From NCBI GenBank assembly GCA_005954745.1, contig CP040679.1, positions 62,001 through 126,000 of the forward strand: a stretch of 64,000 nt of DNA, written 5' to 3'. Positions 1-64,000 of this stretch are shown piece by piece. This DNA comes from Halostella pelagica. GTDB lineage: Archaea > Halobacteriota > Halobacteria > Halobacteriales > Natronoarchaeaceae. The position numbers and the translations under genes are program-made. The notes beneath the pieces are model-generated. The model saw only the letters and a list, made by a program, of their open reading frames with translations. It ran no database searches and was not told the DNA's origin. How positions within the stretch are numbered: position 1 is the stretch's first letter; the number at the start of each line of letters is the position of its first letter.

Positions 1-185
1 ACGCCGAAGACGACGAGTGGCTCACGATGCGCGAAACGCGGGCGTACCGGGACGTCCTCAATATTGCTGGTGTGGATGTCGAACTGTACACACCCCCAGG
101 TGACCACTTCTTTTTCACCGAGGAGCCATGGTTCGAGCGAACCGTGAATCAAACTGTGGACTTCATAGATCGAGTTGAGTCCTGA
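1..185 (+). CDS. Alpha/beta hydrolase, C-terminal fragment (cut by window edge)
   Basis: The frame beginning at base 3 is open and ends at TGA 183-185, giving the last 60 residues of a protein whose start lies outside the window. Near the end it reads YTPPGDHFFFTEEPW followed by an amphipathic helix. This resembles the last strand and helix of alpha/beta-hydrolase fold enzymes, where the catalytic histidine lies in a G-[DS]-H-F turn. The seryl nucleophile would be upstream and cannot be seen, so thioesterase, esterase or dienelactone hydrolase cannot be told apart. The family call rests on a short stretch only. Confidence 0.5.
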   Translation, partial: AEDDEWLTMRETRAYRDVLNIAGVDVELYTPPGDHFFFTEEPWFERTVNQTVDFIDRVES

Positions 186-521
186 TACGCACACACTGAA
201 CGTCTGATCTGCTCTTCTCGGCCTGAAAACAACACCATGTGAAGAGATACACAACACCCGTTCTGCTTCGTGAGATATCACCGACAATTGCCGGAGACTC
301 GATTTCTCGAACGGTGATTCACTAGCTGGGATCAGCAACTCCTCTCGGCCTCGGACCCGCTCAACCAACTTTCCTTTCAGATGCTGTCTCGCCGTCGTTT
401 GAGTACCCAGAGATCCCCGGCTGTAGCCGAACCGATTTGTGGGCTAGGGACACGAAAACGCCTTCAGGCGGTACGTAGCGAAAGAAACACCGGTACCGTT
501 CTGCCTCTATCGAGACTATTT
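186..521. other. Gene-free stretch between convergent genes
   Basis: About 335 bp between the hydrolase stop and the end of the RND transporter gene. The short open frames in it have no haloarchaeal codon bias, no plausible promoter and no recognisable protein. I see no RNA gene or clear repeat. The two flanking genes converge, so it should hold only their 3' untranslated ends. Confidence 0.6.
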
Positions 522-3098
522 TCAGCGGAGGTATCGGTCTCGAACCACGAGGAGAGATGGTAACACCGTGACACAGCTAACGAAGGCAAAGATGATACTC
601 AACCCAGTCACGAGGCCGAATCGGTGAAGCGGGGGGGAGAGTGCGAGTGCGAGGACGCCAAATCCCGCTGCCGTCGTCGCTGCACTCCCGAGTAGCGCAC
701 CGCCAGTCCCAGTAACTGCAGCGACAAGCGACTCGTCAAGCGACGCTTGGCGCTTCCGCTCGTCGACAAATCGTTCCCCGAGGTGGATGCTGTAGTCGAC
801 GCCGAGTCCGATCGCCAAACTGGTGATGACGACGGTCTCGCTGTTGAACGGGATGTCGAGTAGCGCCATGGTGCCGAGCAACCACGCGAGCGCGAGGAGG
901 ACGGGGATAAGTACCACGACCGCGAGCCCCGGCGCTCGGTACCGCCACCAGTATAGGCCAAGAAGGAATGTCAAGATGACACCCAGCGTCACGGCAAACC
1001 CTTCGACGAGCGTCTCGAACAGGGCACTTTGGACGACAGCGGTAACGACCGGCCCACCTGTCGCAACAGTTGTCACCGGTGCGTTCGCTTCGATACCTGT
1101 CGCGACCTGCCGCACGTCGCTGGCAATCGATTGGGCGGCCGCGTCGGTCTGAACACCGACGATCAACCTGGCTGTCGCATACGACCCGTTCTCAGTTCGA
1201 TAGAGGACTGTTGACGCCTGACCGGGAGCGGCGGAGTACACGAGATCGTAGACTTGCGCGACGTCTTTGTCCGGGAGGCCATCACCATCCAAGTCTCGCG
1301 CGTTAATCGCGTTGGCGACGGTCTGATTCTCGGCCGCGACAGACCGGAGGACAGTGGCCGGACTCTCGACGGCGGCCGTGCCGTCCGAGTGCGTGGCGAT
1401 CGTTCCATCCCGGCTTGTATACTGCGAGGTATCGTCGGTCGCAGTGAGCAGTGCCGGCGCGGTCACGTTCCCGCGGATCAGTATCTGGGTCTCCGATCCC
1501 TGCCCGCGCTGACGGAAGTTGTCGCTCAGGTACCCGAGGTTCTCTCGAACGTCGTACTCGGCTGGCGCGAACGGTTCCGGAAGCGACTCCATCCACTCTG
1601 GAGCGTCCTCCGGCAGGAAGTCCGCCTGGTTAAACTCCGTATCCAAGCCAGTCGCACCGTAGGCACCTGCAGAAGCCACCACCAGTGAGACGACGAGAAC
1701 GGCGATCGGTGCCCGTCGTGAGAGGGCCGCAGTACCCGAGAGCACACGGCGAATCGGCCCTGAACCGACCCCGAACGCCGGCTGCTGGCGGTCACGCCCG
1801 AGTCGAGCGAGGAGTTGTTCGACTTCGAGTTTGACGGCTGGAACGAGTGCTACGAAGACGACGAACATCGCGACGATACCGGCCGCACTCAGGAGCGCGA
1901 AGTCCTGTATCGATCCGAGTGGGCTAGCGTAGTTCGAGAAGAATCCAATGCCGGTCGAGAACGCAGCAGCGGCCAGCGCAACGACAACACCGGCGATTCC
2001 TACCCGCATTGCAGTGGCCGGGTTCCGTCGGCCATCGGACTCGGTATCGGTGTCGGGTTCTCCTGTTCGCGCCTCGCGGTAGCGCATGACGACGTGGAGC
2101 GAGTAGTCGATACTCAGTCCGATGAGCAGGAACGGGACGGCGATGAGTATCGAACTGGACGGGATCCCGAGCCAGCCCTGGATACCCTGGAGCCACACCA
2201 TCACCACGCCGATCCCGAACAGACTGATAAGCACGTCAACCACGTCGCGATACGCGATACTGAGGACGGCAAGCAGGAGGACGAGAGCAACGGGGGTGAT
2301 GATGAGAAAGCTATCGCCGATAGCCTGTGAGGACGCCTCGTCGATGATACCCTGTCCGAAGACGAACGCGTCGTCGAAGCGTTCGTCTACCAGGGAGGCG
2401 ATAGCCACTTGCGCATCGTACGCCTCCTGGGTTTCGCTAGCTCCGCCGCGTTCGTTAGATTGGAAGACGAGTGTCAGTCTCGCGTCGGCGCTCGTTGCGC
2501 CGGGTTCGTAGTCCGATGGCAGGAACGCAGTCGGGTCACGGTCAGGAGGGGTCGAATTCGAATCGAGTACCCGCGTGAGTAGTGAATCAACCTCCTCATC
2601 TGAGCGCGACTCAAGCGCCTCGATCTGCTGATCGAGTGTCGGCGCTGGTGGCTGTCCGTTCTGACTGGTGGTAGCTGTGTCGTGTGAGCCGTTCCCCGTC
2701 GTTTGGGCGTCGAAGTATGCCCTCGTCGCCACGATATTCTCAAGGCCGCGAAGCCCCGCCTCCGTTCGGAGCGTCGTGTTGATGGCTTCGGTCTCCCGTA
2801 TCCCCTGCTGAAGTCGGAGACTCTGCAGAAGTGACTCGCGGGAGAGGACATCTCCACCTTCCGCTTTGACGACTATCTGTGTAACCACCGCATCGTCCGT
2901 TTCGTACGTCGATTCGATCTCCTCGAGTGCGAGTTGTTCCTCGGAGTCGATGCCCGCCTGACCGCCTGCGCCGTCTTCACTGGTGCCGACCACCGCGCCA
3001 GCGCCGACGATCGCCGTGAGGACGAGCAACAGGACGATAATGGGTTTGCTCCGCGAGATGAGCGCGTCCGCGTATCGGGACGGGAAACTCCGTTTCAT
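522..3098 (-). CDS. RND superfamily (MMPL-type) membrane transporter
   Basis: An 858-residue membrane protein built as an internal duplication, typical of MMPL/HpnN-like RND permeases. There is one helix at about 18-38, a large extracytoplasmic domain to about 260, then a helix bundle carrying GLSIDYSLH (327-335). A second single helix at about 465 and a second outer domain follow, then a C-terminal bundle with GLGVDYSIH (764-772). The paired G-x-x-x-D-Y motifs mark the two proton-relay halves of this superfamily. Such proteins export lipids or hydrophobic compounds using an ion gradient; the substrate here is unknown. The start MKRSFPSRY places a short basic cytoplasmic segment before the first helix. 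No partner gene is adjacent, so it is probably monocistronic. Confidence 0.9.
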   Translation of the reverse strand: MKRSFPSRYADALISRSKPIIVLLLVLTAIVGAGAVVGTSEDGAGGQAGIDSEEQLALEEIESTYETDDAVVTQIVVKAEGGDVLSRESLLQSLRLQQGIRETEAINTTLRTEAGLRGLENIVATRAYFDAQTTGNGSHDTATTSQNGQPPAPTLDQQIEALESRSDEEVDSLLTRVLDSNSTPPDRDPTAFLPSDYEPGATSADARLTLVFQSNERGGASETQEAYDAQVAIASLVDERFDDAFVFGQGIIDEASSQAIGDSFLIITPVALVLLLAVLSIAYRDVVDVLISLFGIGVVMVWLQGIQGWLGIPSSSILIAVPFLLIGLSIDYSLHVVMRYREARTGEPDTDTESDGRRNPATAMRVGIAGVVVALAAAAFSTGIGFFSNYASPLGSIQDFALLSAAGIVAMFVVFVALVPAVKLEVEQLLARLGRDRQQPAFGVGSGPIRRVLSGTAALSRRAPIAVLVVSLVVASAGAYGATGLDTEFNQADFLPEDAPEWMESLPEPFAPAEYDVRENLGYLSDNFRQRGQGSETQILIRGNVTAPALLTATDDTSQYTSRDGTIATHSDGTAAVESPATVLRSVAAENQTVANAINARDLDGDGLPDKDVAQVYDLVYSAAPGQASTVLYRTENGSYATARLIVGVQTDAAAQSIASDVRQVATGIEANAPVTTVATGGPVVTAVVQSALFETLVEGFAVTLGVILTFLLGLYWWRYRAPGLAVVVLIPVLLALAWLLGTMALLDIPFNSETVVITSLAIGLGVDYSIHLGERFVDERKRQASLDESLVAAVTGTGGALLGSAATTAAGFGVLALALSPPLHRFGLVTGLSIIFAFVSCVTVLPSLLVVRDRYLR

Positions 3099-3374
3099 TG
3101 CTCACCGACACCGCTTCGTATTCGAGTGATCTGTGACGTCGAGGTGGGCTGACAGACAGGTGAATTCGACTCGCTCATTGTCACACTCTCCGTGCGTGCC
3201 TCATAAGGAACGATGGAGGCCTCCCACAACGTGGGACAACCGCAAAGTTCGGCTGACCGCTGGAAGCGGTTTCGTAACTAGACAACTGAACAGGCCACTC
3301 TGAATGAAACAGACGACGTAGGTGGGCTGTATGGGATGCTATCTGAGCAGTTCTGACCGAACGAGTAGCAGCGG

Positions 3375-3653
3375 CTACTGTCCGTAGAGCCCGTATATCA
3401 TGACGAGGAAGCCGCCACAAGCGATGAGGCTCTCGAAGAGCATCCCTTGGACACTTGGAATGCCGAAGATGTGGTGAAGAATCCCGACCAGAAACGTCCC
3501 GATAGTGATGACCATGAGACCTACTGCGAAGTACTGGAGTCCCTCGATCTGCGTTCGTTGATAGGCTCGATACGCTAATAGGGAGACGACACCCCCGAGG
3601 ACTAACGCGGCGATTTTGACGATTCCGAGTAGGATGATAATACTGTCAGTCAT
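3375..3653 (-). CDS. Small three-helix membrane protein (DUF7521-like)
   Basis: A 92-residue hydrophobic protein with three likely membrane helices at about 5-27, 35-58 and 66-90, and a histidine pair (LHH) after the second. Its ATG overlaps the stop of the upstream winged-helix gene (ATGA at 3650-3653), so the two are translationally coupled. Pairs of a winged-helix regulator and a three-helix protein of this size are common in haloarchaea; my memory places this protein in a domain of unknown function, without a search to prove it. The coupling suggests that the membrane protein senses or signals to the regulator, which is inference. No catalytic motif is visible. Confidence 0.75.
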   Translation of the reverse strand: MTDSIIILLGIVKIAALVLGGVVSLLAYRAYQRTQIEGLQYFAVGLMVITIGTFLVGILHHIFGIPSVQGMLFESLIACGGFLVMIYGLYGQ

Positions 3654-4102
3654 GATTCTTTCTTCATCTCGGACCAGAACGTCGCCATACGGTCCTCTGC
3701 ATCCTCGTCCGGTCGTTCGACGGAGATGGTGAATTCGTCGTCGTCGATGCTGATCGAGATATCCGTGAAATCCCGTTCGTACAACGTGGCGTTCGGTCCG
3801 TCACGGCGGACTTCAGTGTACTCTTTGACGAGAGCGGCCTCACGGAGTCGCTCAAGTTTGCGATACACTGTCGAACTCGGCAACCCGCATTCGTTGCAAA
3901 GTGTGGTTGCGGATTTCGGCTCGGTCAATGTCGTGAGTATCGCTCTGCATTTACTGTCTTCGAGCGATTGGAGGACTACTGAAACGGGCGGATCGGCGTC
4001 ATCCGTTGAGGGACCCTGAACCATGTCGGTTGCTGTCCGAGTCGCGTTCGACCGTGACGGGATAAGCGAGAGCCGGTTTGGGTCGATGGATTCCTCAGTC
4101 AT
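3650..4102 (-). CDS. Winged helix-turn-helix transcriptional regulator
   Basis: A 150-residue soluble protein. Residues 40-112 form an ArsR/MarR-like winged helix: three helices ending in the recognition helix GLPSSTVYRKLERL (73-86), then a beta wing with VRRDGPNATLYE. The C-terminal 40 residues are acidic. The open frame extends upstream to 4294, but that extension is basic and lacks haloarchaeal composition; the ATG at 4102 begins MTEESIDPNR and is preferred. It is the first gene of a two-gene unit with the overlapping membrane protein. Its target is probably its own promoter and unlinked genes, which cannot be judged from the sequence. Confidence 0.8.
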   Translation of the reverse strand: MTEESIDPNRLSLIPSRSNATRTATDMVQGPSTDDADPPVSVVLQSLEDSKCRAILTTLTEPKSATTLCNECGLPSSTVYRKLERLREAALVKEYTEVRRDGPNATLYERDFTDISISIDDDEFTISVERPDEDAEDRMATFWSEMKKES

Positions 4103-4250
4103 TCGGATATCGCGTTCTCCAATTCGTCTCGATTCGGAGACGGGTACTCTATCAGTTAGCTTTGTCTTGTGACTATGGGAGTATAGGGGTATCGGGTGTT
4201 CCCAGATAGTTGGACTAGCGGGACAGCCGATACGGTAGCCGTTTTGTCCC

Positions 4251-5570
4251 CTACTTTCCGTCGTGACATTCTGATTCCGTCGGGGAGTCGACACTGATAT
4301 CGAATTCTTCCGGGTCGATATCGTTCATCGCTGGAAGGCGACGTAACCGCGGCCGTGCTGCATAGAAGAGGCTCACGAACCCGAGCAGCAACCCGGCTAC
4401 CGCCATCGTGTTCAGCGTCCCGATCACGCTACCTACCACACCGCCAAGCAAGGCACCTATCGGTAACGTGAGCGTCGATGCGCTACCGGTGAGTGAAGCG
4501 ACACGACCGAGCAGATGGTCCGGTGTGACCGTCTGTTCGAGCGTTCCCCCCATCACGGCAGATATCCCGGCAGGGAGCCAGGCGAGGGCGAACAGTCCGA
4601 CGGCAAGAGACGGCCACGGAGCGTACACTGCTCCGAGCCACAGGAGGCAACCGGCGGCAGAGCCGATGACCTTTACGTGACCGAACTTCACGGTCTCCAG
4701 TTTCGACGCGATAGCGGCGCCCAGTGCCCGTCCGACGCCAAGCGCTCCGAGCATCGCTCCGAACAGGGCCGGTCCGCCCCGGATGTCCGCGAAACTCGGC
4801 AGGACTGCGAGCGTCATCCCGGTTCCGAAGTTCACGACCATCGTCGCGAGCGTCATTTCGACGAACACCGTTCCGCGCAGACATCTGAAGCCATCGGCCA
4901 TGTCGGAGAGATATCCGGACACGTCGATTTCGCGGGGGTCTTCGACCTGGTTTTCGGTCGGTGGAACCCGGACGCCGACGAACAAAAGCGCCGCAACGAC
5001 GAACGTAACCGAATCCAGCACGAAGATCGATGCTGCCCCGATGAAGGCGATGAGTAGCCCACCGACTGCCTCGAACAGCATATCTAACCCGTTGAGGGTG
5101 AACGAGAACGCTGAATTGGCACGTGTCAACTGGTCGTCGGAGACGATCCGGGGGAGCACTGCACTCTGTGCCGGATAGACGAACTGGTTCAACAGAGCGA
5201 GCGGCGGAATCGTAACCAGGAGAAGTTCCACCGTAAGGTGTCCCGTGTACGCCGCAACGGGAAGCGAGAGGATCGCAATCGCCTGGACGATCTGTATCGA
5301 CACGAGCGCGCGAATAACGGGCCACCGATCGACGAGAGGCCCAGAGAGGAACTGCAACACGAGCGGGAGGAGCAACAGCGACTCGGCAATGCCGGTGTAC
5401 ACAGTCGATCCTGTAAGGTCGTACACTAGCCACATCGCTGCGACGGCGTAGAGACTATCGCCGGCGTTCGTCACCAGTCGCCCGAACAGGAGCCGCAGGA
5501 AATCCCGGTTTTTCCGGAGCGACGGATAGCTTCGGTCCTCCGCCTGCGCTGACTCGACGTGGTCACTCAT
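4251..5570 (-). CDS. MFS transporter
   Basis: A 439-residue major facilitator with about 12 membrane helices. It starts LRKNRDFLRLLFGRLVTNAGDSLYAVAAMW, the usual first helix of the MFS_3/enterobactin-exporter-like branch, and has the loop 2-3 motif SGPLVDRWPV (G-x-x-x-D-R). The start at 5570 (MSDHVESAQ) is chosen over an in-frame start at 5660 because the extra residues are proline- and arginine-rich, and AGGGG lies a few bases before this ATG. The substrate is unknown; this branch mostly exports drugs or siderophores. It overlaps the doubtful 73-codon frame 5563-5784 by 8 bp. The next gene downstream is a separate winged-helix gene. Confidence 0.88.
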   Translation of the reverse strand: MSDHVESAQAEDRSYPSLRKNRDFLRLLFGRLVTNAGDSLYAVAAMWLVYDLTGSTVYTGIAESLLLLPLVLQFLSGPLVDRWPVIRALVSIQIVQAIAILSLPVAAYTGHLTVELLLVTIPPLALLNQFVYPAQSAVLPRIVSDDQLTRANSAFSFTLNGLDMLFEAVGGLLIAFIGAASIFVLDSVTFVVAALLFVGVRVPPTENQVEDPREIDVSGYLSDMADGFRCLRGTVFVEMTLATMVVNFGTGMTLAVLPSFADIRGGPALFGAMLGALGVGRALGAAIASKLETVKFGHVKVIGSAAGCLLWLGAVYAPWPSLAVGLFALAWLPAGISAVMGGTLEQTVTPDHLLGRVASLTGSASTLTLPIGALLGGVVGSVIGTLNTMAVAGLLLGFVSLFYAARPRLRRLPAMNDIDPEEFDISVDSPTESECHDGK

Positions 5571-6138
5571 CCTCGTGACCCCTGTGAATGTCTGGTCGGG
5601 CGCTCGTCCCGCCGGTCGGTGTAGAAGTCCGGCCACTCCGTCTCCCGTCAAGCGCGACAATCGGGTGGTCGAACGTGGTTACCGCTGGCTGTACGTCAAC
5701 TGGAGTCGGAGCGGACTGCAGACCGATCGCGTCTCCAGCGTCGTCCTGACCACAGAGGACCAGGAACTCGGTAGGTGTCGGCATATGCGTGCGTGTGTTC
5801 TACTGAAGGAGTTGCGACTACGGAACACGTAGTGAAGCGACCCGGGTGCTGCTGCTATCCGACCTATTGCGCGGCGGGGCGCGGGTGGGGATCAAAAACC
5901 GGCCGAAGGTCGAGCCAGTGGGTCATATGCCGCTACTCTCTGGATATGAATCGTTTTAGTACTTATATCTCCCGGTCAAATGAGACGAGTAGCCGGTCAC
6001 CGATACTCAGTAGCAAGACGTACCCGCCAGAACGAACCGGGAGTTGGTCGTGAACGCTCTCCAATGTGGCCATCACAGACTCCTCCCCGATGAGACAACC
6101 GCTAGGCAACGATCGGCCGCAGTTTTCGGGGCGGGTTC
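5571..6138. other. Mostly gene-free stretch upstream of the MFS gene
   Basis: About 570 bp between the MFS start and the end of the ATPase gene. One frame on the minus strand (5563-5784, 73 codons, MPTPTEFLVLCGQDD...) ends 8 bp inside the MFS gene. It could be a small upstream gene, but its third-base composition is weak and I recognise nothing in it. The AT-rich piece around 5940-5990 has no properly placed start. No RNA or repeat was recognised. Confidence 0.45.
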
Positions 6139-7518
6139 TCAGAACACCTCTAACACGTCCTCGATCGAGAATAGTTGGATATCATCCCGGTCAGCGGCCG
6201 CCTCCAGCAGGCTCTGGCGGAACCCGCTCCGCGAGAACAGACAGTACTCGTGGTCGGTGTCGTTTCCGCGCGGCGACCAGCGGATCGCCTCGACATCGTT
6301 CTCTAGGTCACTCAACACGTCGTACCCCATTGGACTGCCCGTGAATTTGCACTCGCCGACGACCATCGTCGAGTCCGTGGTGAGACCGACAACGTCGACC
6401 TCTCGTTCCTGATACCACCAACGTCCGACGCGGTCGAACGTGTATTCGTCGTACAGGTCATACGTCGCCGTCCGGCACAGTTCCTCGAACTTCGGACTGA
6501 CGAAGTCGGGGAGTTGCGGCGCGATCAGTTCCTCGTAGGCGTCGTCACCCGCGCGGTCGTACTTGTCGCCCTGCCCGTAGACGAACCGAAACCAGAACCT
6601 AAACAGCGCGTCTTTCAGTTTGTACTGTCCGCGGCGGGATTTCGCCGGGTTCTCCGTCACGGGCACCGCGCGACGGACGATCTCCAGGTCCTGCAGGTTC
6701 TTCAGATAATTGCTGATCTGGTCGGAGTCCACGCCGGCGGCCTGTGCGATCTCGTTGGACGACTCCTTGCCGGCGGCGATCGCCTTCAATATCGCGAAAT
6801 ACCGGTTGGGTTCCTCTAACTCGGTTCGAAGGACGTACTCGGGTTCGTCGTGGAGGAATCCCCGTCTGGACAGAACGGCGTCGTGAATGGTGTGTCGCAG
6901 CGGTTGGCCGTCGTCGACCGCCTGCAGGTAGTGCGGCGTCCCGCCGAACACACCCCACGCAAGCACCCGTTCTTCCGGGTCGTAGGCGGAGAAAAACTCC
7001 ATCGCGGCGTCGAACCCTAACTCCTGCAACTGGAGTCGCATATCGAACCGACCGTGGAGCGGGCTTCCACCCGACATCACTGTCTCTTTCATCATGCTGA
7101 TCGAGGAGCCGATCACGACCAGCGTGACGGCTGTGTCGTCGAACTCGTGGTCCCACAGTCGCTGCACGACCGAGGGTAAACTCTCGTCGCCTTCGATCAG
7201 GAACGGGAACTCGTCCAGTACGACCACGGCGTCTCGTTCCCCGAGATATCCGAGGAGGTCCTCCCACTCGCGGCGAATCCGATCGACGCCCGGAAAGACA
7301 TCTCTGGCCTCGTCGACGAAGTCGGCGAGTTGCACCTGTCTGGTCGTCTCCGTCGCCTGATAGTGGACGACGTCGTCGCGCCCGCGGATCGACTGTTCGA
7401 CCAGTTCCGTCTTTCCGACCCGCCGCCGTCCCCAGACCGCGATCAGTGACGGCTCGTCCCCGTCGTACCGCAATCGGAGCGCTTCGAGTTCCGCCTCCCT
7501 GTCGATGAATTCGGTCAT
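6139..7518 (-). CDS. Archaeal AAA ATPase with DUF234 C-terminal nuclease-like domain
   Basis: A 459-residue protein of the archaeal ATPase family. The Walker A loop is GRRRVGKT (30-37) and Walker B is VVVLDEFPF (98-106). A winged helix follows in the middle (EIAQAAGVDSDQISNYLKNL). The C-terminal DUF234 part has EVDVVG (373-378) and ECKF (389-392), the spacing of a PD-(D/E)xK nuclease core. Such ATPases are widespread in archaea, often in genomic islands, and their role is unsettled; ATP-dependent DNA binding or cleavage is proposed for relatives. The gene stands alone. A perfect 8-bp inverted repeat 50 bp before the start suggests autoregulation through the internal winged helix (inference). 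Confidence 0.9.
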   Translation of the reverse strand: MTEFIDREAELEALRLRYDGDEPSLIAVWGRRRVGKTELVEQSIRGRDDVVHYQATETTRQVQLADFVDEARDVFPGVDRIRREWEDLLGYLGERDAVVVLDEFPFLIEGDESLPSVVQRLWDHEFDDTAVTLVVIGSSISMMKETVMSGGSPLHGRFDMRLQLQELGFDAAMEFFSAYDPEERVLAWGVFGGTPHYLQAVDDGQPLRHTIHDAVLSRRGFLHDEPEYVLRTELEEPNRYFAILKAIAAGKESSNEIAQAAGVDSDQISNYLKNLQDLEIVRRAVPVTENPAKSRRGQYKLKDALFRFWFRFVYGQGDKYDRAGDDAYEELIAPQLPDFVSPKFEELCRTATYDLYDEYTFDRVGRWWYQEREVDVVGLTTDSTMVVGECKFTGSPMGYDVLSDLENDVEAIRWSPRGNDTDHEYCLFSRSGFRQSLLEAAADRDDIQLFSIEDVLEVF

Positions 7519-7971
7519 TGTCCCTCACGTCACTCCGCCTCGATATAATCGTTGGGTAATTCAAAATAGGGTATTTTTGAATACCCTAATTCCCGATACG
7601 CCGTCCGCGTCGGTGGTGAAACCCAAAGAGGAACGATTAACCGACTCTCGGTACATCCGTAACGTTCTCTCGGAGGCTAGTGATGAATGCGAAGCGGGCA
7701 CGGAGGAAACTGTCGAGAGTGGCGGAAGAACCATCCCGATGCCCGGCTAGCCGAGATCAGAACGAAGCAATGGCGTCGATAGGCACAGTCAGAGAGAAGA
7801 TCGGCTACGGAAAGGACACGTTCGTCGAGTATCGGAACGAGACTTACCTGATGCAATACGCCGAGTCACCGTGTTGAGGATCGCTTCCGTCTCCCGGACA
7901 GTCGCCGTAACTCCGAGAACGGTGGTTCGGGCCGCCGAACCCGGCGATTTCCGCTGCTAACAGGCGGACAT
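7519..7971. other. Intergenic region with operator; one doubtful small frame
   Basis: The stretch holds the promoter of the ATPase gene and the palindrome listed separately. A plus-strand frame 7683-7877 (ATG preceded by GGAGG at 7672-7676) would encode 64 residues ending KDTFVEYRNETYLMQYAESPC. It is not acidic and resembles nothing I know. It may be a decayed gene or chance, and I do not call it. Confidence 0.4.
7568..7587. promoter_or_regulatory. Perfect inverted repeat upstream of the ATPase gene
   Basis: AGGGTATT-TTTG-AATACCCT: 8-bp arms around a 4-bp spacer, 50 bp upstream of the ATPase start codon. The position suits an operator at or just upstream of the core promoter. It is followed by no T-tract on the relevant strand and is too AT-rich for a strong terminator. 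Confidence 0.5.
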
Positions 7972-8184
7972 CTACCTGTCTTCCGGTCGCTCTATCACCA
8001 GTGAAACCGAGATAGGCTTGGTCACGTTAGAGAGCAGGGCGTCTTCGATCTTCTGTTCGTCTATCTCTCGGACGACCCCTTTTACCAAGAACCGGACCTG
8101 TCGCGCCCCTTCGCTCTCCCGTTCGAGTTCGAAGTCCTGTATCTCGGAGTTTCGAAGGTCGATAGTCACTTTCTCCGTTTCCAT
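7972..8184 (-). CDS. Small hypothetical protein, 70 residues
   Basis: The frame starts METEKVTIDLRNSEIQDFELERESEG and ends LVIERPEDR. It alternates charged and hydrophobic residues in a way expected for a small beta-rich fold with a central helix (EIDEQKIEDALLSNV). It is acidic and has haloarchaeal codon use, which supports a real gene. I do not recognise the family. The neighbours, an ATPase gene on the same strand and a PadR gene diverging, do not suggest a function. Confidence 0.6.
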   Translation of the reverse strand: METEKVTIDLRNSEIQDFELERESEGARQVRFLVKGVVREIDEQKIEDALLSNVTKPISVSLVIERPEDR

Positions 8185-8376
8185 AGGTGTTCCTCAACGT
8201 GAAACACCATAGATAGTAGACCCAATCTTTGCGGTATACTCCGTACTGCAGTTTCAATTAGATGAGCGTTCGAACCCCTACCGGGTCCGAACCGCCCAGC
8301 GGCAGTGAGATAGCGTTTTTATCCCAAGTAATTAAGTACGGACATGTTGATATCATAATATCGGAGTGCAAATACT

Positions 8377-8682
8377 ATGTACGATCTAACCGGGTTCCAA
8401 CGCGATCTGCTGTACACGGTCGCAGGACTGGACGAACCGCACGGACTCGCTATCAAAGAGGAGATGGAAGATTACTACGAAAAAGAGGTTCATCACGGAC
8501 GACTGTATCCGAATCTCGACACGATAGTGGAGAAAGGACTGGTAAACAAGAGTGAAAAAGACCGGCGGACGAACGAGTACCAGTTGACGAACCGTGGCCG
8601 GCGGGAGATCGAGGACCGACAGAAATGGGAGCGACAGTACCTCTCCGAGGAGGAATACACGGACGCCGTCGTCTCCGAGTAG
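8377..8682 (+). CDS. PadR family transcriptional regulator
   Basis: A 101-residue winged-helix protein. The start, MYDLTGFQRDLLYTVAGL, followed by helix GLAIKEEMEDYYEKEVHHGRLYPNLDTIVEKGLV, is typical of haloarchaeal PadR-like proteins; the tract H-x-x-R-L-Y-P-x-L-D lies on the recognition helix and wing. The C-terminal helix is short (RQKWERQYL), as in the small PadR class that dimerises through it. The ATG at 8377 is preceded by the AT-rich run ATCATAATATCGG. It probably represses its own gene and possibly nearby targets; the multi-PAS kinase gene begins 200 bp downstream but has its own leader. Confidence 0.85.
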   Translation: MYDLTGFQRDLLYTVAGLDEPHGLAIKEEMEDYYEKEVHHGRLYPNLDTIVEKGLVNKSEKDRRTNEYQLTNRGRREIEDRQKWERQYLSEEEYTDAVVSE

Positions 8683-8881
8683 TGCGGACAACGGGGTTCC
8701 CGATAGTCGCCCTGAAAGTCCAGTATCCCACCCGGACCGGATAGAATGGACACGGTCGAACGGATCGAATACTGCAGTAGGTAGTTTCGGGGGATGCCGT
8801 CTATCGCCTGTTTTCAGCGTACACCGACCGTGTTACCCGGCGGCGTCAGACGTTTATGGATTCATTTCGTTACTTGGCTCC

Positions 8882-11800
8882 ATGGGATCCCCAGGATCTA
8901 CTCCGGATATAACACAGGGAGACGTTCGGGATATTTTCGTCCGGATGAGTCCACCGTCTACGCCTATAACTGCCGCTGAAACCGCCGAGAAGTTAGAATG
9001 CTCTCGTCAGACCGCACGACAAATTTTAGCAGAACTCGCCGAAACCGACGAGCTAGAGACGAAACAGATAGCGGGGGAAACTCGGGTCTGGTGGCTGTCT
9101 GAATCTCCGGGATCTGTGAGCCGACAATCGGAGTTAGAAGAGTTCGGAGCGTTCGTAAGCGCCGTCAGGGAGTACGCCATCTACATGCTCGATTCCGACG
9201 GCGTCGTCGTCGACTGGAACGAAGGGGCCGAGCGGATCAAAGGGTACGACGAAGACGAGATCGTTGGGGAACACGTTTCGACCTTCTACACTGACGCCGA
9301 TATTGACGACGGAGTGCCCGAAGAGAACATCGAAGCCGCGGCGGCGAACGGCCGTGTCGAAACCGAAGGGTGGCGCGTCCGTAAGGACGGGTCGCGGTTC
9401 TGGGCGAACGATGTCATCACCGCCATTCGAGACGACGACGGGTCGCTTCAGGGGTACACGAAGGTGACCCGCGACTTGACCGAACAGCGGGAGTACGAGC
9501 AGCGACTTCGCCAGGAACGCGATCTCACCGAGCGGATCCTCGAAACCGTCCCGGTTAGTATCTGCTCTGTCACGTCCGACGGCGAATTCGTTCGAGCGAA
9601 CCAGCGAATGCTCGACCGGATCGGCGTCGAAGAGTCGGAGATCGAGAACTCCAGTTTCGAATCGTGGGACATCTACGACGCGGACGGAGAGCCGATTCCG
9701 AGCGACGAATTACCGTGGACGCGAGTTCTGGAAACAGGGGAGCCCGTCTTCGAGTACGAGTGTCAGATCGACTACCCCGGCGCCGGACGCCGGTGGCTCT
9801 CGCTCAACGCCGCTCCGATAACGGACGGGCGGTACGAAGGCGAGAGAGTCGTGGTTTCCGTCGACGACGTGACCGACCGGAAAGAGCGCGAACAGCGACT
9901 CCGACGCGAATACGACCAGACGGAGCAACTGTTGCGTACTGCGCCCAGCGCGATCGCGGTACAGAACACCGACCGGGAAACGGTGATAGCAAACCGGCGA
10001 GCTCAGGAGGCGTTCGGCCTCTCCGAACAGGAGTTCACCGAAGACCCCGTCGATACCGGAGAGTGGGAGATCTACGGCGAGGACGGCGAACAGCTAGCCC
10101 CGAACGAGACGCTGTCTGCGCGCGTTCTGGCGACCGGAGAGCCGGTGTTTAACGAGGAGATTATCGTCGAACCACCGGACGGAGAACGGAAGCATTTCCG
10201 CGCGAACGCGGCTCCGCTCTTCGGGCCGGACGAGACCATCCAACGGGTCGTGATCGCCGGCGAGGACATTACCGAACTGAAAAAGCGTGAAAAACAGCTC
10301 GAACAGCGAAAGACGGCGCTCGAAACGGAGTTAAGTGAGGTCTTCGGACGGATCACTGACGCCTTCTATGCACTCGACGACGACTGGCAGTTCACTCACG
10401 TCAACGATCAAGCCGAAGAATGGCTCGATTTTCGGGAACAGGGACTGGTGGGAAAGCACATCTGGGAGGTGTTCGACTGGGTCGACAACACCCGACTCCG
10501 AGACGAGTACGAGCGAGCGATGGAGACACAGGAACCGACCTCGTTCGAGTTTCACTATCCCGAACCGCTTGACGCGTGGTACGAAATCAACGCCTATCCG
10601 TCTGAGACGGGCCTCTCGGTCTACTTCCGTGATGTCACCGAACGCAAAGACCGTCAACAGGAACTCCGTCGGAAAGAGCGCCGATACGAAGCGATCTTCC
10701 AGGACCCGAACATCCTCGTCGGCTTGCTAGAACCCGACGGGACGGTACTCGACATCAACCAGACGGCAATGGAGTACGTCGACGCCACTCTTGACGATGT
10801 GACCGGCCAGGCGTTCTGGGAGACGCCCTGGTGGGGAGAGGGAGACGGTATCCAGCACAAGGTCAGAGAGTGGACCGAGCGCGCAGCGACGGGCGAGTAC
10901 GTCGAGTTCGAAGCCGACCTCACACGTCCGGACGGAGAGCAGTACACCCTCAACGGCGTATTCAGACCGGTCACTAACGAGAGCGGTGACGTGGTGTCGC
11001 TGATCGTCTCTGACCGAGACATCACGGAGCGAAAGAGGCGAGAGCGCCAGCTAGAGGAGTCCGAGCGGCGCTACAGAACGCTCATCGAGTATTTCCCGAA
11101 CGGTGCCGTCACCCTCGTCAACGATAGCCTCCGGTACCAGACCGTCGGCGGCAATCCCGACGACGTGACCGGCGTCACAGTTGAAGAGATAGAGGGAAAA
11201 CCGGTTCGGGAGGCGCTGCCGCCGAAGTTGGCCGACGAACTCGCCCCGCGCTACGAGGCCGCGCTCGACGGCGAGTCGGGCTCGTTCGAGACCGGACTCG
11301 GCGATCGAGTGTACCAGTTCCAGATCGTGCCGATCCGGGACGACGACGGCGACGTCTTCGCCGCTCTGGGAATGTCCCAGAACATCACCGAGCGCCGGGA
11401 GTACGAACGCAAACTGGAGGAGTCCAACGAGCGACTAGAGCAGTTCGCGTACGCCGCTTCTCACGACCTCCAGGAGCCGTTACGGATGGTCACGAGTTAC
11501 CTGCAACTTCTCGAAAACCGCTACGCCGACGAACTGGACGGAGACGCGCGGGAGTTCATCGGGTTCGCTGTCGACGGTGCCGAGCGTATGCGAGAGATGA
11601 TCGACGGCTTACTCAAATACTCGCGGGTCGAAACAAAGGGAGATCCGTTCGAGCCCGTCGAACTGGAGGAAGTCCTGTCGGACGTTCGTGACGATCTCCA
11701 GATACAGATCGAGGAAAGCGACGCCGAGATCACGGGCGGATCGCTCCCCCGCGTCGAGGGGGACCCCGGTCAGTTACGCCAGGTGTTTCAGAACCTGTTG

Positions 11801-12109
11801 GAAAACGCCATCGAGTACAGCGGTGACGGGCCGCCGCGCGTACACGTCGATGCCGAGCGGGACGGCTCGAAGTGGCGCCTCTCCGTCAGCGACGAGGGGA
11901 TCGGTATCGATCCCGACGACGAAGAGCGTATCTTCGAAGTGTTCCAGCGCCTCCACAGTCGCGAAGAACACGCCGGAACTGGCATCGGTCTCGCGCTGTG
12001 TAAGCGGATCGTCGAGCGCCACGACGGGGATATCTGGGTCGACACGGAACGCAGCGAGGGAACGACGTTTTCGTTCACGCTGCCCGCGGCGGAGGAGCCT
12101 GCCCGGTGA
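8882..12109 (+). CDS. Winged-helix / six-PAS sensor histidine kinase
   Basis: A 1075-residue soluble sensor kinase. Residues 15-75 form a winged helix (CSRQTARQILAELAETDEL). Six PAS domains follow at about 88-205, 220-345, 348-465, 485-590, 600-715 and 728-838, most ending in the D-[IV]-T-E-R linker that joins PAS repeats. The HisKA domain has FAYAASHDLQEPLR with the phosphorylated histidine at 861. The ATPase domain has an N box near 971, DEGIGIDP near 1003 and GTGIGLALCK near 1033. No membrane helix is present, so it senses internal signals such as redox, light or ligands. The frame is open upstream to 8594 over the end of the padR gene; ATG 8882 (MGSPGSTPD) is chosen because composition changes there. 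No response regulator is adjacent. Confidence 0.9.
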   Translation: MGSPGSTPDITQGDVRDIFVRMSPPSTPITAAETAEKLECSRQTARQILAELAETDELETKQIAGETRVWWLSESPGSVSRQSELEEFGAFVSAVREYAIYMLDSDGVVVDWNEGAERIKGYDEDEIVGEHVSTFYTDADIDDGVPEENIEAAAANGRVETEGWRVRKDGSRFWANDVITAIRDDDGSLQGYTKVTRDLTEQREYEQRLRQERDLTERILETVPVSICSVTSDGEFVRANQRMLDRIGVEESEIENSSFESWDIYDADGEPIPSDELPWTRVLETGEPVFEYECQIDYPGAGRRWLSLNAAPITDGRYEGERVVVSVDDVTDRKEREQRLRREYDQTEQLLRTAPSAIAVQNTDRETVIANRRAQEAFGLSEQEFTEDPVDTGEWEIYGEDGEQLAPNETLSARVLATGEPVFNEEIIVEPPDGERKHFRANAAPLFGPDETIQRVVIAGEDITELKKREKQLEQRKTALETELSEVFGRITDAFYALDDDWQFTHVNDQAEEWLDFREQGLVGKHIWEVFDWVDNTRLRDEYERAMETQEPTSFEFHYPEPLDAWYEINAYPSETGLSVYFRDVTERKDRQQELRRKERRYEAIFQDPNILVGLLEPDGTVLDINQTAMEYVDATLDDVTGQAFWETPWWGEGDGIQHKVREWTERAATGEYVEFEADLTRPDGEQYTLNGVFRPVTNESGDVVSLIVSDRDITERKRRERQLEESERRYRTLIEYFPNGAVTLVNDSLRYQTVGGNPDDVTGVTVEEIEGKPVREALPPKLADELAPRYEAALDGESGSFETGLGDRVYQFQIVPIRDDDGDVFAALGMSQNITERREYERKLEESNERLEQFAYAASHDLQEPLRMVTSYLQLLENRYADELDGDAREFIGFAVDGAERMREMIDGLLKYSRVETKGDPFEPVELEEVLSDVRDDLQIQIEESDAEITGGSLPRVEGDPGQLRQVFQNLLENAIEYSGDGPPRVHVDAERDGSKWRLSVSDEGIGIDPDDEERIFEVFQRLHSREEHAGTGIGLALCKRIVERHDGDIWVDTERSEGTTFSFTLPAAEEPAR

Positions 12110-12162
12110 GTCCGCTCGCCGCAGTCCTCGTGGAGACTCGCCGTCCTGCCGGAGGCGACCCG

Positions 12163-13032
12163 TTACGACTCTGCGGAGTCCGGCATCCGGACGGTCATGA
12201 CGGGTGCCGAAGACGTTCGGACGAGTTTCTCGGTGACGCTGCCGAGCAGATACCGCTCGATGCTGTCTCGACCGTGCGTACCCATCACGATGAGGTCGAT
12301 GTCGTGTTCCGTCACGTACGACCGGATCTCCCGGAACGGGTTCCCGTACTCGACGGTAGTTTCGACCGCTGAAACCGATGACCCGATCGCCCGTTCTTCG
12401 ACAGCATCGAGTGCTGACCGGGCAGAGTCTTCGAGGGCCTCCATGACGGCTTCGGACCGGACATCAACGCCCATCGCCATCTGGTCGACGACGGAGAGAG
12501 CGTGTAGACGAGCGCCGTACCTGTGTGCGATATCGACGGCCGGGTCGACCGCTGCCGCGGCGGCCTCGCTTCCGTCCGTCGGCACCAGAACGTCATCGTA
12601 CGGGTACCGGGCGTCGTCACCGTCCGCTTCCCGGACCGTTAGAACCGGAACATCGGAGAGACGAACGACCTTCTCCGTGACGCTCCCGAGCAGGTACCGC
12701 TCGACGCCGGTCCGACCGTGTGTACCCATCACGACGAGGTCGATGTCGTGGTCCGCAACGTACTCCAGGATAGCTCTGTGAGGGAGATCGGTTCGGACGG
12801 CCTTCTCTACCTGAAGACCCTCCGTAGAGAGGTAATCACACACTTCGCCGGCGGTTTCCTCACACCGCTCTCGGAGGCGGTCGGAGTGGGGGCCCGTCTC
12901 GATCAGACGGGAGTCGGCGACGGAGAGCGCGTGGACGGTCGCTCCGTAGCGCGTCGCCAGGTCGTTTGCGTACCCGACCGCGACCTCCGCACAGTCGCTT
13001 CCGTCCGTCGGTACGAGGACGTTGTCGAACAT
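12163..13032 (-). CDS. Tandem universal stress protein (two UspA domains)
   Basis: A 289-residue protein with two UspA domains, about 1-140 and 145-289. Each begins with the strand VLVPTDGS. Each also has the ATP-binding signature G-x2-G-x9-G-S, seen as MGTHGRTGVERYLLGS in the first half and MGTHGRDSIERYLLGS in the second. Both halves therefore look able to bind ATP. An in-frame GTG/ATG extension to 13059 exists, but MFDNVLVPTDG at 13032 matches the family's normal start. Universal stress proteins act in the cytoplasm as stress-induced nucleotide-binding regulators; no partner is visible here. Confidence 0.92.
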   Translation of the reverse strand: MFDNVLVPTDGSDCAEVAVGYANDLATRYGATVHALSVADSRLIETGPHSDRLRERCEETAGEVCDYLSTEGLQVEKAVRTDLPHRAILEYVADHDIDLVVMGTHGRTGVERYLLGSVTEKVVRLSDVPVLTVREADGDDARYPYDDVLVPTDGSEAAAAAVDPAVDIAHRYGARLHALSVVDQMAMGVDVRSEAVMEALEDSARSALDAVEERAIGSSVSAVETTVEYGNPFREIRSYVTEHDIDLIVMGTHGRDSIERYLLGSVTEKLVRTSSAPVMTVRMPDSAES

Positions 13033-13460
13033 TGTTCGAACGTCCGTTCCCGAGGACAATCAATACTTGTGAGGGCACGCGGTCTGACTTCCAACGGCTG
13101 GTGGTCGCAGTACGGCCCGGAAACGACTTCACAGCGGCGACTGCCCGACGCCGAACTGAATAGCTTCGACGAGGCACGCTCCGAGAGCGCTCCTCGGGTA
13201 CGGGTCGTCAGTACAGTCCCCACGACTAGAGAGTGTAGACTTCGGGAAAGCACACAAGACTGCGCAGAGTGGACTCTACCGTTCGAGAGTCGGCTTCCTG
13301 GTCGTGTTGTTGCGACACTGGTGAGTTGACATCGGCGCTGAGGCGAAGCAAGCAAGGAAACGCCGGTCGCAGACGAACTCTCACAGGGATTGTTGTAACT
13401 GTGTCCCGGTGTTTGCCGACACGGGTCGGCTAAATACCGAATGACGTACAGCAGTGCATA
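13033..13460. other. Gene-free stretch
   Basis: About 430 bp between the start of the UspA gene and the end of the TrmB-like regulator gene, both on the minus strand. It should contain the UspA promoter. Open frames here are antisense to, or run into, neighbours and have no protein-like composition. I see no repeat or RNA. Confidence 0.5.
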
Positions 13461-13865
13461 TCAGCTCTCGACCGACGGCGTCGACGCGTCGTTTTGCTCG
13501 TATTTGGTCTCGAACTCCTGGATGAGTTGACCCATCTTCGCGTACCAGTCGTTGAGCATTCGCTGCATGTCGTCGGATATCTTCGACGGGTCGGTCGGCG
13601 AGTAGACGTGGTAGTACCCACCCTGCTCGTAGTTGACCTGTTCTTTCTGGATGAATCCGTTCTGGAGGAGGCGCTGAATGGCGCGGTACGCTGTCGATCG
13701 CTCGCGGTCAACGCCCTCGGCGATCTCGTCTACCGTGAGCGGTTCCTCGGCGTTCACCAGCGCCTGAAAGCACTCCCGGTCGAGCTGTTTAAGGCCGTGG
13801 AAGCACTCTAGAAGCCCCTCACACTCCATATCCTGCTGGAGTTGCTCGGACATCGAATCGGGCAT
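13461..13865 (-). CDS. TrmB/MarR-like helix-turn-helix regulator
   Basis: A 134-residue protein with a central winged helix at about 35-95: ALVNAEEPLTVDEIAEGVDR, then RSTAYRAIQRLLQNGFI as recognition helix, then a wing with YEQGGYYHVYSP. The C-terminal third is a coiled-coil helix (MQRMLNDWYAKMGQLIQEFE) likely used for dimerisation. The fold matches short TrmB-like regulators common in haloarchaea. Starts at 13865 and 13853 (MSEQLQQD) are both possible. It is a single gene; targets unknown. Confidence 0.8.
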   Translation of the reverse strand: MPDSMSEQLQQDMECEGLLECFHGLKQLDRECFQALVNAEEPLTVDEIAEGVDRERSTAYRAIQRLLQNGFIQKEQVNYEQGGYYHVYSPTDPSKISDDMQRMLNDWYAKMGQLIQEFETKYEQNDASTPSVES

Positions 13866-13966
13866 TGGTATCACCGATAGGTAGTCGATACGCGGTTAAA
13901 AGATTTGTGCATGGATTACACAATCACGATACAACCTCGTCGAAAAGCAGTGACGGCGCAGCCGGC

Positions 13967-14062
13967 TCAGTTCGCTGAAACGACCTCGACACCGCTGGCG
14001 GACCGCTCCGGCACCCGGTCGAATCGGACGAGCCATACGCGCTTGGCTTCGTCATCCGCCAT
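13967..14062 (-). CDS. Very small acidic ORF, 31 residues, after the aminotransferase gene
   Basis: ATG at 14060-14062 and TGA at 13967-13969 bound a 31-residue peptide that begins MADDEAKRVWLVRFDR and ends GVEVVSAN. Its codons are GC-rich at the third base, about three quarters G or C, unlike random sequence in this gap. It is in the same frame as the aminotransferase and starts 13 codons after that gene's TGA, with no other stop between. It could be a small protein gene or the detached tail of a longer ancestral protein. I recognise no family. Confidence 0.35.
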   Translation of the reverse strand: MADDEAKRVWLVRFDRVPERSASGVEVVSAN

Positions 14063-14098
14063 GCGGATCCCCCGGCAGTCAGTGTGGTCGCAACGGCA

Positions 14099-15217
14099 TC
14101 AGTGAGACCACTCCTGTTCGAGTCCGTCGAGTAAGCGGTCGACATCAGCCTCCGTATTGACCGCGTGGACCGAAGCCCGGATCGCGTCCGGCACCGGGAC
14201 CGATCGAACGACGATACCGTCGGACGCGAGACGTTCGACCGTCGCGTCCGGGTCGGCGACGTCGATCGTCACCAGCCCGGACTCCGGCGTCGCAGGGCTG
14301 TGGAGTCGCTCGTCCGGAACGCCGTCGGCGAGGCGGCCGGAGAGTCGCGTGATTCGGTCTTCGATACTGTCGACGCCCACCTCGTCGATCACGTGGATCG
14401 CCTCCCGGAGCGCGACGTGCGACGCCGGGTTCGTCGTCCCGACCTCAAAGCGACGAGCCCCCGCCGCGAACTCGAAGGAGTCCGCGGTCGACGCCTGCAC
14501 GCTCCGGTGGCCGACCGACCGCGGCTGGAGTTCCTCGGCGGCGTCGCGGTCGACGTAGAGGAACCCGCCGCCCCAGAGGCTCAGGATCCACTTGTGGCCG
14601 GCAGCCGCGACGGCGTCAGCGCCCCACGATTTGACATCCATGGCCGTCTGACCCGGAACCTGGACTGCGTCGACGAGTGCGAACGCACCGGCGTCGTGCA
14701 CGATGTCGACGAGGTCCGCCACCGGAAGTTCGGTTCCGTGAGTCCAGGTGATCGCGCTGAAACAGACGAGAGTCGCGTCTTCGACGGCGTCTGCAAACGC
14801 ATCCCGGTCGATACGGCCGTCCGCAGTTTCGACGACACGCACCTCGACTCCCTCCCGTTCGAGGCGCTGCCAGGGGAGTATTCCGGCGGGATGCTCCAGG
14901 TCGGTGCGTACGACGACATCGCCGGGCTGCCAGTCTATGGCGTTCGCGATCGCGTTGATGCCGTCAGTCGTACTCTCGGTGAACGCGATCTCGTCGGGGT
15001 CGGCACCGACGAACGACGCCACCGTCTCGCGCGTCCGTTCGAACGCTTGAGAGGCCGTCTCGTACGGGTCGTTCTCGACTGCGTCGTACTCGTGTGACCG
15101 GGTGAACTCGTCAGCCGCGTCGACGACGTACTGTGGACTGGGGCCGTGGGCCCCGAAGTTCAGATAGACGTCCTCTCGTAGCGCCGGAATATCCTCTCGG
15201 AGTTCTGTCGGAGTCAT
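14099..15217 (-). CDS. Class V aminotransferase (cysteine desulfurase-like fold)
   Basis: A 372-residue PLP enzyme. It begins with the typical REDVYLNFGAHGPSP segment that binds the substrate. It has ESTTDGINAI (81-90), contacting the PLP phosphate, VDAVQVPG with Asp183 and Gln186 around the cofactor ring, and AAGHKW with the Schiff-base Lys209. This is the class V family, which includes cysteine desulfurases, isopenicillin epimerases and kynureninase-like enzymes. No conserved C-terminal active-site cysteine loop of SufS/NifS is obvious, so desulfurase activity is uncertain. The gene stands alone and its promoter faces that of the methyltransferase gene. Confidence 0.85.
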   Translation of the reverse strand: MTPTELREDIPALREDVYLNFGAHGPSPQYVVDAADEFTRSHEYDAVENDPYETASQAFERTRETVASFVGADPDEIAFTESTTDGINAIANAIDWQPGDVVVRTDLEHPAGILPWQRLEREGVEVRVVETADGRIDRDAFADAVEDATLVCFSAITWTHGTELPVADLVDIVHDAGAFALVDAVQVPGQTAMDVKSWGADAVAAAGHKWILSLWGGGFLYVDRDAAEELQPRSVGHRSVQASTADSFEFAAGARRFEVGTTNPASHVALREAIHVIDEVGVDSIEDRITRLSGRLADGVPDERLHSPATPESGLVTIDVADPDATVERLASDGIVVRSVPVPDAIRASVHAVNTEADVDRLLDGLEQEWSH

Positions 15218-15403
15218 TGCTAGTGACTGCGAGCCGACGGTTAGTTATACTGTCGACTGTCCCTGTTTGTGCATGGTCCGCCGGCCGGTCCAGCGAGTCC
15301 GTACACCGGGACTGACGGACATCCGACAGTGACAATTTTTGTGGAATCCATCCGGGCGGGGAGTTCCCGTAACGTTCACCCCGTCCGGGATGGATGAGTA
15401 CTC

Positions 15404-15964
15404 ATGGGCCACCACACGTTCGATGCGTCGCGCGCGGACAAGTTGGAACGACCCGAGCAACGGTACCGATTCCTCTCGGCCGAAGAACTACTCTGGGCGC
15501 TCGATATCTCGTCGGGAGATACCGTCGCTGACCTCGGCAGCGGAACGGGGTTCTACACTGACGTGGTCGCTACTCACGCGGGCGACGTGTACGCTATCGA
15601 CGTTCAGGAGGAGATGCACGACTACTACAGAGAGAAAGGCGTCCCGCAGAACGTCGAACTGGTGACGAGCGAGGTGGCCGACCTCCCGTTCGACGCGGGC
15701 ACTGTCGACATCGCGTTCTCCACGATGACGTACCACGAGTTCGCGAGCGCCGATGCGCTCGCCGAGATCCGCCGGACACTCGATACGGAGGGCCGACTCG
15801 TCATCGTCGACTGGGCGGCCACTGGCACCGGCGACCACGGGCCGCCGCTCGACGAACGGTTCACGGCCGAGGCGGCGAGCACCGCCCTCCGCGACAGCGG
15901 GTTTCGTCTCGAACACGACGCCGTCCGGCCGGAAACGTTCGTACTGATCGGTACGGTCGAGTAG
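15404..15964 (+). CDS. Class I SAM-dependent methyltransferase
   Basis: A 186-residue Rossmann-fold methyltransferase. Motif I is VADLGSGTGFYT (41-52), the acidic end of strand 2 is VYAIDVQEEM, motif II is FDAGTVDIAFSTMTYHEF, and strand 5 is GRLVIVDWAATGTGDHGPPLDE. The segment after motif II (TYHEF) and the phrase HGPPLDERFT are typical of UbiE/Methyltransf_11-like small methyltransferases. The acceptor is unknown. It diverges from the aminotransferase gene across 186 bp. The start MGHHTFDASRADKLE is well placed and characteristic of this subgroup. Confidence 0.87.
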   Translation: MGHHTFDASRADKLERPEQRYRFLSAEELLWALDISSGDTVADLGSGTGFYTDVVATHAGDVYAIDVQEEMHDYYREKGVPQNVELVTSEVADLPFDAGTVDIAFSTMTYHEFASADALAEIRRTLDTEGRLVIVDWAATGTGDHGPPLDERFTAEAASTALRDSGFRLEHDAVRPETFVLIGTVE

Positions 15965-16094
15965 GTTCTCCCGCCCGTTTTCGCCATCGTCTGCTAGCGA
16001 ACAGCCGTCCCCTCGGCGACCGTCAACCGACACCGGGCCGGTGTAGCGGTGAGAGATATCTCGGACAGCGACTGGAGAGATGGGGAACGGAGAC

Positions 16095-16188
16095 GGCGGA
16101 CGTGAGTGACGGCGGATATGGGAAATAGCAGACACGGAAATGGCGGAGGTGAGCGACGGCGGACACGGGAAATAGCAGAAACGGAGAT
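16095..16188. repeat. Two tandem copies of a 47-bp repeat
   Basis: Copy 1 (16095-16141) and copy 2 (16142-16188) match at all but a few positions; both contain GGGAAATAGCAGA. A decayed third copy may begin at 16189. They lie in the 305-bp gap between the convergent methyltransferase and MFS genes (15965-16269), which otherwise holds no gene. The repeat is purine-rich on this strand and does not encode a protein in any clean frame. Confidence 0.7.
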
Positions 16189-16269
16189 GACGGAAACGAA
16201 CGACTGCGGACACGGGAGTCGCGGCGTGAAACGCGATTCTTGCGCTACCAACCCGTATTCGTCCGAGAT

Positions 16270-17538
16270 TCAATCGGATGCGGTTGCCGTCGACGTCGAA
16301 CTATACTCGGCGCTGACGGGGGGTGCAAACGTGAATATGAGGACCGCGCCCACGATGAACACCGCTCCGAGGATAGCGACTGCGCCGGAGGTCGAGTACC
16401 ACGTCGCGAGGATGCCGCTCCCGACGCGGAACGGGATGCCCGCGATAGACCGCAACATCGCGACGGACGAGAGCAGCGTGGCGCGTCCGACCGACTGCAC
16501 CTGGTCGTTGATGTAGCGCTGATAGATCGGAGAGACGACCGAATTTCCGCCTTTCATCATGAAGAACATCGGGAACGCGAGGAGCGGGACGAACTCCGCG
16601 AACACGTACATGACGGCGATGGAGACGGGGATGAGAAACATGGCTCGACTGACGCCGAGGAGATCCTCGATATCGCCGGCGTAGTCGCTCATGACGGCCG
16701 AGACAACGGTAAAGGCGGCGTACAGCAGGCCGATTATCGCCGGTTCGGAGAGTCCCCATCCCTCGAGCGTCGGGCCGAAACTGGCTTCGAGGCTACTCTG
16801 TGCGATGGGCTGTATCCACATGTCCATCGTCAGGATCGCGCCGCTGAACAGCGCCAGGTAAACGATGAACGACCGCAGACTTGGCGCGGTGAGTTGGTCG
16901 CGGATCACGGGGATTGCGTCGACGATGGTCATCGTTTCCGACTCCGTGCTCTCCTCGGCGTCGTACGCGCGGTTCTGCGGGAGGCGAAACACCATCACCA
17001 AACTGAGAAGCGCTACCACGAGGCCCGCGTAGAACGGATAGAACCGGTTCATCGAGTAGAGGAAGCCGCCGGCGACGAGGCTCCCGGCGCTCACCCACTG
17101 CGCGATAGCCCGACTTCGCCCTTTGATCCGCGTGAACTCGTCCTCGATGTCGTGTTCCTTGAGGGTGTCGTAGAGCCACGCGTTCCCGCTTCCGGAAACG
17201 AAGGTCCCGCCGAACGAGAGCATCACGAAGGTGAACGTGAATCCGATGAAATCGGTTGCGACCAGATAGCTCGCGTTCGAGATGAGCATCAGGAACGCTC
17301 CGACGACGAGGCTGTTCCGCCGACCGATGCGGTCGCCGACGTACCCCGTCGGTATCTCGGAGGTGACGACGACGATAGATTGGATGGTTGCGATGAGTCC
17401 GATCTGGGCGAAGCTGAGCCCGTTCCAGAGCAAAAAGAGGGTGTACACGGGATAGTGAAAGCCGGGACGGGCGGTCGCCTGATAGAGATAGTATCTGAAG
17501 ACGACAGACGACTTTGAGAGGCGAGACTGGTTCGACAT
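16270..17538 (-). CDS. MFS transporter
   Basis: A 422-residue major facilitator with about 12 helices. It starts MSNQSRLSKSSVVFRYYLYQATARPGFHYPVYTLFLLW. The loop 2-3 motif is TGYVGDRIGRR (G-x-x-x-D-R-x-G-R-R), a canonical MFS motif A. The conserved GNAWLYDTLKE segment after helix 4 is shared by a group of uncharacterised prokaryotic MFS proteins. The start at 17538 replaces a longer in-frame start at 17595 that would add a non-membrane alanine-rich piece. The substrate is unknown. A possible small gene ends 2 bp upstream and may be transcribed with it. Confidence 0.88.
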   Translation of the reverse strand: MSNQSRLSKSSVVFRYYLYQATARPGFHYPVYTLFLLWNGLSFAQIGLIATIQSIVVVTSEIPTGYVGDRIGRRNSLVVGAFLMLISNASYLVATDFIGFTFTFVMLSFGGTFVSGSGNAWLYDTLKEHDIEDEFTRIKGRSRAIAQWVSAGSLVAGGFLYSMNRFYPFYAGLVVALLSLVMVFRLPQNRAYDAEESTESETMTIVDAIPVIRDQLTAPSLRSFIVYLALFSGAILTMDMWIQPIAQSSLEASFGPTLEGWGLSEPAIIGLLYAAFTVVSAVMSDYAGDIEDLLGVSRAMFLIPVSIAVMYVFAEFVPLLAFPMFFMMKGGNSVVSPIYQRYINDQVQSVGRATLLSSVAMLRSIAGIPFRVGSGILATWYSTSGAVAILGAVFIVGAVLIFTFAPPVSAEYSSTSTATASD

Positions 17539-17540
17539 AG

Positions 17541-17783
17541 TTATGCTGTCTGCTGTTTGTGTCTGCGCCGCTGGAGCAGCGTATCGCCGGTCCAACGGAG
17601 TTGACGAGACGTGTCACGACGTTCGTTCTCCATCACGCTGTCGCCGAAACTACGGTCAGAGGTATCGATACCCGGGGCGGACAGAGACCGGTCATCCCGG
17701 CCACGCCGGGGAAACCAGCAGTCCACCACGCCAGGCGAATAGAGGGAAACGTCGAAGCACGTTCCGAGAAACGAACTAGTCAT
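17541..17783 (-). CDS. Possible small leaderless gene upstream of the MFS gene
   Basis: An 80-codon frame starts at ATG 17781-17783 and ends at TAA 17541-17543, two bases before the MFS start codon. A TATA-like sequence (ACATATAATTTGG on the minus strand, 17806-17814) sits about 28 bp before the ATG, exactly where leaderless genes of this window have theirs. Against it, the peptide is arginine- and serine-rich (TSRQLRWTGDTLLQRRRHK near the end) rather than acidic, and third-base GC is only moderate. The alternative is a long untranslated leader for the MFS mRNA. I recognise no family. Confidence 0.3.
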   Translation of the reverse strand: MTSSFLGTCFDVSLYSPGVVDCWFPRRGRDDRSLSAPGIDTSDRSFGDSVMENERRDTSRQLRWTGDTLLQRRRHKQQTA

Positions 17784-17805
17784 ACCGATACGTTCGTACG
17801 GCCCA

Positions 17806-17814
17806 AATTATATG
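17806..17814 (-). promoter_or_regulatory. TATA box serving the MFS unit
   Basis: Read on the minus strand the sequence is CATATAATTTG, an archaeal TATA element. Its centre lies about 28 bp before the ATG at 17783 and 270 bp before the MFS start. Confidence 0.45.
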
Positions 17815-18135
17815 TTTGCTGAAATTCGTTCCTGTCCTTGGACTGATATTTGTCGCGCTTCCGTCGGTGGCCTCGTGCCCGGGACGACGTCTCCGTCTAC
17901 TGCGTTTCTCCCACAGCGTAGAAGTGTGGTGCGGACGGACAAGTATCTCGGGACTCTTTGAAGAGCCCTGATACCTCGCTATGTGGCCACCGTCGGAGTC
18001 GAAAGAGGTTCCTCTATCCTTCGGGAAGAACGACCGACAGACAGTTCTACTGACGGAATTCCCCGGAGTACAGACATCGAGAAAGACAAGGGGTGACCCG
18101 GGGGCAGCCGATCTGTTCTTTCGGTTTAGTGAAAG
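17815..18135. other. Intergenic region between divergent MFS and HTH_10 regulator genes
   Basis: About 320 bp with no convincing gene. An open frame runs from 17981 into the HTH_10 regulator gene, but it lacks haloarchaeal composition and precedes that gene's TATA box, so it is not counted as coding. Confidence 0.5.
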
Positions 18136-18144
18136 TTTTTATAC
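18136..18144 (+). promoter_or_regulatory. TATA box of the PAS-GAF-HTH_10 regulator gene
   Basis: TTTTTATAC centred near 18140 lies 27 bp before the ATG at 18167. This fixes the start codon and predicts a leaderless transcript. Confidence 0.65.
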
Positions 18145-18166
18145 TCTCACAATCGGTTTGTTTGCT

Positions 18167-20116
18167 ATGGACGAGGCGACTCCCCCGGTCAACGGATGGC
18201 GCGAGCTGGCCGAATCGATGCTCGGTGGCGTCGCGATCCAGGTCGACGAGGAGTTCGCCTACGTCACCGAAGAACTGGCGTCGATAGTCGGGACGGATGC
18301 GGATTCGCTCACTGGCAGACCTTGGCAAACACTGTTCGATAGGAACGAATCGGACCGCCTCGAACGAACCGCCGTCAGTAAAGCCCGGACTAAGGGTCGA
18401 TGGGAAGGCAAGGCCCGAACGGGTGACCGGGGTGCCGGCGGAACGCCGGTCGAGATAGCGCTGTCCGCGACCGAGACGGGGAATCTGGTCTGGGCGGTGT
18501 CCGAGCGTAGTGCCATCCCCGCCGAACGGAACGACGGTTCGGACCGCTACCAGTCGATCGTCGAGGCAGTCGGAGACGGCGTCTATGCACTGGACGAGAA
18601 TCTCCAGTTCTCGTTCGTCAACGACGAGATGTGCGAGATGTTCGGACGCCCCGAAAACGAGTTGTTGGGGACGGACCCTCGAACGCTGTTCGTGGACGCG
18701 GACCAATTGGACATAGCCGCGGACATGCGAGAGCGGGTCGTTAGCGGGGACCTCAGCACCGGCACAGTGGAGGCAGTGACTGAGACACCCGACGGCGACC
18801 GACTGGAGTTAGAGTCGTACTATCGACTGCGAGCGGAACCTGCTGACGGTGAGTTTCCGGGCACCGTCGGGGTTATCAGAGATGTCACCGAGCGTAATCG
18901 GCGCGAGCGGACTCTGGAACGCCAGCGCGACGAACTGGAGACGCTTGACAGGATCAACGAACTCCTCCTGGAAACCACACGGGAACTCATCCAGACGGCG
19001 ACCAGAGAAACCGTCGAACGAACCGTCTGCGAACAGTTAGCGGCGTCCGATCTGTACCGGTTCGTTTGGGTCGGCGAGCGGGAGTTTGACGGAAACCGCA
19101 TCGTTCCACGGGTTACCGCCGGTGACGACAGAGAGTATCTCGACGAAGTGACGATTACAGACACCAAGAGCGAAACCGGTCAGGGGCCGGTAGGACGCGC
19201 ACTGCGTAGCAACGAGGTGACGGTAGCCAACGTCGACGACTCCTCGTTCGAACACTGGCGGGACGCGGCACGCGAACGCGGGTTCGAATCGGTCATTGCA
19301 GTACCGCTTCGAGACGAGGAGACTGTATACGGTGTGATGGTCGTCTACGCGACCCGAGAAGATGCCTTTAGCGAGCGCGAACAGGCGGGTTTCGACGTTC
19401 TCGGTCGGACAGTCGGGTCCGTCATCAGCGCTGCAAAGAGCCGGGAACTGCTGTTCGCTGACGCGGTCGTCGAACTGGAGTTTCGCGTCGAAGACTCGGA
19501 CACAGTGTTCGTCCAGGCCGCGTCGAAGTGTGATTGCGAACTCGAGTTAGACGGGTACGTTCCCTCGGCGGGGCGGTGGATCCTCTATCTCTCTGTCACC
19601 GGTGGACATCCCGTCACCGTCGCTGAAACGATGGCGAACGACGAGCGAGTCGAACGCGCTAAAGTCATCGGAGACGAGGGCGGTGACGGCCGCATCGAAC
19701 TGGTCGTAGCGGAATCGTCGTTTCTCCACACCGTGACCGGAGTCGGAGCAACAGTTCAGGCCGCTTCCGCGGACAGCACCAGTATACGGTTGGTCGTCGA
19801 GGCTCCGGACGACGGGGAGATACGTGACATCGTCGACCAGATGTTGAGCGTGTACTCGGACGCCGAACTGTTGGCCCACCGCGAACGCGACCGGGAGATT
19901 ACGACGGTCGGCCGACCCGGCGGAGTACTGGACGACCTCACCGACCGGCAGCGAGAGTCCGTCCGGGTCGCCTACCGGTCCGGATACTTCGACTGGCCGC
20001 GCGAAAGTACAGCCGAGGAGATAGCCGAGTCGTTAGATATCTCGTCCGCGACGCTGCATGGACACATTCGGAAAGCCGAGCGGACTATCCTCTCAGCTCT
20101 GATAGATGACGATTGA
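18167..20116 (+). CDS. PAS-GAF-HTH_10 regulator (bacterio-opsin activator-like)
   Basis: A 649-residue one-component regulator. A weak PAS domain lies at about 12-110 and a clear one at about 127-245 (GDGVYALDENLQFSFVNDEM, ending VIRDVTERNRR). A coiled-coil linker leads to a GAF domain at about 260-415 (AVPLRDEETVYGVMVVYAT). Then comes the bacterioopsin-regulator domain at about 430-580 and a C-terminal HTH_10 at about 590-645 (LTDRQRESVRVAYRSGYFDW, then ISSATLHGHIRKAER). Bat in Halobacterium has this architecture and controls bop-cluster genes in response to light and oxygen. The target here is unknown. The TATA box at 18136-18144 supports the start. Two hairpins follow its stop. Confidence 0.9.
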   Translation: MDEATPPVNGWRELAESMLGGVAIQVDEEFAYVTEELASIVGTDADSLTGRPWQTLFDRNESDRLERTAVSKARTKGRWEGKARTGDRGAGGTPVEIALSATETGNLVWAVSERSAIPAERNDGSDRYQSIVEAVGDGVYALDENLQFSFVNDEMCEMFGRPENELLGTDPRTLFVDADQLDIAADMRERVVSGDLSTGTVEAVTETPDGDRLELESYYRLRAEPADGEFPGTVGVIRDVTERNRRERTLERQRDELETLDRINELLLETTRELIQTATRETVERTVCEQLAASDLYRFVWVGEREFDGNRIVPRVTAGDDREYLDEVTITDTKSETGQGPVGRALRSNEVTVANVDDSSFEHWRDAARERGFESVIAVPLRDEETVYGVMVVYATREDAFSEREQAGFDVLGRTVGSVISAAKSRELLFADAVVELEFRVEDSDTVFVQAASKCDCELELDGYVPSAGRWILYLSVTGGHPVTVAETMANDERVERAKVIGDEGGDGRIELVVAESSFLHTVTGVGATVQAASADSTSIRLVVEAPDDGEIRDIVDQMLSVYSDAELLAHRERDREITTVGRPGGVLDDLTDRQRESVRVAYRSGYFDWPRESTAEEIAESLDISSATLHGHIRKAERTILSALIDDD

Positions 20117-20121
20117 CATCC

Positions 20122-20156
20122 TCCGGCGCCGAAAGACGCCGGATCCCCGAGGGGAT
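20122..20156. terminator. Two adjacent hairpins directly after the regulator stop codon
   Basis: TCCGGCG (20122-20128) pairs with CGCCGGA (20137-20143) around CCGAAAGA. ATCCCC (20143-20148) pairs with GGGGAT (20151-20156) around GA, sharing one base with the first stem. The flanking word TGACATCCTC followed by a GC hairpin also resembles the right ends of haloarchaeal IS200/IS605-type (IS1341) elements as I remember them, so it may be a solo transposon end used as a terminator. Confidence 0.45.
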
Positions 20157-20233
20157 AGTAACGGAGTCGGAGACAGATTACGCACCGGTAGTCACAGCGT
20201 ATCACGAAGCATTTCGTCCGCCTCTCTGAGACA

Positions 20234-20261
20234 CTACGTGAGTAGGGACTAGAACTTTAAC
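20234..20261 (+). promoter_or_regulatory. Palindrome plus TATA box upstream of the membrane-protein gene
   Basis: CTACGTGAGTAG (20234-20245; CTAC...GTAG arms) is followed by GG and a TATA-like ACTTTAAC at 20254-20261. The TATA centre is about 26 bp before ATG 20283. The same palindrome-to-TATA layout occurs at 22847-22821 on the other strand before the lipoprotein gene. Confidence 0.5.
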
Positions 20262-20282
20262 GTTAGTCTGACAGGAAACCGT

Positions 20283-20348
20283 ATGAATTCGTATACTACT
20301 CCCGCTCCGTTTGAGCGGTGCGGATCCAACGAGGTCGGGGAATCGTGA
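20283..20348 (+). CDS. Putative 21-residue leader peptide
   Basis: ATG 20283 lies about 26 bp after a TATA-like sequence, the usual leaderless geometry here. The frame encodes MNSYTTPAPFERC and eight more residues, then TGA at 20346-20348. The stop overlaps the GTG at 20345 that begins the membrane-protein frame (GTGA). This would couple translation of the next gene to this short ORF. The peptide itself resembles nothing known. It may simply be the 5' end of the mRNA with a chance ATG. Confidence 0.3.
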   Translation: MNSYTTPAPFERCGSNEVGES

Positions 20349-21184
20349 CAAGGAAACAGGCACTGTATTCCCTGACAAAGATAGGGTGGTTCCTGATAGT
20401 GATCGGAACGGCTGTCCTCGTGTTTACCGGTCAGACAGAACCGGTCATCGCCCCGTCGCAGCTACCGACGGAACCGATGGTCATCTTCGGCGGGGCGGCC
20501 GGAGCAGGGATCGCGGGGGTGCTAGTCGTCATGCATTTTCAGCATCGGTCGTGGAAAGCAATGGGTCGAAAGGCTGGGCTCACGCCGGACGGCGGGTCCG
20601 TTCTACCGATCGGAAAACCGGATCTCACAGGCACAATCAACGGACGGCCCGTCCGGGTCCGAATAAAGACGCGCAAGTCCGGTACTAGCACCGAAGGTGG
20701 GACGAACACCACCTCGTACATGGTAGTCGAGACAGACCTCGACCAACCGGCCGATGAAGGTGCCATTATCACCCGAAACGAGGGGCAAGCGGACACAGAG
20801 CGGATCGATTTCGGCTCCACGTCGGTCATGAGTGAACCTGTCGACGGCGGATTCGTCACGTCCGCCGGGTCCGCAGATCTCGTCCGAAGCGTCCTCTCAG
20901 AACCCGTGGAAGACACTCTCCGTGAGGTCCACACGGTCGATAGACTACTCGTCGGTGACGCAGTAAGCACGCTCACTGACGCAGTCCCGGATATGGGAGA
21001 CTCACTACTTGGCAGTGTCGCCGAAAGCGCGATGGAAATGAGCCTGTCCGGTGATCCGTCGACAGTGACACACGAAATGGACGACATCTTTGTCGACTCT
21101 GGCCTGCTCTTGCGACAGGTCAGGGCAGTCGTCGCAGTCGCGGACGCTTTCGAGGATGCGACTGCCGACGACAAACAGGAGTGA
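20345..21184 (+). CDS. Uncharacterised membrane-anchored protein
   Basis: A 279-residue protein with two N-terminal membrane helices (IGWFLIVIGTAVLVFTG and VIFGGAAGAGIAGVLVVMHF) and a long cytoplasmic or exposed domain of mixed beta strands and helices (RPVRVRIKTRKSG; MVVETDL). The rest is acidic and ends in a helix, VRAVVAVADAFEDATADD. Another GTG at 20318 would add nine residues; 20345 is preferred because it overlaps the stop of the short leader frame. I recognise no catalytic motif and cannot name a family. Genes for an 80-residue membrane protein and a beta-propeller lipoprotein follow on the other strand, and the latter shares its promoter palindrome, suggesting a common envelope role. 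Confidence 0.7.
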   Translation: MTRKQALYSLTKIGWFLIVIGTAVLVFTGQTEPVIAPSQLPTEPMVIFGGAAGAGIAGVLVVMHFQHRSWKAMGRKAGLTPDGGSVLPIGKPDLTGTINGRPVRVRIKTRKSGTSTEGGTNTTSYMVVETDLDQPADEGAIITRNEGQADTERIDFGSTSVMSEPVDGGFVTSAGSADLVRSVLSEPVEDTLREVHTVDRLLVGDAVSTLTDAVPDMGDSLLGSVAESAMEMSLSGDPSTVTHEMDDIFVDSGLLLRQVRAVVAVADAFEDATADDKQE

Positions 21185-21316
21185 GATGTCGTTCGAGTGC
21201 GCCCACTGAACGTCTATTCGACGTGGGCTATAGCCACCGCATGCTCTCAGTTGACGGCTTCAGAGAGATGGTCGATCAGCACAAGGAGAGAGTCGCTCTG
21301 TAGTCCGGACCGGATA

Positions 21317-21559
21317 TCAACGGTGTTTCGAGCCGAGTCTGAGATAGATCGTATCGTCCGTGTACGCCAGGTAGTACGCATACACCCCAACGGACGCCAC
21401 GAGAGCGCCGGCCGCCGCCAGAAGAACGTTGTCCACGACTCCCATATCCCCGAGTCCGGAGTGGACCATCACCCCGCCGACGAGGAGAAACGCCGTCCCC
21501 GCGATCAGTTTTACTAGTCGAGCCATCAGTCCCGTCAGTATCGGTATTTCTTTGGCCAT
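21317..21559 (-). CDS. Small two- or three-helix membrane protein
   Basis: 80 residues: MAKEIPILTGLMARLVKLIAG begins the first helix region, GTAFLLVGGVMVHSGLG continues it, and LLAAAGALVASVGVYAYYLAY is the last helix. A basic tail ends LRLGSKHR. The codon use is haloarchaeal. No known domain is recognised. It lies between two other envelope genes and starts 92 bp downstream of the stop of the lipoprotein gene on the same strand. Confidence 0.7.
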   Translation of the reverse strand: MAKEIPILTGLMARLVKLIAGTAFLLVGGVMVHSGLGDMGVVDNVLLAAAGALVASVGVYAYYLAYTDDTIYLRLGSKHR

Positions 21560-21651
21560 CTTCAGTCACCGAAGTGTCAGTCGGTCGCGCTGTCGCGTCT
21601 CTGTACTCGCATCCACAACCCGTACTGCCCGGAACCCGCTCTGTCGCGAGT

Positions 21652-22797
21652 TCATGCCGAAAAGTCAGCGTCATGAGCCGTAATCGTTGCCTCGCACGAG
21701 TACACTGCTCCGCCGTGAGCCTCGAAGGTCACCGCCTCAGCCGGCGGGTCCCCTCCTTCGGCGAGTGTCTCGCTGGACGCCGGATCGACCGCGCGGAAGT
21801 TACCGGCACGCCGCAAGACGATGGCGTCTCCCGTCGACGCCATCTGACTGTAGTCGCTCATGTCTTCCTCGACAGTCCACGCCACTTCTTCTGCGCCGGG
21901 GTCGATCGCGTAGAGGGTTTCCACGCCATAGGCGGTGTAGAACGCCTTACCTTCGGCCGTGACGACCTGTCCGCCGTTGCCGATATCGGCGTCGACTGAA
22001 ACGTCGGTGCGGTCGCCCGTCTCGATGTCGATGAGCGTGAACACGTCCCCATTCGGCGCTACCAGCGTCCCGCCAACGACGCCGGTTGTGTGGAGGTCAA
22101 GGTCAGATATCGACCATATCTGCTCAGGCCCGGTTTCGAGGTCTAGATCGTATCCCAGTATCTCGGCGGACCCGTTGGTAGCTCTACGGCCGACCACGGC
22201 GTAGTTGCCCTCACCGGCGACCCAGTTCACTCCTTCCTGTTCTATGAGGCTACCGTGTCGGGAGCCGTCAGAGCCCATGGCGTAGAGACCGTCTTCTAAA
22301 CTGTGGTACTGATGGGGAGTGATGACGTAGTCGGCGAGAGCCAGCATAGGCAACGAGCCTGTTCCGCCCTGGCTCTGCCCGTCTTTTTCGCCGTTCGCCC
22401 GCTCAATCGGGTACACCGTTCCCGGACCGGTTCGAGCGGCGTGGTGGACGAAAACGTGAGTGTCTGTCACGGCAAGCCTGTCGATGTCGCCGGTGTCTGA
22501 GGCCTCCCACTCGACGCTTTCGTTCTCGGTGTCGATCCCGTACAGGGTATCTTCCACGGCGACGGCCAAAAATCCAGAACCGATAGCAGTGCGATACGTC
22601 GTCGGCTCTACCGATTCAGGGGGTAGCTCTTTTTCCCATAGCGTCTCGAATCCCGTCCCCTGCGGGTTGCTGCCGTTCTCATCGTTGTCTTCGTCGCCGG
22701 TCCCTCCGTCACTCAAACAGCCAGCGAGACCAGCCGTGGCCCCAGTTGATGCGAGTATCCCAAGCACCGTTCTTCTGTCAGCTGTCGGTTTGGACAT
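21652..22797 (-). CDS. Tat-exported lipoprotein with PQQ-type beta-propeller
   Basis: A 381-residue secreted protein. The N-terminus has a twin-arginine signal (DRRTVLGILASTGATAG) and a lipobox LAGC with the lipidated cysteine at 27, followed by an acidic linker. The remainder is built of repeating four-stranded units such as DTLYGIDTENESVEWEA, VETLYAIDPGAEEVAWTV and GNFRAVDPASSETL. These match PQQ/WD40-like propeller blades (BamB-like fold), without the residues needed to bind PQQ as a dehydrogenase. It should sit on the outer face of the membrane. The TATA-like TAATTAAAAC on the minus strand lies 29 bp before the ATG, fixing the start. Confidence 0.85.
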   Translation of the reverse strand: MSKPTADRRTVLGILASTGATAGLAGCLSDGGTGDEDNDENGSNPQGTGFETLWEKELPPESVEPTTYRTAIGSGFLAVAVEDTLYGIDTENESVEWEASDTGDIDRLAVTDTHVFVHHAARTGPGTVYPIERANGEKDGQSQGGTGSLPMLALADYVITPHQYHSLEDGLYAMGSDGSRHGSLIEQEGVNWVAGEGNYAVVGRRATNGSAEILGYDLDLETGPEQIWSISDLDLHTTGVVGGTLVAPNGDVFTLIDIETGDRTDVSVDADIGNGGQVVTAEGKAFYTAYGVETLYAIDPGAEEVAWTVEEDMSDYSQMASTGDAIVLRRAGNFRAVDPASSETLAEGGDPPAEAVTFEAHGGAVYSCEATITAHDADFSA

Positions 22798-22820
22798 TAT
22801 GTAGCGGTGAGGTGTTAGGC

Positions 22821-22847
22821 GTTTTAATTAGGACCCTACGTGAGTAG
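22821..22847 (-). promoter_or_regulatory. Palindrome plus TATA box of the lipoprotein gene
   Basis: On the minus strand CTACTCACGTAG (22847-22836) is followed by GG and then TAATTAAAAC (22830-22821), 29 bp before the ATG at 22797. Palindrome arms, following GG and distance to the TATA box match the site at 20234-20261. Confidence 0.55.
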
Positions 22848-22930
22848 TGTCACGATATCAAGCGTCCGTGTCATCAAAAAGAGACCAGCGGTGTGACCGT
22901 GAAACGGCGCATCGGCAGCCGGAACCAGTT

Positions 22931-23470
22931 ACTATAGCTGTAAGATATAGGTATTAGATATAGATATGAGAAATACCTACAGGATATGACCCAATCCTGG
23001 ATCTGGCACGCAAGACTACTGCTTGAGGCGAGGAATAGCCCCAAGTCGGCCCTATTATGTCACCAGGTAGAAATATGACGCGATAGTATAGTTGATAGGT
23101 ATAGCTATATCGTATAGGTGTAACATATAGGTAAATGAGATAGTTGCCTCCAGTCAGCGATTATCCGTACCGTCGGAGTGATAGTCCGGAGTACACCGAG
23201 ACAGTTTCTCTATAGTCCATAACTATACGTCATAGCTATAGCTTAAACCCGTCCGTTGGATGAACAACTACTGTGAGCCCTGTTCCAGAGACGTGTTCAA
23301 GTCGTACGTGAAAAGTATAGATATTAGCTATAGGTATGACCTATACATTAGTCCCAGTTCGGACGCGAACTGAAAACACCCGCCGCAGTACTGCGGTTAT
23401 ATTCAATACTATAGTTTAGTCTTATAGCTATACTATCTAGCTATACACCATATTCCAACAATTAACCTAT
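22931..23470. repeat. AT-rich repeat array upstream of parA (putative centromere)
   Basis: Five clusters of short TATAG/CTATA words at about 22931-22970, 23083-23142, 23209-23245, 23311-23350 and 23405-23447, separated by GC-normal DNA. Cores include TATAGCTATA-like palindromes. A 27-28-bp word recurs at 22942-22969 and 23313-23339 with the pattern TATAnnTATTAGnTATAnnTATGA. Cluster spacing is roughly 95-150 bp. The whole 22798-23516 region has no gene. Its position directly before parA suggests the DNA site bound by the partition complex; origin iterons are an alternative, but no replication initiator gene is seen. Confidence 0.65.
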
Positions 23471-23484
23471 AACGTCTGACCTAG

Positions 23485-23493
23485 ATTTATATC
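23485..23493 (+). promoter_or_regulatory. TATA box of parA
   Basis: ATTTATATC centred near 23489 lies 28 bp before the ATG at 23517, predicting a leaderless parA transcript beginning at the edge of the repeat array. Confidence 0.6.
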
Positions 23494-23516
23494 CCCGGCC
23501 TACAACTTCCACTCAT

Positions 23517-24374
23517 ATGTTAACCTACACGCCGGTGTCGGAGGCCGGAGGCGTCGGGAAAACGACGACTGCTGCGACACTCGCAGCGAGTCATGCGCGG
23601 GCGGGCCACGACGTTCTTGCGATCGATATGGATACGCAAAACGGAAGTCTCACGTATCTGTTCGGACCGGAGTACGACCGGGGCGACCCGGAGGTAGACA
23701 ATCTCGTTCGGCATCTGGTCGGACGACCGAAGGGGGACTTCCACGACCTCACGCACGAAGTGGGGAAGGGTATTGACCTGATCCCGTCTCACAACATGCT
23801 CGAAGACGTCCACGAGTTCCTCCTGAACGAGAAGAACCAGGCGGAGAAACTCGGCGAGTCGTACAGCATGTACCATCAGCTACACCGGGTACTCAGCGAC
23901 GCAAACGTCCGCGACGAATACGATGTAGTTATCGTCGATTCAGCGGGGAAGGCGGGTCCGATCCTCTACAACGCGCTCGTCGCGGTTCGGAACGTCGTCA
24001 TCCCATTTGAAGCGACCGCGAAAGGACAGGAATCTATCGAAGGGTTAGACGACCTGGTCGACGGACTCGAAAGCAACATCGGAGTGGACGTTGGCGTCCT
24101 GTCCGTCGTTCCGATCGGCTACAAGGATACTCGCGACCAGCGAGAGATCCTGAATGCCCTCCGTGAGAGCGGGTTCCCCGTTCCCGTCGTGATCGGGGAA
24201 CGCGGTTCGCTCATGGAGGGGTGCTGGAAAGAGCAGTGTAGCCCGTACGGGTACGTCGAGAACCACCGCGACCGTAAACGCGAGTACGAGATGGAGACGC
24301 TGGAGCAGTTCGACGACCTCGCTCGATATCTCGAACGGGAGGCGGGCGTCGAGCAACCGGAGGTGACAGCGTAA
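23517..24374 (+). CDS. parA: ParA-family ATPase (haloarchaeal type)
   Basis: A 285-residue ParA/MinD-like ATPase. The P-loop is EAGGVGKTTT with Lys15 in the GKT part; the signature lysine of the deviant Walker A motif (KGGxGKT) is replaced by alanine at residue 10. The Walker A' strand is LAIDMDTQNGS (about 34-44) and Walker B is YDVVIVDSAGKAG. A cysteine-containing segment, MEGCWKEQCSPYGY, lies in the C-terminal third. ParA proteins segregate DNA by forming ATP-dependent gradients on nucleoid DNA with a ParB-type partner. Haloarchaeal plasmids commonly carry this variant, to my knowledge. It is followed by a small gene with a one-base overlap (TAATG) and preceded by the repeat array. Confidence 0.88.
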   Translation: MLTYTPVSEAGGVGKTTTAATLAASHARAGHDVLAIDMDTQNGSLTYLFGPEYDRGDPEVDNLVRHLVGRPKGDFHDLTHEVGKGIDLIPSHNMLEDVHEFLLNEKNQAEKLGESYSMYHQLHRVLSDANVRDEYDVVIVDSAGKAGPILYNALVAVRNVVIPFEATAKGQESIEGLDDLVDGLESNIGVDVGVLSVVPIGYKDTRDQREILNALRESGFPVPVVIGERGSLMEGCWKEQCSPYGYVENHRDRKREYEMETLEQFDDLARYLEREAGVEQPEVTA

Positions 24375-24829
24375 TGGGGCTCAAGTCCGGCTCTCGCGAC
24401 GCTGGACTCGACGAATCCGAAGACGATTCAGACGGTTCCAACGATGCGAAGTCGACCGAGACAGAGAGCATCGACAAGTCCGAAACGGCCGCCCAAGAAC
24501 CGGACGAAACGCCGGAGGAAACGGCCCCTGAAACGTCAACAGAAACCGATACCGGGGCGGAACCGGAGGACCAGCGGCCGACGATGGACTCGCTCCCGTA
24601 CAAAATACGCAGAAACAAGGTCAACGAAGGTCGGGAACAGGTCCCGTATTTCCTCCGAGAGGAGATCATAGAGGCGGAAACTGAGTTACAGGAGACGCTA
24701 CAGGACCGCCTCGACGAAACCGTATACAAGTCGGACTACCGGGAAGCGTCTATGGTAGTTGCACAGCGGAACCCGGAACTCGTCGCCGAGGTTCTCCGGG
24801 AATGGGGGTACGATCTAGACACGGAATAG
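24374..24829 (+). CDS. Small acidic partner of ParA (ParB-like candidate)
   Basis: 151 residues in two parts. The first 75 are a disordered, threonine- and glutamate-rich acidic stretch. From MDSLPYKIRRNKVNEGREQV onward the protein is helical: YFLREEIIEAETELQETLQDRL then YREASMVVAQRNPELVAEVLREWGYDL. The ATG overlaps the parA stop. Position and size suit a centromere-binding or ParA-activating partner of the kind found after parA on haloarchaeal plasmids. There is no classical ParB box or HTH that I can see, so the assignment is from context. The basic patch KIRRNK could contact DNA. Confidence 0.65.
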   Translation: MGLKSGSRDAGLDESEDDSDGSNDAKSTETESIDKSETAAQEPDETPEETAPETSTETDTGAEPEDQRPTMDSLPYKIRRNKVNEGREQVPYFLREEIIEAETELQETLQDRLDETVYKSDYREASMVVAQRNPELVAEVLREWGYDLDTE

Positions 24830-25040
24830 CGACGGACGGTATCGGCCTGTCCGGTGTTCCAGTGCCGGCGCGTAAACCCGGACTGGGGGTGAAGAAGTTC
24901 CCGACCCACTGACCGGCGAAACGGGAAAAGATTCATATCAAGAGCCAGTGTTTTCTGTGCTGTCGACACGCAGTCGTGCCGGCGAACTTACGACTGCAGT
25001 GAGAAGAAGACCGGGATGAAAATTAGCAGTTCATATACTG

Positions 25041-26243
25041 ATGAGCACGATACGGAATGCGGTCCAGGGATTGCGAGGAGATGGACGCGGCTGGACACTT
25101 CTCATCGTGGCGATAGGGTGGCTGATCATCAGCGGCTCCCGCATCCTCTTTCCGGCGTTGATCCCGCAGATCAAAGTCGACTTCGCGATCAACAACGCCA
25201 GCGTTGGGTTCGCGATGACGCTGCTGTGGCTGATGTACGCAGGACTGCAGTTTCCGTCCGGGATCATGGCCGACCGAATCGGAGAGCGGAGGCTTCTCGC
25301 CGGAGGAGCTATCATTGCCGCACTCAGTTACGGCGTGTTTTACCTCTCCCCGGTTTTTGTGGGCTTTCTCGCCGCCTGTTCTCTCTTCGGTCTCGGCGCT
25401 GGACTGTTCGGGACGCCCCGTGACATACTCGTCTCACGCACGTTTCCGGACGCAGATAACACCGCGTACAGCATTATCTTCGCCGCCGGAAGCATCGGTG
25501 CTGCGTTGCTCCCCTACATCGGGGCGACAATCGCGAACCGCTTGGGGTGGCGACCGGCCGTCGTGTGGCTGCTTCCGCTACTTCTCCTGGTTGGCGCTCT
25601 CCTGTGGTGGGTTGTCCCGTCCAGAGAGTCGTCTGGAGACACCGGAACCCTCTCGGCGGTGGAAACTGCGCGTCGGACTCTCAGTGCGTTGACTGAGCGG
25701 TCGGTGCTGTTAGGCAGCAGTGTCATGGTGCTTTTCATCTTCACCTATCAGGCGCTCGTCTCCTTTCTACCGACCTATCTCGTCGAAGTCAAAGATCTCG
25801 ACCAGGGGATCGCAGCCCTGCTGTTCGGGCTGTTGTTCGTGGCCAGTGCGGTTATTCAACCTATCTCGGGCCATGTTGCGGACCAGTACGGAAAGCACGA
25901 GACCGTCCTCTCGTTGATCGCGCTGTCGACGCTGACGCTTCTGTTGCTGCCGTTTACGAATGCTCTCATCGCGCTTGCTCTGCTCGTTCCGAGTTTGAGC
26001 GTCCGGAATGCGGTTTTGCCCCTGGCGAGCGCGTTTATCGTAGCGGAACTCCCGGAGGATGTGCAAGGGGCCGTCTGGGGGTTTCTGCGAACGGTCCTGT
26101 TTGGCATCGGTGCCACGGGGTCTACAGTTATCGGACTGTTTGCCGATAGGGAGTTGTTCGATGTCGGGTTTCTCGGCCTGGCGGCGTTGACAGCAGTGGC
26201 CGCAGTGTTGTGGGTGGGGATCGCTCGGCGGTCGCCCAGTTGA
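25041..26243 (+). CDS. MFS transporter
   Basis: A 400-residue, 12-helix major facilitator. Motif A after helix 2 is SGIMADRIGERRLLAGG. Helix 4 begins GLGAGLFGTPRDILVSRTFP. The halves are joined by a charged loop (PSRESSGDTGTLSAVE), and the second half repeats a motif-A-like GHVADQYGKHE. It resembles organic-anion or nitrate-type MFS members, but the substrate cannot be told. It precedes a convergent IclR gene and is not clearly in an operon. An import role for the acid handled by the neighbouring dehydrogenase genes is possible but unsupported. Confidence 0.88.
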   Translation: MSTIRNAVQGLRGDGRGWTLLIVAIGWLIISGSRILFPALIPQIKVDFAINNASVGFAMTLLWLMYAGLQFPSGIMADRIGERRLLAGGAIIAALSYGVFYLSPVFVGFLAACSLFGLGAGLFGTPRDILVSRTFPDADNTAYSIIFAAGSIGAALLPYIGATIANRLGWRPAVVWLLPLLLLVGALLWWVVPSRESSGDTGTLSAVETARRTLSALTERSVLLGSSVMVLFIFTYQALVSFLPTYLVEVKDLDQGIAALLFGLLFVASAVIQPISGHVADQYGKHETVLSLIALSTLTLLLLPFTNALIALALLVPSLSVRNAVLPLASAFIVAELPEDVQGAVWGFLRTVLFGIGATGSTVIGLFADRELFDVGFLGLAALTAVAAVLWVGIARRSPS

Positions 26244-26460
26244 CAGGGCGTATCCTCGTTTATGTCCGACACTATCGAACGGACGTTCTCCAGAAGGGGA
26301 CAAATGTGGCTGAAAGCAAGCAGCGTGCGACGGAGCGCGATTACAATACTACATCTGTAACGACGAGGCGAAAATCCGGAGCGAAATTCCGATCACCGGA
26401 GCAAAGAACGGCCCGTGAGACGGATAAACTGTCAGTCCGGATCGAACGAAGGCCCCCGGC

Positions 26461-27219
26461 TCAGGTGAGCATAAAGTCAAGTTGAATGACGTTCGCCGCA
26501 TTACGCAGGGCCTCACAGAGTTCATCTCGGCGATCAGGTCGTTTGAACTGGCTACATGGGCCGGAGACGCTGATAGAACCGAGGGGGTGATCGTCGACGA
26601 TAACGGGAGTGGCGATACAACACAGGCCGTCGACGCTTTCCTCGTTATCGAACGAGATACCGGCGTCGCGGATCTCGGCTAACTCCTCTTCCAGACCGTC
26701 CCGGGAGGTGATCGTCTGTTCCGTAAACCCCTCCAGACCGTGGCGCTCGATGATATCGTCGACTCTGTCGACGGGGAGATGAGCCAGAATGGCTTTCCCA
26801 GTGGCCGTGGCGTGCATCGGACGCTGTTCACCGAGGTTCATGTACGCCTGCGTCGAATTGCTAGAGTTCGTCGCGTACACGCACGTCCCCAGGCCGTTCT
26901 CCTCGATGACGAGGTTCGTCCGTTCCTCCACCTCGGCCGCGAGTTCGTCTACCTCCTCTTTCCCCTGCCGATACAGGTCAATACTGTGCTGTACTGTCGC
27001 TCCGAGCTGGAGGTACTGGCAACTCAATCTGTACAACCCATCTTCCTTGATCAGATATCCTGCCGAGGAGAGCGTGTTCAGATGCGTGTAGACGGTACTT
27101 TTCGGCAACGAAACCACGTCTGCGACCTCGGAGACGCCGATAGGACCGCGGCGCTGGATGACTTCGACGATGTCGAACGAGCGTTCGACAGCTCCGATAG
27201 TTTTCGAATCCGTATCCAT
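26461..27219 (-). CDS. IclR family transcriptional regulator
   Basis: A 252-residue regulator of standard IclR architecture. An N-terminal winged helix at about 8-70 has SEVADVVSLPKSTVYTHLNTL as helix-turn-helix. A C-terminal ligand-binding domain at about 80-250 has MHATATGKAILAHLP, typical of the effector pocket rim, and CCIATPVIVDDHPLGSISVSGP near the end. IclR proteins respond to small carboxylates and control catabolic operons. It sits directly downstream of the E1 alpha/beta operon, so it is the best local candidate to control that operon or the LUD/ABC operon. A TATA-like AAGTATATC on the minus strand lies 30 bp before its start. Confidence 0.92.
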   Translation of the reverse strand: MDTDSKTIGAVERSFDIVEVIQRRGPIGVSEVADVVSLPKSTVYTHLNTLSSAGYLIKEDGLYRLSCQYLQLGATVQHSIDLYRQGKEEVDELAAEVEERTNLVIEENGLGTCVYATNSSNSTQAYMNLGEQRPMHATATGKAILAHLPVDRVDDIIERHGLEGFTEQTITSRDGLEEELAEIRDAGISFDNEESVDGLCCIATPVIVDDHPLGSISVSGPCSQFKRPDRRDELCEALRNAANVIQLDFMLT

Positions 27220-27403
27220 GATAGTTATTTATGCTGAATACGGAGATATACTTTTCGATGATAGTAAACGACCGTACGATACAGGTGAAAGGTAATGCGA
27301 ATTGGTACCAGAGTTCACGGAGACCCCAATTTCGAGAAGCCCAGGCTGACCCACTAGGCAAGCGAGCGCGAAGAGTAGACGTGTCGTCGGTGGGAGAGTG
27401 CCG

Positions 27404-28372
27404 TCAGTAGTTGACGGTTTCCGTGATAGCTTCCTCGATACGGGGGGGCTGGGGGATGTAGAAGTCCTCCATAGCCAACAGTGGAACCGGAACGTCGAAC
27501 CCGGTCACCCGTTCGACCGGCGCTTCGAGGAACATCAACGCCTCGTCGTTTATCGTGGCGATGAGTTCTCCGGCGAACCCGCCGCTTTTCGGGGCCTCGT
27601 GGACGACGACGCACCGACCGGTCTTTTTCACCGACCGGACCACCGTCTCCCGGTCGAGCGGTGAGATCGAACGGAGGTCGATCAGTTCGACGTCGATCCC
27701 GTCGAGATTGTCGACGGCCTCGCGCGTCTTGTGCATCATCGCACCCCAGGCGATCACGGTGACGTCTTCGCCCTCCCGCCTGACTGCGGCCTCGCCCAGC
27801 GGTTCGGTGTACGTCCCATCGGGAACTTCCTCCCGGAACGACCGGTAGACGTGTTTCGGTTCCATGAACAGCACGGGGTCGGGGTCGCGGATGGCGCTGA
27901 TCAGCATCCCTTTCGCGTCGTGTGGGGTGCTCGGAACGGCCACCTTCAGTCCGGGGATGTGGCTGTACACGGCTTCGAGGCTCTCGGAGTGGTGTTCGAG
28001 CGCACGGACGCCCGCACCGTAGGGGGTACGAACGGTCATCGGTGCCGTGAGCTCACCGCGGGTCCGCCAGCGTATCCGACTCGCGTTAGTGACTAGCTGG
28101 TCGAACGCCGGTGGAAGGAACCCTGAGAACTGGATCTCGGCGACCGGCCGGTATCCGTACGTCGCGAGACCGATCGCCGCGCCGACGATAGCGATCTCGG
28201 AGAGCGGCGTGTCGAGAACGCGGTCCCCGCCGAACGTCTCCTGGAGGCCCTCGGTCGCGCGGAAAACACCGCCGGACTCCGCTACGTCCTGACCGAACAC
28301 AAGCGTGCGGTCGTCGGTGGCCATCTCCTCGTGCAAAGCGTCGTTTATCGCTTCGATTATCGTTGCCTGCAT
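27404..28372 (-). CDS. 2-oxoacid dehydrogenase E1 component, beta subunit
   Basis: A 322-residue transketolase-like protein. It starts MQATIIEAINDALHEEMATD and has VFGQDVAESGGVFRATEGL, the conserved E1-beta segment with a glutamate that activates the thiamine diphosphate. Later motifs are AEIQFSGFLPPAFDQLVTNA and the C-terminal transketolase domain (RCVVVHEAPKSGGFAGE; VERVTGFDVPVPL). With E1 alpha it decarboxylates a 2-oxoacid and passes the acyl group to a lipoyl E2. The gene begins 3 bp after the alpha gene. E2 and E3 are not in the window. Whether the substrate is pyruvate, a branched-chain oxoacid, acetoin or an aromatic oxoacid is open. Confidence 0.93.
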   Translation of the reverse strand: MQATIIEAINDALHEEMATDDRTLVFGQDVAESGGVFRATEGLQETFGGDRVLDTPLSEIAIVGAAIGLATYGYRPVAEIQFSGFLPPAFDQLVTNASRIRWRTRGELTAPMTVRTPYGAGVRALEHHSESLEAVYSHIPGLKVAVPSTPHDAKGMLISAIRDPDPVLFMEPKHVYRSFREEVPDGTYTEPLGEAAVRREGEDVTVIAWGAMMHKTREAVDNLDGIDVELIDLRSISPLDRETVVRSVKKTGRCVVVHEAPKSGGFAGELIATINDEALMFLEAPVERVTGFDVPVPLLAMEDFYIPQPPRIEEAITETVNY

Positions 28373-28375
28373 GGT

Positions 28376-29533
28376 TCACCCCTTGGGGCGCTGCTCGATG
28401 TGCTCGTACATGTCCGGTCGTTCGTCCAGCAGTTCCTCGTACTCAGATAGCTGTCGACGGAGTTCCGGAGGCATCTCCTCGTGGAGATGCTCGAATATCT
28501 CCCGGACGTCCCGCTCGGCGAACTCGTCGGCGGCCGCGACGGCGTCGTCGAACATCTCGTCTATCTCCTCGCGAACCGCCTCCTCGTCTATCGCCTCGAA
28601 CAGTCCCTCCGACTGAAGGAACTCGCGGTAGCGCTCTAGCGGGTCCTGTTTCTCCCACTCCTCGACTTCGGACCGCTCGCGATAGCGCGAGGGGTCGTCG
28701 CTCGTCGTATGGGCGGCCCGGCGATAGGTGACGGCCTCAACTAGCGTCGGCGTGCCATCCATCGCGTTCTCGCGTGCAGTCAAAACTGCGTTGTACACCG
28801 CGAGAACGTCGTTGCCGTCGACACGGATACCGTCGATCCCGTATCCGAGCGCCTTCTGGGCTACCGTGTCGGCGGCGGTCTGCTCCTCGAACGGGAGCGA
28901 GATGGCGTACTGGTTGTTCTGCGTGAAAAACACGGCGGGCGCATCGAGTACGCCAGCGAAATTGATCCCCTCGTGAAAGGCCCCGGTAGACGTTGCACCG
29001 TCGCCGAGGTTGGCGAACGCGACGGAGTCGGCGTCGTCGAGTTTCATTCCCCACGCAGTCCCCGTGACGACCGGGACGTGCGACCCGATGGAGATGGCAA
29101 CGCCGAACGAGTTCGCGCCGTCCATTCGGGACGCGTCCTCCAGTCCGCGCCAGTACAGCAGGAGGTCCCGCATCGAGAGACCGTGTATTAGGAGCGTGCC
29201 GGCCTCCCGTCCGTACGGAAAGATCCTGTCCTGGTCGGAAAGGGCGAACGCGCTCCCGATGATGCTGGCTTCCTGTCCCCGGCCGGAGGCGTACGTGCCG
29301 AGTTTGCCCCGTCGCTGGAGTTTCGTCGCCCGGTTGTCGAACACCCGCTGGAGAACCATCCACCGATAGAGTTCTCGGAACGTTTCGTCGTCGAGGTCGG
29401 GCAACCGTTCGGCGTCGTAGGAACCGTCCGGTTCGAGTATTCTGTACGTGTCCACGTCTACGTCGTCCTGCGAGACCGTTTCCGCATCGGCGGAGATCGG
29501 TCTCGCTGGCGCTGGCCGCGGATCCTCGTTCAT
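28376..29533 (-). CDS. 2-oxoacid dehydrogenase E1 component, alpha subunit
   Basis: A 385-residue subunit that binds thiamine diphosphate and magnesium. The ThDP motif starts GDGATSTGAFHEGINFAG at 177 and ends in TQNNQYA near 204-210. The substrate-side motif GRGQEASIIGSAFAL is at 85-99. The 45-residue acidic N-terminus is longer than in bacterial relatives. It is the first gene of a two-gene operon with E1 beta. A TATA-like CTTTATATC on the minus strand (centre about 29565) is 32 bp before the ATG. It diverges from the LUD-protein operon across 130 bp, so the two are likely co-regulated and may act on one substrate. Confidence 0.93.
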   Translation of the reverse strand: MNEDPRPAPARPISADAETVSQDDVDVDTYRILEPDGSYDAERLPDLDDETFRELYRWMVLQRVFDNRATKLQRRGKLGTYASGRGQEASIIGSAFALSDQDRIFPYGREAGTLLIHGLSMRDLLLYWRGLEDASRMDGANSFGVAISIGSHVPVVTGTAWGMKLDDADSVAFANLGDGATSTGAFHEGINFAGVLDAPAVFFTQNNQYAISLPFEEQTAADTVAQKALGYGIDGIRVDGNDVLAVYNAVLTARENAMDGTPTLVEAVTYRRAAHTTSDDPSRYRERSEVEEWEKQDPLERYREFLQSEGLFEAIDEEAVREEIDEMFDDAVAAADEFAERDVREIFEHLHEEMPPELRRQLSEYEELLDERPDMYEHIEQRPKG

Positions 29534-29578
29534 GCGCTACTGACGCCTTGTCGAGAAGGGATATAAAGCTTGACAGTT

Positions 29579-29615
29579 GTTTAATATATCCGATACTATC
29601 GGAGGCGATACCTCC
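29579..29615 (+). promoter_or_regulatory. Promoter and two overlapping palindromes of the LUD operon
   Basis: TATA-like TTTAATATATC (29579-29590) is followed at once by CCGATA-C-TATCGG (29590-29602) and by GGAGG-CGATA-CCTCC (29601-29615). The first palindrome begins at the edge of the TATA box and the second lies about where transcription should start, so a bound repressor would block initiation. The coding start is at 29664, leaving a leader of some 50 nt. Confidence 0.55.
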
Positions 29616-29663
29616 TCCCGGGGAAAACGTTACAACCTAGCGGTCGAGGATAGCAGTAATAGC

Positions 29664-30167
29664 ATGACGACTATTGACACGTTCGAACAGTCGCTGGCCG
29701 ACCTCCCGGCCGCGGTCGACCGAGTGTCGTCGGACGGGTTCGACGAGGCACTCGAACAGTGTCTCGAACGGCCGGCTGTGGGGGTTTCGCTCCCGTTCCG
29801 GGACCTGTCGTTAACCGACCACCCAGTCGAGACTGACCCGTCACCGTCCGCCCTCTCGGACGCTCGAACGGGCGTGACGCCGGTCGGTCCCGCTGTTGCC
29901 GAGTACGGATCGGTGGTGATCCCCTCCGGCGTCGACGGGGCCGAACAGGTCAGCCTCTACCCGGATATCCACGTCGGCGTCCTCGCCGCGAGTGACATCG
30001 TGGACTCGCTCGCGGAAGCCGTCGGAGAACTCTCGGAGGGTATCGCCGACGGCCTCACGAGCGCCGTCTTCGCGACCGGGCCGAGCGGGACCGCGGATAT
30101 GGGCTCAGTCGTGTACGGGGCACACGGTCCCGAATCAGTCCGCGTGATCGTTCTGGAGGACCGATGA
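29664..30167 (+). CDS. lutC: LUD-domain protein (LutC-like)
   Basis: A 167-residue protein with the LUD (lactate utilisation) fold. It has TPVGPAVAEYGSVVIPSG, the family's A-x-A-E-x-G-[ST] strand-turn; then YPDIHVGVLAASDIVDSLAEAV, and near the end FATGPSGTADMGSVVYGAHGPESVRVIVLED, matching the LutC signature G-P-S-x-T-x-D-I. LutC acts with LutA and LutB in L-lactate oxidation in bacteria. The in-frame extension upstream to 29577 would run through the operator region, so ATG 29664 is used. It overlaps the next gene by 4 bp (ATGA), so the two are coupled. Confidence 0.85.
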   Translation: MTTIDTFEQSLADLPAAVDRVSSDGFDEALEQCLERPAVGVSLPFRDLSLTDHPVETDPSPSALSDARTGVTPVGPAVAEYGSVVIPSGVDGAEQVSLYPDIHVGVLAASDIVDSLAEAVGELSEGIADGLTSAVFATGPSGTADMGSVVYGAHGPESVRVIVLEDR

Positions 30168-32422
30168 GCGAGGACTCCCGGAGGACGGCGGACCGCATCA
30201 GCGAACTCCTCCGCACGGAAGGCGAACAGGTCCAGGCCAACGTCACCCCGTTCAACGAGGGTCGCTACCGCCGCTACGCCGAGATGGACGACACGGAGGC
30301 GTACCGGTCGGAAGCCCGCCGGATCAAGGAAGACGCCATTGAACGCCTCCCCGAACTGATCGAGCAGGTACGGGAGACAGTCGAGAGCAACGGCGGATCC
30401 GTCTACCTCGCCGAGGACGCGGCCGACGCCAACGAGTATCTCCGCGAAGTGGCTCGCGGGAACGACGCCGGCACGGCGGTCAAGAGCAAATCGATGACTA
30501 CCGAGGAGATCGACGTCAACGAACACCTCGAACGCGCCGGAGTGGACACTTACGAAACCGACCTGGCGGAGTTCGTCCTGCAGATCGCGGACGAGTCGCC
30601 GAGCCACATCGCCGCGCCGGCGATACACAAGTCCCGTTCGGAGATAGCCGACCTGTTCGAACGACATTTCGACCTGGACGAACCGCTTCGGACCGCCGAG
30701 GAACTAACGGCGTTCGCCAGCGACTACCTCGAGGAGCGGATCGCGGAGGCCGACATCGGTCTGACCGGCGCGAACTTCGTCACCGCCGACACCGGAACGA
30801 TAGCGCTCGTGACGAACGAGGGCAACGCCCGGAAGTGCGCGGTGACGCCGGAGACACACGTCGCGGTCGCGGGCGTCGAGAAGCTACTGCCGAGTCTGGC
30901 GGACCTCCCGCCGTTTCTGAATCTCATCGGCCCGGCGGGTGCCGGCCAGGACATCACGGCCTACCTCTCTCTTCTGACCCCACCAGTCGACACGCCGGCT
31001 ATCGACTTCGACGATCCCGACGCGCCCGGCTTCGGGGGTCCGGGCGACCGGGAGTTCCATCTGGTTCTGCTCGACAACGGCCGGACCGAGATGCGAGAAG
31101 ACGACGAACTGCGCGAAACGCTGTACTGCGTGCGTTGCGGGGCCTGTGCGAACACCTGCGCGAACTTCCAGCAGGTCGGCGGCCACGCGTTCGGCGGGGA
31201 GACCTACAGCGGCGGAATTGCCACCGGCTGGGAGGCCGGCGTCCACGGCATGGACAGCGCGGCAGAGTTCAACGACCTCTGTACCGGCTGTTCACGGTGC
31301 GTCGAGGCCTGTCCCGTGAAGATCGACATCCCCTGGATCAACACGGTAGTCCGGGACCGGCTGAACCGCGGTGCCGACGCCTCGACGTTCGACCACCTTG
31401 TCGAGGGGCTGTCTCCCGACGACGAGTCCGCAGGACTCGACCTCGGAAAGCGGCTGTTCGGTAACTTCGAGCGACTCGCGGCGTGGGGAAGCCGGACCGC
31501 GCCGCTGTCGAACGCGGTCGCCGATTCGACGCCGGTCCGGATCGCGCTCGAACGGGTCGCCGGCGTCGACCGCCGTCGGGACCTCCCGCGGTTTCGACGC
31601 GAGACGTTCCGAGACTGGTTTCACCAGCGCGATGCGGCGGCCCCCGACGACACCGAGCGGACGGTCGCGCTCTATCCGGACGTGTACACGAACTACGTGG
31701 ACGTCGAGCGGGGCAAGGCGGCAGTCCGGACTCTGGAGGCGCTCGGTGTCGATGTCACCGTACCTGACGCCTGCGGAAGCGGACGGGCACCGCTCTCGCA
31801 GGGCATGATAGAGACCGCAACGGAGCAAGCAAAGGCGGTGTACGAGTCGCTTGGTCCGGTGATCGAGTCCGGCAGAGATATCGTCGTTATCGAACCGAGC
31901 GACCTGGCGATGTTCCGGGGGGAGTACGACCGCCTGCTTCCCGAGACGGCGGCCGAACGGGTGGCCGAAAACAGTTACGAGGTCATGGAGTACGTCTACG
32001 GTTTACTGGAGAACGGAGCCGACGCCGACGACCTGGCCGGGCCGAACGCGGACGAGACGCCGTCCGAAGCGGCCCGAGACGGCGTCGCGTATCACAGTCA
32101 CTGCCAGCAGCGGACACTCGGACTGGAAGCGCAGACGGTCGCAGTGCTGGAGGCGGTCGGCTACGACGTGATCACGTCCGACGTGGAGTGTTGCGGGATG
32201 GCCGGTAGTTTCGGCTACAAGACGGAGTATTACGACCTGAGCGTGGCCGTCGGAGCTGACCTCCGCGACCAGTTCACGTCCCCGGGAGCCGACGGGCGTC
32301 TCCTCCTCGCCAGCGGAACCTCCTGTGCCGACCAGATGAACTCGCTGTTCGAGCGTCGAAGCGCCCATCCGGTCCAAATTATTTCTCCCGAAGTCGACCG
32401 GATAGCTGACCGAAGACGGTAA
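30164..32422 (+). CDS. LutAB-type fusion: LUD plus 4Fe-4S plus CCG-domain protein
   Basis: A 752-residue protein joining what bacteria encode as LutB and LutA. Residues about 60-290 are a LUD domain (LTGANFVTADTGTIALVTNEG). Two 4Fe-4S motifs follow: Cys322, 325, 328, 332 (CVRCGACANTC) and Cys373, 376, 379, 383 (CTGCSRCVEAC). The C-terminal half has two cysteine-rich (CCG) units as in heterodisulfide reductase HdrB. The second is intact with ECCGMAGSFGY at 675-685; the first is reduced to DACGSGRAP with a single cysteine at 537. It probably carries electrons from a 2-hydroxyacid to the respiratory chain with LutC and the GlcD-type protein downstream. Confidence 0.87.
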   Translation: MSEDSRRTADRISELLRTEGEQVQANVTPFNEGRYRRYAEMDDTEAYRSEARRIKEDAIERLPELIEQVRETVESNGGSVYLAEDAADANEYLREVARGNDAGTAVKSKSMTTEEIDVNEHLERAGVDTYETDLAEFVLQIADESPSHIAAPAIHKSRSEIADLFERHFDLDEPLRTAEELTAFASDYLEERIAEADIGLTGANFVTADTGTIALVTNEGNARKCAVTPETHVAVAGVEKLLPSLADLPPFLNLIGPAGAGQDITAYLSLLTPPVDTPAIDFDDPDAPGFGGPGDREFHLVLLDNGRTEMREDDELRETLYCVRCGACANTCANFQQVGGHAFGGETYSGGIATGWEAGVHGMDSAAEFNDLCTGCSRCVEACPVKIDIPWINTVVRDRLNRGADASTFDHLVEGLSPDDESAGLDLGKRLFGNFERLAAWGSRTAPLSNAVADSTPVRIALERVAGVDRRRDLPRFRRETFRDWFHQRDAAAPDDTERTVALYPDVYTNYVDVERGKAAVRTLEALGVDVTVPDACGSGRAPLSQGMIETATEQAKAVYESLGPVIESGRDIVVIEPSDLAMFRGEYDRLLPETAAERVAENSYEVMEYVYGLLENGADADDLAGPNADETPSEAARDGVAYHSHCQQRTLGLEAQTVAVLEAVGYDVITSDVECCGMAGSFGYKTEYYDLSVAVGADLRDQFTSPGADGRLLLASGTSCADQMNSLFERRSAHPVQIISPEVDRIADRRR

Positions 32423-32453
32423 CTTCCGGGGTGGGGTGTTATTCTCACCCAAA

Positions 32454-32462
32454 GCTATATTT
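32454..32462 (+). promoter_or_regulatory. TATA box of the first ABC importer operon
   Basis: GCTATATTT centred at about 32458 lies 30 bp before ATG 32488. An imperfect hairpin GGGTG...CACCC (about 32434-32450) sits just upstream and could end the preceding transcript. Confidence 0.5.
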
Positions 32463-32487
32463 GTGGAGGGAACACACTACCTTTAGC

Positions 32488-33738
32488 ATGGCTGAAAAGA
32501 GGAATACAGAGTGCGGATCGTCTCCGCGCCGACGCGACGTTCTGAAAGCTACCGCCGCGGCCGGGACGACGGGTCTCGTGGGAGTCACGGGTTGTCTCAC
32601 AAACGAGGGCAGTGACGGGGACACCGTCACCGTGGGATGGCTGTACCCCCACACGGGCCCGTACAGCGGTCTCGCCGAATATCAGGAACAGGGTGCGAAA
32701 CTGGCGATAGAACAGTTGAACGACAGCGACGATATCGACATCGAGATAGAAGGCCTGCACGAGGACACGCAGGCCGACCCCCAGACCGCTCGGCAGATCG
32801 CCCGACGGTACGTAGAGAACGAGAACGTCGATGTCGTCTGTGGCACTATCTCGAGCGCGGCGGGGTCCGCGGTTCAATCGTACACCGAGCAGCGGAACGT
32901 GCCGTTTTTCCCGGACATCGCGGCGGACGAGATCACGATGGACTCCTGTACGCGGAACACGTTCCGCTACGAGACCCGAGCGAGCCAGACGGCGACCGCA
33001 GCGGCGAGTTGGGCGGTCGAGAACTTCGGAACTGACATCTGGGTACACAACGCGGACTACCTCTGGGGGAACAGCGTCGCCTCGGCGTGGAAATCACAGG
33101 CGAAGTCCGCAAACGGCAACGTGAACATCGAAGGGGAGACGACGAGCGAACTGGGCGCGACCGACTTCTCCACCTACATCAGCCAGATGTCCGATTCGGA
33201 CGCAGACTGGGTAGTCACCGGACTCAACGGCGGGGACGCCGTGCAGTTCCTCAAGCAAGCCAACAGCCACGGACTCAAAGACGAGATGACGATCGTCAGT
33301 CCAGTGAACTCGTTCCAGTTCATCCGCAGGGCCGCCCCGGAGGCCTCGGTCGGGACGTACTCGGCCGTCCGGTACTTCGAAGGGTACGACTCTCCGGAGA
33401 ACGAAGAGTTCGTCGACCTTTACACGGACCGCTGGGACCAGCCCCCGGACAACTTCGCGCACGTCTCGTGGACGCACATGTTCATGTACGCCCACGCCGT
33501 CGACTCGGCGGACTCCGCCGATCCAGACGACGTGATCGACGAGTTGCCGTCGATCGATTTCACCTCCCCGATGGGCCCGACGCAGTTCCGGGACTGTGAC
33601 CACCAGGCGGTCCGTCCGTACAACGTGGGCGAGATAGTCGAACCCGACCAGCACGACTGGCCCTCTATCGATGTTATGCGGACCGTCTCTGCAGAAGATA
33701 CGATGCTCCCATGCGAGGAAACCGGTTGTAACTTCTGA
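32488..33738 (+). CDS. ABC importer substrate-binding lipoprotein (Liv/Urt type)
   Basis: A 416-residue type I periplasmic-binding-like protein. It has a twin-arginine signal (SPRRRDVLKATAAAGTTGL) and lipobox VTGC, then VGWLYPHTGPYSGLAEYQEQGAKLAIEQ, the standard start of family 5 peripheral binding proteins for branched-chain amino acids, urea or amides. GTISSAAGSAVQSYTEQ contacts the ligand backbone in relatives. The lipid anchor holds it on the outer face. It is the first gene of an operon with a fused permease and two ATPases. The ligand is unknown; flanking genes for 2-hydroxyacid oxidation point to a carboxylate. Confidence 0.9.
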   Translation: MAEKRNTECGSSPRRRDVLKATAAAGTTGLVGVTGCLTNEGSDGDTVTVGWLYPHTGPYSGLAEYQEQGAKLAIEQLNDSDDIDIEIEGLHEDTQADPQTARQIARRYVENENVDVVCGTISSAAGSAVQSYTEQRNVPFFPDIAADEITMDSCTRNTFRYETRASQTATAAASWAVENFGTDIWVHNADYLWGNSVASAWKSQAKSANGNVNIEGETTSELGATDFSTYISQMSDSDADWVVTGLNGGDAVQFLKQANSHGLKDEMTIVSPVNSFQFIRRAAPEASVGTYSAVRYFEGYDSPENEEFVDLYTDRWDQPPDNFAHVSWTHMFMYAHAVDSADSADPDDVIDELPSIDFTSPMGPTQFRDCDHQAVRPYNVGEIVEPDQHDWPSIDVMRTVSAEDTMLPCEETGCNF

Positions 33739-33746
33739 ACAGGTAC

Positions 33747-35699
33747 ATGATCAGTCCAAGCCTGTTCGTCACGGAGTTGCTGAACGGACTCACCCTAGGG
33801 GTGTTGTATCTCCTCATAGCCGCCGGGCTGTCCGTGATCTTCGGAATGACGGACATCATCAACTTCGCTCACGGCGCGCTGTACATGCTCGGCGCGTACC
33901 TCGGGCTCTCGGTGATCGGCGTCACGGGGAGTTTCTGGCTCGCGTTGCTTATCGCGCCGATACTGGTCGGCGTCGTCGGAGCGGTGATGGAGCGTCTCAC
34001 GCTACACCACATATACGACCGTGACCCGCTCTATCACATCATCCTGACGTTCGGCGCGATGCTGATGATCACGGAGGGAGTCAAATACGTCTGGGGCCCT
34101 CAGCCCCAACAGTTCTCGACGCCCGCTATCCTCGCGGGCACGGCCACGATGGAAATGAGTATGTTATCGATCAGTTATCCGATATACAAGCTCTTTCTCA
34201 TCGCCGCGGGCGTCGGCGTCGCGCTGCTCGTCTGGGGTCTGTTCAAGTTCACTGACTTCGGACTTATCGTCCGCGCCGGGGCACAGAACCCGGGGACCGT
34301 CCGACTGCTCGGGATCGACGTGTCGAACTACTTCACGCTCGTGTTCGCCCTCGGAGCGGCGCTTGCGGGGGCCGCCGGCGTTCTCGCCGCACCGTTTCTC
34401 AGCGTCTCGCCGTCGATGGGTGACTCGATCCTCATCGTCGCGTTCATCACCGTCGTCGTCGGCGGACTGGGTAGCTTCCGCGGCTCAGTCGTCGCCGCGA
34501 TACTGATCGGACTCGTGGAATCGCTCGGGAACCTCCTCGTGCCGGAACTGACTGGGTTCTCCGTCTACCTCCTGATGATCGCCGTACTGCTCGTTCGCCC
34601 GCAGGGACTGCTCGGCGAGTACAAGGTGCGCCAGGCGTCCACGAAAGTCTCGTTCGACGAGGTTATCCCGCCCGTCCGGGTTACGTCGAAGACGGGCCTG
34701 GCAGCTATCGCCGTGCTCATGCTCGTTCCGCTCGGCATCGGCATCGTCTGGTCGTCGTACTACGTCGGCCTGCTCTCGCTCATTTTCGTCTGGGCGCTGC
34801 TGGCGCTCAGCCTCGACATCGTGATGGGGTACATGGGACTGCTGTCGTTCGGCCACGCGGCGTTCTGGGGCGTCGGCGCGTACGTGACCGTGCTCACCAC
34901 GGTCCACTACACCGACCTGTTCCCGGTTGCGCTACTGCTTGCGGCGGTCACCTGCGGCGTCATCGCCTGGGGTATCGGCGCGCTCTCTATCCGGCTGACG
35001 GGAGTGTACTTCGCTATGATCACGCTCGCGTTCGCCGAACTGTTCCACCAGATCGGCGTAACCTGGAGCGAGGTCACTGGCGGCGCTAACGGGTTGATCA
35101 TGCCGATTCCGCAGATGTTCGGCATCAACCTCGGCGACACGGTCGTGTTCTACTACCTCACGCTCGCCATCCTCGTCGGGACGTACGCGCTCTCGGTCCG
35201 GATCCTCGACTCGCCGTTCGGTCGCGTCGTCAAGGCCATCCGCGAGAGCGAGCGACGGACCGCCTCACTTGGGTACGACACGAACAAGTTCAAGCGTCGG
35301 GCGTTTGCCCTCTCGGGGACCATCGGCGGTATCGCGGGGTCGCTCTTCGCAGGCTATCAGTGGTTCGTCAGTCCCGAGACCCTGCACTGGGTCGTCTCGG
35401 GCGACGCCGTTATCGCCATGATGCTCGGCGGTATGGGGACCCTGTTCGGGCCGATGATCGGCGCGGCCGTGTTCATCGGCATCAGCGAAGGACTCTCGGC
35501 GTACATTCCGGGGTGGCGGTTCCTCCTCGGACTGTTTCTGGTCCTCATCGTCATGTTCGCACCGCGTGGGATCGCCAGTCTCCCGCGCGTGATCTCGAAG
35601 TCGACCGGCGACGCTCGGAGCCGTCTCTTCGGTGATTCCGACGAGATCGACATCGCGGACTACGAACAGACCGCGGCCAAAGAGGGTGAGAACGAGTGA
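33747..35699 (+). CDS. Fused LivH-LivM permease
   Basis: A 650-residue membrane protein uniting both permeases of a Liv-type importer. Residues 1-290 match LivH (start LFVTELLNGLTLGVLYLLIAAGL; GGLGSFRGSVVAAILIGLVES near 235-260). Residues about 310-620 match LivM (LSLDIVMGYMGLLSFGHAAF; FAMITLAFAELFHQ; GGMGTLFGPMIGAAVFI). Each half carries its own coupling segment toward the ATPases. The usual arrangement is two genes, as in the second importer at 52.8-54.7 kb, so the fusion marks a separate lineage. It begins 8 bp after the binding-protein stop and overlaps the next gene by GTGA. Confidence 0.92.
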   Translation: MISPSLFVTELLNGLTLGVLYLLIAAGLSVIFGMTDIINFAHGALYMLGAYLGLSVIGVTGSFWLALLIAPILVGVVGAVMERLTLHHIYDRDPLYHIILTFGAMLMITEGVKYVWGPQPQQFSTPAILAGTATMEMSMLSISYPIYKLFLIAAGVGVALLVWGLFKFTDFGLIVRAGAQNPGTVRLLGIDVSNYFTLVFALGAALAGAAGVLAAPFLSVSPSMGDSILIVAFITVVVGGLGSFRGSVVAAILIGLVESLGNLLVPELTGFSVYLLMIAVLLVRPQGLLGEYKVRQASTKVSFDEVIPPVRVTSKTGLAAIAVLMLVPLGIGIVWSSYYVGLLSLIFVWALLALSLDIVMGYMGLLSFGHAAFWGVGAYVTVLTTVHYTDLFPVALLLAAVTCGVIAWGIGALSIRLTGVYFAMITLAFAELFHQIGVTWSEVTGGANGLIMPIPQMFGINLGDTVVFYYLTLAILVGTYALSVRILDSPFGRVVKAIRESERRTASLGYDTNKFKRRAFALSGTIGGIAGSLFAGYQWFVSPETLHWVVSGDAVIAMMLGGMGTLFGPMIGAAVFIGISEGLSAYIPGWRFLLGLFLVLIVMFAPRGIASLPRVISKSTGDARSRLFGDSDEIDIADYEQTAAKEGENE

Positions 35700-36448
35700 C
35701 GATCCTCGAAACGGAGAACCTGACGAAGAAGTACGGCAACCTCGTCGCGGTCGACGACGTCGAACTCTCCGTCTCGGCCGGGGAGATACGGTCGATCATC
35801 GGTCCGAACGGCGCCGGAAAGTCGACTCTGTTCGACCTGATAACCGGGATGCAACCGCCGACCGACGGGCGGATCCGGTTCGACGGGACGGACATCACGG
35901 GTATGGCGTCTCACAAGATCGCTCAGCGGGGGATGTCCCGCTCTTTCCAGATCACAGACGTGTTCGGCGGACTCACTGCCCTCGAGAACGTACAGGTCGC
36001 CGCGCAGGTCGACGACTCCCGACGGAGTTCGATGCTACGTGACGCGGACGGCCTCTCGGAAGTCCACGGGAAAGCGATGGACGTGTTGGCGGACATCGGA
36101 CTGGACGACCGCCCGCACCAGCGCGCGTCCGACTTCGCCTACGGCGACCGGCGCAAGCTAGAGATAGGGCTCGCGGTCGCGAACGACCCAAAACTGCTGT
36201 TGCTCGACGAACCGACCGCGGGAATGGGGTCCGAAGACACGAACTCTACGATGCAGATGGTACAACGACTCGCCGCCGACCGGGACTTCACGGTACTGCT
36301 CATCGAACACGACCTCGAGATAGTGATGAACGTCTCCGACCGCATCACCGTTCTGCAAGACGGCGGGGTCATCGCTGAAGGGCCGCCGGAGGCGATACAG
36401 GACGACGAAACCGTACAGGAGGCCTACCTGGGAGGGGTGTTCTCGTGA
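35696..36448 (+). CDS. livG: ABC importer ATPase, LivG type
   Basis: A 250-residue ATPase. Walker A is GPNGAGKST (36-44), Walker B LLLLDEPTAGM, with an H-loop histidine in LLIEHDLEIVM. The signature sequence is FAYGDRRKLEIG, a variant of the usual LSYGQQRRLE in which Gln is replaced by Asp. The C-terminal segment VLQDGGVIAEGPPEAIQ, with an extended tail ending EAYLGG, is diagnostic of LivG-type ATPases. It starts at GTG 35696 overlapping the permease stop (GTGA), and its own stop overlaps the next GTG. It powers import through the fused permease. Confidence 0.93.
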   Translation: MTILETENLTKKYGNLVAVDDVELSVSAGEIRSIIGPNGAGKSTLFDLITGMQPPTDGRIRFDGTDITGMASHKIAQRGMSRSFQITDVFGGLTALENVQVAAQVDDSRRSSMLRDADGLSEVHGKAMDVLADIGLDDRPHQRASDFAYGDRRKLEIGLAVANDPKLLLLDEPTAGMGSEDTNSTMQMVQRLAADRDFTVLLIEHDLEIVMNVSDRITVLQDGGVIAEGPPEAIQDDETVQEAYLGGVFS

Positions 36449-37176
36449 CCGACCCGTTACTCTCGCTGGAGGACGTACACGCCTCCTACGGCGAGAGCCA
36501 CATCCTCCGCGGCGTCTCGATGGAGGTCAGTCCGGGCGAGGTGGTCTCGCTCGTCGGCCGCAACGGGGCCGGCAAGACGACGACGCTACGAAGCATCGTC
36601 GGCGTCCTCGAACCGACCCGCGGGACCGTCACCTTCGACGGCGAGGACGTGACGCACCTCCCGGACCACGAACGGGTTCAGCGCGGCATCCAGTACGTTC
36701 CCGAGGACCGCCAGGCGTTTCCAGACCTGACGGTCGACGAGAACCTCCGCATGGGCGACCTGCGGTCCGGTGGCGAGGGGATCTACACTGTCGACGAGGT
36801 GTACGACGTGTTCCCGCGACTCCGCGAACGGCAGTCACAGTCGGCCTCGCACCTGAGCGGCGGGGAACAACAGATGCTCGTCATCGCCCGCGCGCTGGTG
36901 GGAGAGACGGAACTGCTCCTTCTCGACGAACCGAGCGAGGGTCTCGCGCCGCAGATCGTCCGGGACGTTCTCGACGTGATAGACAGGATCCGCGATGAGG
37001 GAGTTACGATTCTGCTCGTCGAGCAGAACGTCCACGCGGCCATGGAGACGGCCGACCGTCACTACGTGATAGACAGGGGCCAGATCGTCTTCGAAGGCGA
37101 TACGGCTGCCCTCGAAGGCGACCGGGAAGTGCAGGAAAAACACCTGGGCGTCGGCGCGACCCTCGACGAACCGTAG
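36445..37176 (+). CDS. livF: ABC importer ATPase, LivF type
   Basis: A 243-residue ATPase, the second of the pair. Walker A is GRNGAGKTT, the signature is LSGGEQQML, Walker B LLLLDEPSEGL and the H-loop LLVEQNV. The sequence YVPEDRQAFPDLTVDENL is the LivF-specific region after the Q-loop, and the tail ends VQEKHLGV. It starts at GTG 36445, overlapping the LivG stop. This is the last gene of the importer operon; a FAD dehydrogenase gene with its own promoter follows 150 bp later. Confidence 0.93.
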   Translation: MTDPLLSLEDVHASYGESHILRGVSMEVSPGEVVSLVGRNGAGKTTTLRSIVGVLEPTRGTVTFDGEDVTHLPDHERVQRGIQYVPEDRQAFPDLTVDENLRMGDLRSGGEGIYTVDEVYDVFPRLRERQSQSASHLSGGEQQMLVIARALVGETELLLLDEPSEGLAPQIVRDVLDVIDRIRDEGVTILLVEQNVHAAMETADRHYVIDRGQIVFEGDTAALEGDREVQEKHLGVGATLDEP

Positions 37177-37290
37177 GACTGATTCCACTGTTTTTTGCCG
37201 GCTGTGTCGTTTCGTACTCACAGTCGTTCCCGGATTTTCCGCCCGTTCGAGCGCCGTCTCCGTCGAATCACGCGGCTGTCCTGACCGAAC

Positions 37291-37300
37291 GAAATAAATA
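37291..37300 (+). promoter_or_regulatory. TATA box of the GlcD-type dehydrogenase gene
   Basis: GAAATAAATA centred near 37297 lies 29 bp before ATG 37326. This supports that ATG over the GTG at 37311 and predicts a leaderless message separate from the importer operon. Confidence 0.55.
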
Positions 37301-37325
37301 GGGTCGAACGGTGCTAGAGAACCAC

Positions 37326-38708
37326 ATGGGGTTCGACTTCCTGTACGACACGACGCTGGAGGACGACCAGATCTCCACGCATCGACAGAGTCGCGAGGAC
37401 CACAGCAGTGACTGGGGAACGCTGGACGGGGGAGAGAGCCTGCCCGACGTCGTCGTGTGGCCCGGATCGGTCGAGGACGTATCGAGCGTGTTGGCGGCGG
37501 CGAACGAGCGGAGCGTGCCCGTGACACCGTACGCCGCGGGGACGAGTCTGGAGGGTCACGCGGTCCCGGTCGAAGGGGGAATCAGCCTCAACATGACGAA
37601 GATGGACCGGATCCTCGACATCAGGCCGGAAGACTTCCAGATCGACGTCCAACCCGGCTTGCTCGGGTCTGAGATCGACGAACTCGCCGGAGACCACGGG
37701 CTGTTTTTCCCGCCGCTTCCGTCGTCCGGAAAGATATCTACGATCGGTGGGATGATCGCCAACGACGCGAGCGGGATGCAGACGGTCAAGTACGGAGAGA
37801 TCCACGACTGGGTGCTCCGACTCGAGGCCGTCCTCGCCGACGGAACGGTGATCGAGACGGGGAGTACGGCGGCCAAGACCTCCGCGGGCTACAACCTGAT
37901 GGACCTCCTCGTGGGGAGCGAGGGCACCCTCGCCGTCGTGACCGAGGCGACGCTCGAACTCGCCGGCCTCCCCGAACAGATATGGGGCGGCCGGGTCGTA
38001 TTCGAGAACAGGACGGAGGCGTCAGCGGCCATCTCGGACGCGGTTCAGTGGGGGGTCGACGTCGCGAAGATCGAACTTATCGACGAGTTGAGCGCGGCGA
38101 TGGCGAACCGGTATCTCGACGCCGACATGCCAGTCGCGCCGATGGCGTTCGTCGAGTTCCACAAGAACCACAACATCGAGGACGAGGTCGCGTTCTTCCG
38201 GTCTATCTTGGACGAGTACGACGTGTCCGAGGTCGAGATCACGGAGTCCGGTGAGGAGATGGACGAACTGTGGGAAGTCCGGGAAGAGATGGCGTCGGCG
38301 CTGAAACACTACGACCCGGACCTGGAGATGCTCACTTCGGGGGACGTAACTGTGCCCATTAGCAAGTACGCCGACCTGATCGATTATATCTCGGAGCTAG
38401 AGACGGAACACGACCTCGAGATCCCCAGTTTCGGCCATGCCGGCGACGGGAACATTCACTACACCGTCATGGTCAGAGAGGGGGACGACGAACACCGTGA
38501 ACTCGGCGAGCGGGTCGACGAACAGATCGTCCGCCACGCCATCGAACTGGGCGGAACGTCGACCGGCGAACACGGCGTCGGAATGGGGAAACAGAAGTAC
38601 CTCCCCGAGGAGTACACCGACGGGACGGTCGACCTCATGCGACGCATCAAGACGGCCTTCGACCCGAACGAGATACTGAATCCAGGGAAGATATTCCCCT
38701 CGGAGTAA
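37326..38708 (+). CDS. FAD-linked 2-hydroxyacid dehydrogenase (GlcD / D-lactate dehydrogenase type)
   Basis: A 460-residue flavoprotein of the VAO/GlcD family. The N-terminal FAD-binding domain has VPVTPYAAGTSLEGHAVP and GLFFPPLPSSGKISTIGGMI; NDASGMQTVKYGEIHDWVL lies along the isoalloxazine. The C-terminal FAD-oxidase domain has SFGHAGDGNIHYTVMVREG, with the metal/substrate histidines, and GGTSTGEHGVGMGKQKYL. Members oxidise D-lactate, glycolate or larger 2-hydroxyacids such as 2-hydroxyglutarate; the sequence does not decide which. No iron-sulfur domain is fused, so electrons may pass to the LutAB-type protein encoded nearby. It lies between the importer and an HTH_10 regulator. Confidence 0.92.
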   Translation: MGFDFLYDTTLEDDQISTHRQSREDHSSDWGTLDGGESLPDVVVWPGSVEDVSSVLAAANERSVPVTPYAAGTSLEGHAVPVEGGISLNMTKMDRILDIRPEDFQIDVQPGLLGSEIDELAGDHGLFFPPLPSSGKISTIGGMIANDASGMQTVKYGEIHDWVLRLEAVLADGTVIETGSTAAKTSAGYNLMDLLVGSEGTLAVVTEATLELAGLPEQIWGGRVVFENRTEASAAISDAVQWGVDVAKIELIDELSAAMANRYLDADMPVAPMAFVEFHKNHNIEDEVAFFRSILDEYDVSEVEITESGEEMDELWEVREEMASALKHYDPDLEMLTSGDVTVPISKYADLIDYISELETEHDLEIPSFGHAGDGNIHYTVMVREGDDEHRELGERVDEQIVRHAIELGGTSTGEHGVGMGKQKYLPEEYTDGTVDLMRRIKTAFDPNEILNPGKIFPSE

Positions 38709-38725
38709 GTCACGTGTGACGTAGG

Positions 38726-39361
38726 CTACGTAAAGAGGTCCTCGAACAGGGAGGCCTGAGCCCGGCGGAGACGTTCGAGGAACGCGGATTTGCTGATCCC
38801 GATCGCGTCTGCCACGTCGCCCGCGTCCGCCTCCCGCGGAACGGTGAAATACCCCATCTCGACGGCGCGTTGAATGCTCTCGATCTGGGCGGGTGTGAGG
38901 TCCCACCGTTTGGCAACTGGCTCGTCGTCAGTACGGAGCGGGTAGACGCGTTCGAGACTGACGCCCACCGTCTCGCCCGCGGTTTCCATGACGCCGTTGA
39001 GAACGTCGTAGCCGACGACGACACCGATGAGCAGCGCCCCCTCGGGCTGGTATCGTATCGATTCGACCAGGAGCCCTGCGCTGATCAACTCGTGGACGAT
39101 ACAGGGGTCCTTGGAGAGACAGCGGAAGTTGTCGCAGGTCTCCGTTCGGGAGCGGTGGAGATAGCGGATCCTGTCGTCACCGTCGAGTCGCTCCGAAAGT
39201 TGGTCGTTCGGGTCCGCGCTGAACTGGAGGAGAACGTTGCCGTCCGCGCGGAGTTGGGGAGGCCTCGCGGTGATGACCGTATCCGTGGCCCGACTCGCTT
39301 CGGCGAGCGGGCATTCGTCGCCCTCGATGCGGAACTCGACCATCAAGCACTCCTCGATCAT
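38726..39361 (-). CDS. HTH_10 (bacterio-opsin activator-like) regulator
   Basis: A 211-residue regulator. The N-terminal 140 residues form the Bat-type ligand-sensing domain with several cysteines (TCDNFRCLSKDPC). The C-terminus is an HTH_10 domain (WDLTPAQIESIQRAVEMGYF, then ADAIGISKSAFLERLRRAQASL). The start at 39361 (MIEECLM) is preferred to 39343 because a TATA-like TTTAAGTAT on this strand (39386-39394) lies 29 bp upstream. It stands between the 2-hydroxyacid module and the paa region and diverges from a MaoC gene, so it is a candidate aromatic-catabolism regulator. The sequence upstream of its TATA box shares CATGTTAGGGGTG-like bases with the paaA promoter. Confidence 0.88.
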   Translation of the reverse strand: MIEECLMVEFRIEGDECPLAEASRATDTVITARPPQLRADGNVLLQFSADPNDQLSERLDGDDRIRYLHRSRTETCDNFRCLSKDPCIVHELISAGLLVESIRYQPEGALLIGVVVGYDVLNGVMETAGETVGVSLERVYPLRTDDEPVAKRWDLTPAQIESIQRAVEMGYFTVPREADAGDVADAIGISKSAFLERLRRAQASLFEDLFT

Positions 39362-39385
39362 CCTGTCTGTTCGAGAGGACCGCGA

Positions 39386-39420
39386 ATACTTAAATGGACC
39401 ACATGTTAGGGGTGTTTTGC
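39386..39420 (-). promoter_or_regulatory. TATA box and AGGGGTG element of the HTH_10 gene
   Basis: TTTAAGTAT (minus strand, 39386-39394) precedes the start by 29 bp. Directly upstream on the plus strand, GTTAGGGGTGTTTTGC (39405-39420) resembles the TAGGGGTG word near the paaA start and the AGGGTGTGTTTT words at 60.3-60.5 kb. Confidence 0.4.
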
Positions 39421-39517
39421 TGTAGTAACTGCGAACGAACGGTTTAAGTGATCTCTCTTCGCCAGGTTCGAGGCCTGTAAACCGCAGTCAGTCCCCGTGT
39501 TCGGGGCGTAACAGAGT

Positions 39518-39527
39518 AAATTATATG
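39518..39527 (+). promoter_or_regulatory. TATA box of the MaoC gene
   Basis: AAATTATATG centred near 39523 is 28 bp before the GTG start codon at 39551, fixing a leaderless GTG start. Confidence 0.6.
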
Positions 39528-39550
39528 TGCAACGATAGTGAGTTTCATAC

Positions 39551-40012
39551 GTGACATACAGCTACGAACCACACCACTTCGAGGACTTCGAGGTGGGCCA
39601 GACGTTCCAGAGCGTCGGGAGAACGGTCACCGAAACGGACTTCGTAACGCACTCGATGGTCACGGGGGACTGGACGGAACTCCACACCAACAAGGAGTAC
39701 GCCGAGGACGGAAACTTCGGCGAACGCGTCGCTCACGGTCCGATGACGTTCTCGCTCGCGACGGGTCTGGTCTACCGCTGTGGCTTCCTCGAACGGACGG
39801 TGCTCGCGTTCCTCGGCATGAACTACATGGACATTCCGAATCCGGTGTTCGTCGACGACACCGTCTCGCTGGAGATGGAAGTCGAAGACGCCCGCGAGAT
39901 CTCCAGCCGCGACGACTCCGGCCTCGTGGTGATAGACTCCACGATGACGAATCAGGAAGACACCGTCGTCTTCGAGGGCGACATGAAGTTCCTCATCAAG
40001 AGTCGGGACTGA
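39551..40012 (+). CDS. MaoC-like dehydratase/hydratase
   Basis: A 153-residue hot-dog fold protein. The hydratase dyad is in VTGDWTELHTNKEYAEDG, with Asp and His spaced as in (R)-specific enoyl-CoA hydratases, followed by FGERVAHGPMTFSLATGL. These enzymes hydrate enoyl-CoA esters. In the phenylacetate pathway the C-terminal half of PaaZ, which opens oxepin-CoA, is a MaoC-type domain. No PaaZ is present here, so this protein or the one at 48492 could serve that role (inference). The GTG start is fixed by a TATA box 28 bp upstream. Its 3' end overlaps the 3' end of the frameshifted VOC gene on the other strand. Confidence 0.88.
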   Translation: MTYSYEPHHFEDFEVGQTFQSVGRTVTETDFVTHSMVTGDWTELHTNKEYAEDGNFGERVAHGPMTFSLATGLVYRCGFLERTVLAFLGMNYMDIPNPVFVDDTVSLEMEVEDAREISSRDDSGLVVIDSTMTNQEDTVVFEGDMKFLIKSRD

Positions 40013-40512
40013 CCGAGCCGTCCGTTTCACCTTCCTCGCCGCCACCGGCGAGCGGTTTCCCGTCCACGAAGAGCCTCTCGCCCGCCGGTCTGTGCTCGGC
40101 GTACCCGTCGAAATACTCCATTAGCTGGATGAGCGCTCCCCGGGTTACTGGGAGAGATAAACGCCTCCGCCCAGTGGTCGAACGCCGCTCTGTCCACGAT
40201 CTGGTACCCCTGTGCCTCTAGTCCGCGGACAGCGGCGTCGATATCAGCCACCTCCAGCGTGATGTGGTGCAGTCCCGGCCCCTTCTCTTCGAGAAACGCC
40301 GTCAGAAACGACTCGGTTCCGGGTTTCGGGGCGACGAGTTCGAGACGGGATGCGTCCCCGAGCACGTACGTCGCCCACGTGAATCGGCCGTCATCGCTTT
40401 CCTCTACGTGGATCTTCTCACAGCCGAGCGCGAACAGCAACCGCTCACCGTCTTCGATCGATTCGACGGCGATGCCGACGTGGTCCATGCGCATCTGCGG
40501 CACGTCACTCAT
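39996..40512 (-). pseudogene. VOC-family protein (methylmalonyl-CoA epimerase-like), frameshifted
   Basis: The first 120 residues are a good vicinal-oxygen-chelate protein: MDHVGIAVESIEDGERLL with the first metal-ligand histidine, RLELVAPKPG, and GPGLHHITLEVADIDAAV with the second histidine. After FISPSNP the frame turns into an arginine-rich tail (FRRVRRAQTGGREAL) ending at 40027. One base over, the same DNA reads GALIQLMEYFDGYAEH, the expected family C-terminus, with the glutamate that is the last metal ligand, and stays open to TGA at 39996. The break is at a G/C run around 40136-40146 (CTCCCCGGGTT). Either the gene is inactivated or the assembly has an indel. The start ATG is 40512. Confidence 0.8.
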
Positions 40513-40596
40513 ACCGAAACGGTTCACAGCGACGATAAAAAACGCTACCCTGACAGCCGGGACCGACGAGGCCGAAACAGCAAGATGCCGACCGGC

Positions 40597-40767
40597 CTAC
40601 GCCATCTTCTCGAACGGCTGCTCGCAGTCGTTACAGAAATGCATCGACCGGCACAGCGACGGGCCCTTCGGATGGTCCCGCTCGGTGTTCTCTGACCCAC
40701 AGTACGGGCACTCTGCGGGCTCGTACTCGCCGTCAGTCTGGACGGAGGGGTCGTTTCCCCAGCTCAT
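40597..40767 (-). CDS. Zinc-ribbon protein, detached C-terminal part of PaaD
   Basis: A 56-residue protein with two CxxC pairs: Cys20/23 (CPYC) and Cys45/48 (CNDC), plus Cys39, in the pattern PAECPYCGSENTE...MHFCNDCEQPFEKM. In bacterial PaaD this zinc ribbon is the C-terminal domain, after the MIP18/DUF59 domain. Here it is a separate gene whose ATG overlaps the stop of the DUF59 gene (ATGA, 40764-40767). It is the last gene of the paaABCD operon. PaaD is needed for maturation of the PaaABCE oxygenase, probably of an iron-sulfur part; the ribbon could bind metal or the target. Confidence 0.82.
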   Translation of the reverse strand: MSWGNDPSVQTDGEYEPAECPYCGSENTERDHPKGPSLCRSMHFCNDCEQPFEKMA

Positions 40768-41204
40768 ATGCTCAGTCCGAACTCCTTGAGGTCCTCTTCG
40801 CCCTGTTCCGTGACCATTTCGAGAGTCCACTCGGGACTCCAGACGAGCTGGACCGAGGCGTCCGCGACGCCGTCGACCGCGCCGACTTCGTCGGTGACCT
40901 GCGAGAGCAGCATCTCCCGGGCCGGGCAGCCGGTGTACGTCAGCGTCATCGCGATCGTTACGTCCGAGCCGTCACCGTCGGTGGCGTCCGTCGCATCGAC
41001 GCCGTAGATCAGCCCCAGGTCCACGATGCTGATCGGCATCTCGGGGTCCTCTATCTCGTAGAGGACGTCCCACACGGCGGCTTCGAGCCCGTCCGCGTCC
41101 TCGCCCGTCGCCGGAAGGTCCTCGACGTCACCACCCTCGCGATACTCCGTGTACTGACACGGCGTCGCGTCAGCGTCCGGGTCGGAGGGTAACTCGCTAC
41201 TCAT
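40764..41204 (-). CDS. paaD: PaaD-like MIP18 (DUF59) domain protein
   Basis: A 146-residue protein. After an acidic linker, residues 45-146 form the MIP18 fold: VWDVLYEIEDPEMPISIVDLGLIYGV, then MTLTYTGCPAREMLLSQV with the conserved cysteine of the family, then LVWSPEWTLEMVTEQG. It lacks the zinc ribbon of bacterial PaaD, which follows as a separate overlapping gene. The true start is ATG 41204; the frame is open further upstream only as the shadow of paaC. It begins one base after the paaC stop, within the paaABCD operon. Confidence 0.9.
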   Translation of the reverse strand: MSSELPSDPDADATPCQYTEYREGGDVEDLPATGEDADGLEAAVWDVLYEIEDPEMPISIVDLGLIYGVDATDATDGDGSDVTIAMTLTYTGCPAREMLLSQVTDEVGAVDGVADASVQLVWSPEWTLEMVTEQGEEDLKEFGLSI

Positions 41205-41205
41205 C

Positions 41206-42054
41206 TCAGCTCGGGTCCTCCATGAGCGTGGTCGCCTCCGTCCGGCCGAGGTCGCGGTACGTCTGGGTGAAATCATCGTAGAGGGACTCCCAGTCGTCCA
41301 TGTGGTTGCCGTCTCGACCGATCTCGGGGGGAAGGTCGGCGCTGGTGATCGTCCCGTCCTCGGAGATGGGAACGTCGAGCCCGTAGCTTTCGAGTTTCGG
41401 AACGACGTTCGAGAGCCACTCCTCGCCGAGTTCGTCGAGCGGTTCAGTGCGGTACTCGTTGTCGACGATCCGGGCTTCGACATCCGGGTCCGTCGGCTCG
41501 AAGAGAGTCAGCGCGTACGGGAACAGCCGGTCGACGGCCTCCTGAAGGCGACGCTGACCGTCGTCGTCGGAGGCAAGCCGATCGAGCCAACTCTCCGCGT
41601 GTTCGAGGTGATAGTCCTCCTCGCTCTGGATCTTCCCGACGCGGTCGCGGATCGGCCCGTACGACGAGTCTTCGAGCGCCTCCAGACGGAGGTCTTCAGC
41701 GACATCGTAGAGGTACGTCCGAACGATAGCGTCGCTCCAGTCGCCCTCCTCGAACGGCAGTTCCGTCATCGTGCTGTGGCGGAACGTCTCCGGATCGCGC
41801 TCGAAGAGCAGGTCCGGTTCGTCGTAGCCGAAGTCCTGTAGCAGGTCGTACCACAGCCTCGCGTGACCGAGTTCGTCCTGCGCAATGTTCGACAGGGCGA
41901 GGTCCGACTCCAGCGTGGGCGCGCGGACCTGCCACTCCGTGTATCGCTCGGCGGCGACGAACTCGTCGTCGCCGAGGCGATAGAGCAGGTGCTGCACCGC
42001 TTCCCGCTGGTCGTCGTCCAGGTCCTCGACCGGCGCGGCGGCAGTCGAAGACAT
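41206..42054 (-). CDS. paaC: Phenylacetyl-CoA epoxidase subunit PaaC
   Basis: A 282-residue helical protein of the PaaA/PaaC family. It has SNIAQDELGHARLWYDLL, carrying E61-x-x-H64, and SEEDYHLEHAESWLDRL in the second half. In the bacterial complex PaaC is the structural partner of the catalytic di-iron subunit PaaA, and these remnants of the ferritin-like fold are kept. An 8-helix bundle is predicted over the whole length. Its start ATG overlaps the paaB stop by one base (TAATG), placing it third in the operon paaA-paaB-paaC-paaD. Confidence 0.93.
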   Translation of the reverse strand: MSSTAAAPVEDLDDDQREAVQHLLYRLGDDEFVAAERYTEWQVRAPTLESDLALSNIAQDELGHARLWYDLLQDFGYDEPDLLFERDPETFRHSTMTELPFEEGDWSDAIVRTYLYDVAEDLRLEALEDSSYGPIRDRVGKIQSEEDYHLEHAESWLDRLASDDDGQRRLQEAVDRLFPYALTLFEPTDPDVEARIVDNEYRTEPLDELGEEWLSNVVPKLESYGLDVPISEDGTITSADLPPEIGRDGNHMDDWESLYDDFTQTYRDLGRTEATTLMEDPS

Positions 42055-42368
42055 TAGCTATCCCCCCGCTGGCGTTCGGCCTCCGCCTGCTCGTTCGCCG
42101 ATTCCTCGACTTCCTTGGCGGGCGGCTCGATGTTGTAGGCGGTCGACCAGCGGTAGGACTTGTCGGTCGTCCCGCCGAAGCTCGTTTCCTCGGCGTCCAC
42201 TTCGCCGACCTCCTCCTGCGGAACGACCCACAGGCTGTTGGTCGGTTTCCGGCGACCGTGCTGGATCTGCGCGAACAGCTTCGCCATCTCGCGGTCCGGT
42301 GCGTGGACGTTTCCGCAGTGCGTGTGGTACTCGCCCGTCTTCTTCTGTCGGAATACTTCCCAGATCAT
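42054..42368 (-). CDS. paaB: Phenylacetyl-CoA epoxidase subunit PaaB
   Basis: A 104-residue protein. MIWEVFRQKKTGEYHTHCGNVHAPDREMAKLFAQIQHGRRKPTNSLWVV is unmistakably PaaB: the length, the HxGxVHAPDxExA tract and the RR-x-x-x-SLWVVP segment match bacterial PaaB. The last 25 residues form an acidic tail typical of halophiles. PaaB bridges the PaaAC heterodimers. It begins 6 bp after the paaA stop and overlaps paaC by one base. Confidence 0.95.
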   Translation of the reverse strand: MIWEVFRQKKTGEYHTHCGNVHAPDREMAKLFAQIQHGRRKPTNSLWVVPQEEVGEVDAEETSFGGTTDKSYRWSTAYNIEPPAKEVEESANEQAEAERQRGDS

Positions 42369-42373
42369 GGTTG

Positions 42374-43315
42374 TTAGTCGGCTGCGGTCGGCGTGTGGCC
42401 CGCCGTCGGCTGGTCGTCTCCCTCGATCGCGTCACGAACCCACTCGACGGCCTCCTGTGCGTTGGCACGGCCCTCGATCTGGCCGACGCCCGGTTCGTAG
42501 TCGTTTTTCGCGATGGTGAAGAACTCGTCCCAGTCGAGGTCGTCCTCTTCGATCTCGAACGTCCCGTCGTCGTTTTCGCGGATACGCGGCTCGTCCGGGA
42601 TCTCCAGGTTGTACTTGCGCGCCTTCGGCAGGTACTGGTTGAGGAAGGCGTTGCGGAGCTCGTCGTTGGTCATCGTCTTCAGCCCGACTTCAGCGGCGAA
42701 GTCGTGGTGGGTGGATTTGTCGTCCGACGGGCCGAAGAACTGGATGATGCGGGGCCACCACTCGTCGAAGGCGTCCTGAAGCATCTCCTGTTCCTTCTTC
42801 GAGCCGGTCGCCAGTTCGCGCATGATCGACTCGCCGTGTTTGACGTGGAACCCTTCCTCGAAGCAGATCTTGTCCATGGCGTGGGCGTACGGTTCCCAGC
42901 TGGTGCGTTTCAGCGTCGCCTGACGGCGCATGGCCGCGCCGTCGACGAAGAAGGCGATCATGGGGATCTCCGCCCAGTTCTCCATCGGATAGTGGAAGCA
43001 GTTGAGGAACTTCCCCTTCCCGTTCGCCAGTTCGTCCAGCATCTCTTCGCGGGTTTTGATGCCGAGCGATTCGGCGGCCCGGTAGAGGAACTGGCCGTGG
43101 CCGATCTCGTCTTGCACCTTGGCGCTGAACGCGAGCTTCCGGTCTATACTCGGCGACTGGCGGATGAACGGTCGCTCCAGGTACGCCCCCATGATCTCGC
43201 TGTTGGCGTGGAACTGGATCATGCGGGTCGCCGCCTTGCGGTACTCCTCCGGCAGGTCGTCCCCGGGGTTGAACTCCCGCGGACCGGCGCGTTCTTTCAC
43301 TTCGTCTATGTTCAT
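42374..43315 (-). CDS. paaA: Phenylacetyl-CoA epoxidase catalytic subunit PaaA
   Basis: A 313-residue di-iron protein. The helix-bundle ligands are visible as Glu40 (NSEIMGAYLE), Glu70-x-x-His73 (QDEIGHGQ) and Glu154-x-x-His157 (CFEEGFHVKHGE). The sequence FLNCFHYPMENWAEIPMIAFFVDGAAM matches bacterial PaaA. PaaA adds one oxygen atom to the ring of phenylacetyl-CoA, giving the 1,2-epoxide. The reductase PaaE that normally feeds electrons is absent nearby. It is the first gene of the operon; a TATA box at 43374-43381 and an inverted repeat at 43347-43362 precede it. Confidence 0.96.
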   Translation of the reverse strand: MNIDEVKERAGPREFNPGDDLPEEYRKAATRMIQFHANSEIMGAYLERPFIRQSPSIDRKLAFSAKVQDEIGHGQFLYRAAESLGIKTREEMLDELANGKGKFLNCFHYPMENWAEIPMIAFFVDGAAMRRQATLKRTSWEPYAHAMDKICFEEGFHVKHGESIMRELATGSKKEQEMLQDAFDEWWPRIIQFFGPSDDKSTHHDFAAEVGLKTMTNDELRNAFLNQYLPKARKYNLEIPDEPRIRENDDGTFEIEEDDLDWDEFFTIAKNDYEPGVGQIEGRANAQEAVEWVRDAIEGDDQPTAGHTPTAAD

Positions 43316-43346
43316 TGTCTACTCTTATGGACGGACGGATGAACCA

Positions 43347-43381
43347 TAGGGTTTCACCCCTACATGAACGGGCTTTATATA
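43347..43381 (-). promoter_or_regulatory. paaA promoter with operator-like inverted repeat
   Basis: TATATAAAG on the minus strand (43381-43373) predicts transcription from about 43350. TAGGGTTTCACCCCTA (plus strand, 43347-43362) has TAGGG/CCCTA arms and overlaps that start point. The leader would be about 35 nt. The word CATGTAGGGGTG on the minus strand recurs, with one extra T, upstream of the HTH_10 gene at 39.4 kb. Confidence 0.55.
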
Positions 43382-43509
43382 CGGGCAGATGCGTACCGGG
43401 CCAATCCAAAGAGGAATCGGTCTCGATCCGACGAGTTCCGAGCCTACGCCCCGTGGACAGATCTCCCCAAGCAGTACCTATTTCACCCCGTGTGACCACG
43501 AGGCAGTGT

Positions 43510-43923
43510 ATGTCGGACGACCCCGAATCGATGAGAGCACGCGCTGAGAGCGATCCGTACTGTGAAACGCTCGGGATCGAACTCGTCGAAATGGACTCGG
43601 GCCACGCACGGACCGAACTGACCGTCGGCGAGAACCATCTCAACTTCCACGGAACCGTTCACGGGGGCGCGATCTACTCGTTAGCGGACGCGGCCTTCGC
43701 CGCGGCGTCGAACAGTCACGGCGAGACGGCGTTCGCGCTGGAAACGAACATCTCATATCTCGACATGACCGAGACGGGAACGACGTTAGACGCGACGGCG
43801 ACAGAGACGTACAACGGCCGCCGAACGGCCGAGTACAGAGTCGAAGTCACCGGTCCCGGCGACGATCCGATCGCCACGTTCCGCGGCAGAGTTTACAAGC
43901 CCGGTTCGTCGGACGGGGAGTAA
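43510..43923 (+). CDS. paaI: PaaI-type hot-dog thioesterase
   Basis: A 137-residue acyl-CoA thioesterase. FHGTVHGGAIYSLADAAFAAASNS is the hallmark of the PaaI/YdiI group, with the central HGG and the acidic residue of the catalytic helix. It then has LETNISYLDMTETGTTLDATATE. It would hydrolyse aryl-CoA intermediates to free CoA when the pathway stalls. An in-frame upstream extension exists but runs through the divergent promoter region; ATG 43510 (MSDDPESMRARAESDPYCETLG) is the family's normal start. It diverges from paaA. Confidence 0.9.
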   Translation: MSDDPESMRARAESDPYCETLGIELVEMDSGHARTELTVGENHLNFHGTVHGGAIYSLADAAFAAASNSHGETAFALETNISYLDMTETGTTLDATATETYNGRRTAEYRVEVTGPGDDPIATFRGRVYKPGSSDGE

Positions 43924-44048
43924 GTCATACTGTCAACTGTAACTGCGGAAAGAGAATCGGACCCCGGAGCCGATATTCTGCAAGGAATTACAGCCGACAG
44001 TCTCAGTAGCAGTCGACCGAACGAGGGAACCCACGGCAACCCGTGATG

Positions 44049-45335
44049 TCAGCGGTGGTCGTAGACGCGTTGGACCTTGCCGACTTCGGTACGCTCGATG
44101 TCACCGTACTCGACGAGTTCGAGCGAATCAGGGGTGAACACGAGGACGTTCTTGAGTCGTTCCTGGATTTCGCCACGCAACTGGTCGACATCCCCGTCGA
44201 AATCCTCGCTGAGTTCGACGGTGATCTCGATCCGGTCGAGATTGTTCTCCTCGTAGAGGTCGATGCGGTACTGTGGCTCGACGCCGTCGAACTTCAGGAC
44301 GACGTCCTCTATCTCGCTGGGGTAGAGGTTCGCCCCCCTGACGATCAGCAGGTCGTCGGTGCGTCCCGTCACGTTGTCCATCCGAACCGTCGTCCGCCCG
44401 CACTCGCACTCGTCGTACGAGAGCGTCGTCAGATCGCCGGTCCGGTACCGCAACACCGGGAGCGCATCCTTGCTCAGCGTCGTCAACACGAGTTCACCCT
44501 CCTCGCCTTCGGGGAGCGGTTCGCCCGTCGACGGATCGACCACTTCGGGGTAGAAGTGGTCCTCGAAGACGTGCAGTCCTTCCTGAGCCTCGTTGCACTC
44601 ACAGGAGACTCCCGGGCCGATGATCTCGGACAGACCGTACAGATCGATACCGTCCACGTCGAGACGGCTCTCGATCGCCTCCCGCATCGGGTCGGTACAC
44701 GGTTCGGCCCCGAACATTATCGTCGAGAGCGGGAGGTCGCCGACGTCGACGCCCATCTCCTCGGCGGTCTCCTCCAGATACAGGGCGTACGACGGTGTGC
44801 ACGTTATCACGTCGCTTTCGAGGTCCTGCATCATCTCGATCTGGCGTTGCGTACCGCCAGCGCCGATCGGGAGCACAGTTGCGCCGAGTTCCTCGATCCC
44901 CTGGTGCAGACCGAGGCCGCCCGTGAACAGGCCGTACCCGTACGCGTTCTGGACTAGATCCCCGGGTTCGACGCCCGCCGCTGCCAGGCTCCGTGCGACG
45001 ACTTCGCTCCACACGTCGAGGTCGCTGTCGGTGTACGCGACGATCTTCGGTTTCCCCGTAGTGCCCGACGAGGCGTGGAGTCGCCGAACCTCCGAGTCGT
45101 CGACAGCGAACAAGCCGTTCGGATACTCGTCCCGGAAATCTTCTTTCGTCGTAAACGGCAGTTTCGACACGTCTTCGACGCCGCTGATGTCGTCGGGGTC
45201 GACACCCGACTCGTCGAGGGCGTCCCTGTAAAAGGAGACGTTTTCGTACGCGTTCTCGACGGTCTCCTGCAGTCTCCGGTCCTGTAGCTCCCGCAGTTCC
45301 GATCGCGGGGCCGTTTCCACCTGGTTGTAGATCAT
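44049..45335 (-). CDS. paaK: Phenylacetate-CoA ligase
   Basis: A 428-residue adenylate-forming ligase of the PaaK type. The ATP loop is ASSGTTGKPKIVAYT. The central part has the PaaK-specific NAYGYGLFTGGLGLHQGIEELGATVLP and MFGAEPC, and the C-terminal domain begins RTDDLLIVRGANLYPSEIEDV, with the conserved VRGxNxxP hinge. It converts phenylacetate, ATP and CoA to phenylacetyl-CoA, the substrate of PaaABC. The gene is monocistronic, about 700 bp from paaA, and lies between the thioesterase and a GNAT gene. Confidence 0.95.
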   Translation of the reverse strand: MIYNQVETAPRSELRELQDRRLQETVENAYENVSFYRDALDESGVDPDDISGVEDVSKLPFTTKEDFRDEYPNGLFAVDDSEVRRLHASSGTTGKPKIVAYTDSDLDVWSEVVARSLAAAGVEPGDLVQNAYGYGLFTGGLGLHQGIEELGATVLPIGAGGTQRQIEMMQDLESDVITCTPSYALYLEETAEEMGVDVGDLPLSTIMFGAEPCTDPMREAIESRLDVDGIDLYGLSEIIGPGVSCECNEAQEGLHVFEDHFYPEVVDPSTGEPLPEGEEGELVLTTLSKDALPVLRYRTGDLTTLSYDECECGRTTVRMDNVTGRTDDLLIVRGANLYPSEIEDVVLKFDGVEPQYRIDLYEENNLDRIEITVELSEDFDGDVDQLRGEIQERLKNVLVFTPDSLELVEYGDIERTEVGKVQRVYDHR

Positions 45336-45552
45336 CCTCGGTTGTACATCTCCGGTCCTAATGAAAAATCATTGGGTAGGCAAACCACCGCCGTGGAGAT
45401 ATGTCACGGGATGGATCCGGAGAATATTGACAGCTGTACGGGCGAACTCGATATGCCACTAGAGTGACGGTCAGTCGTCCGGTCGAGGACGATCCCGCAG
45501 ACTGGATGAAATCCTCGGTGAGAACGAAAGGGCTGAAACAATCCGGAGAGGG

Positions 45553-46164
45553 TCAGATATCGTCGCTTCGGTACGCTGGGGGACGCTGGACACGTTCCGC
45601 GACGGGGTCCGCCAACGACAGTTCCATCTCGAGGTCCGACCGTAACCGCTCCTCGACGCAGAACCCAACGTTCTCGTACACCGAAATCGCGCGCCGGTTC
45701 CCCTTCGAAACTTCGAGCGTCACCGCGTCGTGACCGCGGTCCTCGGCGTAGGCGATGACGTGTTTGACCAGTTCGGTCCCGATCCCTCTGTCCTGATGCT
45801 CCGAGTGAACGAAGATGACGAACTTCGGGTCGGTCGCGTCCGCCGGGGCCACACCGACGTGGCCGACGACCTCGTCGTCGACTGCGACGAGGTTCCACCC
45901 GTCGTCGGCGAGTTTATCCAGCCAGTCCTCGATCTGGGGAACCGTCGTAGGCGGCAGTCCCATCGTTCGGCTGTAGGAGTCTATCTCGTCGTACATGGTG
46001 ACGAGCGACTCCCGGTCCTCGTCGCGGTACGGGCGTATCAGCAGCGGAACGCCCTCGCTGTCGGTGAACCGTGGACAGCGGGGTGGACAGAGCGGCGTCC
46101 CCTCGCAGTCGGAGTTGTCCCAGACGTTACAGACGGTTTTCGAATCCGCCTGACGAGCGCTCAT
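45553..46164 (-). CDS. GNAT acetyltransferase with N-terminal cysteine cluster
   Basis: A 203-residue protein. Residues about 40-190 are a GNAT domain, with the acetyl-CoA loop HQDRGIGTELVKHVIAYA (Q-x-x-G-x-G/A) and RRAISVYENVGF. Before it lies a cysteine-rich segment, Cys12, 20, 26 and 30 (CNVWDNSDC, CPPRC), which could bind zinc or iron. Such an N-terminal cluster is not part of the standard GNAT fold. The acetyl acceptor is unknown. It has no obvious link to the aromatic pathway besides position. Confidence 0.82.
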   Translation of the reverse strand: MSARQADSKTVCNVWDNSDCEGTPLCPPRCPRFTDSEGVPLLIRPYRDEDRESLVTMYDEIDSYSRTMGLPPTTVPQIEDWLDKLADDGWNLVAVDDEVVGHVGVAPADATDPKFVIFVHSEHQDRGIGTELVKHVIAYAEDRGHDAVTLEVSKGNRRAISVYENVGFCVEERLRSDLEMELSLADPVAERVQRPPAYRSDDI

Positions 46165-46263
46165 ACCTGAACTTCTAAGCCAACGCGTAAGGGCGCTGTG
46201 GGGAACATGTTCGCCGAAACTGTCTCGTACCGATCCGAAACGTCCACCTCGAAGAACAGGGGA

Positions 46264-46272
46264 ACAATTATT
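46264..46272 (+). promoter_or_regulatory. TATA box of the UspA gene
   Basis: ACAATTATT centred near 46268 is 29 bp before ATG 46297 and argues against the longer frame that starts at 46198. Confidence 0.5.
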
Positions 46273-46296
46273 GGGCTAGTAACCGAAAACAACGGT

Positions 46297-46695
46297 ATGT
46301 TTAAACTACTGGCAGCGCTCGACGAAGTGGATCAGATGCACGCACAGATGGATGCGGTCGAAGATATCGCCGCCCTGTCGGACGACGTGACGGTGTATCT
46401 GCTACACGTGTTCACCGACAACCCGTCGGGGGCGTCGGTCCATCAAGTAGAGGCCGTCCGGGAAGCGATGGAACGGCTCGAATCGCTGGACGTCAACGTA
46501 CAGGCCGTCGAGACGAGCGGCGACCCGGCGACGCAGATCCTCAAACAGGCAGAGGACCTGGACGTCGAACAGATCTGTATCGGCGGTCGCAAGCGCTCCC
46601 CGACCGGGAAAGCGCTGTTCGGGAGCGTTACCCAGGACGTCGTCCTCAGCGCCGACAGACCCGTACTAGTCTGCGGGGCACAGAGCCAGAACTGA
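46297..46695 (+). CDS. Single-domain universal stress protein
   Basis: A 132-residue UspA-fold protein: [18 protein letters not shown] begins strand 1, [21 protein letters not shown] is strand 2 with its loop, and [39 protein letters not shown] closes the fold. The nucleotide signature is G-G-R-K-R-S-x5-LFGS, a variant of G-x2-G-x9-G-S. It is shorter than, and different from, the tandem UspA at 12.2 kb. A TATA box 29 bp upstream fixes the start. It may be a stress protein unrelated to the surrounding catabolic genes. Confidence 0.85.
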
Positions 46696-46788
46696 GAGCG
46701 GAGACGCACTGTTTGGCGAAACCGCGTTCCGACGATGGCGACGCCCGGAGAGGAATCTTAATGTGAGTGGTTGTTCACTGGGAAAACG

Positions 46789-47673
46789 ATGCGTGTTACC
46801 GTACTCGGAGCGGGGACGATGGGCCACGGGATCGCACAGGTGTCAGCGACGGGCGGGTACGACGTCACGATGCGCGACATCGACGAATCGATCCTCTCCG
46901 ACGGGATGGAGTCGATCGAGTCGAACCTGCAGGGCGGCGTCGACCGTGAAAAGCTCTCCGCCGCGGAGAAAGAGGACGCCCTCGACCGGATCGAGACGAC
47001 GACAGACCTGGAAGCGGCGGTCGCAGACGCGGACCTGGTCGTCGAAGCGGTGCCGGAGGACATGGACCTCAAGCAACAGACGTTCGACGACGTCGCGTCA
47101 CACGCCCCGGAGGACGCCGTAATCGCGTCGAACACCTCCTCGATGTCGGTGACGGAGATAGCCAGCACCCTCGACCGTCCCGGGAGAGCGATCGGGCTTC
47201 ACTTTTTCAATCCGGTCCACATCATGGGACTGGTCGAGATCGTTCTCGCCGAACAGACCGACGAGGCGACGGTCGACGCCGCGACGGAGTTCGTCGAGAC
47301 CATCGAAAAGGAGCCGGTGACAGTTCGGGACTCAGCCGGGTTCGCGTCCTCTCGGCTCGGCGTGACACTCGGCGTCGAAGCGGTACGGATGCTGGAGGAG
47401 GGCGTCGCCGGACCGCGCGACCTCGACGCCGCGATGGAACTCGGCTACAATCACCCGATGGGGCCGATCGAACTCGGCGACGTAGTCGGGCTTGACGTCC
47501 GTCTTGACATCCTCGAATACCTCCGTGAAGAACTCGGCGAGCGGTTCCGACCGCCGCAGTTGCTCAAGCAGAAGGTCCGCGCCGGGAAACTCGGCAAGAA
47601 GACCGGCGAGGGGTTCTACGTCTGGGAAGACGGCGAGATAGTCGGCGTCAGCGGCGAGTGGGGTGACGACTGA
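46789..47673 (+). CDS. 3-hydroxyacyl-CoA dehydrogenase (PaaH-like)
   Basis: A 294-residue NAD-dependent dehydrogenase. The Rossmann motif is GAGTMGHG (7-14). The catalytic region has SNTSSMSVTEIAS and GLHFFNPVHIMGLVEI, with the catalytic histidine and glutamate. The C-terminal dimerisation domain has NHPMGPIELGDVVGLDV. In phenylacetate breakdown PaaH oxidises 3-hydroxyadipyl-CoA to 3-oxoadipyl-CoA; fatty-acid oxidation relatives act on other chain lengths and the sequence does not separate them. The start MRVTVLGAG at 46789 is preferred to MFTGKT 18 bp earlier. It overlaps the following hydratase gene by one base. Confidence 0.92.
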   Translation: MRVTVLGAGTMGHGIAQVSATGGYDVTMRDIDESILSDGMESIESNLQGGVDREKLSAAEKEDALDRIETTTDLEAAVADADLVVEAVPEDMDLKQQTFDDVASHAPEDAVIASNTSSMSVTEIASTLDRPGRAIGLHFFNPVHIMGLVEIVLAEQTDEATVDAATEFVETIEKEPVTVRDSAGFASSRLGVTLGVEAVRMLEEGVAGPRDLDAAMELGYNHPMGPIELGDVVGLDVRLDILEYLREELGERFRPPQLLKQKVRAGKLGKKTGEGFYVWEDGEIVGVSGEWGDD

Positions 47674-48488
47674 TGGCGGACGTCGAAGATGCGGCCGCCG
47701 ACTTCGAGACGGTGTCGGCGACCGTCGGAGCCCACGTCGACCGGGTGGCAACCGTGACGCTGTCCCGGCCGGACGCGCGAAACGCCCTCAACACCCAGTT
47801 GCGCGAGGAACTCGAAGCCGTGCTGTCGGCGGTCGAAGACGACGACTCCGTCAAGGTCGTTGTCCTCACCGGGGACGAGGAGGGCGGCGCGTTCGTCGCC
47901 GGCGCGGACGTGACGGAACTGCGCGAACGGGACTCCATCGAACAGCGTGAGCAGGGTAGGCGGCCGCGGATCTACGAGCACGTGGCGAACCTCTCGAAGC
48001 CGATCATCGCACGGCTCAACGGGCACACGCTCGGCGGCGGCTGCGAGCTCGCACAGGCATGCGACGTGCGGATCGCCGCGGAGAGCGCGAAACTCGGACA
48101 GCCCGAGATCAACCTCGGCATCATCCCGGGCGGCGGCGGAACCCAACGGCTCCCCCGCCTCGTCGGCGAGGGGCAGGCGATGCGGCTGATCCTCTCCGGC
48201 GAACTGATCGACGCCGAGGAGGCCGCCGACATCGGCCTCGTCGACGAGGTCCACCCGGATGACGATCTGGACGAGCAGGTGTACGACCTCGCCGAGTCGA
48301 TGGCCGAGAAGAGCCCCGTCGCTCTGGAAATCGCCAAGACCGCCGTTCAGGCCAGCTCGAAGATGGACCTGGACGATGGCATCGAGTACGAGGCGGAACT
48401 GTTCGCCCAGTTGTTCGCGACCGAAGACAAAAACGAGGGCATCGACGCGTTCTTCGAGGACCGCGACCCCGAGTGGAAGGGGAAATAA
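47673..48488 (+). CDS. Enoyl-CoA hydratase
   Basis: A 271-residue crotonase-fold enzyme with both catalytic glutamates: one in LGGGCELAQACD and one in LGQPEINLGIIPGGGGTQRL. The oxyanion loop is GGAFVAGADVTEL. It should therefore be a true hydratase. Overlapping PaaH-like dehydrogenase (TGATG), it suits the role of PaaF, hydrating 2,3-dehydroadipyl-CoA before the dehydrogenase step. General beta-oxidation is an equally consistent role. The operon ends here; a MaoC gene converges 3 bp downstream. Confidence 0.92.
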   Translation: MADVEDAAADFETVSATVGAHVDRVATVTLSRPDARNALNTQLREELEAVLSAVEDDDSVKVVVLTGDEEGGAFVAGADVTELRERDSIEQREQGRRPRIYEHVANLSKPIIARLNGHTLGGGCELAQACDVRIAAESAKLGQPEINLGIIPGGGGTQRLPRLVGEGQAMRLILSGELIDAEEAADIGLVDEVHPDDDLDEQVYDLAESMAEKSPVALEIAKTAVQASSKMDLDDGIEYEAELFAQLFATEDKNEGIDAFFEDRDPEWKGK

Positions 48489-48491
48489 CGG

Positions 48492-48956
48492 TCAGTCGGG
48501 GCCGGACCGTTCGACGAGTTCGCGGTTTTCCAGCGACAGGACGGTCACGCCGTCCTGATTCGTCACCGTGATCGCCTCGTGAACGATCCCCGTCTCCGGG
48601 TTGCTCTCGGACACTCGCGTGTCCAGAACCTCGTTTTCGACGGTCAGCGTGTCGCCGGGGCGGACCGGTTCGTGCCACCGGACGTCGTCGATCCCCAGAC
48701 CGCCGACGACGGCCCGCTCGCTCCGGATCTCGTCGACGAGCAGGCGGACGGACAGCGACAACGTGTGGTAGCCGCTGGCGATGATCCCCCCGTGCTGGCT
48801 CGCGGCGGCCGCTTCCGGGTCGGTGTGGATGTCGAGCGGGTCGAACTGCTCGGCGAACTCGACGATATCGTCCTCCGAAACGGTCGTCGACCCGCACGAT
48901 ACGACGGTTCCCGCTTCGATGTCGTCGAAATAGGTCGTTCCGTCGTCGCCGTTCAT
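48492..48956 (-). CDS. MaoC-like dehydratase
   Basis: A 154-residue hot-dog protein. Catalytic residues are in FDPLDIHTDPEAAAASQHGGIIASG, with Asp and His in the F-D-P-x-D-x-H pattern of (R)-hydratases, and RWHEPVRPGDTLTVENEVL follows. It is the second MaoC protein in the region. Possible roles are hydration of an enoyl-CoA in the ring-opened pathway or replacement of the MaoC half of PaaZ. It starts about 145 bp downstream of the hydratase gene at 49102 and may belong to the same long transcript. Confidence 0.88.
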   Translation of the reverse strand: MNGDDGTTYFDDIEAGTVVSCGSTTVSEDDIVEFAEQFDPLDIHTDPEAAAASQHGGIIASGYHTLSLSVRLLVDEIRSERAVVGGLGIDDVRWHEPVRPGDTLTVENEVLDTRVSESNPETGIVHEAITVTNQDGVTVLSLENRELVERSGPD

Positions 48957-49101
48957 GCGGGAACCGTCATCACACTAGCAGAAGCGTCTTACCATTCTCG
49001 GGCGGTCGGGCTGAAACGGCTCATAGGGACTCTCGTACCCGTGTACCGGTATTTGTTGGCCCGTGCCGGCGAAAAGACCGAACAGACAACAACAGTCCCT
49101 A

Positions 49102-49890
49102 TCACTCCCCGGTGAACTCGGGGTCGCGGTCGTCGCGGAAGGCGCTTACGCCCTCGGCGTGGTCCGCCGTTTTCAAGAGCGTGCTCTGGGCGAGGGATTC
49201 GACGAGTCCGGCCGTCTGCGTGTCCGTGTCGCGGGCGCTGTTGACCGCGCGCTTCGCCAGTCCAAGCGCCTGCGGCGGTTGCCCGAGCAGGTCCGAGGCG
49301 TACTCCCGGGCGGCCGCCTCGGGCGCGTCCGCGACCCGTTCGACCAAACCGATCTCGCGGGCTCGGTCGCCGTCGACCAGTTCGCCCGAGAAGATCATGT
49401 CCTTGGCCCTTCCGGGGCCGACGAGATGGACGAAACGCGAGCATCCGCCGAGTCCGGGGATGAGACCGATGTTGTGCTCGGGGAAGCCGAGTTTCGCGTC
49501 GGGGGAGGCGATACGCACGTCGCAGGCCAGCGCGAGTTCGAGTCCCCCACCGACGCAGGTGCCGCTTATCGCGGCCATCACCGGCTTCTCCATCGTCTCG
49601 ATCCCGTCGAACGCGCGGCCGAGGACACGCGAGTTCGACCGGAATTCAGCAGTCGTCCACTCCCGCGCCTCCTCGAACAGCTCCACGTCCGCGCCGACCG
49701 AGAACACGTCGGCGTCACCGGTGACGATACCGACGCGGACATGGTCCTCGCGAAGCACGTCGACCGCGTCCGCGAGTTCGTGTCTGACTTCCTGACTGAT
49801 CGCGTTCACCGGGGGGTTCGCGAGGCGAACCGTCGCGACCCCGTCGTCGTCGACCGATACGTCCAGCGTGTCGAACTCGTTTCCTGTCAT
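49102..49890 (-). CDS. Enoyl-CoA hydratase/isomerase family protein
   Basis: A 262-residue crotonase-fold enzyme. The oxyanion strand is VFSVGADVELFEEA. Both glutamate positions are filled: CVGGGLELALACD and LGFPEHNIGLIPGLGGCSRF. It is thus likely a hydratase rather than an isomerase. The C-terminal end FRDDRDPEFTG is typical. It begins one base after the stop of the PaaG-like gene, at the end of an operon that contains the second ABC importer. A role in hydrating a ring-cleavage product is likely; the exact substrate is not. Confidence 0.9.
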   Translation of the reverse strand: MTGNEFDTLDVSVDDDGVATVRLANPPVNAISQEVRHELADAVDVLREDHVRVGIVTGDADVFSVGADVELFEEAREWTTAEFRSNSRVLGRAFDGIETMEKPVMAAISGTCVGGGLELALACDVRIASPDAKLGFPEHNIGLIPGLGGCSRFVHLVGPGRAKDMIFSGELVDGDRAREIGLVERVADAPEAAAREYASDLLGQPPQALGLAKRAVNSARDTDTQTAGLVESLAQSTLLKTADHAEGVSAFRDDRDPEFTGE

Positions 49891-49891
49891 G

Positions 49892-50698
49892 TTAGCTCCA
49901 GTCCGGGTCTCGTTTCTCGAGGAACGCGTCGAGTCCCTCTTCGAACACCTCGGAGTTGCTGATCCGCTTTATCGTGTCCCGTTCCTCTTCGAGATGCTCG
50001 TCCAGACGCCCCTGGAACGTCGAATCGATCAGTTCCTTCGTCTCCTCGTACACCGACGTCGGGCCGTCAGCCAACTCCGCCGCCCACTCCGTTACCGCGT
50101 CGATGAACTCGTCTTCGGGGCCGTCGATCCGGCGGTTGGCGAGCCCAAGTTCGGCGGCCTCGGCCGCCGTGATCGGTTCGGGTTCGAAGATGAGTTCCCG
50201 GGCCTTGTACGGCCCCACGGTTTTCGCGAGGAAAAACGGCGTCGCGTTGTCCGGCGTGAGCCCGATCCTCGCGTACGCGGTGTCGAGAACGGCGTGGCTG
50301 TGCATGGCGACGAGGTCGCACGCGAGCGTGAACCCCAGTCCGCCGCCCGCCGCGACGCCCGTGACCGCGGCGATGACCGGCCCGGGGAACCGACGTAGCG
50401 TGCGAATGAACCGGTTCGACGCGGCGGCGATGGCGTCGATCTTCACCGACCGCATCTCCGACGGCGCGTCGCCAATAGACCGGAGGTCGGCCCCGGCCGA
50501 GAACTCCGGTTCGCCGCAGAGAACGAGACAGTCGACGCTTTCGTCTACTCCCTCGACAGTCTCCGCCATCGCCTCCACCTGCGGCGGCGTGAACACGTTG
50601 ATCGGTTCCTCGTTCCGTTCCATCACGAGGCGCGCGACGTCGCCGTTCGCGACGTACTCGATCCGTGCCTGGTTGTGGACCCGTTCGACACGGGTCAT
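49892..50698 (-). CDS. paaG: PaaG-like ring 1,2-epoxyacyl-CoA isomerase
   Basis: A 268-residue crotonase-fold protein in which the first hydratase glutamate is replaced (AAGGGLGFTLACD) and the second region reads YARIGLTPDNATPFFLAKTVG, with an aspartate. Loss of the first glutamate and A-x-x-x-G-L-[IVT]-P-D are the features of PaaG, which isomerises 1,2-epoxyphenylacetyl-CoA to the oxepin. This makes it the best paaG candidate in the window. It overlaps the stop of the upstream gamma-carbonic-anhydrase-like gene (ATGA). It lies about 6.5 kb from paaABC, not in that operon, so it could serve the second oxygenase instead. Confidence 0.8.
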   Translation of the reverse strand: MTRVERVHNQARIEYVANGDVARLVMERNEEPINVFTPPQVEAMAETVEGVDESVDCLVLCGEPEFSAGADLRSIGDAPSEMRSVKIDAIAAASNRFIRTLRRFPGPVIAAVTGVAAGGGLGFTLACDLVAMHSHAVLDTAYARIGLTPDNATPFFLAKTVGPYKARELIFEPEPITAAEAAELGLANRRIDGPEDEFIDAVTEWAAELADGPTSVYEETKELIDSTFQGRLDEHLEEERDTIKRISNSEVFEEGLDAFLEKRDPDWS

Positions 50699-51222
50699 TG
50701 GTGGCTCCCACCCTCACTGCGACCGAGCGGCGCTTCCGCCGTGCGATACCGTTCCGCTAGCTGGAGATACTCCTCTCCGTACCAGCGGATCTGGTCGCGC
50801 TGTTCGTCGGTTATCGGTTTCAGTTCCGGCGGCGATCCGTACGCGATGTGGCCGTCCGGTATCTCCTGGTCCTCCCGGACGACGGTCCCCGCCGCGACGA
50901 TGCAGTCGTCGCCGACTGACGCGTCGGGAAGGATGGTACTCGACATGCCGAGGAGGACGTCGTCCCCCACGGTCGCCCGGTCGACGACGACGTTGTGGCC
51001 GATAGTTACGCCCGACCCGACCGTCGCCTCGTGAAGCATCGTGAAGTCTTGCACGTTCGTCTCCTCGCCGACCGTGATGGGGCCGTAATCCCCCCGCATG
51101 CAGACGAACGGCCAGACGCTCGCCCGCGGTTCGACCGTGACATCGCCGACGAGATACGACATCTCGGAGACGAACGCCGACTCGGCGATATCGGGGCGGT
51201 CCGTCTCAAACGGTCGTTGCAT
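50695..51222 (-). CDS. PaaY/gamma-carbonic-anhydrase-like hexapeptide protein
   Basis: A 175-residue left-handed beta-helix protein made of [LIV]-G-x4 hexapeptides, with RGDYGPITVGEETNVQDFTMLHEA and MSSTILPDASVGDDCIVAAGTVV. Two of the usual zinc ligands are present, His64 and His76, but the third (H in the family word HxxxxH) is aspartate at 81. Zinc binding and catalysis are therefore uncertain. PaaY, a thioesterase of this fold in phenylacetate operons, gives the closest context. ATG 51222 is chosen over a GTG at 51231. It lies between livF and the PaaG-like gene in one co-directional run. Confidence 0.82.
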   Translation of the reverse strand: MQRPFETDRPDIAESAFVSEMSYLVGDVTVEPRASVWPFVCMRGDYGPITVGEETNVQDFTMLHEATVGSGVTIGHNVVVDRATVGDDVLLGMSSTILPDASVGDDCIVAAGTVVREDQEIPDGHIAYGSPPELKPITDEQRDQIRWYGEEYLQLAERYRTAEAPLGRSEGGSHQ

Positions 51223-51264
51223 TCGCGTCACCTCCGTACGGTTCGCTGATATTGCGGATCACGT

Positions 51265-51981
51265 TCATTTCACCCCCAGGTACGTCTCCATCGCGGACCG
51301 GTCGCTCAGCAACTCCGAGGCCGGCGCGTCGTGGACGACCTCGCCGGTTTCGAGCACGTAGGCGAGGTCGGCCAGGTCGAGCGCCATCTCGGCGTTCTGT
51401 TCGACGAGGAGTATCGTAACCCCGTCGTCGTTGAGGTCCCGGATGATATCCTTTACGTCCTCGACTATCTGGGGTGCGAGACCCTCGCTCGGTTCGTCGA
51501 GCAGGAGGAGGTCGGTCTCCGGGCCGAGCAGTCCACGCGCGATGGCGAGCATCTGCTGTTCGCCGCCGCTCATCGTCCCCGCTTTCTGCGTTCGACGTTC
51601 GTCGAGTCGCGGGAAGCGGTCGTATATCTCCTCGAACCCGGCGCGTTTGTCGCCTTCGCCGGTGTGTGCCGCGAGTCTGAGATTCTCTTCGACTGTCAGA
51701 TCGCCGAACACGCGTCTCCCTTCCGGCACCCAGGAGATACCCCGCTTGCGGACGGCGTGCGGTTGGAGCCCCTGGATCTCCTCGTCGTTCATCGTTATCG
51801 TCCCCGAGGTCACCGGGGTGAGACACATGATGCTCCGTAGCGTCGTTGTCTTGCCGGCCCCGTTGCGGCCGACCAGCGCGACGATCCCGCCGCGGTCGAC
51901 CGAGAGCGAGACGTCGAAGAGGACGTGACTCTGCCCGTAGTGAGTGTTGATCGACGAGACGGAGAGCAGTTCCTCTGCCAT
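51265..51981 (-). CDS. livF: ABC importer ATPase, LivF type (second system)
   Basis: A 238-residue ATPase. Walker A is GRNGAGKTT, the signature MSGGEQQML, Walker B LLLLDEPSEGL, and the H-loop LLVEQNAEMAL. The segment ISWVPEGRRVFGDLTVEENL is diagnostic of LivF. ATG 51981 follows the LivG stop by one base; a GTG at 51993 would overlap LivG. It completes an importer whose other parts are livG, livM, livH and a binding lipoprotein just upstream. Genes for aromatic-CoA metabolism follow on the same strand. Confidence 0.94.
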   Translation of the reverse strand: MAEELLSVSSINTHYGQSHVLFDVSLSVDRGGIVALVGRNGAGKTTTLRSIMCLTPVTSGTITMNDEEIQGLQPHAVRKRGISWVPEGRRVFGDLTVEENLRLAAHTGEGDKRAGFEEIYDRFPRLDERRTQKAGTMSGGEQQMLAIARGLLGPETDLLLLDEPSEGLAPQIVEDVKDIIRDLNDDGVTILLVEQNAEMALDLADLAYVLETGEVVHDAPASELLSDRSAMETYLGVK

Positions 51982-51982
51982 C

Positions 51983-52774
51983 TCACTCACCACCCAGATA
52001 CGCTCGCTGCACGCGGTCGTCCGTTCGGATCTCCGCGGGGTCTCCTCGCGCGATGAGTTCTCCCTCGTTCATCACTACTATGAATTCTGAGATGTCCATG
52101 ACGATATCCATGTCGTGTTCGATGAGAACCAGCGTCGTGTCCGACGCGATCTCCTCGATCAGTTCGACCGTATCCAGGGTCTCCTCCGGGCTCATCCCCG
52201 CCGTTGGCTCGTCCATCAACAGCAGATCCGGACCGGCGGCGAGCGCGATCCCGATCTCCAGATGCCGTCGCTGACCGTACGAAAGGTTCGATGCCTGCCG
52301 GTCGGCGACATCGAGAAGGTGAACGCGCTCCAGTACGGCCTCCGCGTCGTCGACCGCACCGTCGAGGCTCGTGTAATGCCGGAGGAAATCGGACGCACCG
52401 AATCCGGAATACTGGGCTTGGGTGGCGAGTCGAACGTTCTCTCTCGTAGTCAGGTCGTCGAAAAAGTTTGTTATCTGAAACGATCTAACGACCCCTTTGT
52501 CGACGATATCGTGCGGTGCCATGCCGTCGATTCGCTCGTCCCGGAACCGTATCTGACCGCTGGTCGGCTCGTACTTGCCGGTGAACAGGTTGAACAGAGT
52601 CGTCTTCCCCGCACCGTTCGGGCCGATGATCGACGTGATCTCGCCCTCCGGGATCGACATCGAGACGTCGTTGATGGCAGTCAGTTGACCGAACTTCTTC
52701 GTCACGTCGTCCGTTCGAAGTAGCGTCTCGTCCGTCGTTTCGCTGTCGGGCGTCTCGGGCTTGGTGCGGTTCAT
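51983..52774 (-). CDS. livG: ABC importer ATPase, LivG type (second system)
   Basis: A 263-residue ATPase. Walker A is GPNGAGKTT, the signature LSYGQRRHLEIGIAL, Walker B LLLMDEPTAGMSPEE, and the H-loop LVLIEHDMDIVM. The tail ends RVQRAYLGGE, as in LivG. Compared with the first system's LivG, the signature is canonical. A 25-residue acidic N-terminal extension (KPETPDSETTDET) precedes the ATPase domain. It overlaps livM by 4 bp. Confidence 0.94.
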   Translation of the reverse strand: MNRTKPETPDSETTDETLLRTDDVTKKFGQLTAINDVSMSIPEGEITSIIGPNGAGKTTLFNLFTGKYEPTSGQIRFRDERIDGMAPHDIVDKGVVRSFQITNFFDDLTTRENVRLATQAQYSGFGASDFLRHYTSLDGAVDDAEAVLERVHLLDVADRQASNLSYGQRRHLEIGIALAAGPDLLLMDEPTAGMSPEETLDTVELIEEIASDTTLVLIEHDMDIVMDISEFIVVMNEGELIARGDPAEIRTDDRVQRAYLGGE

Positions 52775-53856
52775 GATTTCCCTCGGACTTTGCGGACGTA
52801 GTTTTCGATCGCGTTTTTCGCGTTCGTCAGGGCGTTCCGCGGGTCCTCTTTAAGAGAGATGAGTACCCCCGCTAGTCCCCGCGGAGCGAAGATGACGACT
52901 ACGACGAAGATGCCGCCGAGGATGACCTCCCAGGCCGCTATCCCGCCGAGCATCTCCTCCAGGATGATGACCGACGCGGCTCCCAGCATCGGCCCCCAGA
53001 GCGTCCCCATCCCGCCGAGCAACAGCATCACGACGAGTTCGCCGCTGACGGTCCAGTGGAGGAACTGAGGGTGAGCGAGGCTCTGGAACGGAACGTACAG
53101 CCCACCGGCGAGGCCGGCGAATCCGCCGCTGATAGCGAACCCGACGACCTTGTACCGGCGGACGTCGTACCCGATGAACGCCACCCGCTCCTCGTTCTCG
53201 CGGATCCCCTGGAGAACGCGCCCGAACGGCGAGTTCGCCAGACGAACGAGGAACGCGAGCGACAGCGCGACCAGAAGCAGTGTCAGGAAGTAGTAGTTGA
53301 TCCGGTCGCTCAGGTCGATTCCGATCAGTTCGTACAGTGCGATGCCGTAGATCCCGTTGTCGCCCCCGGTGATCGATTCGACGCCGAGGAGGGTCGCGGG
53401 GAGGTCAGCGAACGCCGCCACGTAGAACATCTGTGCGAACGCCAGCGTCAGCATTGCGAAGTAAATACCCCGAGAACGGACGCTGAACCAACCGATTACG
53501 GCCGCGACCGCGACGCCAGTGAGCATCGCCACCGGCAAGACGACGAGCGCGTTCGGCGTAACCTCCGTTATCAGCAACGCCGCCGAGTACCCGCCGGCCC
53601 CGAACATGGCCGCGTGGCCGAACGACAGCAATCCGGCGTAGCCGAACACGAAGTCCAGCGACAGCGCAAGCAGCGCGAACACGAGTACCTGCACGAGGAT
53701 GTACAGCCAGTACGGTTCGACGATGGCGACGACCGGGCCCAGAACCCCGAGCAAGACGATGAGGCCGAACACGGCGAGTCGCCCCCTGCTCGTGAGGATC
53801 TGGCTGTCCCCGACGGACGTACGTCGCGGGTCGAACATGGCAACTATCTCGCGCAT
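52771..53856 (-). CDS. livM: ABC importer permease, LivM type
   Basis: A 361-residue permease with about nine to ten helices. It has LALSLDFVFGYAGLLSFGHAAMFGAGGY and YFAMLTLAFAQMFYV, the standard LivM words, and GGMGTLWGPMLGAASVI near the C-terminus. A charged tail (KEDPRNALTNAKNAIENYVRK) follows. It starts one base before the livH stop region ends, in an uninterrupted operon. In contrast to the first importer, LivM and LivH are separate proteins here. Confidence 0.93.
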   Translation of the reverse strand: MREIVAMFDPRRTSVGDSQILTSRGRLAVFGLIVLLGVLGPVVAIVEPYWLYILVQVLVFALLALSLDFVFGYAGLLSFGHAAMFGAGGYSAALLITEVTPNALVVLPVAMLTGVAVAAVIGWFSVRSRGIYFAMLTLAFAQMFYVAAFADLPATLLGVESITGGDNGIYGIALYELIGIDLSDRINYYFLTLLLVALSLAFLVRLANSPFGRVLQGIRENEERVAFIGYDVRRYKVVGFAISGGFAGLAGGLYVPFQSLAHPQFLHWTVSGELVVMLLLGGMGTLWGPMLGAASVIILEEMLGGIAAWEVILGGIFVVVVIFAPRGLAGVLISLKEDPRNALTNAKNAIENYVRKVRGKS

Positions 53857-54732
53857 CTATGCTGCCTCCGTTGCGCCGAAGAGACCGCTCGGTTTGATTA
53901 TCAGGACGACTGCCATCAGCGCGAACATGAACAGGTCGGTCAGCGACGGCGCGATCAGGGCGCCGTAGGCAGTGACGAGCCCGATCAGTAACGCGCTGAA
54001 CACGGCCCCGCGGAAGCTCCCGAGACCGCCGATAACGACGATGACGAACGCCTGGATGATCACGCCGAACCCCATGCCGGGGTTCACTGACCGCGACGCA
54101 CCGAGGAGGACACCTGCGACGCCCGCGAGCGCGGCGCCGAACACGACGACGCCCGTGAACACCCTCGATACGTCGAAGCCGAGCGCGTCGACCATCTCCG
54201 TGTCGTGAGCGCTCGCGCGGATGATGATACCGATGTCGCTCCTGCTGATCGCGAGCCAGATCGCTCCGATGAGAACGGTGCTCACCGCCAGGACGAACAT
54301 CCAGTAGACGGGGTAGCTGAGCGACCCGTACGTCAGCGTGCCCGAGAGCGCATCGGGAACCTGGATCCTGAGCGACTGAGCGCCCCAGATCTCGACGACG
54401 AGCCCCTGCGTCATGATAGCGATTCCGAACGTGAGCAGGATGTGATACAGCGGGTTGCGTCCGTACAGCGGTCGAAGCGACAGAATCTCTATCGCGCCAC
54501 CGACGACAGCGACGAGGAGAGGCGCGATGACGAGCGCCAACCAGAAACTCCCCAGTTCAGTTGCGACGGTAACCCCGAAGTACGCCCCCAGCATGTACAG
54601 CGCGCCGTGGGCGAAGTTGATCACGTCTAACATCCCGAAGATGAGCGTGAGACCTGCGGCGACGAGCGCGAGCGTCATTCCAAGCTGAAGGCCGAGCAAG
54701 GTGGCCCGGATCAGCGTCGTCGCGTCTACCAC
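53857..54732 (-). CDS. livH: ABC importer permease, LivH type
   Basis: A 291-residue permease with about eight helices. The start LIRATLLGLQLGMTLALVAAGLTLIFGMLDVINFAHGALYMLGAY is the typical LivH beginning. GGLGSFRGAVFSALLIGLVTAYG near the C-terminus is the coupling-helix region. It begins 51 bp after the binding-protein stop and abuts livM directly. The ligand is unknown; the flanking CoA-transferase and aromatic genes suggest an aromatic or dicarboxylic acid. Confidence 0.93.
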   Translation of the reverse strand: MVDATTLIRATLLGLQLGMTLALVAAGLTLIFGMLDVINFAHGALYMLGAYFGVTVATELGSFWLALVIAPLLVAVVGGAIEILSLRPLYGRNPLYHILLTFGIAIMTQGLVVEIWGAQSLRIQVPDALSGTLTYGSLSYPVYWMFVLAVSTVLIGAIWLAISRSDIGIIIRASAHDTEMVDALGFDVSRVFTGVVVFGAALAGVAGVLLGASRSVNPGMGFGVIIQAFVIVVIGGLGSFRGAVFSALLIGLVTAYGALIAPSLTDLFMFALMAVVLIIKPSGLFGATEAA

Positions 54733-54783
54733 TGCGTCTCACCTCCAGTAGTGTGGCGCTGGTTGTTCGGGTCGGTGGTCATC

Positions 54784-56046
54784 TTACAGGCTGCAACCCC
54801 AGGTCGGAAGCTCGGGCCGTTCGAGGGTTTCGACGACCTCGTTCTCGACGGGGACTTCCCCGTCGCTCTCGACGACTTGGCGGATATCCATGTCCTGGAT
54901 CGGGTCGTTCGTTTCAGGGTGGAACTGGAAACTCCCGCGCGGGCTGTCTATCTCCATGCCGCTGAGCGAGTCGGCGAGGTCGTCCGGGTCCGTCCCGTCG
55001 ACGTCGTCGACAGCGGCGTTGAAGGCCTGCGCCGAGTCGTACCCCTGAACTGCGTACACGTTCGGCCGGGAGTCGTGTTCGCTCATGTAGTTCTCGACGA
55101 ACTCCTGGTTCCGGTCGTTTTGCTTCGTCGGCGTGTAGTGCAGGATAGAGTACTTCCCGAGTGCCGCTTCCCCTTGTGCGGGGAGCGTGTCTTCGGAGAG
55201 GAGGAACCCGCTCCCCGTCTGTGTCATCTTGTCGTCGAGACCGAAGTCGCTGAACTGGGAGACGTAGTTGACCGCGTCGCTACCGGCGAAAAACGAGAAC
55301 ACGGCGTCGGCACCGCTGTCCTCGATCTCACCGAGGTACGGCGAGTAGTCGTCGCTGCCGAGCGGTACGCCGACCTCGCCGACGACTTCGCCGCCGGCCT
55401 CTTCGAACGCCTCCGCGAAGAAGTTCTTCGAGTTCTGGCCGAACGCGTAGTCGGCGTAGGCGAGAACGACGTTGTCGGCGACGTTGTCGTACACCCACGG
55501 CGCGAGCGGGGCACTGGTCTGCCAGTCGTTGAACGACGTTCGGAAGTGATACTTCAGACAGCCCTCCTTGACGACGCGGTAGTCGCCGGCGTTGGCGTTG
55601 AGCCAGATCGCGCTGGCCTCGTTCTCGACCGTCTGCATCATCGCTATCGCGACGGCGCTCGACACCGGACCGACGAGGACGTCCGCACCCTCGTCGACGA
55701 GCATCTGACGGGTCACCGAGACGCCGCGGTCGGTGTCGGCCTCCGTGTCGCTCTGTACCGTTTCGACCTCGCGGCCGGCTATCTGACCGTCGTTCTGGTC
55801 GAGAAAGAGTTCGAAGCCGTTGACGATACTCTCTCCGAGCAACGAGTACGTCCCCGAAAAGGGGAGCACGTACCCGACCGTCAACGTCCCGTCGTCGCTG
55901 CCGGTGATTCCACCGAGACAACCCCCCAGAGCGGCGGCCGTTCCCGCGACGCCGCTACTGAGCAGGAATCGTCGTCGCGACGTAGTTGTCGACGGCTGTG
56001 ATGCGTCTCGCTGTCCACCCTTGGTAGTGCTCCTCTTGGGAGTCAT
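54784..56046 (-). CDS. ABC importer substrate-binding lipoprotein (second system)
   Basis: A 420-residue binding protein. A 20-residue cytoplasmic lead precedes a twin-arginine signal (TSRRRFLLSSGVAGTAAAL) and lipobox LGGC. The mature part has VGYVLPFSGTYSLLGESIVNGFELFLDQ and VGPVSSAVAIAMMQTVENE, typical of family 5 Liv/amide-binding proteins. ATG 56046 is chosen because a TATA box (AAATTATAAATG on this strand) is 29 bp upstream. It heads an operon that continues through livH, livM, livG, livF and three catabolic genes. Confidence 0.92.
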   Translation of the reverse strand: MTPKRSTTKGGQRDASQPSTTTSRRRFLLSSGVAGTAAALGGCLGGITGSDDGTLTVGYVLPFSGTYSLLGESIVNGFELFLDQNDGQIAGREVETVQSDTEADTDRGVSVTRQMLVDEGADVLVGPVSSAVAIAMMQTVENEASAIWLNANAGDYRVVKEGCLKYHFRTSFNDWQTSAPLAPWVYDNVADNVVLAYADYAFGQNSKNFFAEAFEEAGGEVVGEVGVPLGSDDYSPYLGEIEDSGADAVFSFFAGSDAVNYVSQFSDFGLDDKMTQTGSGFLLSEDTLPAQGEAALGKYSILHYTPTKQNDRNQEFVENYMSEHDSRPNVYAVQGYDSAQAFNAAVDDVDGTDPDDLADSLSGMEIDSPRGSFQFHPETNDPIQDMDIRQVVESDGEVPVENEVVETLERPELPTWGCSL

Positions 56047-56070
56047 ACACAAGTCGTAGTCGATCACGCA

Positions 56071-56140
56071 TTTATAATTTTCGACCATGATGAGTTCTTT
56101 TCTCCGGAGTCAGAGCCGGAACGCCGCGTGGATTTATAAG
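56071..56140. promoter_or_regulatory. Divergent TATA boxes of the importer and CoA-transferase operons
   Basis: TTTATAATTT (56071-56080), read on the minus strand, lies 29 bp before the binding-protein ATG at 56046. ATTTATAAG (56132-56140) lies 29 bp before the CoA-transferase ATG at 56165. The two promoters share about 50 bp of DNA and could be controlled together. Confidence 0.6.
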
Positions 56141-56164
56141 GGAATATCGTAGACGGATCAGTGC

Positions 56165-57061
56165 ATGGCAGCAAACTCGTTACCTACGTTGGAAGAGGCA
56201 GTGTCGGAGATAGAGTCCGGCAGTTCCGTCGCTGCCGGTCTCGCGCTTGAACATGCGATCCCTTTCGCGGTCGGCCACGAACTGCTGCGGCAGGGAACGG
56301 ACGACCTCACGATGATCGGCCCCATCAGCGACCTCCTGTTCGACCAGTTGATCGGCGGCGGCGCGGTTTCGGGTATCCGGGCGGCGTGGGTCGGTAACGT
56401 GAGCGCCGGCACCGGCTACCGGTTCCGCGAGGCAGTCGAAAACGACCGGATACGCGTCGAGAATCACTCTAATTTCAGTATCGCGCTCGCGCTCAAAGCC
56501 GGTGCGATGGGCGTCCCGTATCTGCCGACCAGATCGCTACTCGGGAGCGATATCTTCGAGGAGAGCGATCTGTTCGCCCGCGCCGAGGACCCGTTTACCG
56601 GCGACGAGGTCGTACAGGTGCCGGCGGTAAATCCAGACTGGACCGTGGTCCACGCACAGCGTGCGAGCCCCGAGGGCGACGTCCACATGTGGGGCAACAC
56701 CGGAATCACGGACCCCGCCGTCGGTGCCGCGGAGAACGTCCTCGTGACGACCGAGGAAGTCGTAGACTCCGAGACGATCAAGAGCGACCCGAGCAGGACC
56801 GCTATCACCCGCGAACAGGTCACCGCCGTCGTCGAGTGCCCCTTCGGGGCGCACCCGTCCCCGTTGACGGGCCACTACAACCGCGACAACGAGTACTACC
56901 TCGACTATCACAGTCAGACAGACACGCAGGAAGCGTTCGACGAGTGGGCGGACGAGTGGGTGTACGGCGTCGAGAACCGTGACGAGTACATGGAGTTAGT
57001 CGACGCCGACCTGTCTATCACCGAACCCACCGTCGCCGCGGAGGTGCAGTATGGCCAGTGA
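56165..57061 (+). CDS. CoA-transferase family I, alpha subunit
   Basis: A 298-residue subunit of a two-subunit CoA-transferase. It begins LEEAVSEIESGSSVAAGLALEHAIPFAVGHELLRQG, the family's N-terminal domain that contacts the substrate. It then has IGPISDLLFDQLIGGGAVSGIRAAWVGNV and VPAVNPDWTVVHAQRASPEGDVHMWGN. It is closest in layout to GctA (glutaconate CoA-transferase) and to IpdA-like proteins. It overlaps the beta gene by 11 bp. The pair could activate an imported acid with CoA from succinyl- or acetyl-CoA. Confidence 0.88.
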   Translation: MAANSLPTLEEAVSEIESGSSVAAGLALEHAIPFAVGHELLRQGTDDLTMIGPISDLLFDQLIGGGAVSGIRAAWVGNVSAGTGYRFREAVENDRIRVENHSNFSIALALKAGAMGVPYLPTRSLLGSDIFEESDLFARAEDPFTGDEVVQVPAVNPDWTVVHAQRASPEGDVHMWGNTGITDPAVGAAENVLVTTEEVVDSETIKSDPSRTAITREQVTAVVECPFGAHPSPLTGHYNRDNEYYLDYHSQTDTQEAFDEWADEWVYGVENRDEYMELVDADLSITEPTVAAEVQYGQ

Positions 57062-57821
57062 GGAGTACACCGACCGAGAACTGATGGTCAGTGCCGCGGC
57101 CGCCGAGATAGACAACGGTGACACGGCCTTCGTCGGTATGCGACTCCCACTTATCGCGTTCCAGGTCGCCGTCAGCACACACGCGCCCGATTCGATGGCC
57201 GTCTACGAGAGCGGGGTCGTCAGAGACGCCCCGGCCGACGGGTTCATTCACACGATGTGTGACCTCCCGAACCTGAACCGCGCCGTGTCGACGACCGGGA
57301 TGATCGACATCATGAGTCGCCTCCAGCGGGGCGACGTCGATGTCGGCTTCCTCGGCGGGGCCGAGGTAGACCGGTACGGAAACCTCAACACCACGCGGGT
57401 TCGAGCGGGTGACCGCGAGGTTCGACTCCCCGGTAGCGGCGGTGCATGCGACATCGCGTGTATGGCCGACAGGACTGTTCTGCTGATGCCGCACGAACCG
57501 CGGCGGTTCGTGGAGGAGGTCAACTACGTCACCAGTCCGGGACATGCGAGCGACGGGAGCGGCCGGGAGAACCATCCCGCCCCAGGCGGCGGTCCCAGCG
57601 CTCTCGTCACCTCCAAAGCCACCTTCGGATTCCACGACGGCGAACTCTATCTCCGTAGCACGCACCCCGGCGTCGACGCCGACGACGTGCTTGCCGACTT
57701 CCCGTGGGACGTGAACACGGCGTCGGACGTGGGCGAAGGGACAGTGACCACAACCTCGAAACCGACGGGAGAGGAGCTAGAACTGATCCGAACGTTCGAC
57801 CCTGACGGCTTCTGGACGTAG
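57051..57821 (+). CDS. CoA-transferase family I, beta subunit
   Basis: A 256-residue subunit. The catalytic glutamate position is occupied: Glu53 in AVYESGVVRDAP, equivalent to the active-site E-[SN]-G of GctB and related transferases. This argues for a true CoA-transferase rather than an IpdAB-type ring hydrolase, where that residue is absent. RVRAGDREVRLPGSGGACDIACMADRTVLLM forms the core. The ATG overlaps the alpha gene by 11 bp, and the stop TAG is followed directly by the ATG of an HTH gene. Confidence 0.88.
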   Translation: MASEEYTDRELMVSAAAAEIDNGDTAFVGMRLPLIAFQVAVSTHAPDSMAVYESGVVRDAPADGFIHTMCDLPNLNRAVSTTGMIDIMSRLQRGDVDVGFLGGAEVDRYGNLNTTRVRAGDREVRLPGSGGACDIACMADRTVLLMPHEPRRFVEEVNYVTSPGHASDGSGRENHPAPGGGPSALVTSKATFGFHDGELYLRSTHPGVDADDVLADFPWDVNTASDVGEGTVTTTSKPTGEELELIRTFDPDGFWT

Positions 57822-58232
57822 ATGACGGCGACCGGGGTCGGTGAACACCCCGATGTTAAGAACTGGCAGCACGTTCTCCCGTGTATGCCAGGTACCGACG
57901 ATATCGACAACCCCGAAGCGTTCGCCGACGACCTCCCACTGACGGCGGTGTTCGGAGACCACCCGAAAACCCGGATCGTAAGCGCGCTGTTGACCGAGTC
58001 GGAGAACCCGACGACCGACTTCAGCGTGAGCGAGATCGCACGGATATCCGGCGTCGACGACGATAGGGTCGCCGACCACCTCGACGAACTCCGGTCTTCG
58101 GGGATCGTCGTCGAAACGGACGAACTCGACGACACAGCCATGTACAGGCTCGACGAGGACCGCGCTGTCGTCGCAGACGTTCGCCAGTTGCACGAGGATC
58201 TGTTCGAGGAAACGACCGGATCCGCCGAGTAA
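57822..58232 (+). CDS. Winged-helix regulator of the CoA-transferase operon
   Basis: A 136-residue protein. After a lead of about 45 residues, an HTH is visible: TAVFGDHPKTRIVSALL, FSVSEIARISGVDDDRVADHLDELRSSGIVVE, with wing DDTAMYRLDED. It is a MarR/ArsR-like winged helix of haloarchaeal type. Its ATG directly abuts the beta-subunit stop; an internal ATG at 57885 is possible. As the last gene of the CoA-transferase operon it probably controls this operon, the divergent importer, or both. Confidence 0.82.
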   Translation: MTATGVGEHPDVKNWQHVLPCMPGTDDIDNPEAFADDLPLTAVFGDHPKTRIVSALLTESENPTTDFSVSEIARISGVDDDRVADHLDELRSSGIVVETDELDDTAMYRLDEDRAVVADVRQLHEDLFEETTGSAE

Positions 58233-58341
58233 CGGTGCAGCGAGCACATCGAAAGATCACAGATAGAATTTCGGTTTCGTGTTGGATTCCCGTACAACAA
58301 CCGTTAGGTATTTGGTCTGATCCTATGATCGAATAGTTATC

Positions 58342-59976
58342 ATGGCGCTAAGAGAGCCAGCGGAGAACTTACCAGACGAATCAGCGAAGCCGGACTATAT
58401 TCACGCCGTCCCCGAGGCCCACTACCCAAAGCGAATCAACGTCGTCGACGAACTCGTGGACACACACGTACAGGACGGACGCGGGGACAACGTGGCGATC
58501 CACTTCGAGGACGAAGAGATCACCTACGCGGAACTACAGGAACGAGTGAACCGGATGGGGAACGCGCTCCTCGATATGGGGATCGAAGCGGGTGACCGCG
58601 TCGCCGTTCGGTTCCCGAACCGCCCGGAGGCTATCGTCAGCTGTCTCGCCATCCAGAAGATCGGTGGCGTTGCGCTTCCGTCGATGAAGCTCCTCCGCGC
58701 GAAGGAACTCCGGTACATCATCAACAACGCCGAAGCGCGTGCGATCGTCGTCTACGACGACCTGCTCGACGAGGTCGAGAACGCGATGTCCGACCTGGAG
58801 ACGGTCGAAAACGTGATCGTCGCCGAGCGAAACGGCGTCGAACACGACCGGCACAGTTACGACGACCTGCTGGACTCGGCGAGCACCGACCTCCAGAGCC
58901 GCGAGACTAAGCGCGACGACCCCGCGCTGATGCTTTACACCAGCGGGACGACGGGGCGGCCGAAAGGCGCGATCCACACCCATCGACAGATCCTCGCATC
59001 CGCCGACACCTACGCTCGGTACTGTCTGGAACCCTCGGAAGACGACGTGTTCGGCGGTAATCCGCCGCTACCGTTCGCGTATGGGTACGGGGATCTCGTC
59101 ACGTTCCCGTTACGGTTCGGCGGGAGCACGAGTATCGTTGAGGACGCGGACCCGGGCGACCTGCTCGAAGCCGTCGAGAACCACGGTATCACGGTGCTCT
59201 GTTCGATCCCGACGGCGTTCAACCAGATGCTCTCGGAGTATCCGGACGGGCCCGAGACGTACGACGTGTCCTCGCTACGGATCGGCGTGAGCGCCGGCGA
59301 GCCGCTGACGCCGACGACGTTCGAATCGTTCCGAGACGAGTACGGGGTCGAGTTACTCGACGGGATCGGGACGACGGAGATGCTACACATCTTCATCAGT
59401 CACCGCCACGACGAGGAGATAGACCCCAGCGCGACCGGGTTCCCCGTTCCGGGATACGAGTGCAAGATCGTCGACCCCGACACCGGAGAGGAGTGTGAGC
59501 GCGGCGAACCGGGACTACTGGCGGTCCGCGGTCCGACCGGGATCGAGTACTGGGGCCGGCCGGACAAACAGGCGGACGCCGTGAAGGACGGCTGGTCGTA
59601 TCCGGGAGACATCTTCGTCCAGCGAGAGGACGGTCGCCTGGAGTACAAGTCCCGGAACGACGACCTCATCATTTCGAGCGGATACAACATCCCCGGGCCC
59701 GAGGTAGAGGCAGTCATTCAGGAGCAAGAGTCCGTATCGGAAGTAGCCGTCATCGGGAGCCCGGACGAGGAACGCGGCGAGATAGTGAAGGCGTTCGTCG
59801 TGCTAACAGAGGACCAATCGGCTAGCGACGCTCTGGTCGAGGAAATACAGAACCACGTGAAAAACTCCCTTGCACCGTACAAGTACCCGCGCGAGGTGGA
59901 GTTCGTGAGCGAACTTCCCCGGACCGAGACGGGGAAGATCCGTCGGACCGAACTCCGGGATCAAGAGCAGTCGTAG
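58342..59976 (+). CDS. Aryl-CoA ligase (benzoate/2-aminobenzoate type)
   Basis: A 544-residue adenylate-forming ligase. The ATP loop is YTSGTTGRPKG (199-209), the catalytic lysine is Lys532 in TGKIRRTEL, and the A8 hinge is KSRNDDLIISSGYNIPGPEVE. The central part (NPPLPFAYGYGDLVTFPLRFGGSTSIV) resembles benzoate-CoA and 2-aminobenzoate-CoA ligases. LLDGIGTTEMLHIFIS is the usual adenine-binding tract of this group. It would make an aryl-CoA, a logical substrate for the diverged PaaABCD set 1.7 kb downstream. The exact acid is unknown. Confidence 0.88.
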   Translation: MALREPAENLPDESAKPDYIHAVPEAHYPKRINVVDELVDTHVQDGRGDNVAIHFEDEEITYAELQERVNRMGNALLDMGIEAGDRVAVRFPNRPEAIVSCLAIQKIGGVALPSMKLLRAKELRYIINNAEARAIVVYDDLLDEVENAMSDLETVENVIVAERNGVEHDRHSYDDLLDSASTDLQSRETKRDDPALMLYTSGTTGRPKGAIHTHRQILASADTYARYCLEPSEDDVFGGNPPLPFAYGYGDLVTFPLRFGGSTSIVEDADPGDLLEAVENHGITVLCSIPTAFNQMLSEYPDGPETYDVSSLRIGVSAGEPLTPTTFESFRDEYGVELLDGIGTTEMLHIFISHRHDEEIDPSATGFPVPGYECKIVDPDTGEECERGEPGLLAVRGPTGIEYWGRPDKQADAVKDGWSYPGDIFVQREDGRLEYKSRNDDLIISSGYNIPGPEVEAVIQEQESVSEVAVIGSPDEERGEIVKAFVVLTEDQSASDALVEEIQNHVKNSLAPYKYPREVEFVSELPRTETGKIRRTELRDQEQS

Positions 59977-60103
59977 CGCGGCCTTCTTCGCTGCCGTATG
60001 ACAGTTCGCTACTCCTTCTGCAGTCGTACCGTCGGGAGCAACTTCTCCAATGATACCAATGCGACAGTGCCGAACGAGGAAGATCCACGTGTTGCCTATC
60101 GCA

Positions 60104-60546
60104 TGTATACGGTGTTCGTATACGGTAGTAGTCTGGAATATGGTAGGACCCCGTCTTCCCGGTTGCGCGCACGTGTCTGATCTGACGGTACAGGCACAAC
60201 CCTGCAAACAAACACACCCTTAGTCCGTGTTATTTTGCGACGTATTCGAAGTCGTATTCGCTGTTCGTATACGCGAGTGATTCCCCGGGCAGCGAAAACA
60301 CGTCGTACCGGGCCGGTGAGACAACACACACTTAGGGTGTGTTTTTCGCCTCTACTTCACCAGACCCCTGAGAGATGCCGGTCACAAAAAATAACCAGTC
60401 CCGGAAACTGAACGCGTTCGTCAAGATAACTACGACAGCGGGAGTACGGCCGAGAGTTGTCGTACATTCAGAAGTGTTCCCAGTCGAGCGGCTAAGACAA
60501 CAACCTATAGGGTGTGTTTTGAGAGCGTATACGGTATCCGTATACG
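60104..60546. promoter_or_regulatory. Array of paired CGTATACG sites and AGGGTGTGT words
   Basis: Three paired sites with a 5-bp spacer: TGTATACG-GTGTT-CGTATACG (60104-60124), CGTATTCG-CTGTT-CGTATACG (60253-60273, with a further half site CGTATTCG at 60241-60248) and CGTATACG-GTATC-CGTATACG (60526-60546). AGGGTGTGT occurs at 60334-60342 and 60509-60517, and in reverse at 60212-60220. The whole 59977-60630 stretch has no convincing gene and lies between convergent genes. A related paired site lies upstream of the second paaA. Confidence 0.6.
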
Positions 60547-60630
60547 CCCGATACTACGGAGCGGTAGCTCACCAAGAACGGGACAAGAGAACTCCGACGC
60601 TACGACGGCAAGGGAGGAAACTCTGACTCC

Positions 60631-60915
60631 TTAGGGACTCTCGTCCGTTTCGATCTTCATGTCGGATAGGGGCCTTGCGATGCAGGTCAGGACGTACCCT
60701 TCCTCCTTCTCGCTGTCCGAGAGGAACATGCCCTCGGTCTGTTCTACGTCACAGTCGGTCTCCCGCATCGCACAGCAGACGCCGCAGATTCCCATACGGC
60801 ACTGATAGGGGAGGTCGATACCCGCTTCCTCCGCGGCTTCGAGGATCGACTGGTTCTCCGGGACTTCGAGCGTCACGTCTCTGTCGACGAGTTCGACGGT
60901 GTGCGTCTCGACCAT
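60631..60915 (-). CDS. Plant-type 2Fe-2S ferredoxin
   Basis: A 94-residue ferredoxin. Ligands are Cys39, Cys44, Cys47 (C-x4-C-x2-C in CRMGICGVC) and Cys78 (LTCIARP). The fold equals the C-terminal domain of PaaE, the reductase of the phenylacetyl-CoA oxygenase, but no flavin domain is fused. An extra Cys48 and Cys55 are present. The acidic region fits a halophilic protein but lacks the long acidic insertion of haloarchaeal respiratory ferredoxins. It lies between the aryl-CoA ligase and the second oxygenase, so it is the likely electron donor to one or both oxygenases (inference). Confidence 0.9.
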   Translation of the reverse strand: MVETHTVELVDRDVTLEVPENQSILEAAEEAGIDLPYQCRMGICGVCCAMRETDCDVEQTEGMFLSDSEKEEGYVLTCIARPLSDMKIETDESP

Positions 60916-60920
60916 GTGAA

Positions 60921-61415
60921 CTACCGTTCCTCGGTTGATTTTTCGTACACGTGCTCGACGGGTTCGAAGCCGAACTCCTCGTACACCTGCGCGGCATCAT
61001 CGTCGCCCTCCATCACGTCGATCCGGTAGAAGTCGACCTCGTGGGGGCTGCCGGCGAACCAGTCGTGGGCCTCGTCGAGCAACGCTTTTCCGACGCCTTT
61101 CCCCTGATGCTCGGGTTCGACGTAGTGCCCGTTGATGTACCCGTGGTCTTCGAGTCGGAATATCGGATGGTCCCCCATCACGCGCCCCTCGAGAGCGCCG
61201 ATGAGTTCTCCGGTCTCCTCGTCTTCCGCGACGACGACCATTCCGTACTTCGAATCGACGAGTTGGTTCTCGAAATACTGCAACCAGCGGTCGTCGGCGT
61301 CCTCTTTGTGACGGTATCTGTCGTCGTACTTGGAGAGGTGGTCGGTGAATCCGTGCCAAAGGTCGAGCAGTTCCTCTCCGTCGTCCAACGTCGCCTGTCG
61401 AACGTCGTACGTCAT
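60921..61415 (-). CDS. GNAT acetyltransferase
   Basis: A 164-residue GNAT protein. The acetyl-CoA loop is EPEHQGKGVGKALLDEAHDWF (Q-x-x-G-x-G), preceded by GYINGHYV and followed by FYRIDVMEGDDDAAQVYEEFGF. Residues 10-40 (LLDLWHGFTDHLSKYDDRY) are a variant first helix. ATG 61415 is chosen; a start at 61442 would add nine residues. It ends 5 bp before the ferredoxin gene on the same strand, so the two may share a transcript. No substrate can be proposed. Confidence 0.85.
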   Translation of the reverse strand: MTYDVRQATLDDGEELLDLWHGFTDHLSKYDDRYRHKEDADDRWLQYFENQLVDSKYGMVVVAEDEETGELIGALEGRVMGDHPIFRLEDHGYINGHYVEPEHQGKGVGKALLDEAHDWFAGSPHEVDFYRIDVMEGDDDAAQVYEEFGFEPVEHVYEKSTEER

Positions 61416-61640
61416 GTGATACCGAACGAACCCGATTGACAAAAAAGATCCTGTCGAACGGATCTGATATCCCCCGAGGGATCAAACAGCGAAGACCGGC
61501 CGCACGAGAGTTCATCTCCTACGTTCGCGGGTGCGTGTCGACTATGGTCGAGTTCACGTTCGCCGTTGAATGGGGTACCGGTCCCCCCGCACGTTGTGGA
61601 CTACTCGATTCAGACCCTTACGAGGATCCGGGCGTCAGAG

Positions 61641-61677
61641 CCGATACGCGCAACGTATACAGAAAACAATTATAAAC
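61641..61677 (+). promoter_or_regulatory. Operator-like paired site and TATA box of the second paaA operon
   Basis: CCGATACG-CGCAA-CGTATACA (61641-61661) has the same 8-5-8 layout as the three sites at 60.1-60.5 kb. It is followed 7 bp later by TATA-like ATTATAAAC (61669-61677). Transcription is expected near 61700, just before ATG 61708. A protein bound here would act right at the BRE/TATA element. 61443-61640 holds no gene. Confidence 0.6.
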
Positions 61678-61707
61678 CTGGCCCGGTAAGTCGATACTGT
61701 TCGAACC

Positions 61708-62628
61708 ATGCCCACAGAGAAACAGTTGAAAGAACAGGTGCAAAACGGGAAGATGATCGAGTCCGAGGAGGAGATGACGGAGGGCTACAAGGAGGCGCTC
61801 AAGCAGATCCTGCTGGTGTCCGGAGACACCGAACTGATGAGCGCGCCGGCGTACTACGACCAGTCGCTGAACGCGCCGTCGCTCGACGCACGTACCTCTT
61901 GCGTGAGCGTCATTCAGGACGAACTCGGTCACGGCCACATCGCGTACCGCCTGCTCGAAGACCTCGGCGAGGACCGCGAGGAACTCATCTACGGGCGCGA
62001 ACCGTACGAGTTCCGGAACACGTACGGGTTCGACCAGCACATCGAGAACTTCGCCGAACTCGTGACCGCCCACGGGATCTTCGACCGTGCGGGGATGGTC
62101 CTGCTCGGCGATATCTACGAGAACACGTCGTACGCGCCGTGGAAGCGCGCGCTCACGAAAGTCGAGAAGGAAGAGCAGTTCCACCTGCGCCACGGCGAGA
62201 CGTGGATGCGCCGGCTGGCGAACAAGAACGACAAAACCAAAGACAAGCTACAGGAAGCCGTCGACTGGATGTTCCCCATCGGCGTCGAATGGTTCGGCAT
62301 GCCCGACGACAAGAAGCGCAACACCGACCAGTTGGACTACCGCATCAAGGGCAAATCCAACGACGAACTCAGACAGGACTGGCTCTCGCGGACGCTTCCG
62401 CTGATGGACGAACTCGACCTGGACGTGCCGGCCCACCACGACGAGGAGGCCGACGAGTACGTCCTCGAATACGACCTGCCGATCGCTTTCGACGCTGAGA
62501 ACAAGGACTGGCGGATGAACGAGCACATTTCATGGTCGGACGTGCTCGACCGCTGGCGGGACCGCGGCCCCGCCAACGAGAAGTACGTGAACCTCATCCA
62601 GTCCGGAAAAGTCGATGTCGGTATCTGA
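61708..62628 (+). CDS. Second PaaA-like di-iron oxygenase subunit
   Basis: A 306-residue member of the PaaA/PaaC family, only distantly like the first PaaA. Candidate iron ligands are kept: Glu42 (SGDTELMSAP), Glu72-x-x-His75 (IQDELGHGHIAY) and Glu156-x-x-His159 (KEEQFHLRHGETW). It lacks the PaaA words FLNCFHYPMENWAE and has NTYGFDQHIENFAELVTAHGIFDRAGMVLLGD instead. So it should be a catalytic subunit acting on a different CoA ester. It is the first of four tightly packed genes (A-D-B-C); TATA and an operator-like site lie directly upstream. Confidence 0.87.
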   Translation: MPTEKQLKEQVQNGKMIESEEEMTEGYKEALKQILLVSGDTELMSAPAYYDQSLNAPSLDARTSCVSVIQDELGHGHIAYRLLEDLGEDREELIYGREPYEFRNTYGFDQHIENFAELVTAHGIFDRAGMVLLGDIYENTSYAPWKRALTKVEKEEQFHLRHGETWMRRLANKNDKTKDKLQEAVDWMFPIGVEWFGMPDDKKRNTDQLDYRIKGKSNDELRQDWLSRTLPLMDELDLDVPAHHDEEADEYVLEYDLPIAFDAENKDWRMNEHISWSDVLDRWRDRGPANEKYVNLIQSGKVDVGI

Positions 62629-62632
62629 TACG

Positions 62633-63028
62633 ATGGCAACGACAAACCGAAACGTCGACAGTTCGGCCGGACCGCCACGAACCAGCGAATTCATCGAGAA
62701 CCGTCGGACGGACTCGACCCCGTTCGAGGAGCGCCTGTGGGACGCGGTCGACGAGATCCCCGACCCGCACATCCCCGTCAGCCTCGTCGAGATGGCGATG
62801 GTCTACGACGTCGAGGAGACGGACGGACACGTCGACGTCGAGATGACGTACCCCTGCATGGGATGCCCGGCGTACGACATGATCCAGAACGACGTCCGGA
62901 GCTGTCTCCGGGTCATCGAAGGCGTCGAGTCCGTCGACGTCGAGGTCGTCTGGGACCCCGTGTGGTCGAAAGACATGCTCACAGACGAAGTTCGCGAGAA
63001 AATGCGAGAATCCGGGATCGGACTATGA
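62633..63028 (+). CDS. Second PaaD-like MIP18 domain protein
   Basis: A 131-residue protein whose residues 30-131 form the MIP18/DUF59 fold: LWDAVDEIPDPHIPVSLVEMAMVYDV, then VEMTYPCMGCPAYDMIQNDV, then VVWDPVWSKDMLTDEVREKM. The conserved cysteine is part of a CMGC pair, unlike the YTGC of the first PaaD. There is no zinc ribbon and no separate ribbon gene follows in the window. It begins 4 bp after the PaaA-like stop and overlaps the PaaB-like gene (ATGA), so it sits second in the operon instead of last. Confidence 0.88.
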   Translation: MATTNRNVDSSAGPPRTSEFIENRRTDSTPFEERLWDAVDEIPDPHIPVSLVEMAMVYDVEETDGHVDVEMTYPCMGCPAYDMIQNDVRSCLRVIEGVESVDVEVVWDPVWSKDMLTDEVREKMRESGIGL

Positions 63029-63246
63029 GCGACACTGAGAAATACGAAGTGTTCGCCCGCAAGAACCAGGGCGACGATACGAAACACGTCGGCAACGTCA
63101 GCGCGAAAAACGGAAGGCTGGCCAAGATGTACGCACACAACACGTTCGACGAAGAGGACTGGGACTACATGGCGGTCGTCAGACAGGGAGACCTCCTCGA
63201 GGTCGAACACGGATCCCCCAGAACCACGGTGACCACCGATGAGTGA
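63025..63246 (+). CDS. Second PaaB-like subunit, 73 residues
   Basis: A short protein starting MSDTEKYEVFARKNQGDDTKHVGNVSAKNGRLAKMYAHNTFDEEDWDYM. The order V-F-x-R-K-x2-G, H-V-G-N-V-x-A, A-x-x-Y-A and the aromatic end fit PaaB, but it is 30 residues shorter than the first PaaB and lacks the RR-x-P-x-x-SLWVV segment. Its ATG overlaps the PaaD-like stop, and its stop region overlaps the next ATG (63239). It would bridge the A and C subunits of the second complex. Confidence 0.8.
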   Translation: MSDTEKYEVFARKNQGDDTKHVGNVSAKNGRLAKMYAHNTFDEEDWDYMAVVRQGDLLEVEHGSPRTTVTTDE

Positions 63247-64000
63247 CTGGCCAGATGAGGCGGTCGAGTACGTTCAGGCGATCGCGGACACGAAGCTCGT
63301 CCTCGGCCACCGGAACGCCCAGTGGAGCCTGGCCGGGCCGTCGCTGGAGGACGACATCGGCGGGTCCAGCGCCGCCCAGGAGGAAGTCGGCCACGTCCGA
63401 CAGTTGTTCCGCATGCTCCAGCAACAGGGACGGGACGACGACTGGCTCCAGGGCGACCGCGATCCGACGGAGTTCAACAACGTCTCCGCGCTCGACGTGA
63501 TAGACGGCGAGTGGCCCGAGTACGTGGCGACGATAGCGCCCGCTGACCGGGCCGCGTGGTATCTCCTCGATGCGATCGACCGGAACGACATGGACGGGAT
63601 GATCACGAAGATCGGGGAGGAAGAGTACTTCCATCTGGAGTATCACGACGCCAGACTGGAGACGCTGGCGGAGGAGTACCCCAGCAGGATCCAGGAGACG
63701 CTCGAAGAGACGCTTCCGCAGACGATGGCGTTTATCGGCCCGTCTACGTACGACGACGACGCCGACCCGCTGCTTGACGCCGGGTTCACCGACACCTCGA
63801 TAGCGTCTATCAGAGACTCGTTCGCCGACCATTACCGGGAACTGTTCGACGACACGCCGGTGTCGCTCGACGGCGTCGACTGGACGGTCCCCGACCCGGA
63901 CGACTGGGACGAAACCCGCCGTCGAGTCGGGTCGGGCGGCATCAGCGATGAGGACATCCGTCAGCTCACCGGCGAAGAGAACGCGATGTTCGCGAGGTGA
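63239..64000 (+). CDS. Second PaaC-like subunit
   Basis: A 253-residue helical protein of the PaaA/PaaC family: LGHRNAQWSLAGPSLEDDIGGSSAAQEEVGHVRQLFRML, with Glu49-x-x-His52, and IGEEEYFHLEYHDARLETL in the second half. The opening YVQAIADTKLVLGHRNAQW corresponds to the PaaC start. The TGA at 63998-64000 is the last codon of the window, so the gene is complete but anything following is unseen. The ATG overlaps the PaaB-like gene by 8 bp. It is the structural partner of the PaaA-like subunit. Confidence 0.87.
   Translation: MSDWPDEAVEYVQAIADTKLVLGHRNAQWSLAGPSLEDDIGGSSAAQEEVGHVRQLFRMLQQQGRDDDWLQGDRDPTEFNNVSALDVIDGEWPEYVATIAPADRAAWYLLDAIDRNDMDGMITKIGEEEYFHLEYHDARLETLAEEYPSRIQETLEETLPQTMAFIGPSTYDDDADPLLDAGFTDTSIASIRDSFADHYRELFDDTPVSLDGVDWTVPDPDDWDETRRRVGSGGISDEDIRQLTGEENAMFAR

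Follow-up and report, generated by a model that had tools for sequence, protein, structure and literature searches.

A haloarchaeal ParA without the P-loop signature lysine: conserved lysine 169, a probable non-ParB partner and an upstream array of 13-bp pitch

The window analysed here, a stretch of 64,000 nucleotides of Halostella pelagica DNA, is part of contig C2 (322,915 bp) in a genome of four contigs (C1, 3,203,198 bp; C3, 316,071 bp; C4, 100,265 bp). It contains a two-gene operon encoding a ParA-type ATPase and a small partner protein, preceded by an array of short repeats, and the features at this locus are as follows (positions are those of the window).

22932-22963, no strand assigned: three to four further boxes, apart from the main array and also spaced at 13 bp
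23087-23471, no strand assigned: main TATAG/CTATA box array at 13-bp pitch, probable centromere and operator, from word counts and lag counts; groups at 23087-23130, 23210-23241, 23316-23345 and 23409-23445, single box at 23467
23486-23492, plus strand: TTTATAT, possible archaeal TATA box read from the sequence, with the start codon of parA 25 nt downstream
23517-24374, plus strand: parA, open reading frame of 285 aa encoding a ParA-type ATPase whose P-loop lacks the signature lysine (Pfam AAA_31, E 2.8e-22)
23544-23564, plus strand: P-loop AGGVGKT, residues 10-16 in the sequence, with A10 replacing the signature lysine and K15 kept
24021-24023, plus strand: codon of K169, proposed stand-in for the signature lysine and equivalent to K151 of 6noo, from its conservation, the alignment with 6noo and the exclusion with the P-loop lysine
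24374-24829, plus strand: partner gene, open reading frame of 151 aa that shares one base with the stop codon of parA (TAATG), its homologues also starting at or close to that stop codon
24374-24409, plus strand: N-terminal motif of the partner, MGLKSGSRDAGL, with K4 (95/98 homologues) and G6 (98/98), proposed ParA contact
24593-24817, plus strand: C-terminal domain of the partner, residues 74-148, a probable relative of the McdB-like 6noy domain by conserved residues and hhalign, proposed to bind the array or to form oligomers

Judging by eye, an MFS-like transporter gene adjoins the operon (25041-26243), and an IclR-like regulator (26461-27219, minus strand) and genes resembling 2-oxoacid dehydrogenase E1 beta (27404-28372) and alpha (28376-29533), both on the minus strand, are located nearby.

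The ParA protein begins with MLTYTPVSEAGGVGKTT, and its P-loop context SEAGGVGKTT has alanine at residue 10, where ParA/MinD proteins have the signature lysine, as the original prediction had read from this open reading frame. The AlphaFold2 single-chain model (pLDDT 88.9) was matched by VIA-align to ParA 8ray (Z 30.2) and McdA 6non (Z 27.1). The fold, the catalytic P-loop lysine K15 and the residues D39 and D141 of canonical ParA/MinD proteins are all present, the three residues in 99/99 relatives, and the lysine that starts the canonical KGGxxK[ST] motif is absent (A10; K in 0/99 relatives). These relatives were obtained from 118 places, which gave 103 distinct proteins, of which 99 were aligned after dropping L002, L003 and L074, which have the signature lysine, and L072, whose P-loop is degenerate; their identity to the window ParA ranges from 89% down to about 31%, and homologues of 87-89% identity occur in Haloferax. 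Position 10 is alanine in 81 and serine in 18 of these haloarchaeal proteins, which bears out the earlier suggestion of a haloarchaeal lineage trait. Judging from this alignment, A10 is neither a sequencing error nor a matter of chance, lysine being absent there from all 99 distinct relatives. In the same genome, the signature lysine is present in the nearest other ParA matches, which are encoded on C3 and C4.

A family-profile search of 294 genomes of the phylum gave matches at E <= 1e-20 in 42, all from the window's own order, and its weaker matches include ParAs with the signature lysine (hereafter K-type). In PLSDB, 208 plasmid records matched with at least 80% of the ParA query covered, K-type ones counted in, and some family members are carried by chromosome-sized contigs (e.g., G037:C1 and G067:C1). 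Three IMG/VR contigs of 47-54 kb (L250, L251, and L252), which we regard as plasmids or plasmid-like viruses of haloarchaea, encode family ParAs with A10 and K169 (51-52% identity), and a Thermus ParA query found no relative among the viral contigs. The open-access PMC literature yielded nothing on a haloarchaeal A/S substitution at the signature-lysine position of ParA, and a search there for the motif AGGVGKT had its sole match in work on actinobacterial nucleotide cyclases.

The partner was compared among 98 homologues, leaving out L001 (a copy), L002, L003, L073, and L088 (a damaged-looking reading); L072 and L074 had no partner under the distance rule used. In 98/98 loci the partner starts at -8 to +1 relative to the parA stop codon. 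Residues 13-70 of the window partner are acidic (22 D/E vs. 3 K/R), and the middle part of the protein is acidic and variable across the homologues, while model helices were placed at 96-113, 119-132, and 134-143, the model being confident only about residues 91-150. The window partner had no Pfam match with an E-value of 1 or below, and therefore carries no ParB or HTH signature by sequence; both the acidic and helical halves and the want of a ParB fold or HTH had been noted from the letters of the window, and both descriptions stand. Pfam and NCBIfam matches of the partner family were at chance level: among the 25 families listed for 85 members searched against Pfam there was no ParB or HTH, and each of 19 more families matched one member or a few. 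Comparison of the partner with individual ParD and HTH proteins likewise brought up nothing. Other ParA partners contact their ATPase via basic residues near the N terminus (PMC12204374), and by analogy we propose K4 of the N-terminal motif as a putative ParA contact.

The C-terminal domain is conserved as well, with R80, R87, D121, E124, and G145 each present in 98/98 homologues. The partners on eight cyanobacterial plasmids belong to the family of the 6noy 'McdB' (E 6e-52), and the haloarchaeal C-terminal domain (28 sequences) was matched to that of the cyanobacterial partners by hhalign with a probability of 79 (P 1.6e-5) and a score of 31.4 against a shuffled maximum of 15.0, with 0/60 shuffles as good; against the full-length cyanobacterial partners the probability was 73 (P 3.1e-5). 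The window partner is probably related, at some distance, to the McdB-like 6noy rather than being a ParB, and it is the distance of this homology that makes the assignment probable rather than certain. Profile searches of PDB sequences with the partner returned chance matches only, 6noy not among them, and Foldseek and VIA-align found no fold match with the partner model, a result that is uninformative either way.

Within a partition role, the partner could instead be a centromere-binding protein of the ribbon-helix-helix kind known from type Ib systems, with a disordered N terminus followed by a possible strand, helix, loop, and helix, a register that L070 and L078 fit by eye. We find this rather doubtful, because the partner profile gave no signal against 30 haloarchaeal RHH_1 stretches (16/60 shuffles scored as high) and because 6noy is described as an antiparallel coiled-coil dimer (PMC10554743).

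The array upstream of parA is about 540 bp long, leaving about 45 nt between its end and the start codon. The 500 nt upstream of parA contain 20 CTATA/TATAG words, compared with about five in shuffles, at spacings of 13 bp and its multiples. Twenty-four non-redundant loci of the window's clade have 324 such sites, or 13.5 per locus vs. 3.2 in shuffles, and the first 500 nt of parA in the same loci have 0.56 per locus. In other subclades the words are TGAAC, ACAGA, and CTAAGA, again at 13-bp spacing, and these are at background level in the window's clade. A word-free lag count upstream of parA in 97 loci gave 1235 at lag 13, compared with 61 expected (z 125), and the best single lag was 13, 26, or 39 in 91/97 loci. 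Controls inside parA (z -3.2) and upstream of 30 K-type haloarchaeal parA genes (z -0.6) showed no such excess; the latter peaked at 9 and 18 bp, and the upstreams of eight cyanobacterial plasmid parA genes peaked at 16 bp. Repeat pitch may mark the kind of partner protein. The upstreams of L002 and L003, from C3 and C4 of the window's genome, have repeats as well, at the 9- and 18-bp pitch of the K-type upstreams.

In a scan of the whole of C2, the stretch at window position 23051 ranked first both by the combined count at lags 13 and 26 (26, next 12) and by words (20, next 4). The second-highest 13/26-bp lag score on C2 belongs to window positions 60101-60550. In the 450 nt after the partner gene, the lag-13 count was 140 vs. 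64 expected (z 8.3), with 13 as the best lag in 9/99 loci, and some replicons may accordingly carry a second, weaker array downstream. Nothing on 13-bp arrays at haloarchaeal parA was found in the open-access PMC literature.

Centromere-like repeats adjoin parAB here, as in type I partition systems. A centromere bound by a repeating adaptor is expected to keep its pitch while its words vary, and on this pattern we regard the array as a probable centromere. It might alternatively be no more than an iteron for replication or an operator for these genes, a reading to which its end point, close to the start codon and to TTTATAT, a possible TATA box by the archaeal promoter rule, lends some weight. 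Operator and centromere can coincide. We consider it unlikely that the array is nothing more than an operator or an iteron, given its length and the way its words track the subclades of ParA and partner, and the sole Cdc6_C match on C2 (C2:147883-148167) lies about 61 kb from it and from parA.

Solved structures matching the window ParA include the lysine-less 'Cyanothece McdA' (6non, 6noo, and 6nop). ParA residues 133-200 align at equal length with residues 135-202 of the 6noo chain, which reads IPAEASTKG at the place of K169, and the chain residue K171 aligned to K169 is native K151, because 230 printed residues of 6noo are identical to the ParA of pP742402 from PCC 7424. The window ParA accordingly has both sequence features of the 6noo type, no signature lysine in the P-loop and a lysine at the K151 column. 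This column (context PFEATAKG) is K in 96/99 haloarchaeal relatives, and the remaining three (L069, L070, and L078) have R at 168 in lieu of K169; among the K-type ParAs of solved structure it is Y, F, or L. In the AlphaFold2 model K169 follows the strand VVIPFEA, where the helix 168-188 starts, with a confidence of only about 70-81 across residues 161-190.

A lysine far from the P-loop is said, in the abstract of Schumacher et al. from 2019, to make the ATP sandwich dimer of McdA. In a review, McdA is described as lacking the signature lysine and yet having strong ATPase activity (PMC9178275). For pNOB8 ParA, the canonical lysine is described as entering the neighbor's active site and contacting its ATP (PMC5393062). 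The substitution had been thought to be of undescribed mechanism, a view that the alignment of K169 with K151 of the lysine-less 6noo overturns, since a structural precedent exists. That another conserved lysine replaces the signature residue, named at the outset as a way in which the idea could fail, is borne out at the level of homology, through 6noo K151 and the count over 264 open reading frames given below. K169, the repeat array, and the partner's short N-terminal motif had no place in the original prediction.

Lysines at the two positions exclude each other. Among 264 distinct ParA-type open reading frames (266 rows, two left out unscored), K at column 169 was found in 0/137 with the P-loop lysine and in 123/127 without it, the four exceptions being the three R168 proteins and one viral reading frame with R10. 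The lysine-less sequences of this set include plasmid ParAs of cyanobacteria, Thermus, Nostoc, and Streptomyces. The exclusion is strict at column 169 only, because K or R stands somewhere in columns 168-170 of 13/39 K-type proteins (11 PEKLNAN-like and two LSKPS). In a covariation count of 171 rows, 22 were left out for a gap at a scored column or a short match; 20 of these are K-type by their P-loop or, where included, by the later tree alignment, and L157 and L004 are incomplete. As an extra check, five additional plasmid ParAs agreed with the rule: those of Thermus, Deinococcus, and Calothrix were found to lack the P-loop lysine and to have K169, while those of Amycolatopsis and Piscirickettsia show the reverse.

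Our phylogenetic analysis used hand-picked subsets of 60 and 71 sequences. With the trait columns masked, the starred branches of the 71-sequence tree require at least four changes of P-loop state. Starred branches hold two independent pairs in the 60-sequence tree and four in the 71-sequence tree; all informative pairs run in the expected direction and none is opposed, four pairs being too few for significance. In the 60-sequence tree the haloarchaeal and cyanobacterial lysine-less ParAs form separate groups on long branches with weak deep support, so that both convergence and very old common descent are possible.

K169 might have another task, such as DNA binding or partner docking, with the contact in trans made by R55 or R255, or by none; R55 (R in 92 and K in 7 of the 99) and R255 (R in 98/99) are as conserved as K169. 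We think this quite unlikely, since K169 alone aligns with 6noo K151 and its column excludes the P-loop lysine over the 264 reading frames and several lineages, a count in which R55 and R255 were unscored. We know of no structural precedent for R55 or R255 as the trans-acting residue.

The best explanation of the locus, which we hold to be likely, is a two-gene partition operon of the 322,915-bp secondary replicon, in which the partner sits on the array, ParA works as a ratchet on bulk DNA, and K169 replaces the signature lysine. The partner would bind the 13-bp-pitch array upstream of parA, so that the plasmid becomes the cargo, and its N-terminal peptide would touch ParA. ParA would bind ATP, dimerise face to face, and sit on bulk DNA, K169 making the cross-dimer contact to the neighbor's ATP that is the job of lysine 10 in canonical ParA, comparable to K151 in the Cyanothece McdA. 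The partner, presumably through its N terminus, would then trigger ATP hydrolysis and release ParA, as in other ParA ratchets. Judging from the replicon context and the upstream array, a role in segregation is most likely. That the operon positions a protein cargo, like carboxysome McdAB, is very improbable, even though the closest solved pair (6noo and 6noy) is named after carboxysome maintenance and the window partner is a non-ParB protein, because that pair is plasmid-encoded (by sequence match and according to PMC10554743) and because an array of conserved pitch, which a protein cargo would not need, stands directly before parA in nearly all loci.

On balance, we are inclined to believe that ParA motors use two exchangeable wirings, with the trans-acting lysine located in the P-loop in one and at the K151/K169 column in the other, and that at least four switches between them occurred among archaeal and bacterial plasmid ParAs. 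In a large and so far undescribed haloarchaeal branch, the second wiring would go together with an adaptor that is McdB-like and not a ParB, and the centromere would have words varying by subclade at a fixed 13-bp pitch, such that the fold of the adaptor dictates the pitch and not the sequence.

To our knowledge, plasmid segregation in Archaea is little studied. An apparent defect becomes a testable rule here: where a ParA lacks the signature lysine, a lysine should be sought at the 6noo K151 column. The results also provide candidate archaeal centromeres, as 13-bp arrays, at about 90 loci, point to a class of non-ParB partners in Archaea, and suggest that plasmid partition ATPases are numerous and include the crystallised 'McdA'. 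As far as the open-access PMC literature goes, the apparent novelties are the haloarchaeal family's size, an exclusion rule spanning plasmids of two domains, the link between the partner and the McdB-like family, and the 13-bp arrays.

Among known systems, the 'McdA' and 'McdB-like' proteins of Cyanothece PCC 7424 (6non, 6noo, 6nop, and 6noy) resemble the window pair most closely in having no signature lysine and a lysine at the K151/K169 column, in being plasmid-borne, and in having, directly after parA, the gene of a small partner that is not a ParB and whose C-terminal domain is probably related. They differ in that the ParAs share only about 22-25% identity and fall in separate tree groups, the N-terminal motif of the Cyanothece partner is basic where that of the window partner is K-x-G, and the upstream repeats of Cyanothece-type plasmids have a 16-bp pitch (in 5/8) instead of 13. 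On plasmid pP742402 of Gloeothece citriformis (Cyanothece) PCC 7424 (L205, 2501-3750), the ParA matches 6noo letter for letter over those 230 residues and the following gene encodes the 'McdB' of 6noy; the two genes resemble an operon for plasmid partition more than one for carboxysomes.

The ParAm of Thermus thermophilus HB27 pTT27 has the same lysine swap as the window ParA (HAGGAGKT with VETSVKG). ParAm is 322 aa long and the megaplasmid Par system is described as essential for megaplasmid maintenance (PMC4409726); unlike the window ParA, ParAm has an N-terminal extension, described as an HTH, and unlike the window partner, ParBm is a true ParB with a 14-bp palindromic parS (PMC4409726; PMC10085754). 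A ParA of such wiring thus functions in the living cell, paired in that case with a true ParB. The McdA/McdB system of Synechococcus elongatus, likened here by published description, is similar in having SGGQGKT without the signature lysine and a partner unrelated to ParB, and differs from the role proposed for the window in its protein cargo, the carboxysome; beta-McdA type 1 is described as having a large mid-protein extension, unlike the window ParA. Canonical ParA/Soj proteins with KGGxGK[ST] (1wcv, 6iub, and 8ray) and the K-type ParAs of C3 and C4 share with the window ParA the fold, the downstream partner, and the upstream repeats, but they have the signature lysine and no K at column 169, and the repeats upstream of K-type haloarchaeal parA genes are spaced at 9 and 18 bp where those of the window are at 13.

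Follow-up and report, generated by a model that had tools for sequence, protein, structure and literature searches.

Organization of the Locus

The window, meaning the whole 64,000-nucleotide stretch of Halostella pelagica DNA analysed here (G000:C2:62001-126000), lies on a replicon of 323 kb; the haloarchaeal genome to which it belongs has 3.94 Mb. Toward its right end, two operons converge on a gap of 654 bp (59977-60630). The left border of the gap is the 3' end of a gene for an AMP-forming CoA ligase (58342-59976, forward strand), the final gene of a CoA-transferase operon, whose product belongs to the benzoate-CoA ligase family (TIGR02262, 377.9 bits; cut-off 375.25). The right border is the 3' end of a 2Fe-2S ferredoxin gene (60631-60915, reverse strand), which shares its operon with an upstream gene for a GNAT acetyltransferase (60921-61442, reverse strand). 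Divergent from the GNAT gene, an operon encoding PaaA/D/B/C-like oxygenase proteins starts at 61708 with the gene for the PaaA-like subunit (61708-62628, forward strand).

Scores against the NCBIfam models for phenylacetyl-CoA epoxidase are far under their cut-offs for both PaaA (126 versus 280) and PaaC (51 versus 133). Because of these scores and the accompanying benzoate-CoA-ligase-family gene, the substrate of this second Paa-type cluster is probably an aryl-CoA other than phenylacetyl-CoA. The replicon carries two differing Paa-type oxygenase clusters, at 41206-43315 and 61708-64000 of the window. Viral contigs were searched for related genes, and none were found.

Repeated Octamers and Palindromes in the Gap

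An earlier note on this DNA, made from the sequence itself, described four sites consisting of paired palindromic octamers separated by exactly 5 bp. All four are present, at 60104-60124, 60253-60273, 60526-60546, and 61641-61661. The first three lie, as described, in a convergent region of about 650 bp that is free of genes; conservation of an open reading frame in it (83 amino acids; 60375-60626, forward strand) was looked for among relatives, and none was found. The sites are termed OCT here and are defined as pairs of the octamer YGTATACR whose starts are 12-13 bp apart. The claim of a uniform 5-bp spacer holds for some sites only, as the spacers are 4 or 5 bp long.

Read from left to right, the gap contains OCT pair 1 (TGTATACG-N5-CGTATACG; 60104-60124), which has an equivalent left cluster in relatives; an OCT triple (CGTATTCG-N4-CGTATTCG-N5-CGTATACG; 60241-60273); and the perfect OCT pair 3 (CGTATACG-N5-CGTATACG; 60526-60546). 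The triple results from an extra octamer, CGTATTCG at 60241-60248 with a spacer of 4 bp, so that the pair previously reported at 60253-60273 is real but forms the right part of a longer site. Triples with 12/13-bp spacing also occur in other loci. Two 21-bp palindromes of the form AACACNNNCTTAGNNNGTGTT (PAL-B), located at 60211-60231 (AACACACCCTTAGTCCGTGTT) and 60323-60343 (AACACACACTTAGGGTGTGTT), had been overlooked. The direct repeat TAGGGTGTGTTTT (60508-60520) is probably a leftover of the right half of PAL-B.

With up to 3 mismatches allowed, the paired pattern has 5 matches in the window, compared with 0.36 expected, and 5 matches were reached in none of 100 shuffled sequences. With at most 1 mismatch, CGTATACG-N5-CGTATACG has three sites in the 3.94-Mb genome, all within 60104-60546, and the reversed control has none; the concern that the motif might occur at background frequency genome-wide is therefore answered in favor of the finding. 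The two PAL-B copies in the gap are likewise the sole matches in the genome (at most 1 mismatch). About 15 sites with 3 mismatches are scattered elsewhere in the genome, compared with 3 for the reversed control. A degenerate paired site, CGTATAGGTGTAACATATAGG (window 23111-23131), is found in the divergent region upstream of a ParA-like gene (23517-24374) and could be due to chance.

Conservation of the Composite

For comparison, 44 haloarchaeal loci were collected starting from PaaA; apart from the annotated named plasmids, gene calls in these genomes are simple calls made for this analysis. About 27 loci have an OCT-PAL-OCT composite that separates the CoA ligase from the ferredoxin/PaaA module. 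Among them is every one of the 26 loci of a single PaaA clade, so that the possibility of a motif unconserved in relatives with the same genes also came out in the finding's favor. The presence of the composite requires 3 state changes on the tree, versus 13.1 with shuffled labels. The 26 clade loci share ancestry and therefore are not 26 independent observations. No composite was found in the other loci compared, including those of Haloferax, Haladaptatus, Halogranum, and several Halobellus; Halegenticoccus soli has a single weak OCT pair and otherwise no composite. Loci of the Haloarculaceae type contain weak pairs in two of three cases. In L120, L121, and L244, all of the Haloarculaceae type, the gap holds a third palindrome variant, similar to ATAACNNNNGTACNNNNGTTAT, with weak octamers or none.

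The composite has a regular composition. The consensus YGTATACR derives from 135 octamers in 27 loci, and neighboring octamers are spaced almost solely by 12 bp (22 cases) or 13 bp (54 cases). Each composite includes two or three OCT clusters, mostly 110-290 bp apart, with one or two PAL copies between them. Natrialbaceae, Halalkalicoccus, and others have the type A palindrome (TTACANNNGTAYNNNTGTAA), and the six-member subclade to which the window belongs has type B. A plasmid locus of Halosolutus gelatinilyticus that was checked after the motifs had been defined contains an OCT triple, two PAL-A copies, an OCT pair, and the promoter octamer. Within sets of close relatives, identity is 92-98% at OCT positions and 93-100% at PAL positions, versus 61-85% in the rest of the gap. 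Between genera, mostly short motif blocks alone can be aligned, and no cross-genus conservation was found in the gap outside the motifs. SHRA6 (L062) retains a complete composite even though its ligase and GNAT genes run in tandem; convergence of the flanking genes is therefore not essential.

Among 293 genomes of the order, the OCT pair (at most 1 mismatch) occurs in 17, including that of the window, and the reversed control occurs in none. Placement was determined for 16 of the 17: the pair lies in the ligase-ferredoxin gap or its split halves in 11 (the window's own genome included), at a second-composite locus in one, and within called genes in four.

The Octamer at the paaA Promoter

The fourth site (61641-61661, forward strand) consists of a degenerate left half (ATACG), a 5-bp spacer, and CGTATACA, and lies immediately 5' of the paaA BRE/TATA element (GAAAACAATTATAA; 61662-61675, forward strand), which is near-invariant across genera. 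By its sequence alone this site falls into the background-like 3-mismatch class, and it is judged real because it is conserved in relatives. The placement right before the TATA box noted earlier thus proves to be a conserved feature: CGTATACA adjoins the paaA BRE/TATA in 25 of the 26 composite-bearing clade loci, including the window, and SHRA6 has TGTATACA at this position. In the 25 members, GATAC-N6-CGTATACA precedes GAAAACAATTATAA, each in this form or in one close to it. A looser form, ATACR-N4/5-YGTATACR, is found in 16 genomes, mostly at the loci described here.

Where the composite is missing, the corresponding position of the paaA promoter has no octamer; the composite and the promoter octamer are inherited together. 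As the octamer is kept in the composite clade and absent from composite-free loci, the site is in all likelihood functional, despite the decay of its left octamer to ATACG. The paaA copy has the geometry of a promoter-proximal activator site, being a semi-palindrome immediately 5' of BRE/TATA. A promoter-like geometry was not found at the gap sites, where TATA-like elements occur in 2 of 96 OCT-cluster flanks (2.9 expected).

Second Composites

Natrialbaceae and Halorubrum saccharovorum carry a further OCT/PAL composite, located downstream of an aldehyde-dehydrogenase/acyl-CoA-dehydrogenase operon. It is present in eight genomes (G149, G116, G317, G325, G218, G254, G204, and G239; loci L161, L162, L163, L164, L035, L039, L045, and L245). 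In seven of these (G116, G149, G254, G239, G204, G325, and G218), the two composites are on one contig, 16-25 kb apart, around pathway genes; in G317 they are on separate contigs. These distances were taken from coordinates, and the bracketing itself was checked in the sequences of Halostagnicola larsenii and Haloterrigena turkmenica. Over 35 kb of the H. larsenii plasmid, the sole OCT pairs and PAL-A copies are those at 87.19-87.37 and 112.66-112.93 kb, which bracket exactly the genes from acyl-CoA dehydrogenase through ligase. In H. turkmenica, about 22 kb separates the two composites. Two genomes of the same genus as the window (G006 and G035) have their ligase and ferredoxin operons about 13.5 kb apart, with a composite at each 3' end. 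An IclR gene adjoins one of the two composites around this segment (L047, L048, L049, and L165).

No OCT-type promoter was found beside the second composites. In several genomes, these loci have a differing conserved promoter-like sequence, CTTATAGATGACTCA or similar, between divergent aldehyde dehydrogenase and thiolase genes.

Candidate Binding Proteins

Clustering of neighboring genes, together with small open reading frames, identified no regulator gene conserved near the composites. A local regulator was rejected as the OCT binder, the neighbors being solely enzymes, transporters, PaaB, and a zinc-ribbon open reading frame, as was the product of a winged-helix gene (57822-58232) that is found in few loci. 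Among the literature matches listed, none concerned this octamer in archaea.

IclR-type proteins are good candidates for the binder of PAL-A, because PAL-A is intergenic and lies near IclR genes. In 386 kb of sequence, all 20 PAL-A sites (at most 1 mismatch) are intergenic, versus 23% for background. Among the matches listed, 39 of 104 PAL-A sites have an IclR gene within 1 kb, and many lie immediately 3' of such a gene; the null value is 2.9, based on random positions, genic ones included, on the same contigs and on the sites and IclR genes listed. PAL-A occurs genome-wide in relatives, with up to at least 20 sites per genome (control, 0), and PAL-B is found solely at OCT loci. In the window, a copy of TTACANNNGTAYNNNTGTAA with one mismatch (26341-26360) adjoins an IclR gene (26461-27219). 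IclR was rejected as the binder of OCT: Halorubrum aquaticum and H. cibi retain both OCT and PAL-B and have almost no IclR proteins, so that both motifs would need other proteins.

PAL-A also flanks genes for the rod-determining factor RdfA, 9 of 17 of which have a copy within 2.1 kb (e.g., G021:C10:66391, G068:C4:228757, and G254:C1:687700). In H. aquaticum and H. cibi, the sole exact PAL-A copy of the genome precedes rdfA by about 50 bp. Four type-B genomes (G000, G006, G035, and G021) have a second RdfA paralogue and an SMC-like gene 16-18 kb from the composite; in the window's genome, this pair (G000:C2:136994-139735) is about 16 kb past it. As no PAL-B was found beside the RdfA paralogue, the RdfA/SMC-like pair is kept as a lead to the PAL binder.

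Possible Functions of the Composite

The comparison of loci demonstrates conserved placement, spacing, and composition of the composite, its co-inheritance with the promoter octamer, and its near-restriction to one pathway. These features point to a previously undescribed long-distance switch or boundary element. Of the functions proposed in the earlier note, a regulator-binding array is strongly supported by the sequence comparison: solely OCT and PAL positions are conserved, the spacing is 12-13 bp, and a promoter copy is inherited with the array. A DNA-loop anchor is plausible, and more so given that two composites enclose the cluster in seven genomes; looping itself stays conjectural.

We consider it probable, if only just, that the gap is a two-factor regulatory array acting at a distance, with the OCT factor also acting at the paaA promoter, and that it serves one aryl-CoA (probably benzoyl-CoA-like) degradation cluster. 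A single pathway-dedicated DNA-binding protein would recognize OCT. From the BRE-proximal site, this protein may activate paaA by aiding the recruitment of TFB/TBP, and the composite arrays would allow its high-affinity, cooperative binding. A second protein would bind PAL. The composite would act over about 1.1 kb on the paaA promoter; the simplest means would be a DNA loop to this promoter or to the second composite, and the 16-25 kb between composites may be a second range of such action. As expected of a loop or enhancer array, separated clusters of the same site occur at several ranges (mostly 110-290 bp within a composite; about 1.1 kb; 16-25 kb in seven genomes). Against a pure enhancer stand the second composites, beside which an OCT promoter would be expected. 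The reading as a whole is also weakened by two Haloarculaceae-type loci (L120 and L121), where OCT-like pairs occur and the promoter site is missing, and by the finding of no conserved regulator gene near the composites. A role for IclR at type B composites is countered by the missing link between PAL-B and IclR genes.

The MetJ met boxes are tandem 8-bp operators spaced 8 bp from start to start. OCT arrays resemble them in being tandem palindromic 8-bp boxes, suited to small dimers that bind cooperatively, and differ in the start-to-start distance of 12-13 bp and in the box sequence; no MetJ-like protein was found in the locus. In haloarchaea, CsmR has the semi-palindromic site TATCA-N4-TGATA upstream of BRE/TATA, which has been read as activating (PMC13286277). 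The paaA copy of OCT has the same position and symmetry; in contrast to CsmR-type operators, OCT has another sequence, and most of its sites are distant from promoters, arrayed in tandem together with another palindrome. Haloarchaeal catabolic clusters are activated by IclR-type proteins such as XacR, GacR, RhcR, and MscR (PMC11519228). The present locus is also a catabolic cluster, and in relatives the type A palindrome shows a strong association with IclR genes; yet OCT and PAL-B persist in nearly IclR-free genomes, and the composite of the window has no adjoining IclR gene. A distant cis element that alters gene expression in a haloarchaeon, as is proposed here from sequence, has been described for the halolysin gene sptA of Natrinema (PMC6085418); as far as described there, the enhancer serves a single gene and is unlike the composites in having no paired arrays.

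The main rival explanation holds that proteins bound at the 3' ends of operons stop or insulate transcription and so keep the cluster apart as its own unit, and that the promoter octamer is a second use of the OCT protein. This reading has a lesser but appreciable chance of being correct. It is favored by the placement of composites where the ligase, ferredoxin, and acyl-CoA-dehydrogenase operons end, mostly in convergent gaps; by the separate composite at each 3' end where the operons are about 13.5 kb apart; by the composite pairs that enclose pathway genes over 16-25 kb, where the outermost operons face outward; and by the second composites that have no OCT promoter nearby. The tandem arrangement in SHRA6 and the tandem gaps that hold the second composite in G204 and G325 argue against it, and a plain roadblock leaves two distinct motifs and arrays 110-290 bp apart unexplained. 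Sequence does not distinguish looping from boundary function. In a rather unlikely, tentative reading, the composites form pairs of anchors, for boundaries or for loops, at which two-protein arrays would fold or insulate the catabolic cluster of about 20 kb as a unit.

Other explanations are much less probable. Composites that serve recombination, segregation, or replicon maintenance (parS- or att-like) and move with the gene cluster would fit the frequent location on secondary replicons, the bracketing of a segment by two copies, and the pair around about 13.5 kb in G006 and G035. This is improbable, as the composite tracks the pathway genes rather than the replicon and also occurs on large chromosomes (G204 and G127), no conserved recombinase or partition gene lies beside it, and the same octamer is part of the paaA promoter; the window's ParA-like gene (23517) is about 37 kb away, so that the arrangement of a plasmid centromere is lacking. 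A small RNA or small protein encoded in the gap, with OCT and PAL as its promoter elements, is similarly improbable. In its favor are the length of the gap, which is large for a convergent region, and the folding energy of the gap as RNA, which is below that of shuffled sequences (z = -2.3), in part from the self-complementary octamers. Against this, no sequence body, structure, or open reading frame is conserved between genera, Rfam gives no match at E values up to 1, TATA-like boxes beside OCT are at background and supply no core promoter, and the gap has no annotated gene in plasmids of Haloterrigena turkmenica, Halosolutus, and Halostagnicola. An RNA hairpin formed by two octamers was rejected, since triple arrays and 12/13-bp spacing do not fit it, and the small RNA locus suggested in the earlier note is unsupported. 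An accidental clustering of a frequent octamer is ruled out: the window does contain single CGTATACG octamers in some number (4, compared with 1.2 expected), but the pair spacing, the genome-wide restriction to this locus, the conservation across families, and the later-checked Halosolutus locus contradict it.

Significance

Archaeal gene regulation has mostly been described through sites adjoining the core promoter. The two-factor array proposed here consists of a conserved motif pair that is distant from promoters, at the 3' ends of operons of one pathway, and also present within one promoter of that pathway. OCT and PAL are defined DNA baits for finding a new regulator, and they make action at a distance, or the boundaries of gene clusters, testable in haloarchaea. 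The central palindrome switches in concert between clades (type A or B) and the octamers stay constant, a natural case of regulatory rewiring. If the composites do act as paired anchors, they would be an archaeal counterpart of insulator-bounded domains at the scale of a single gene cluster.
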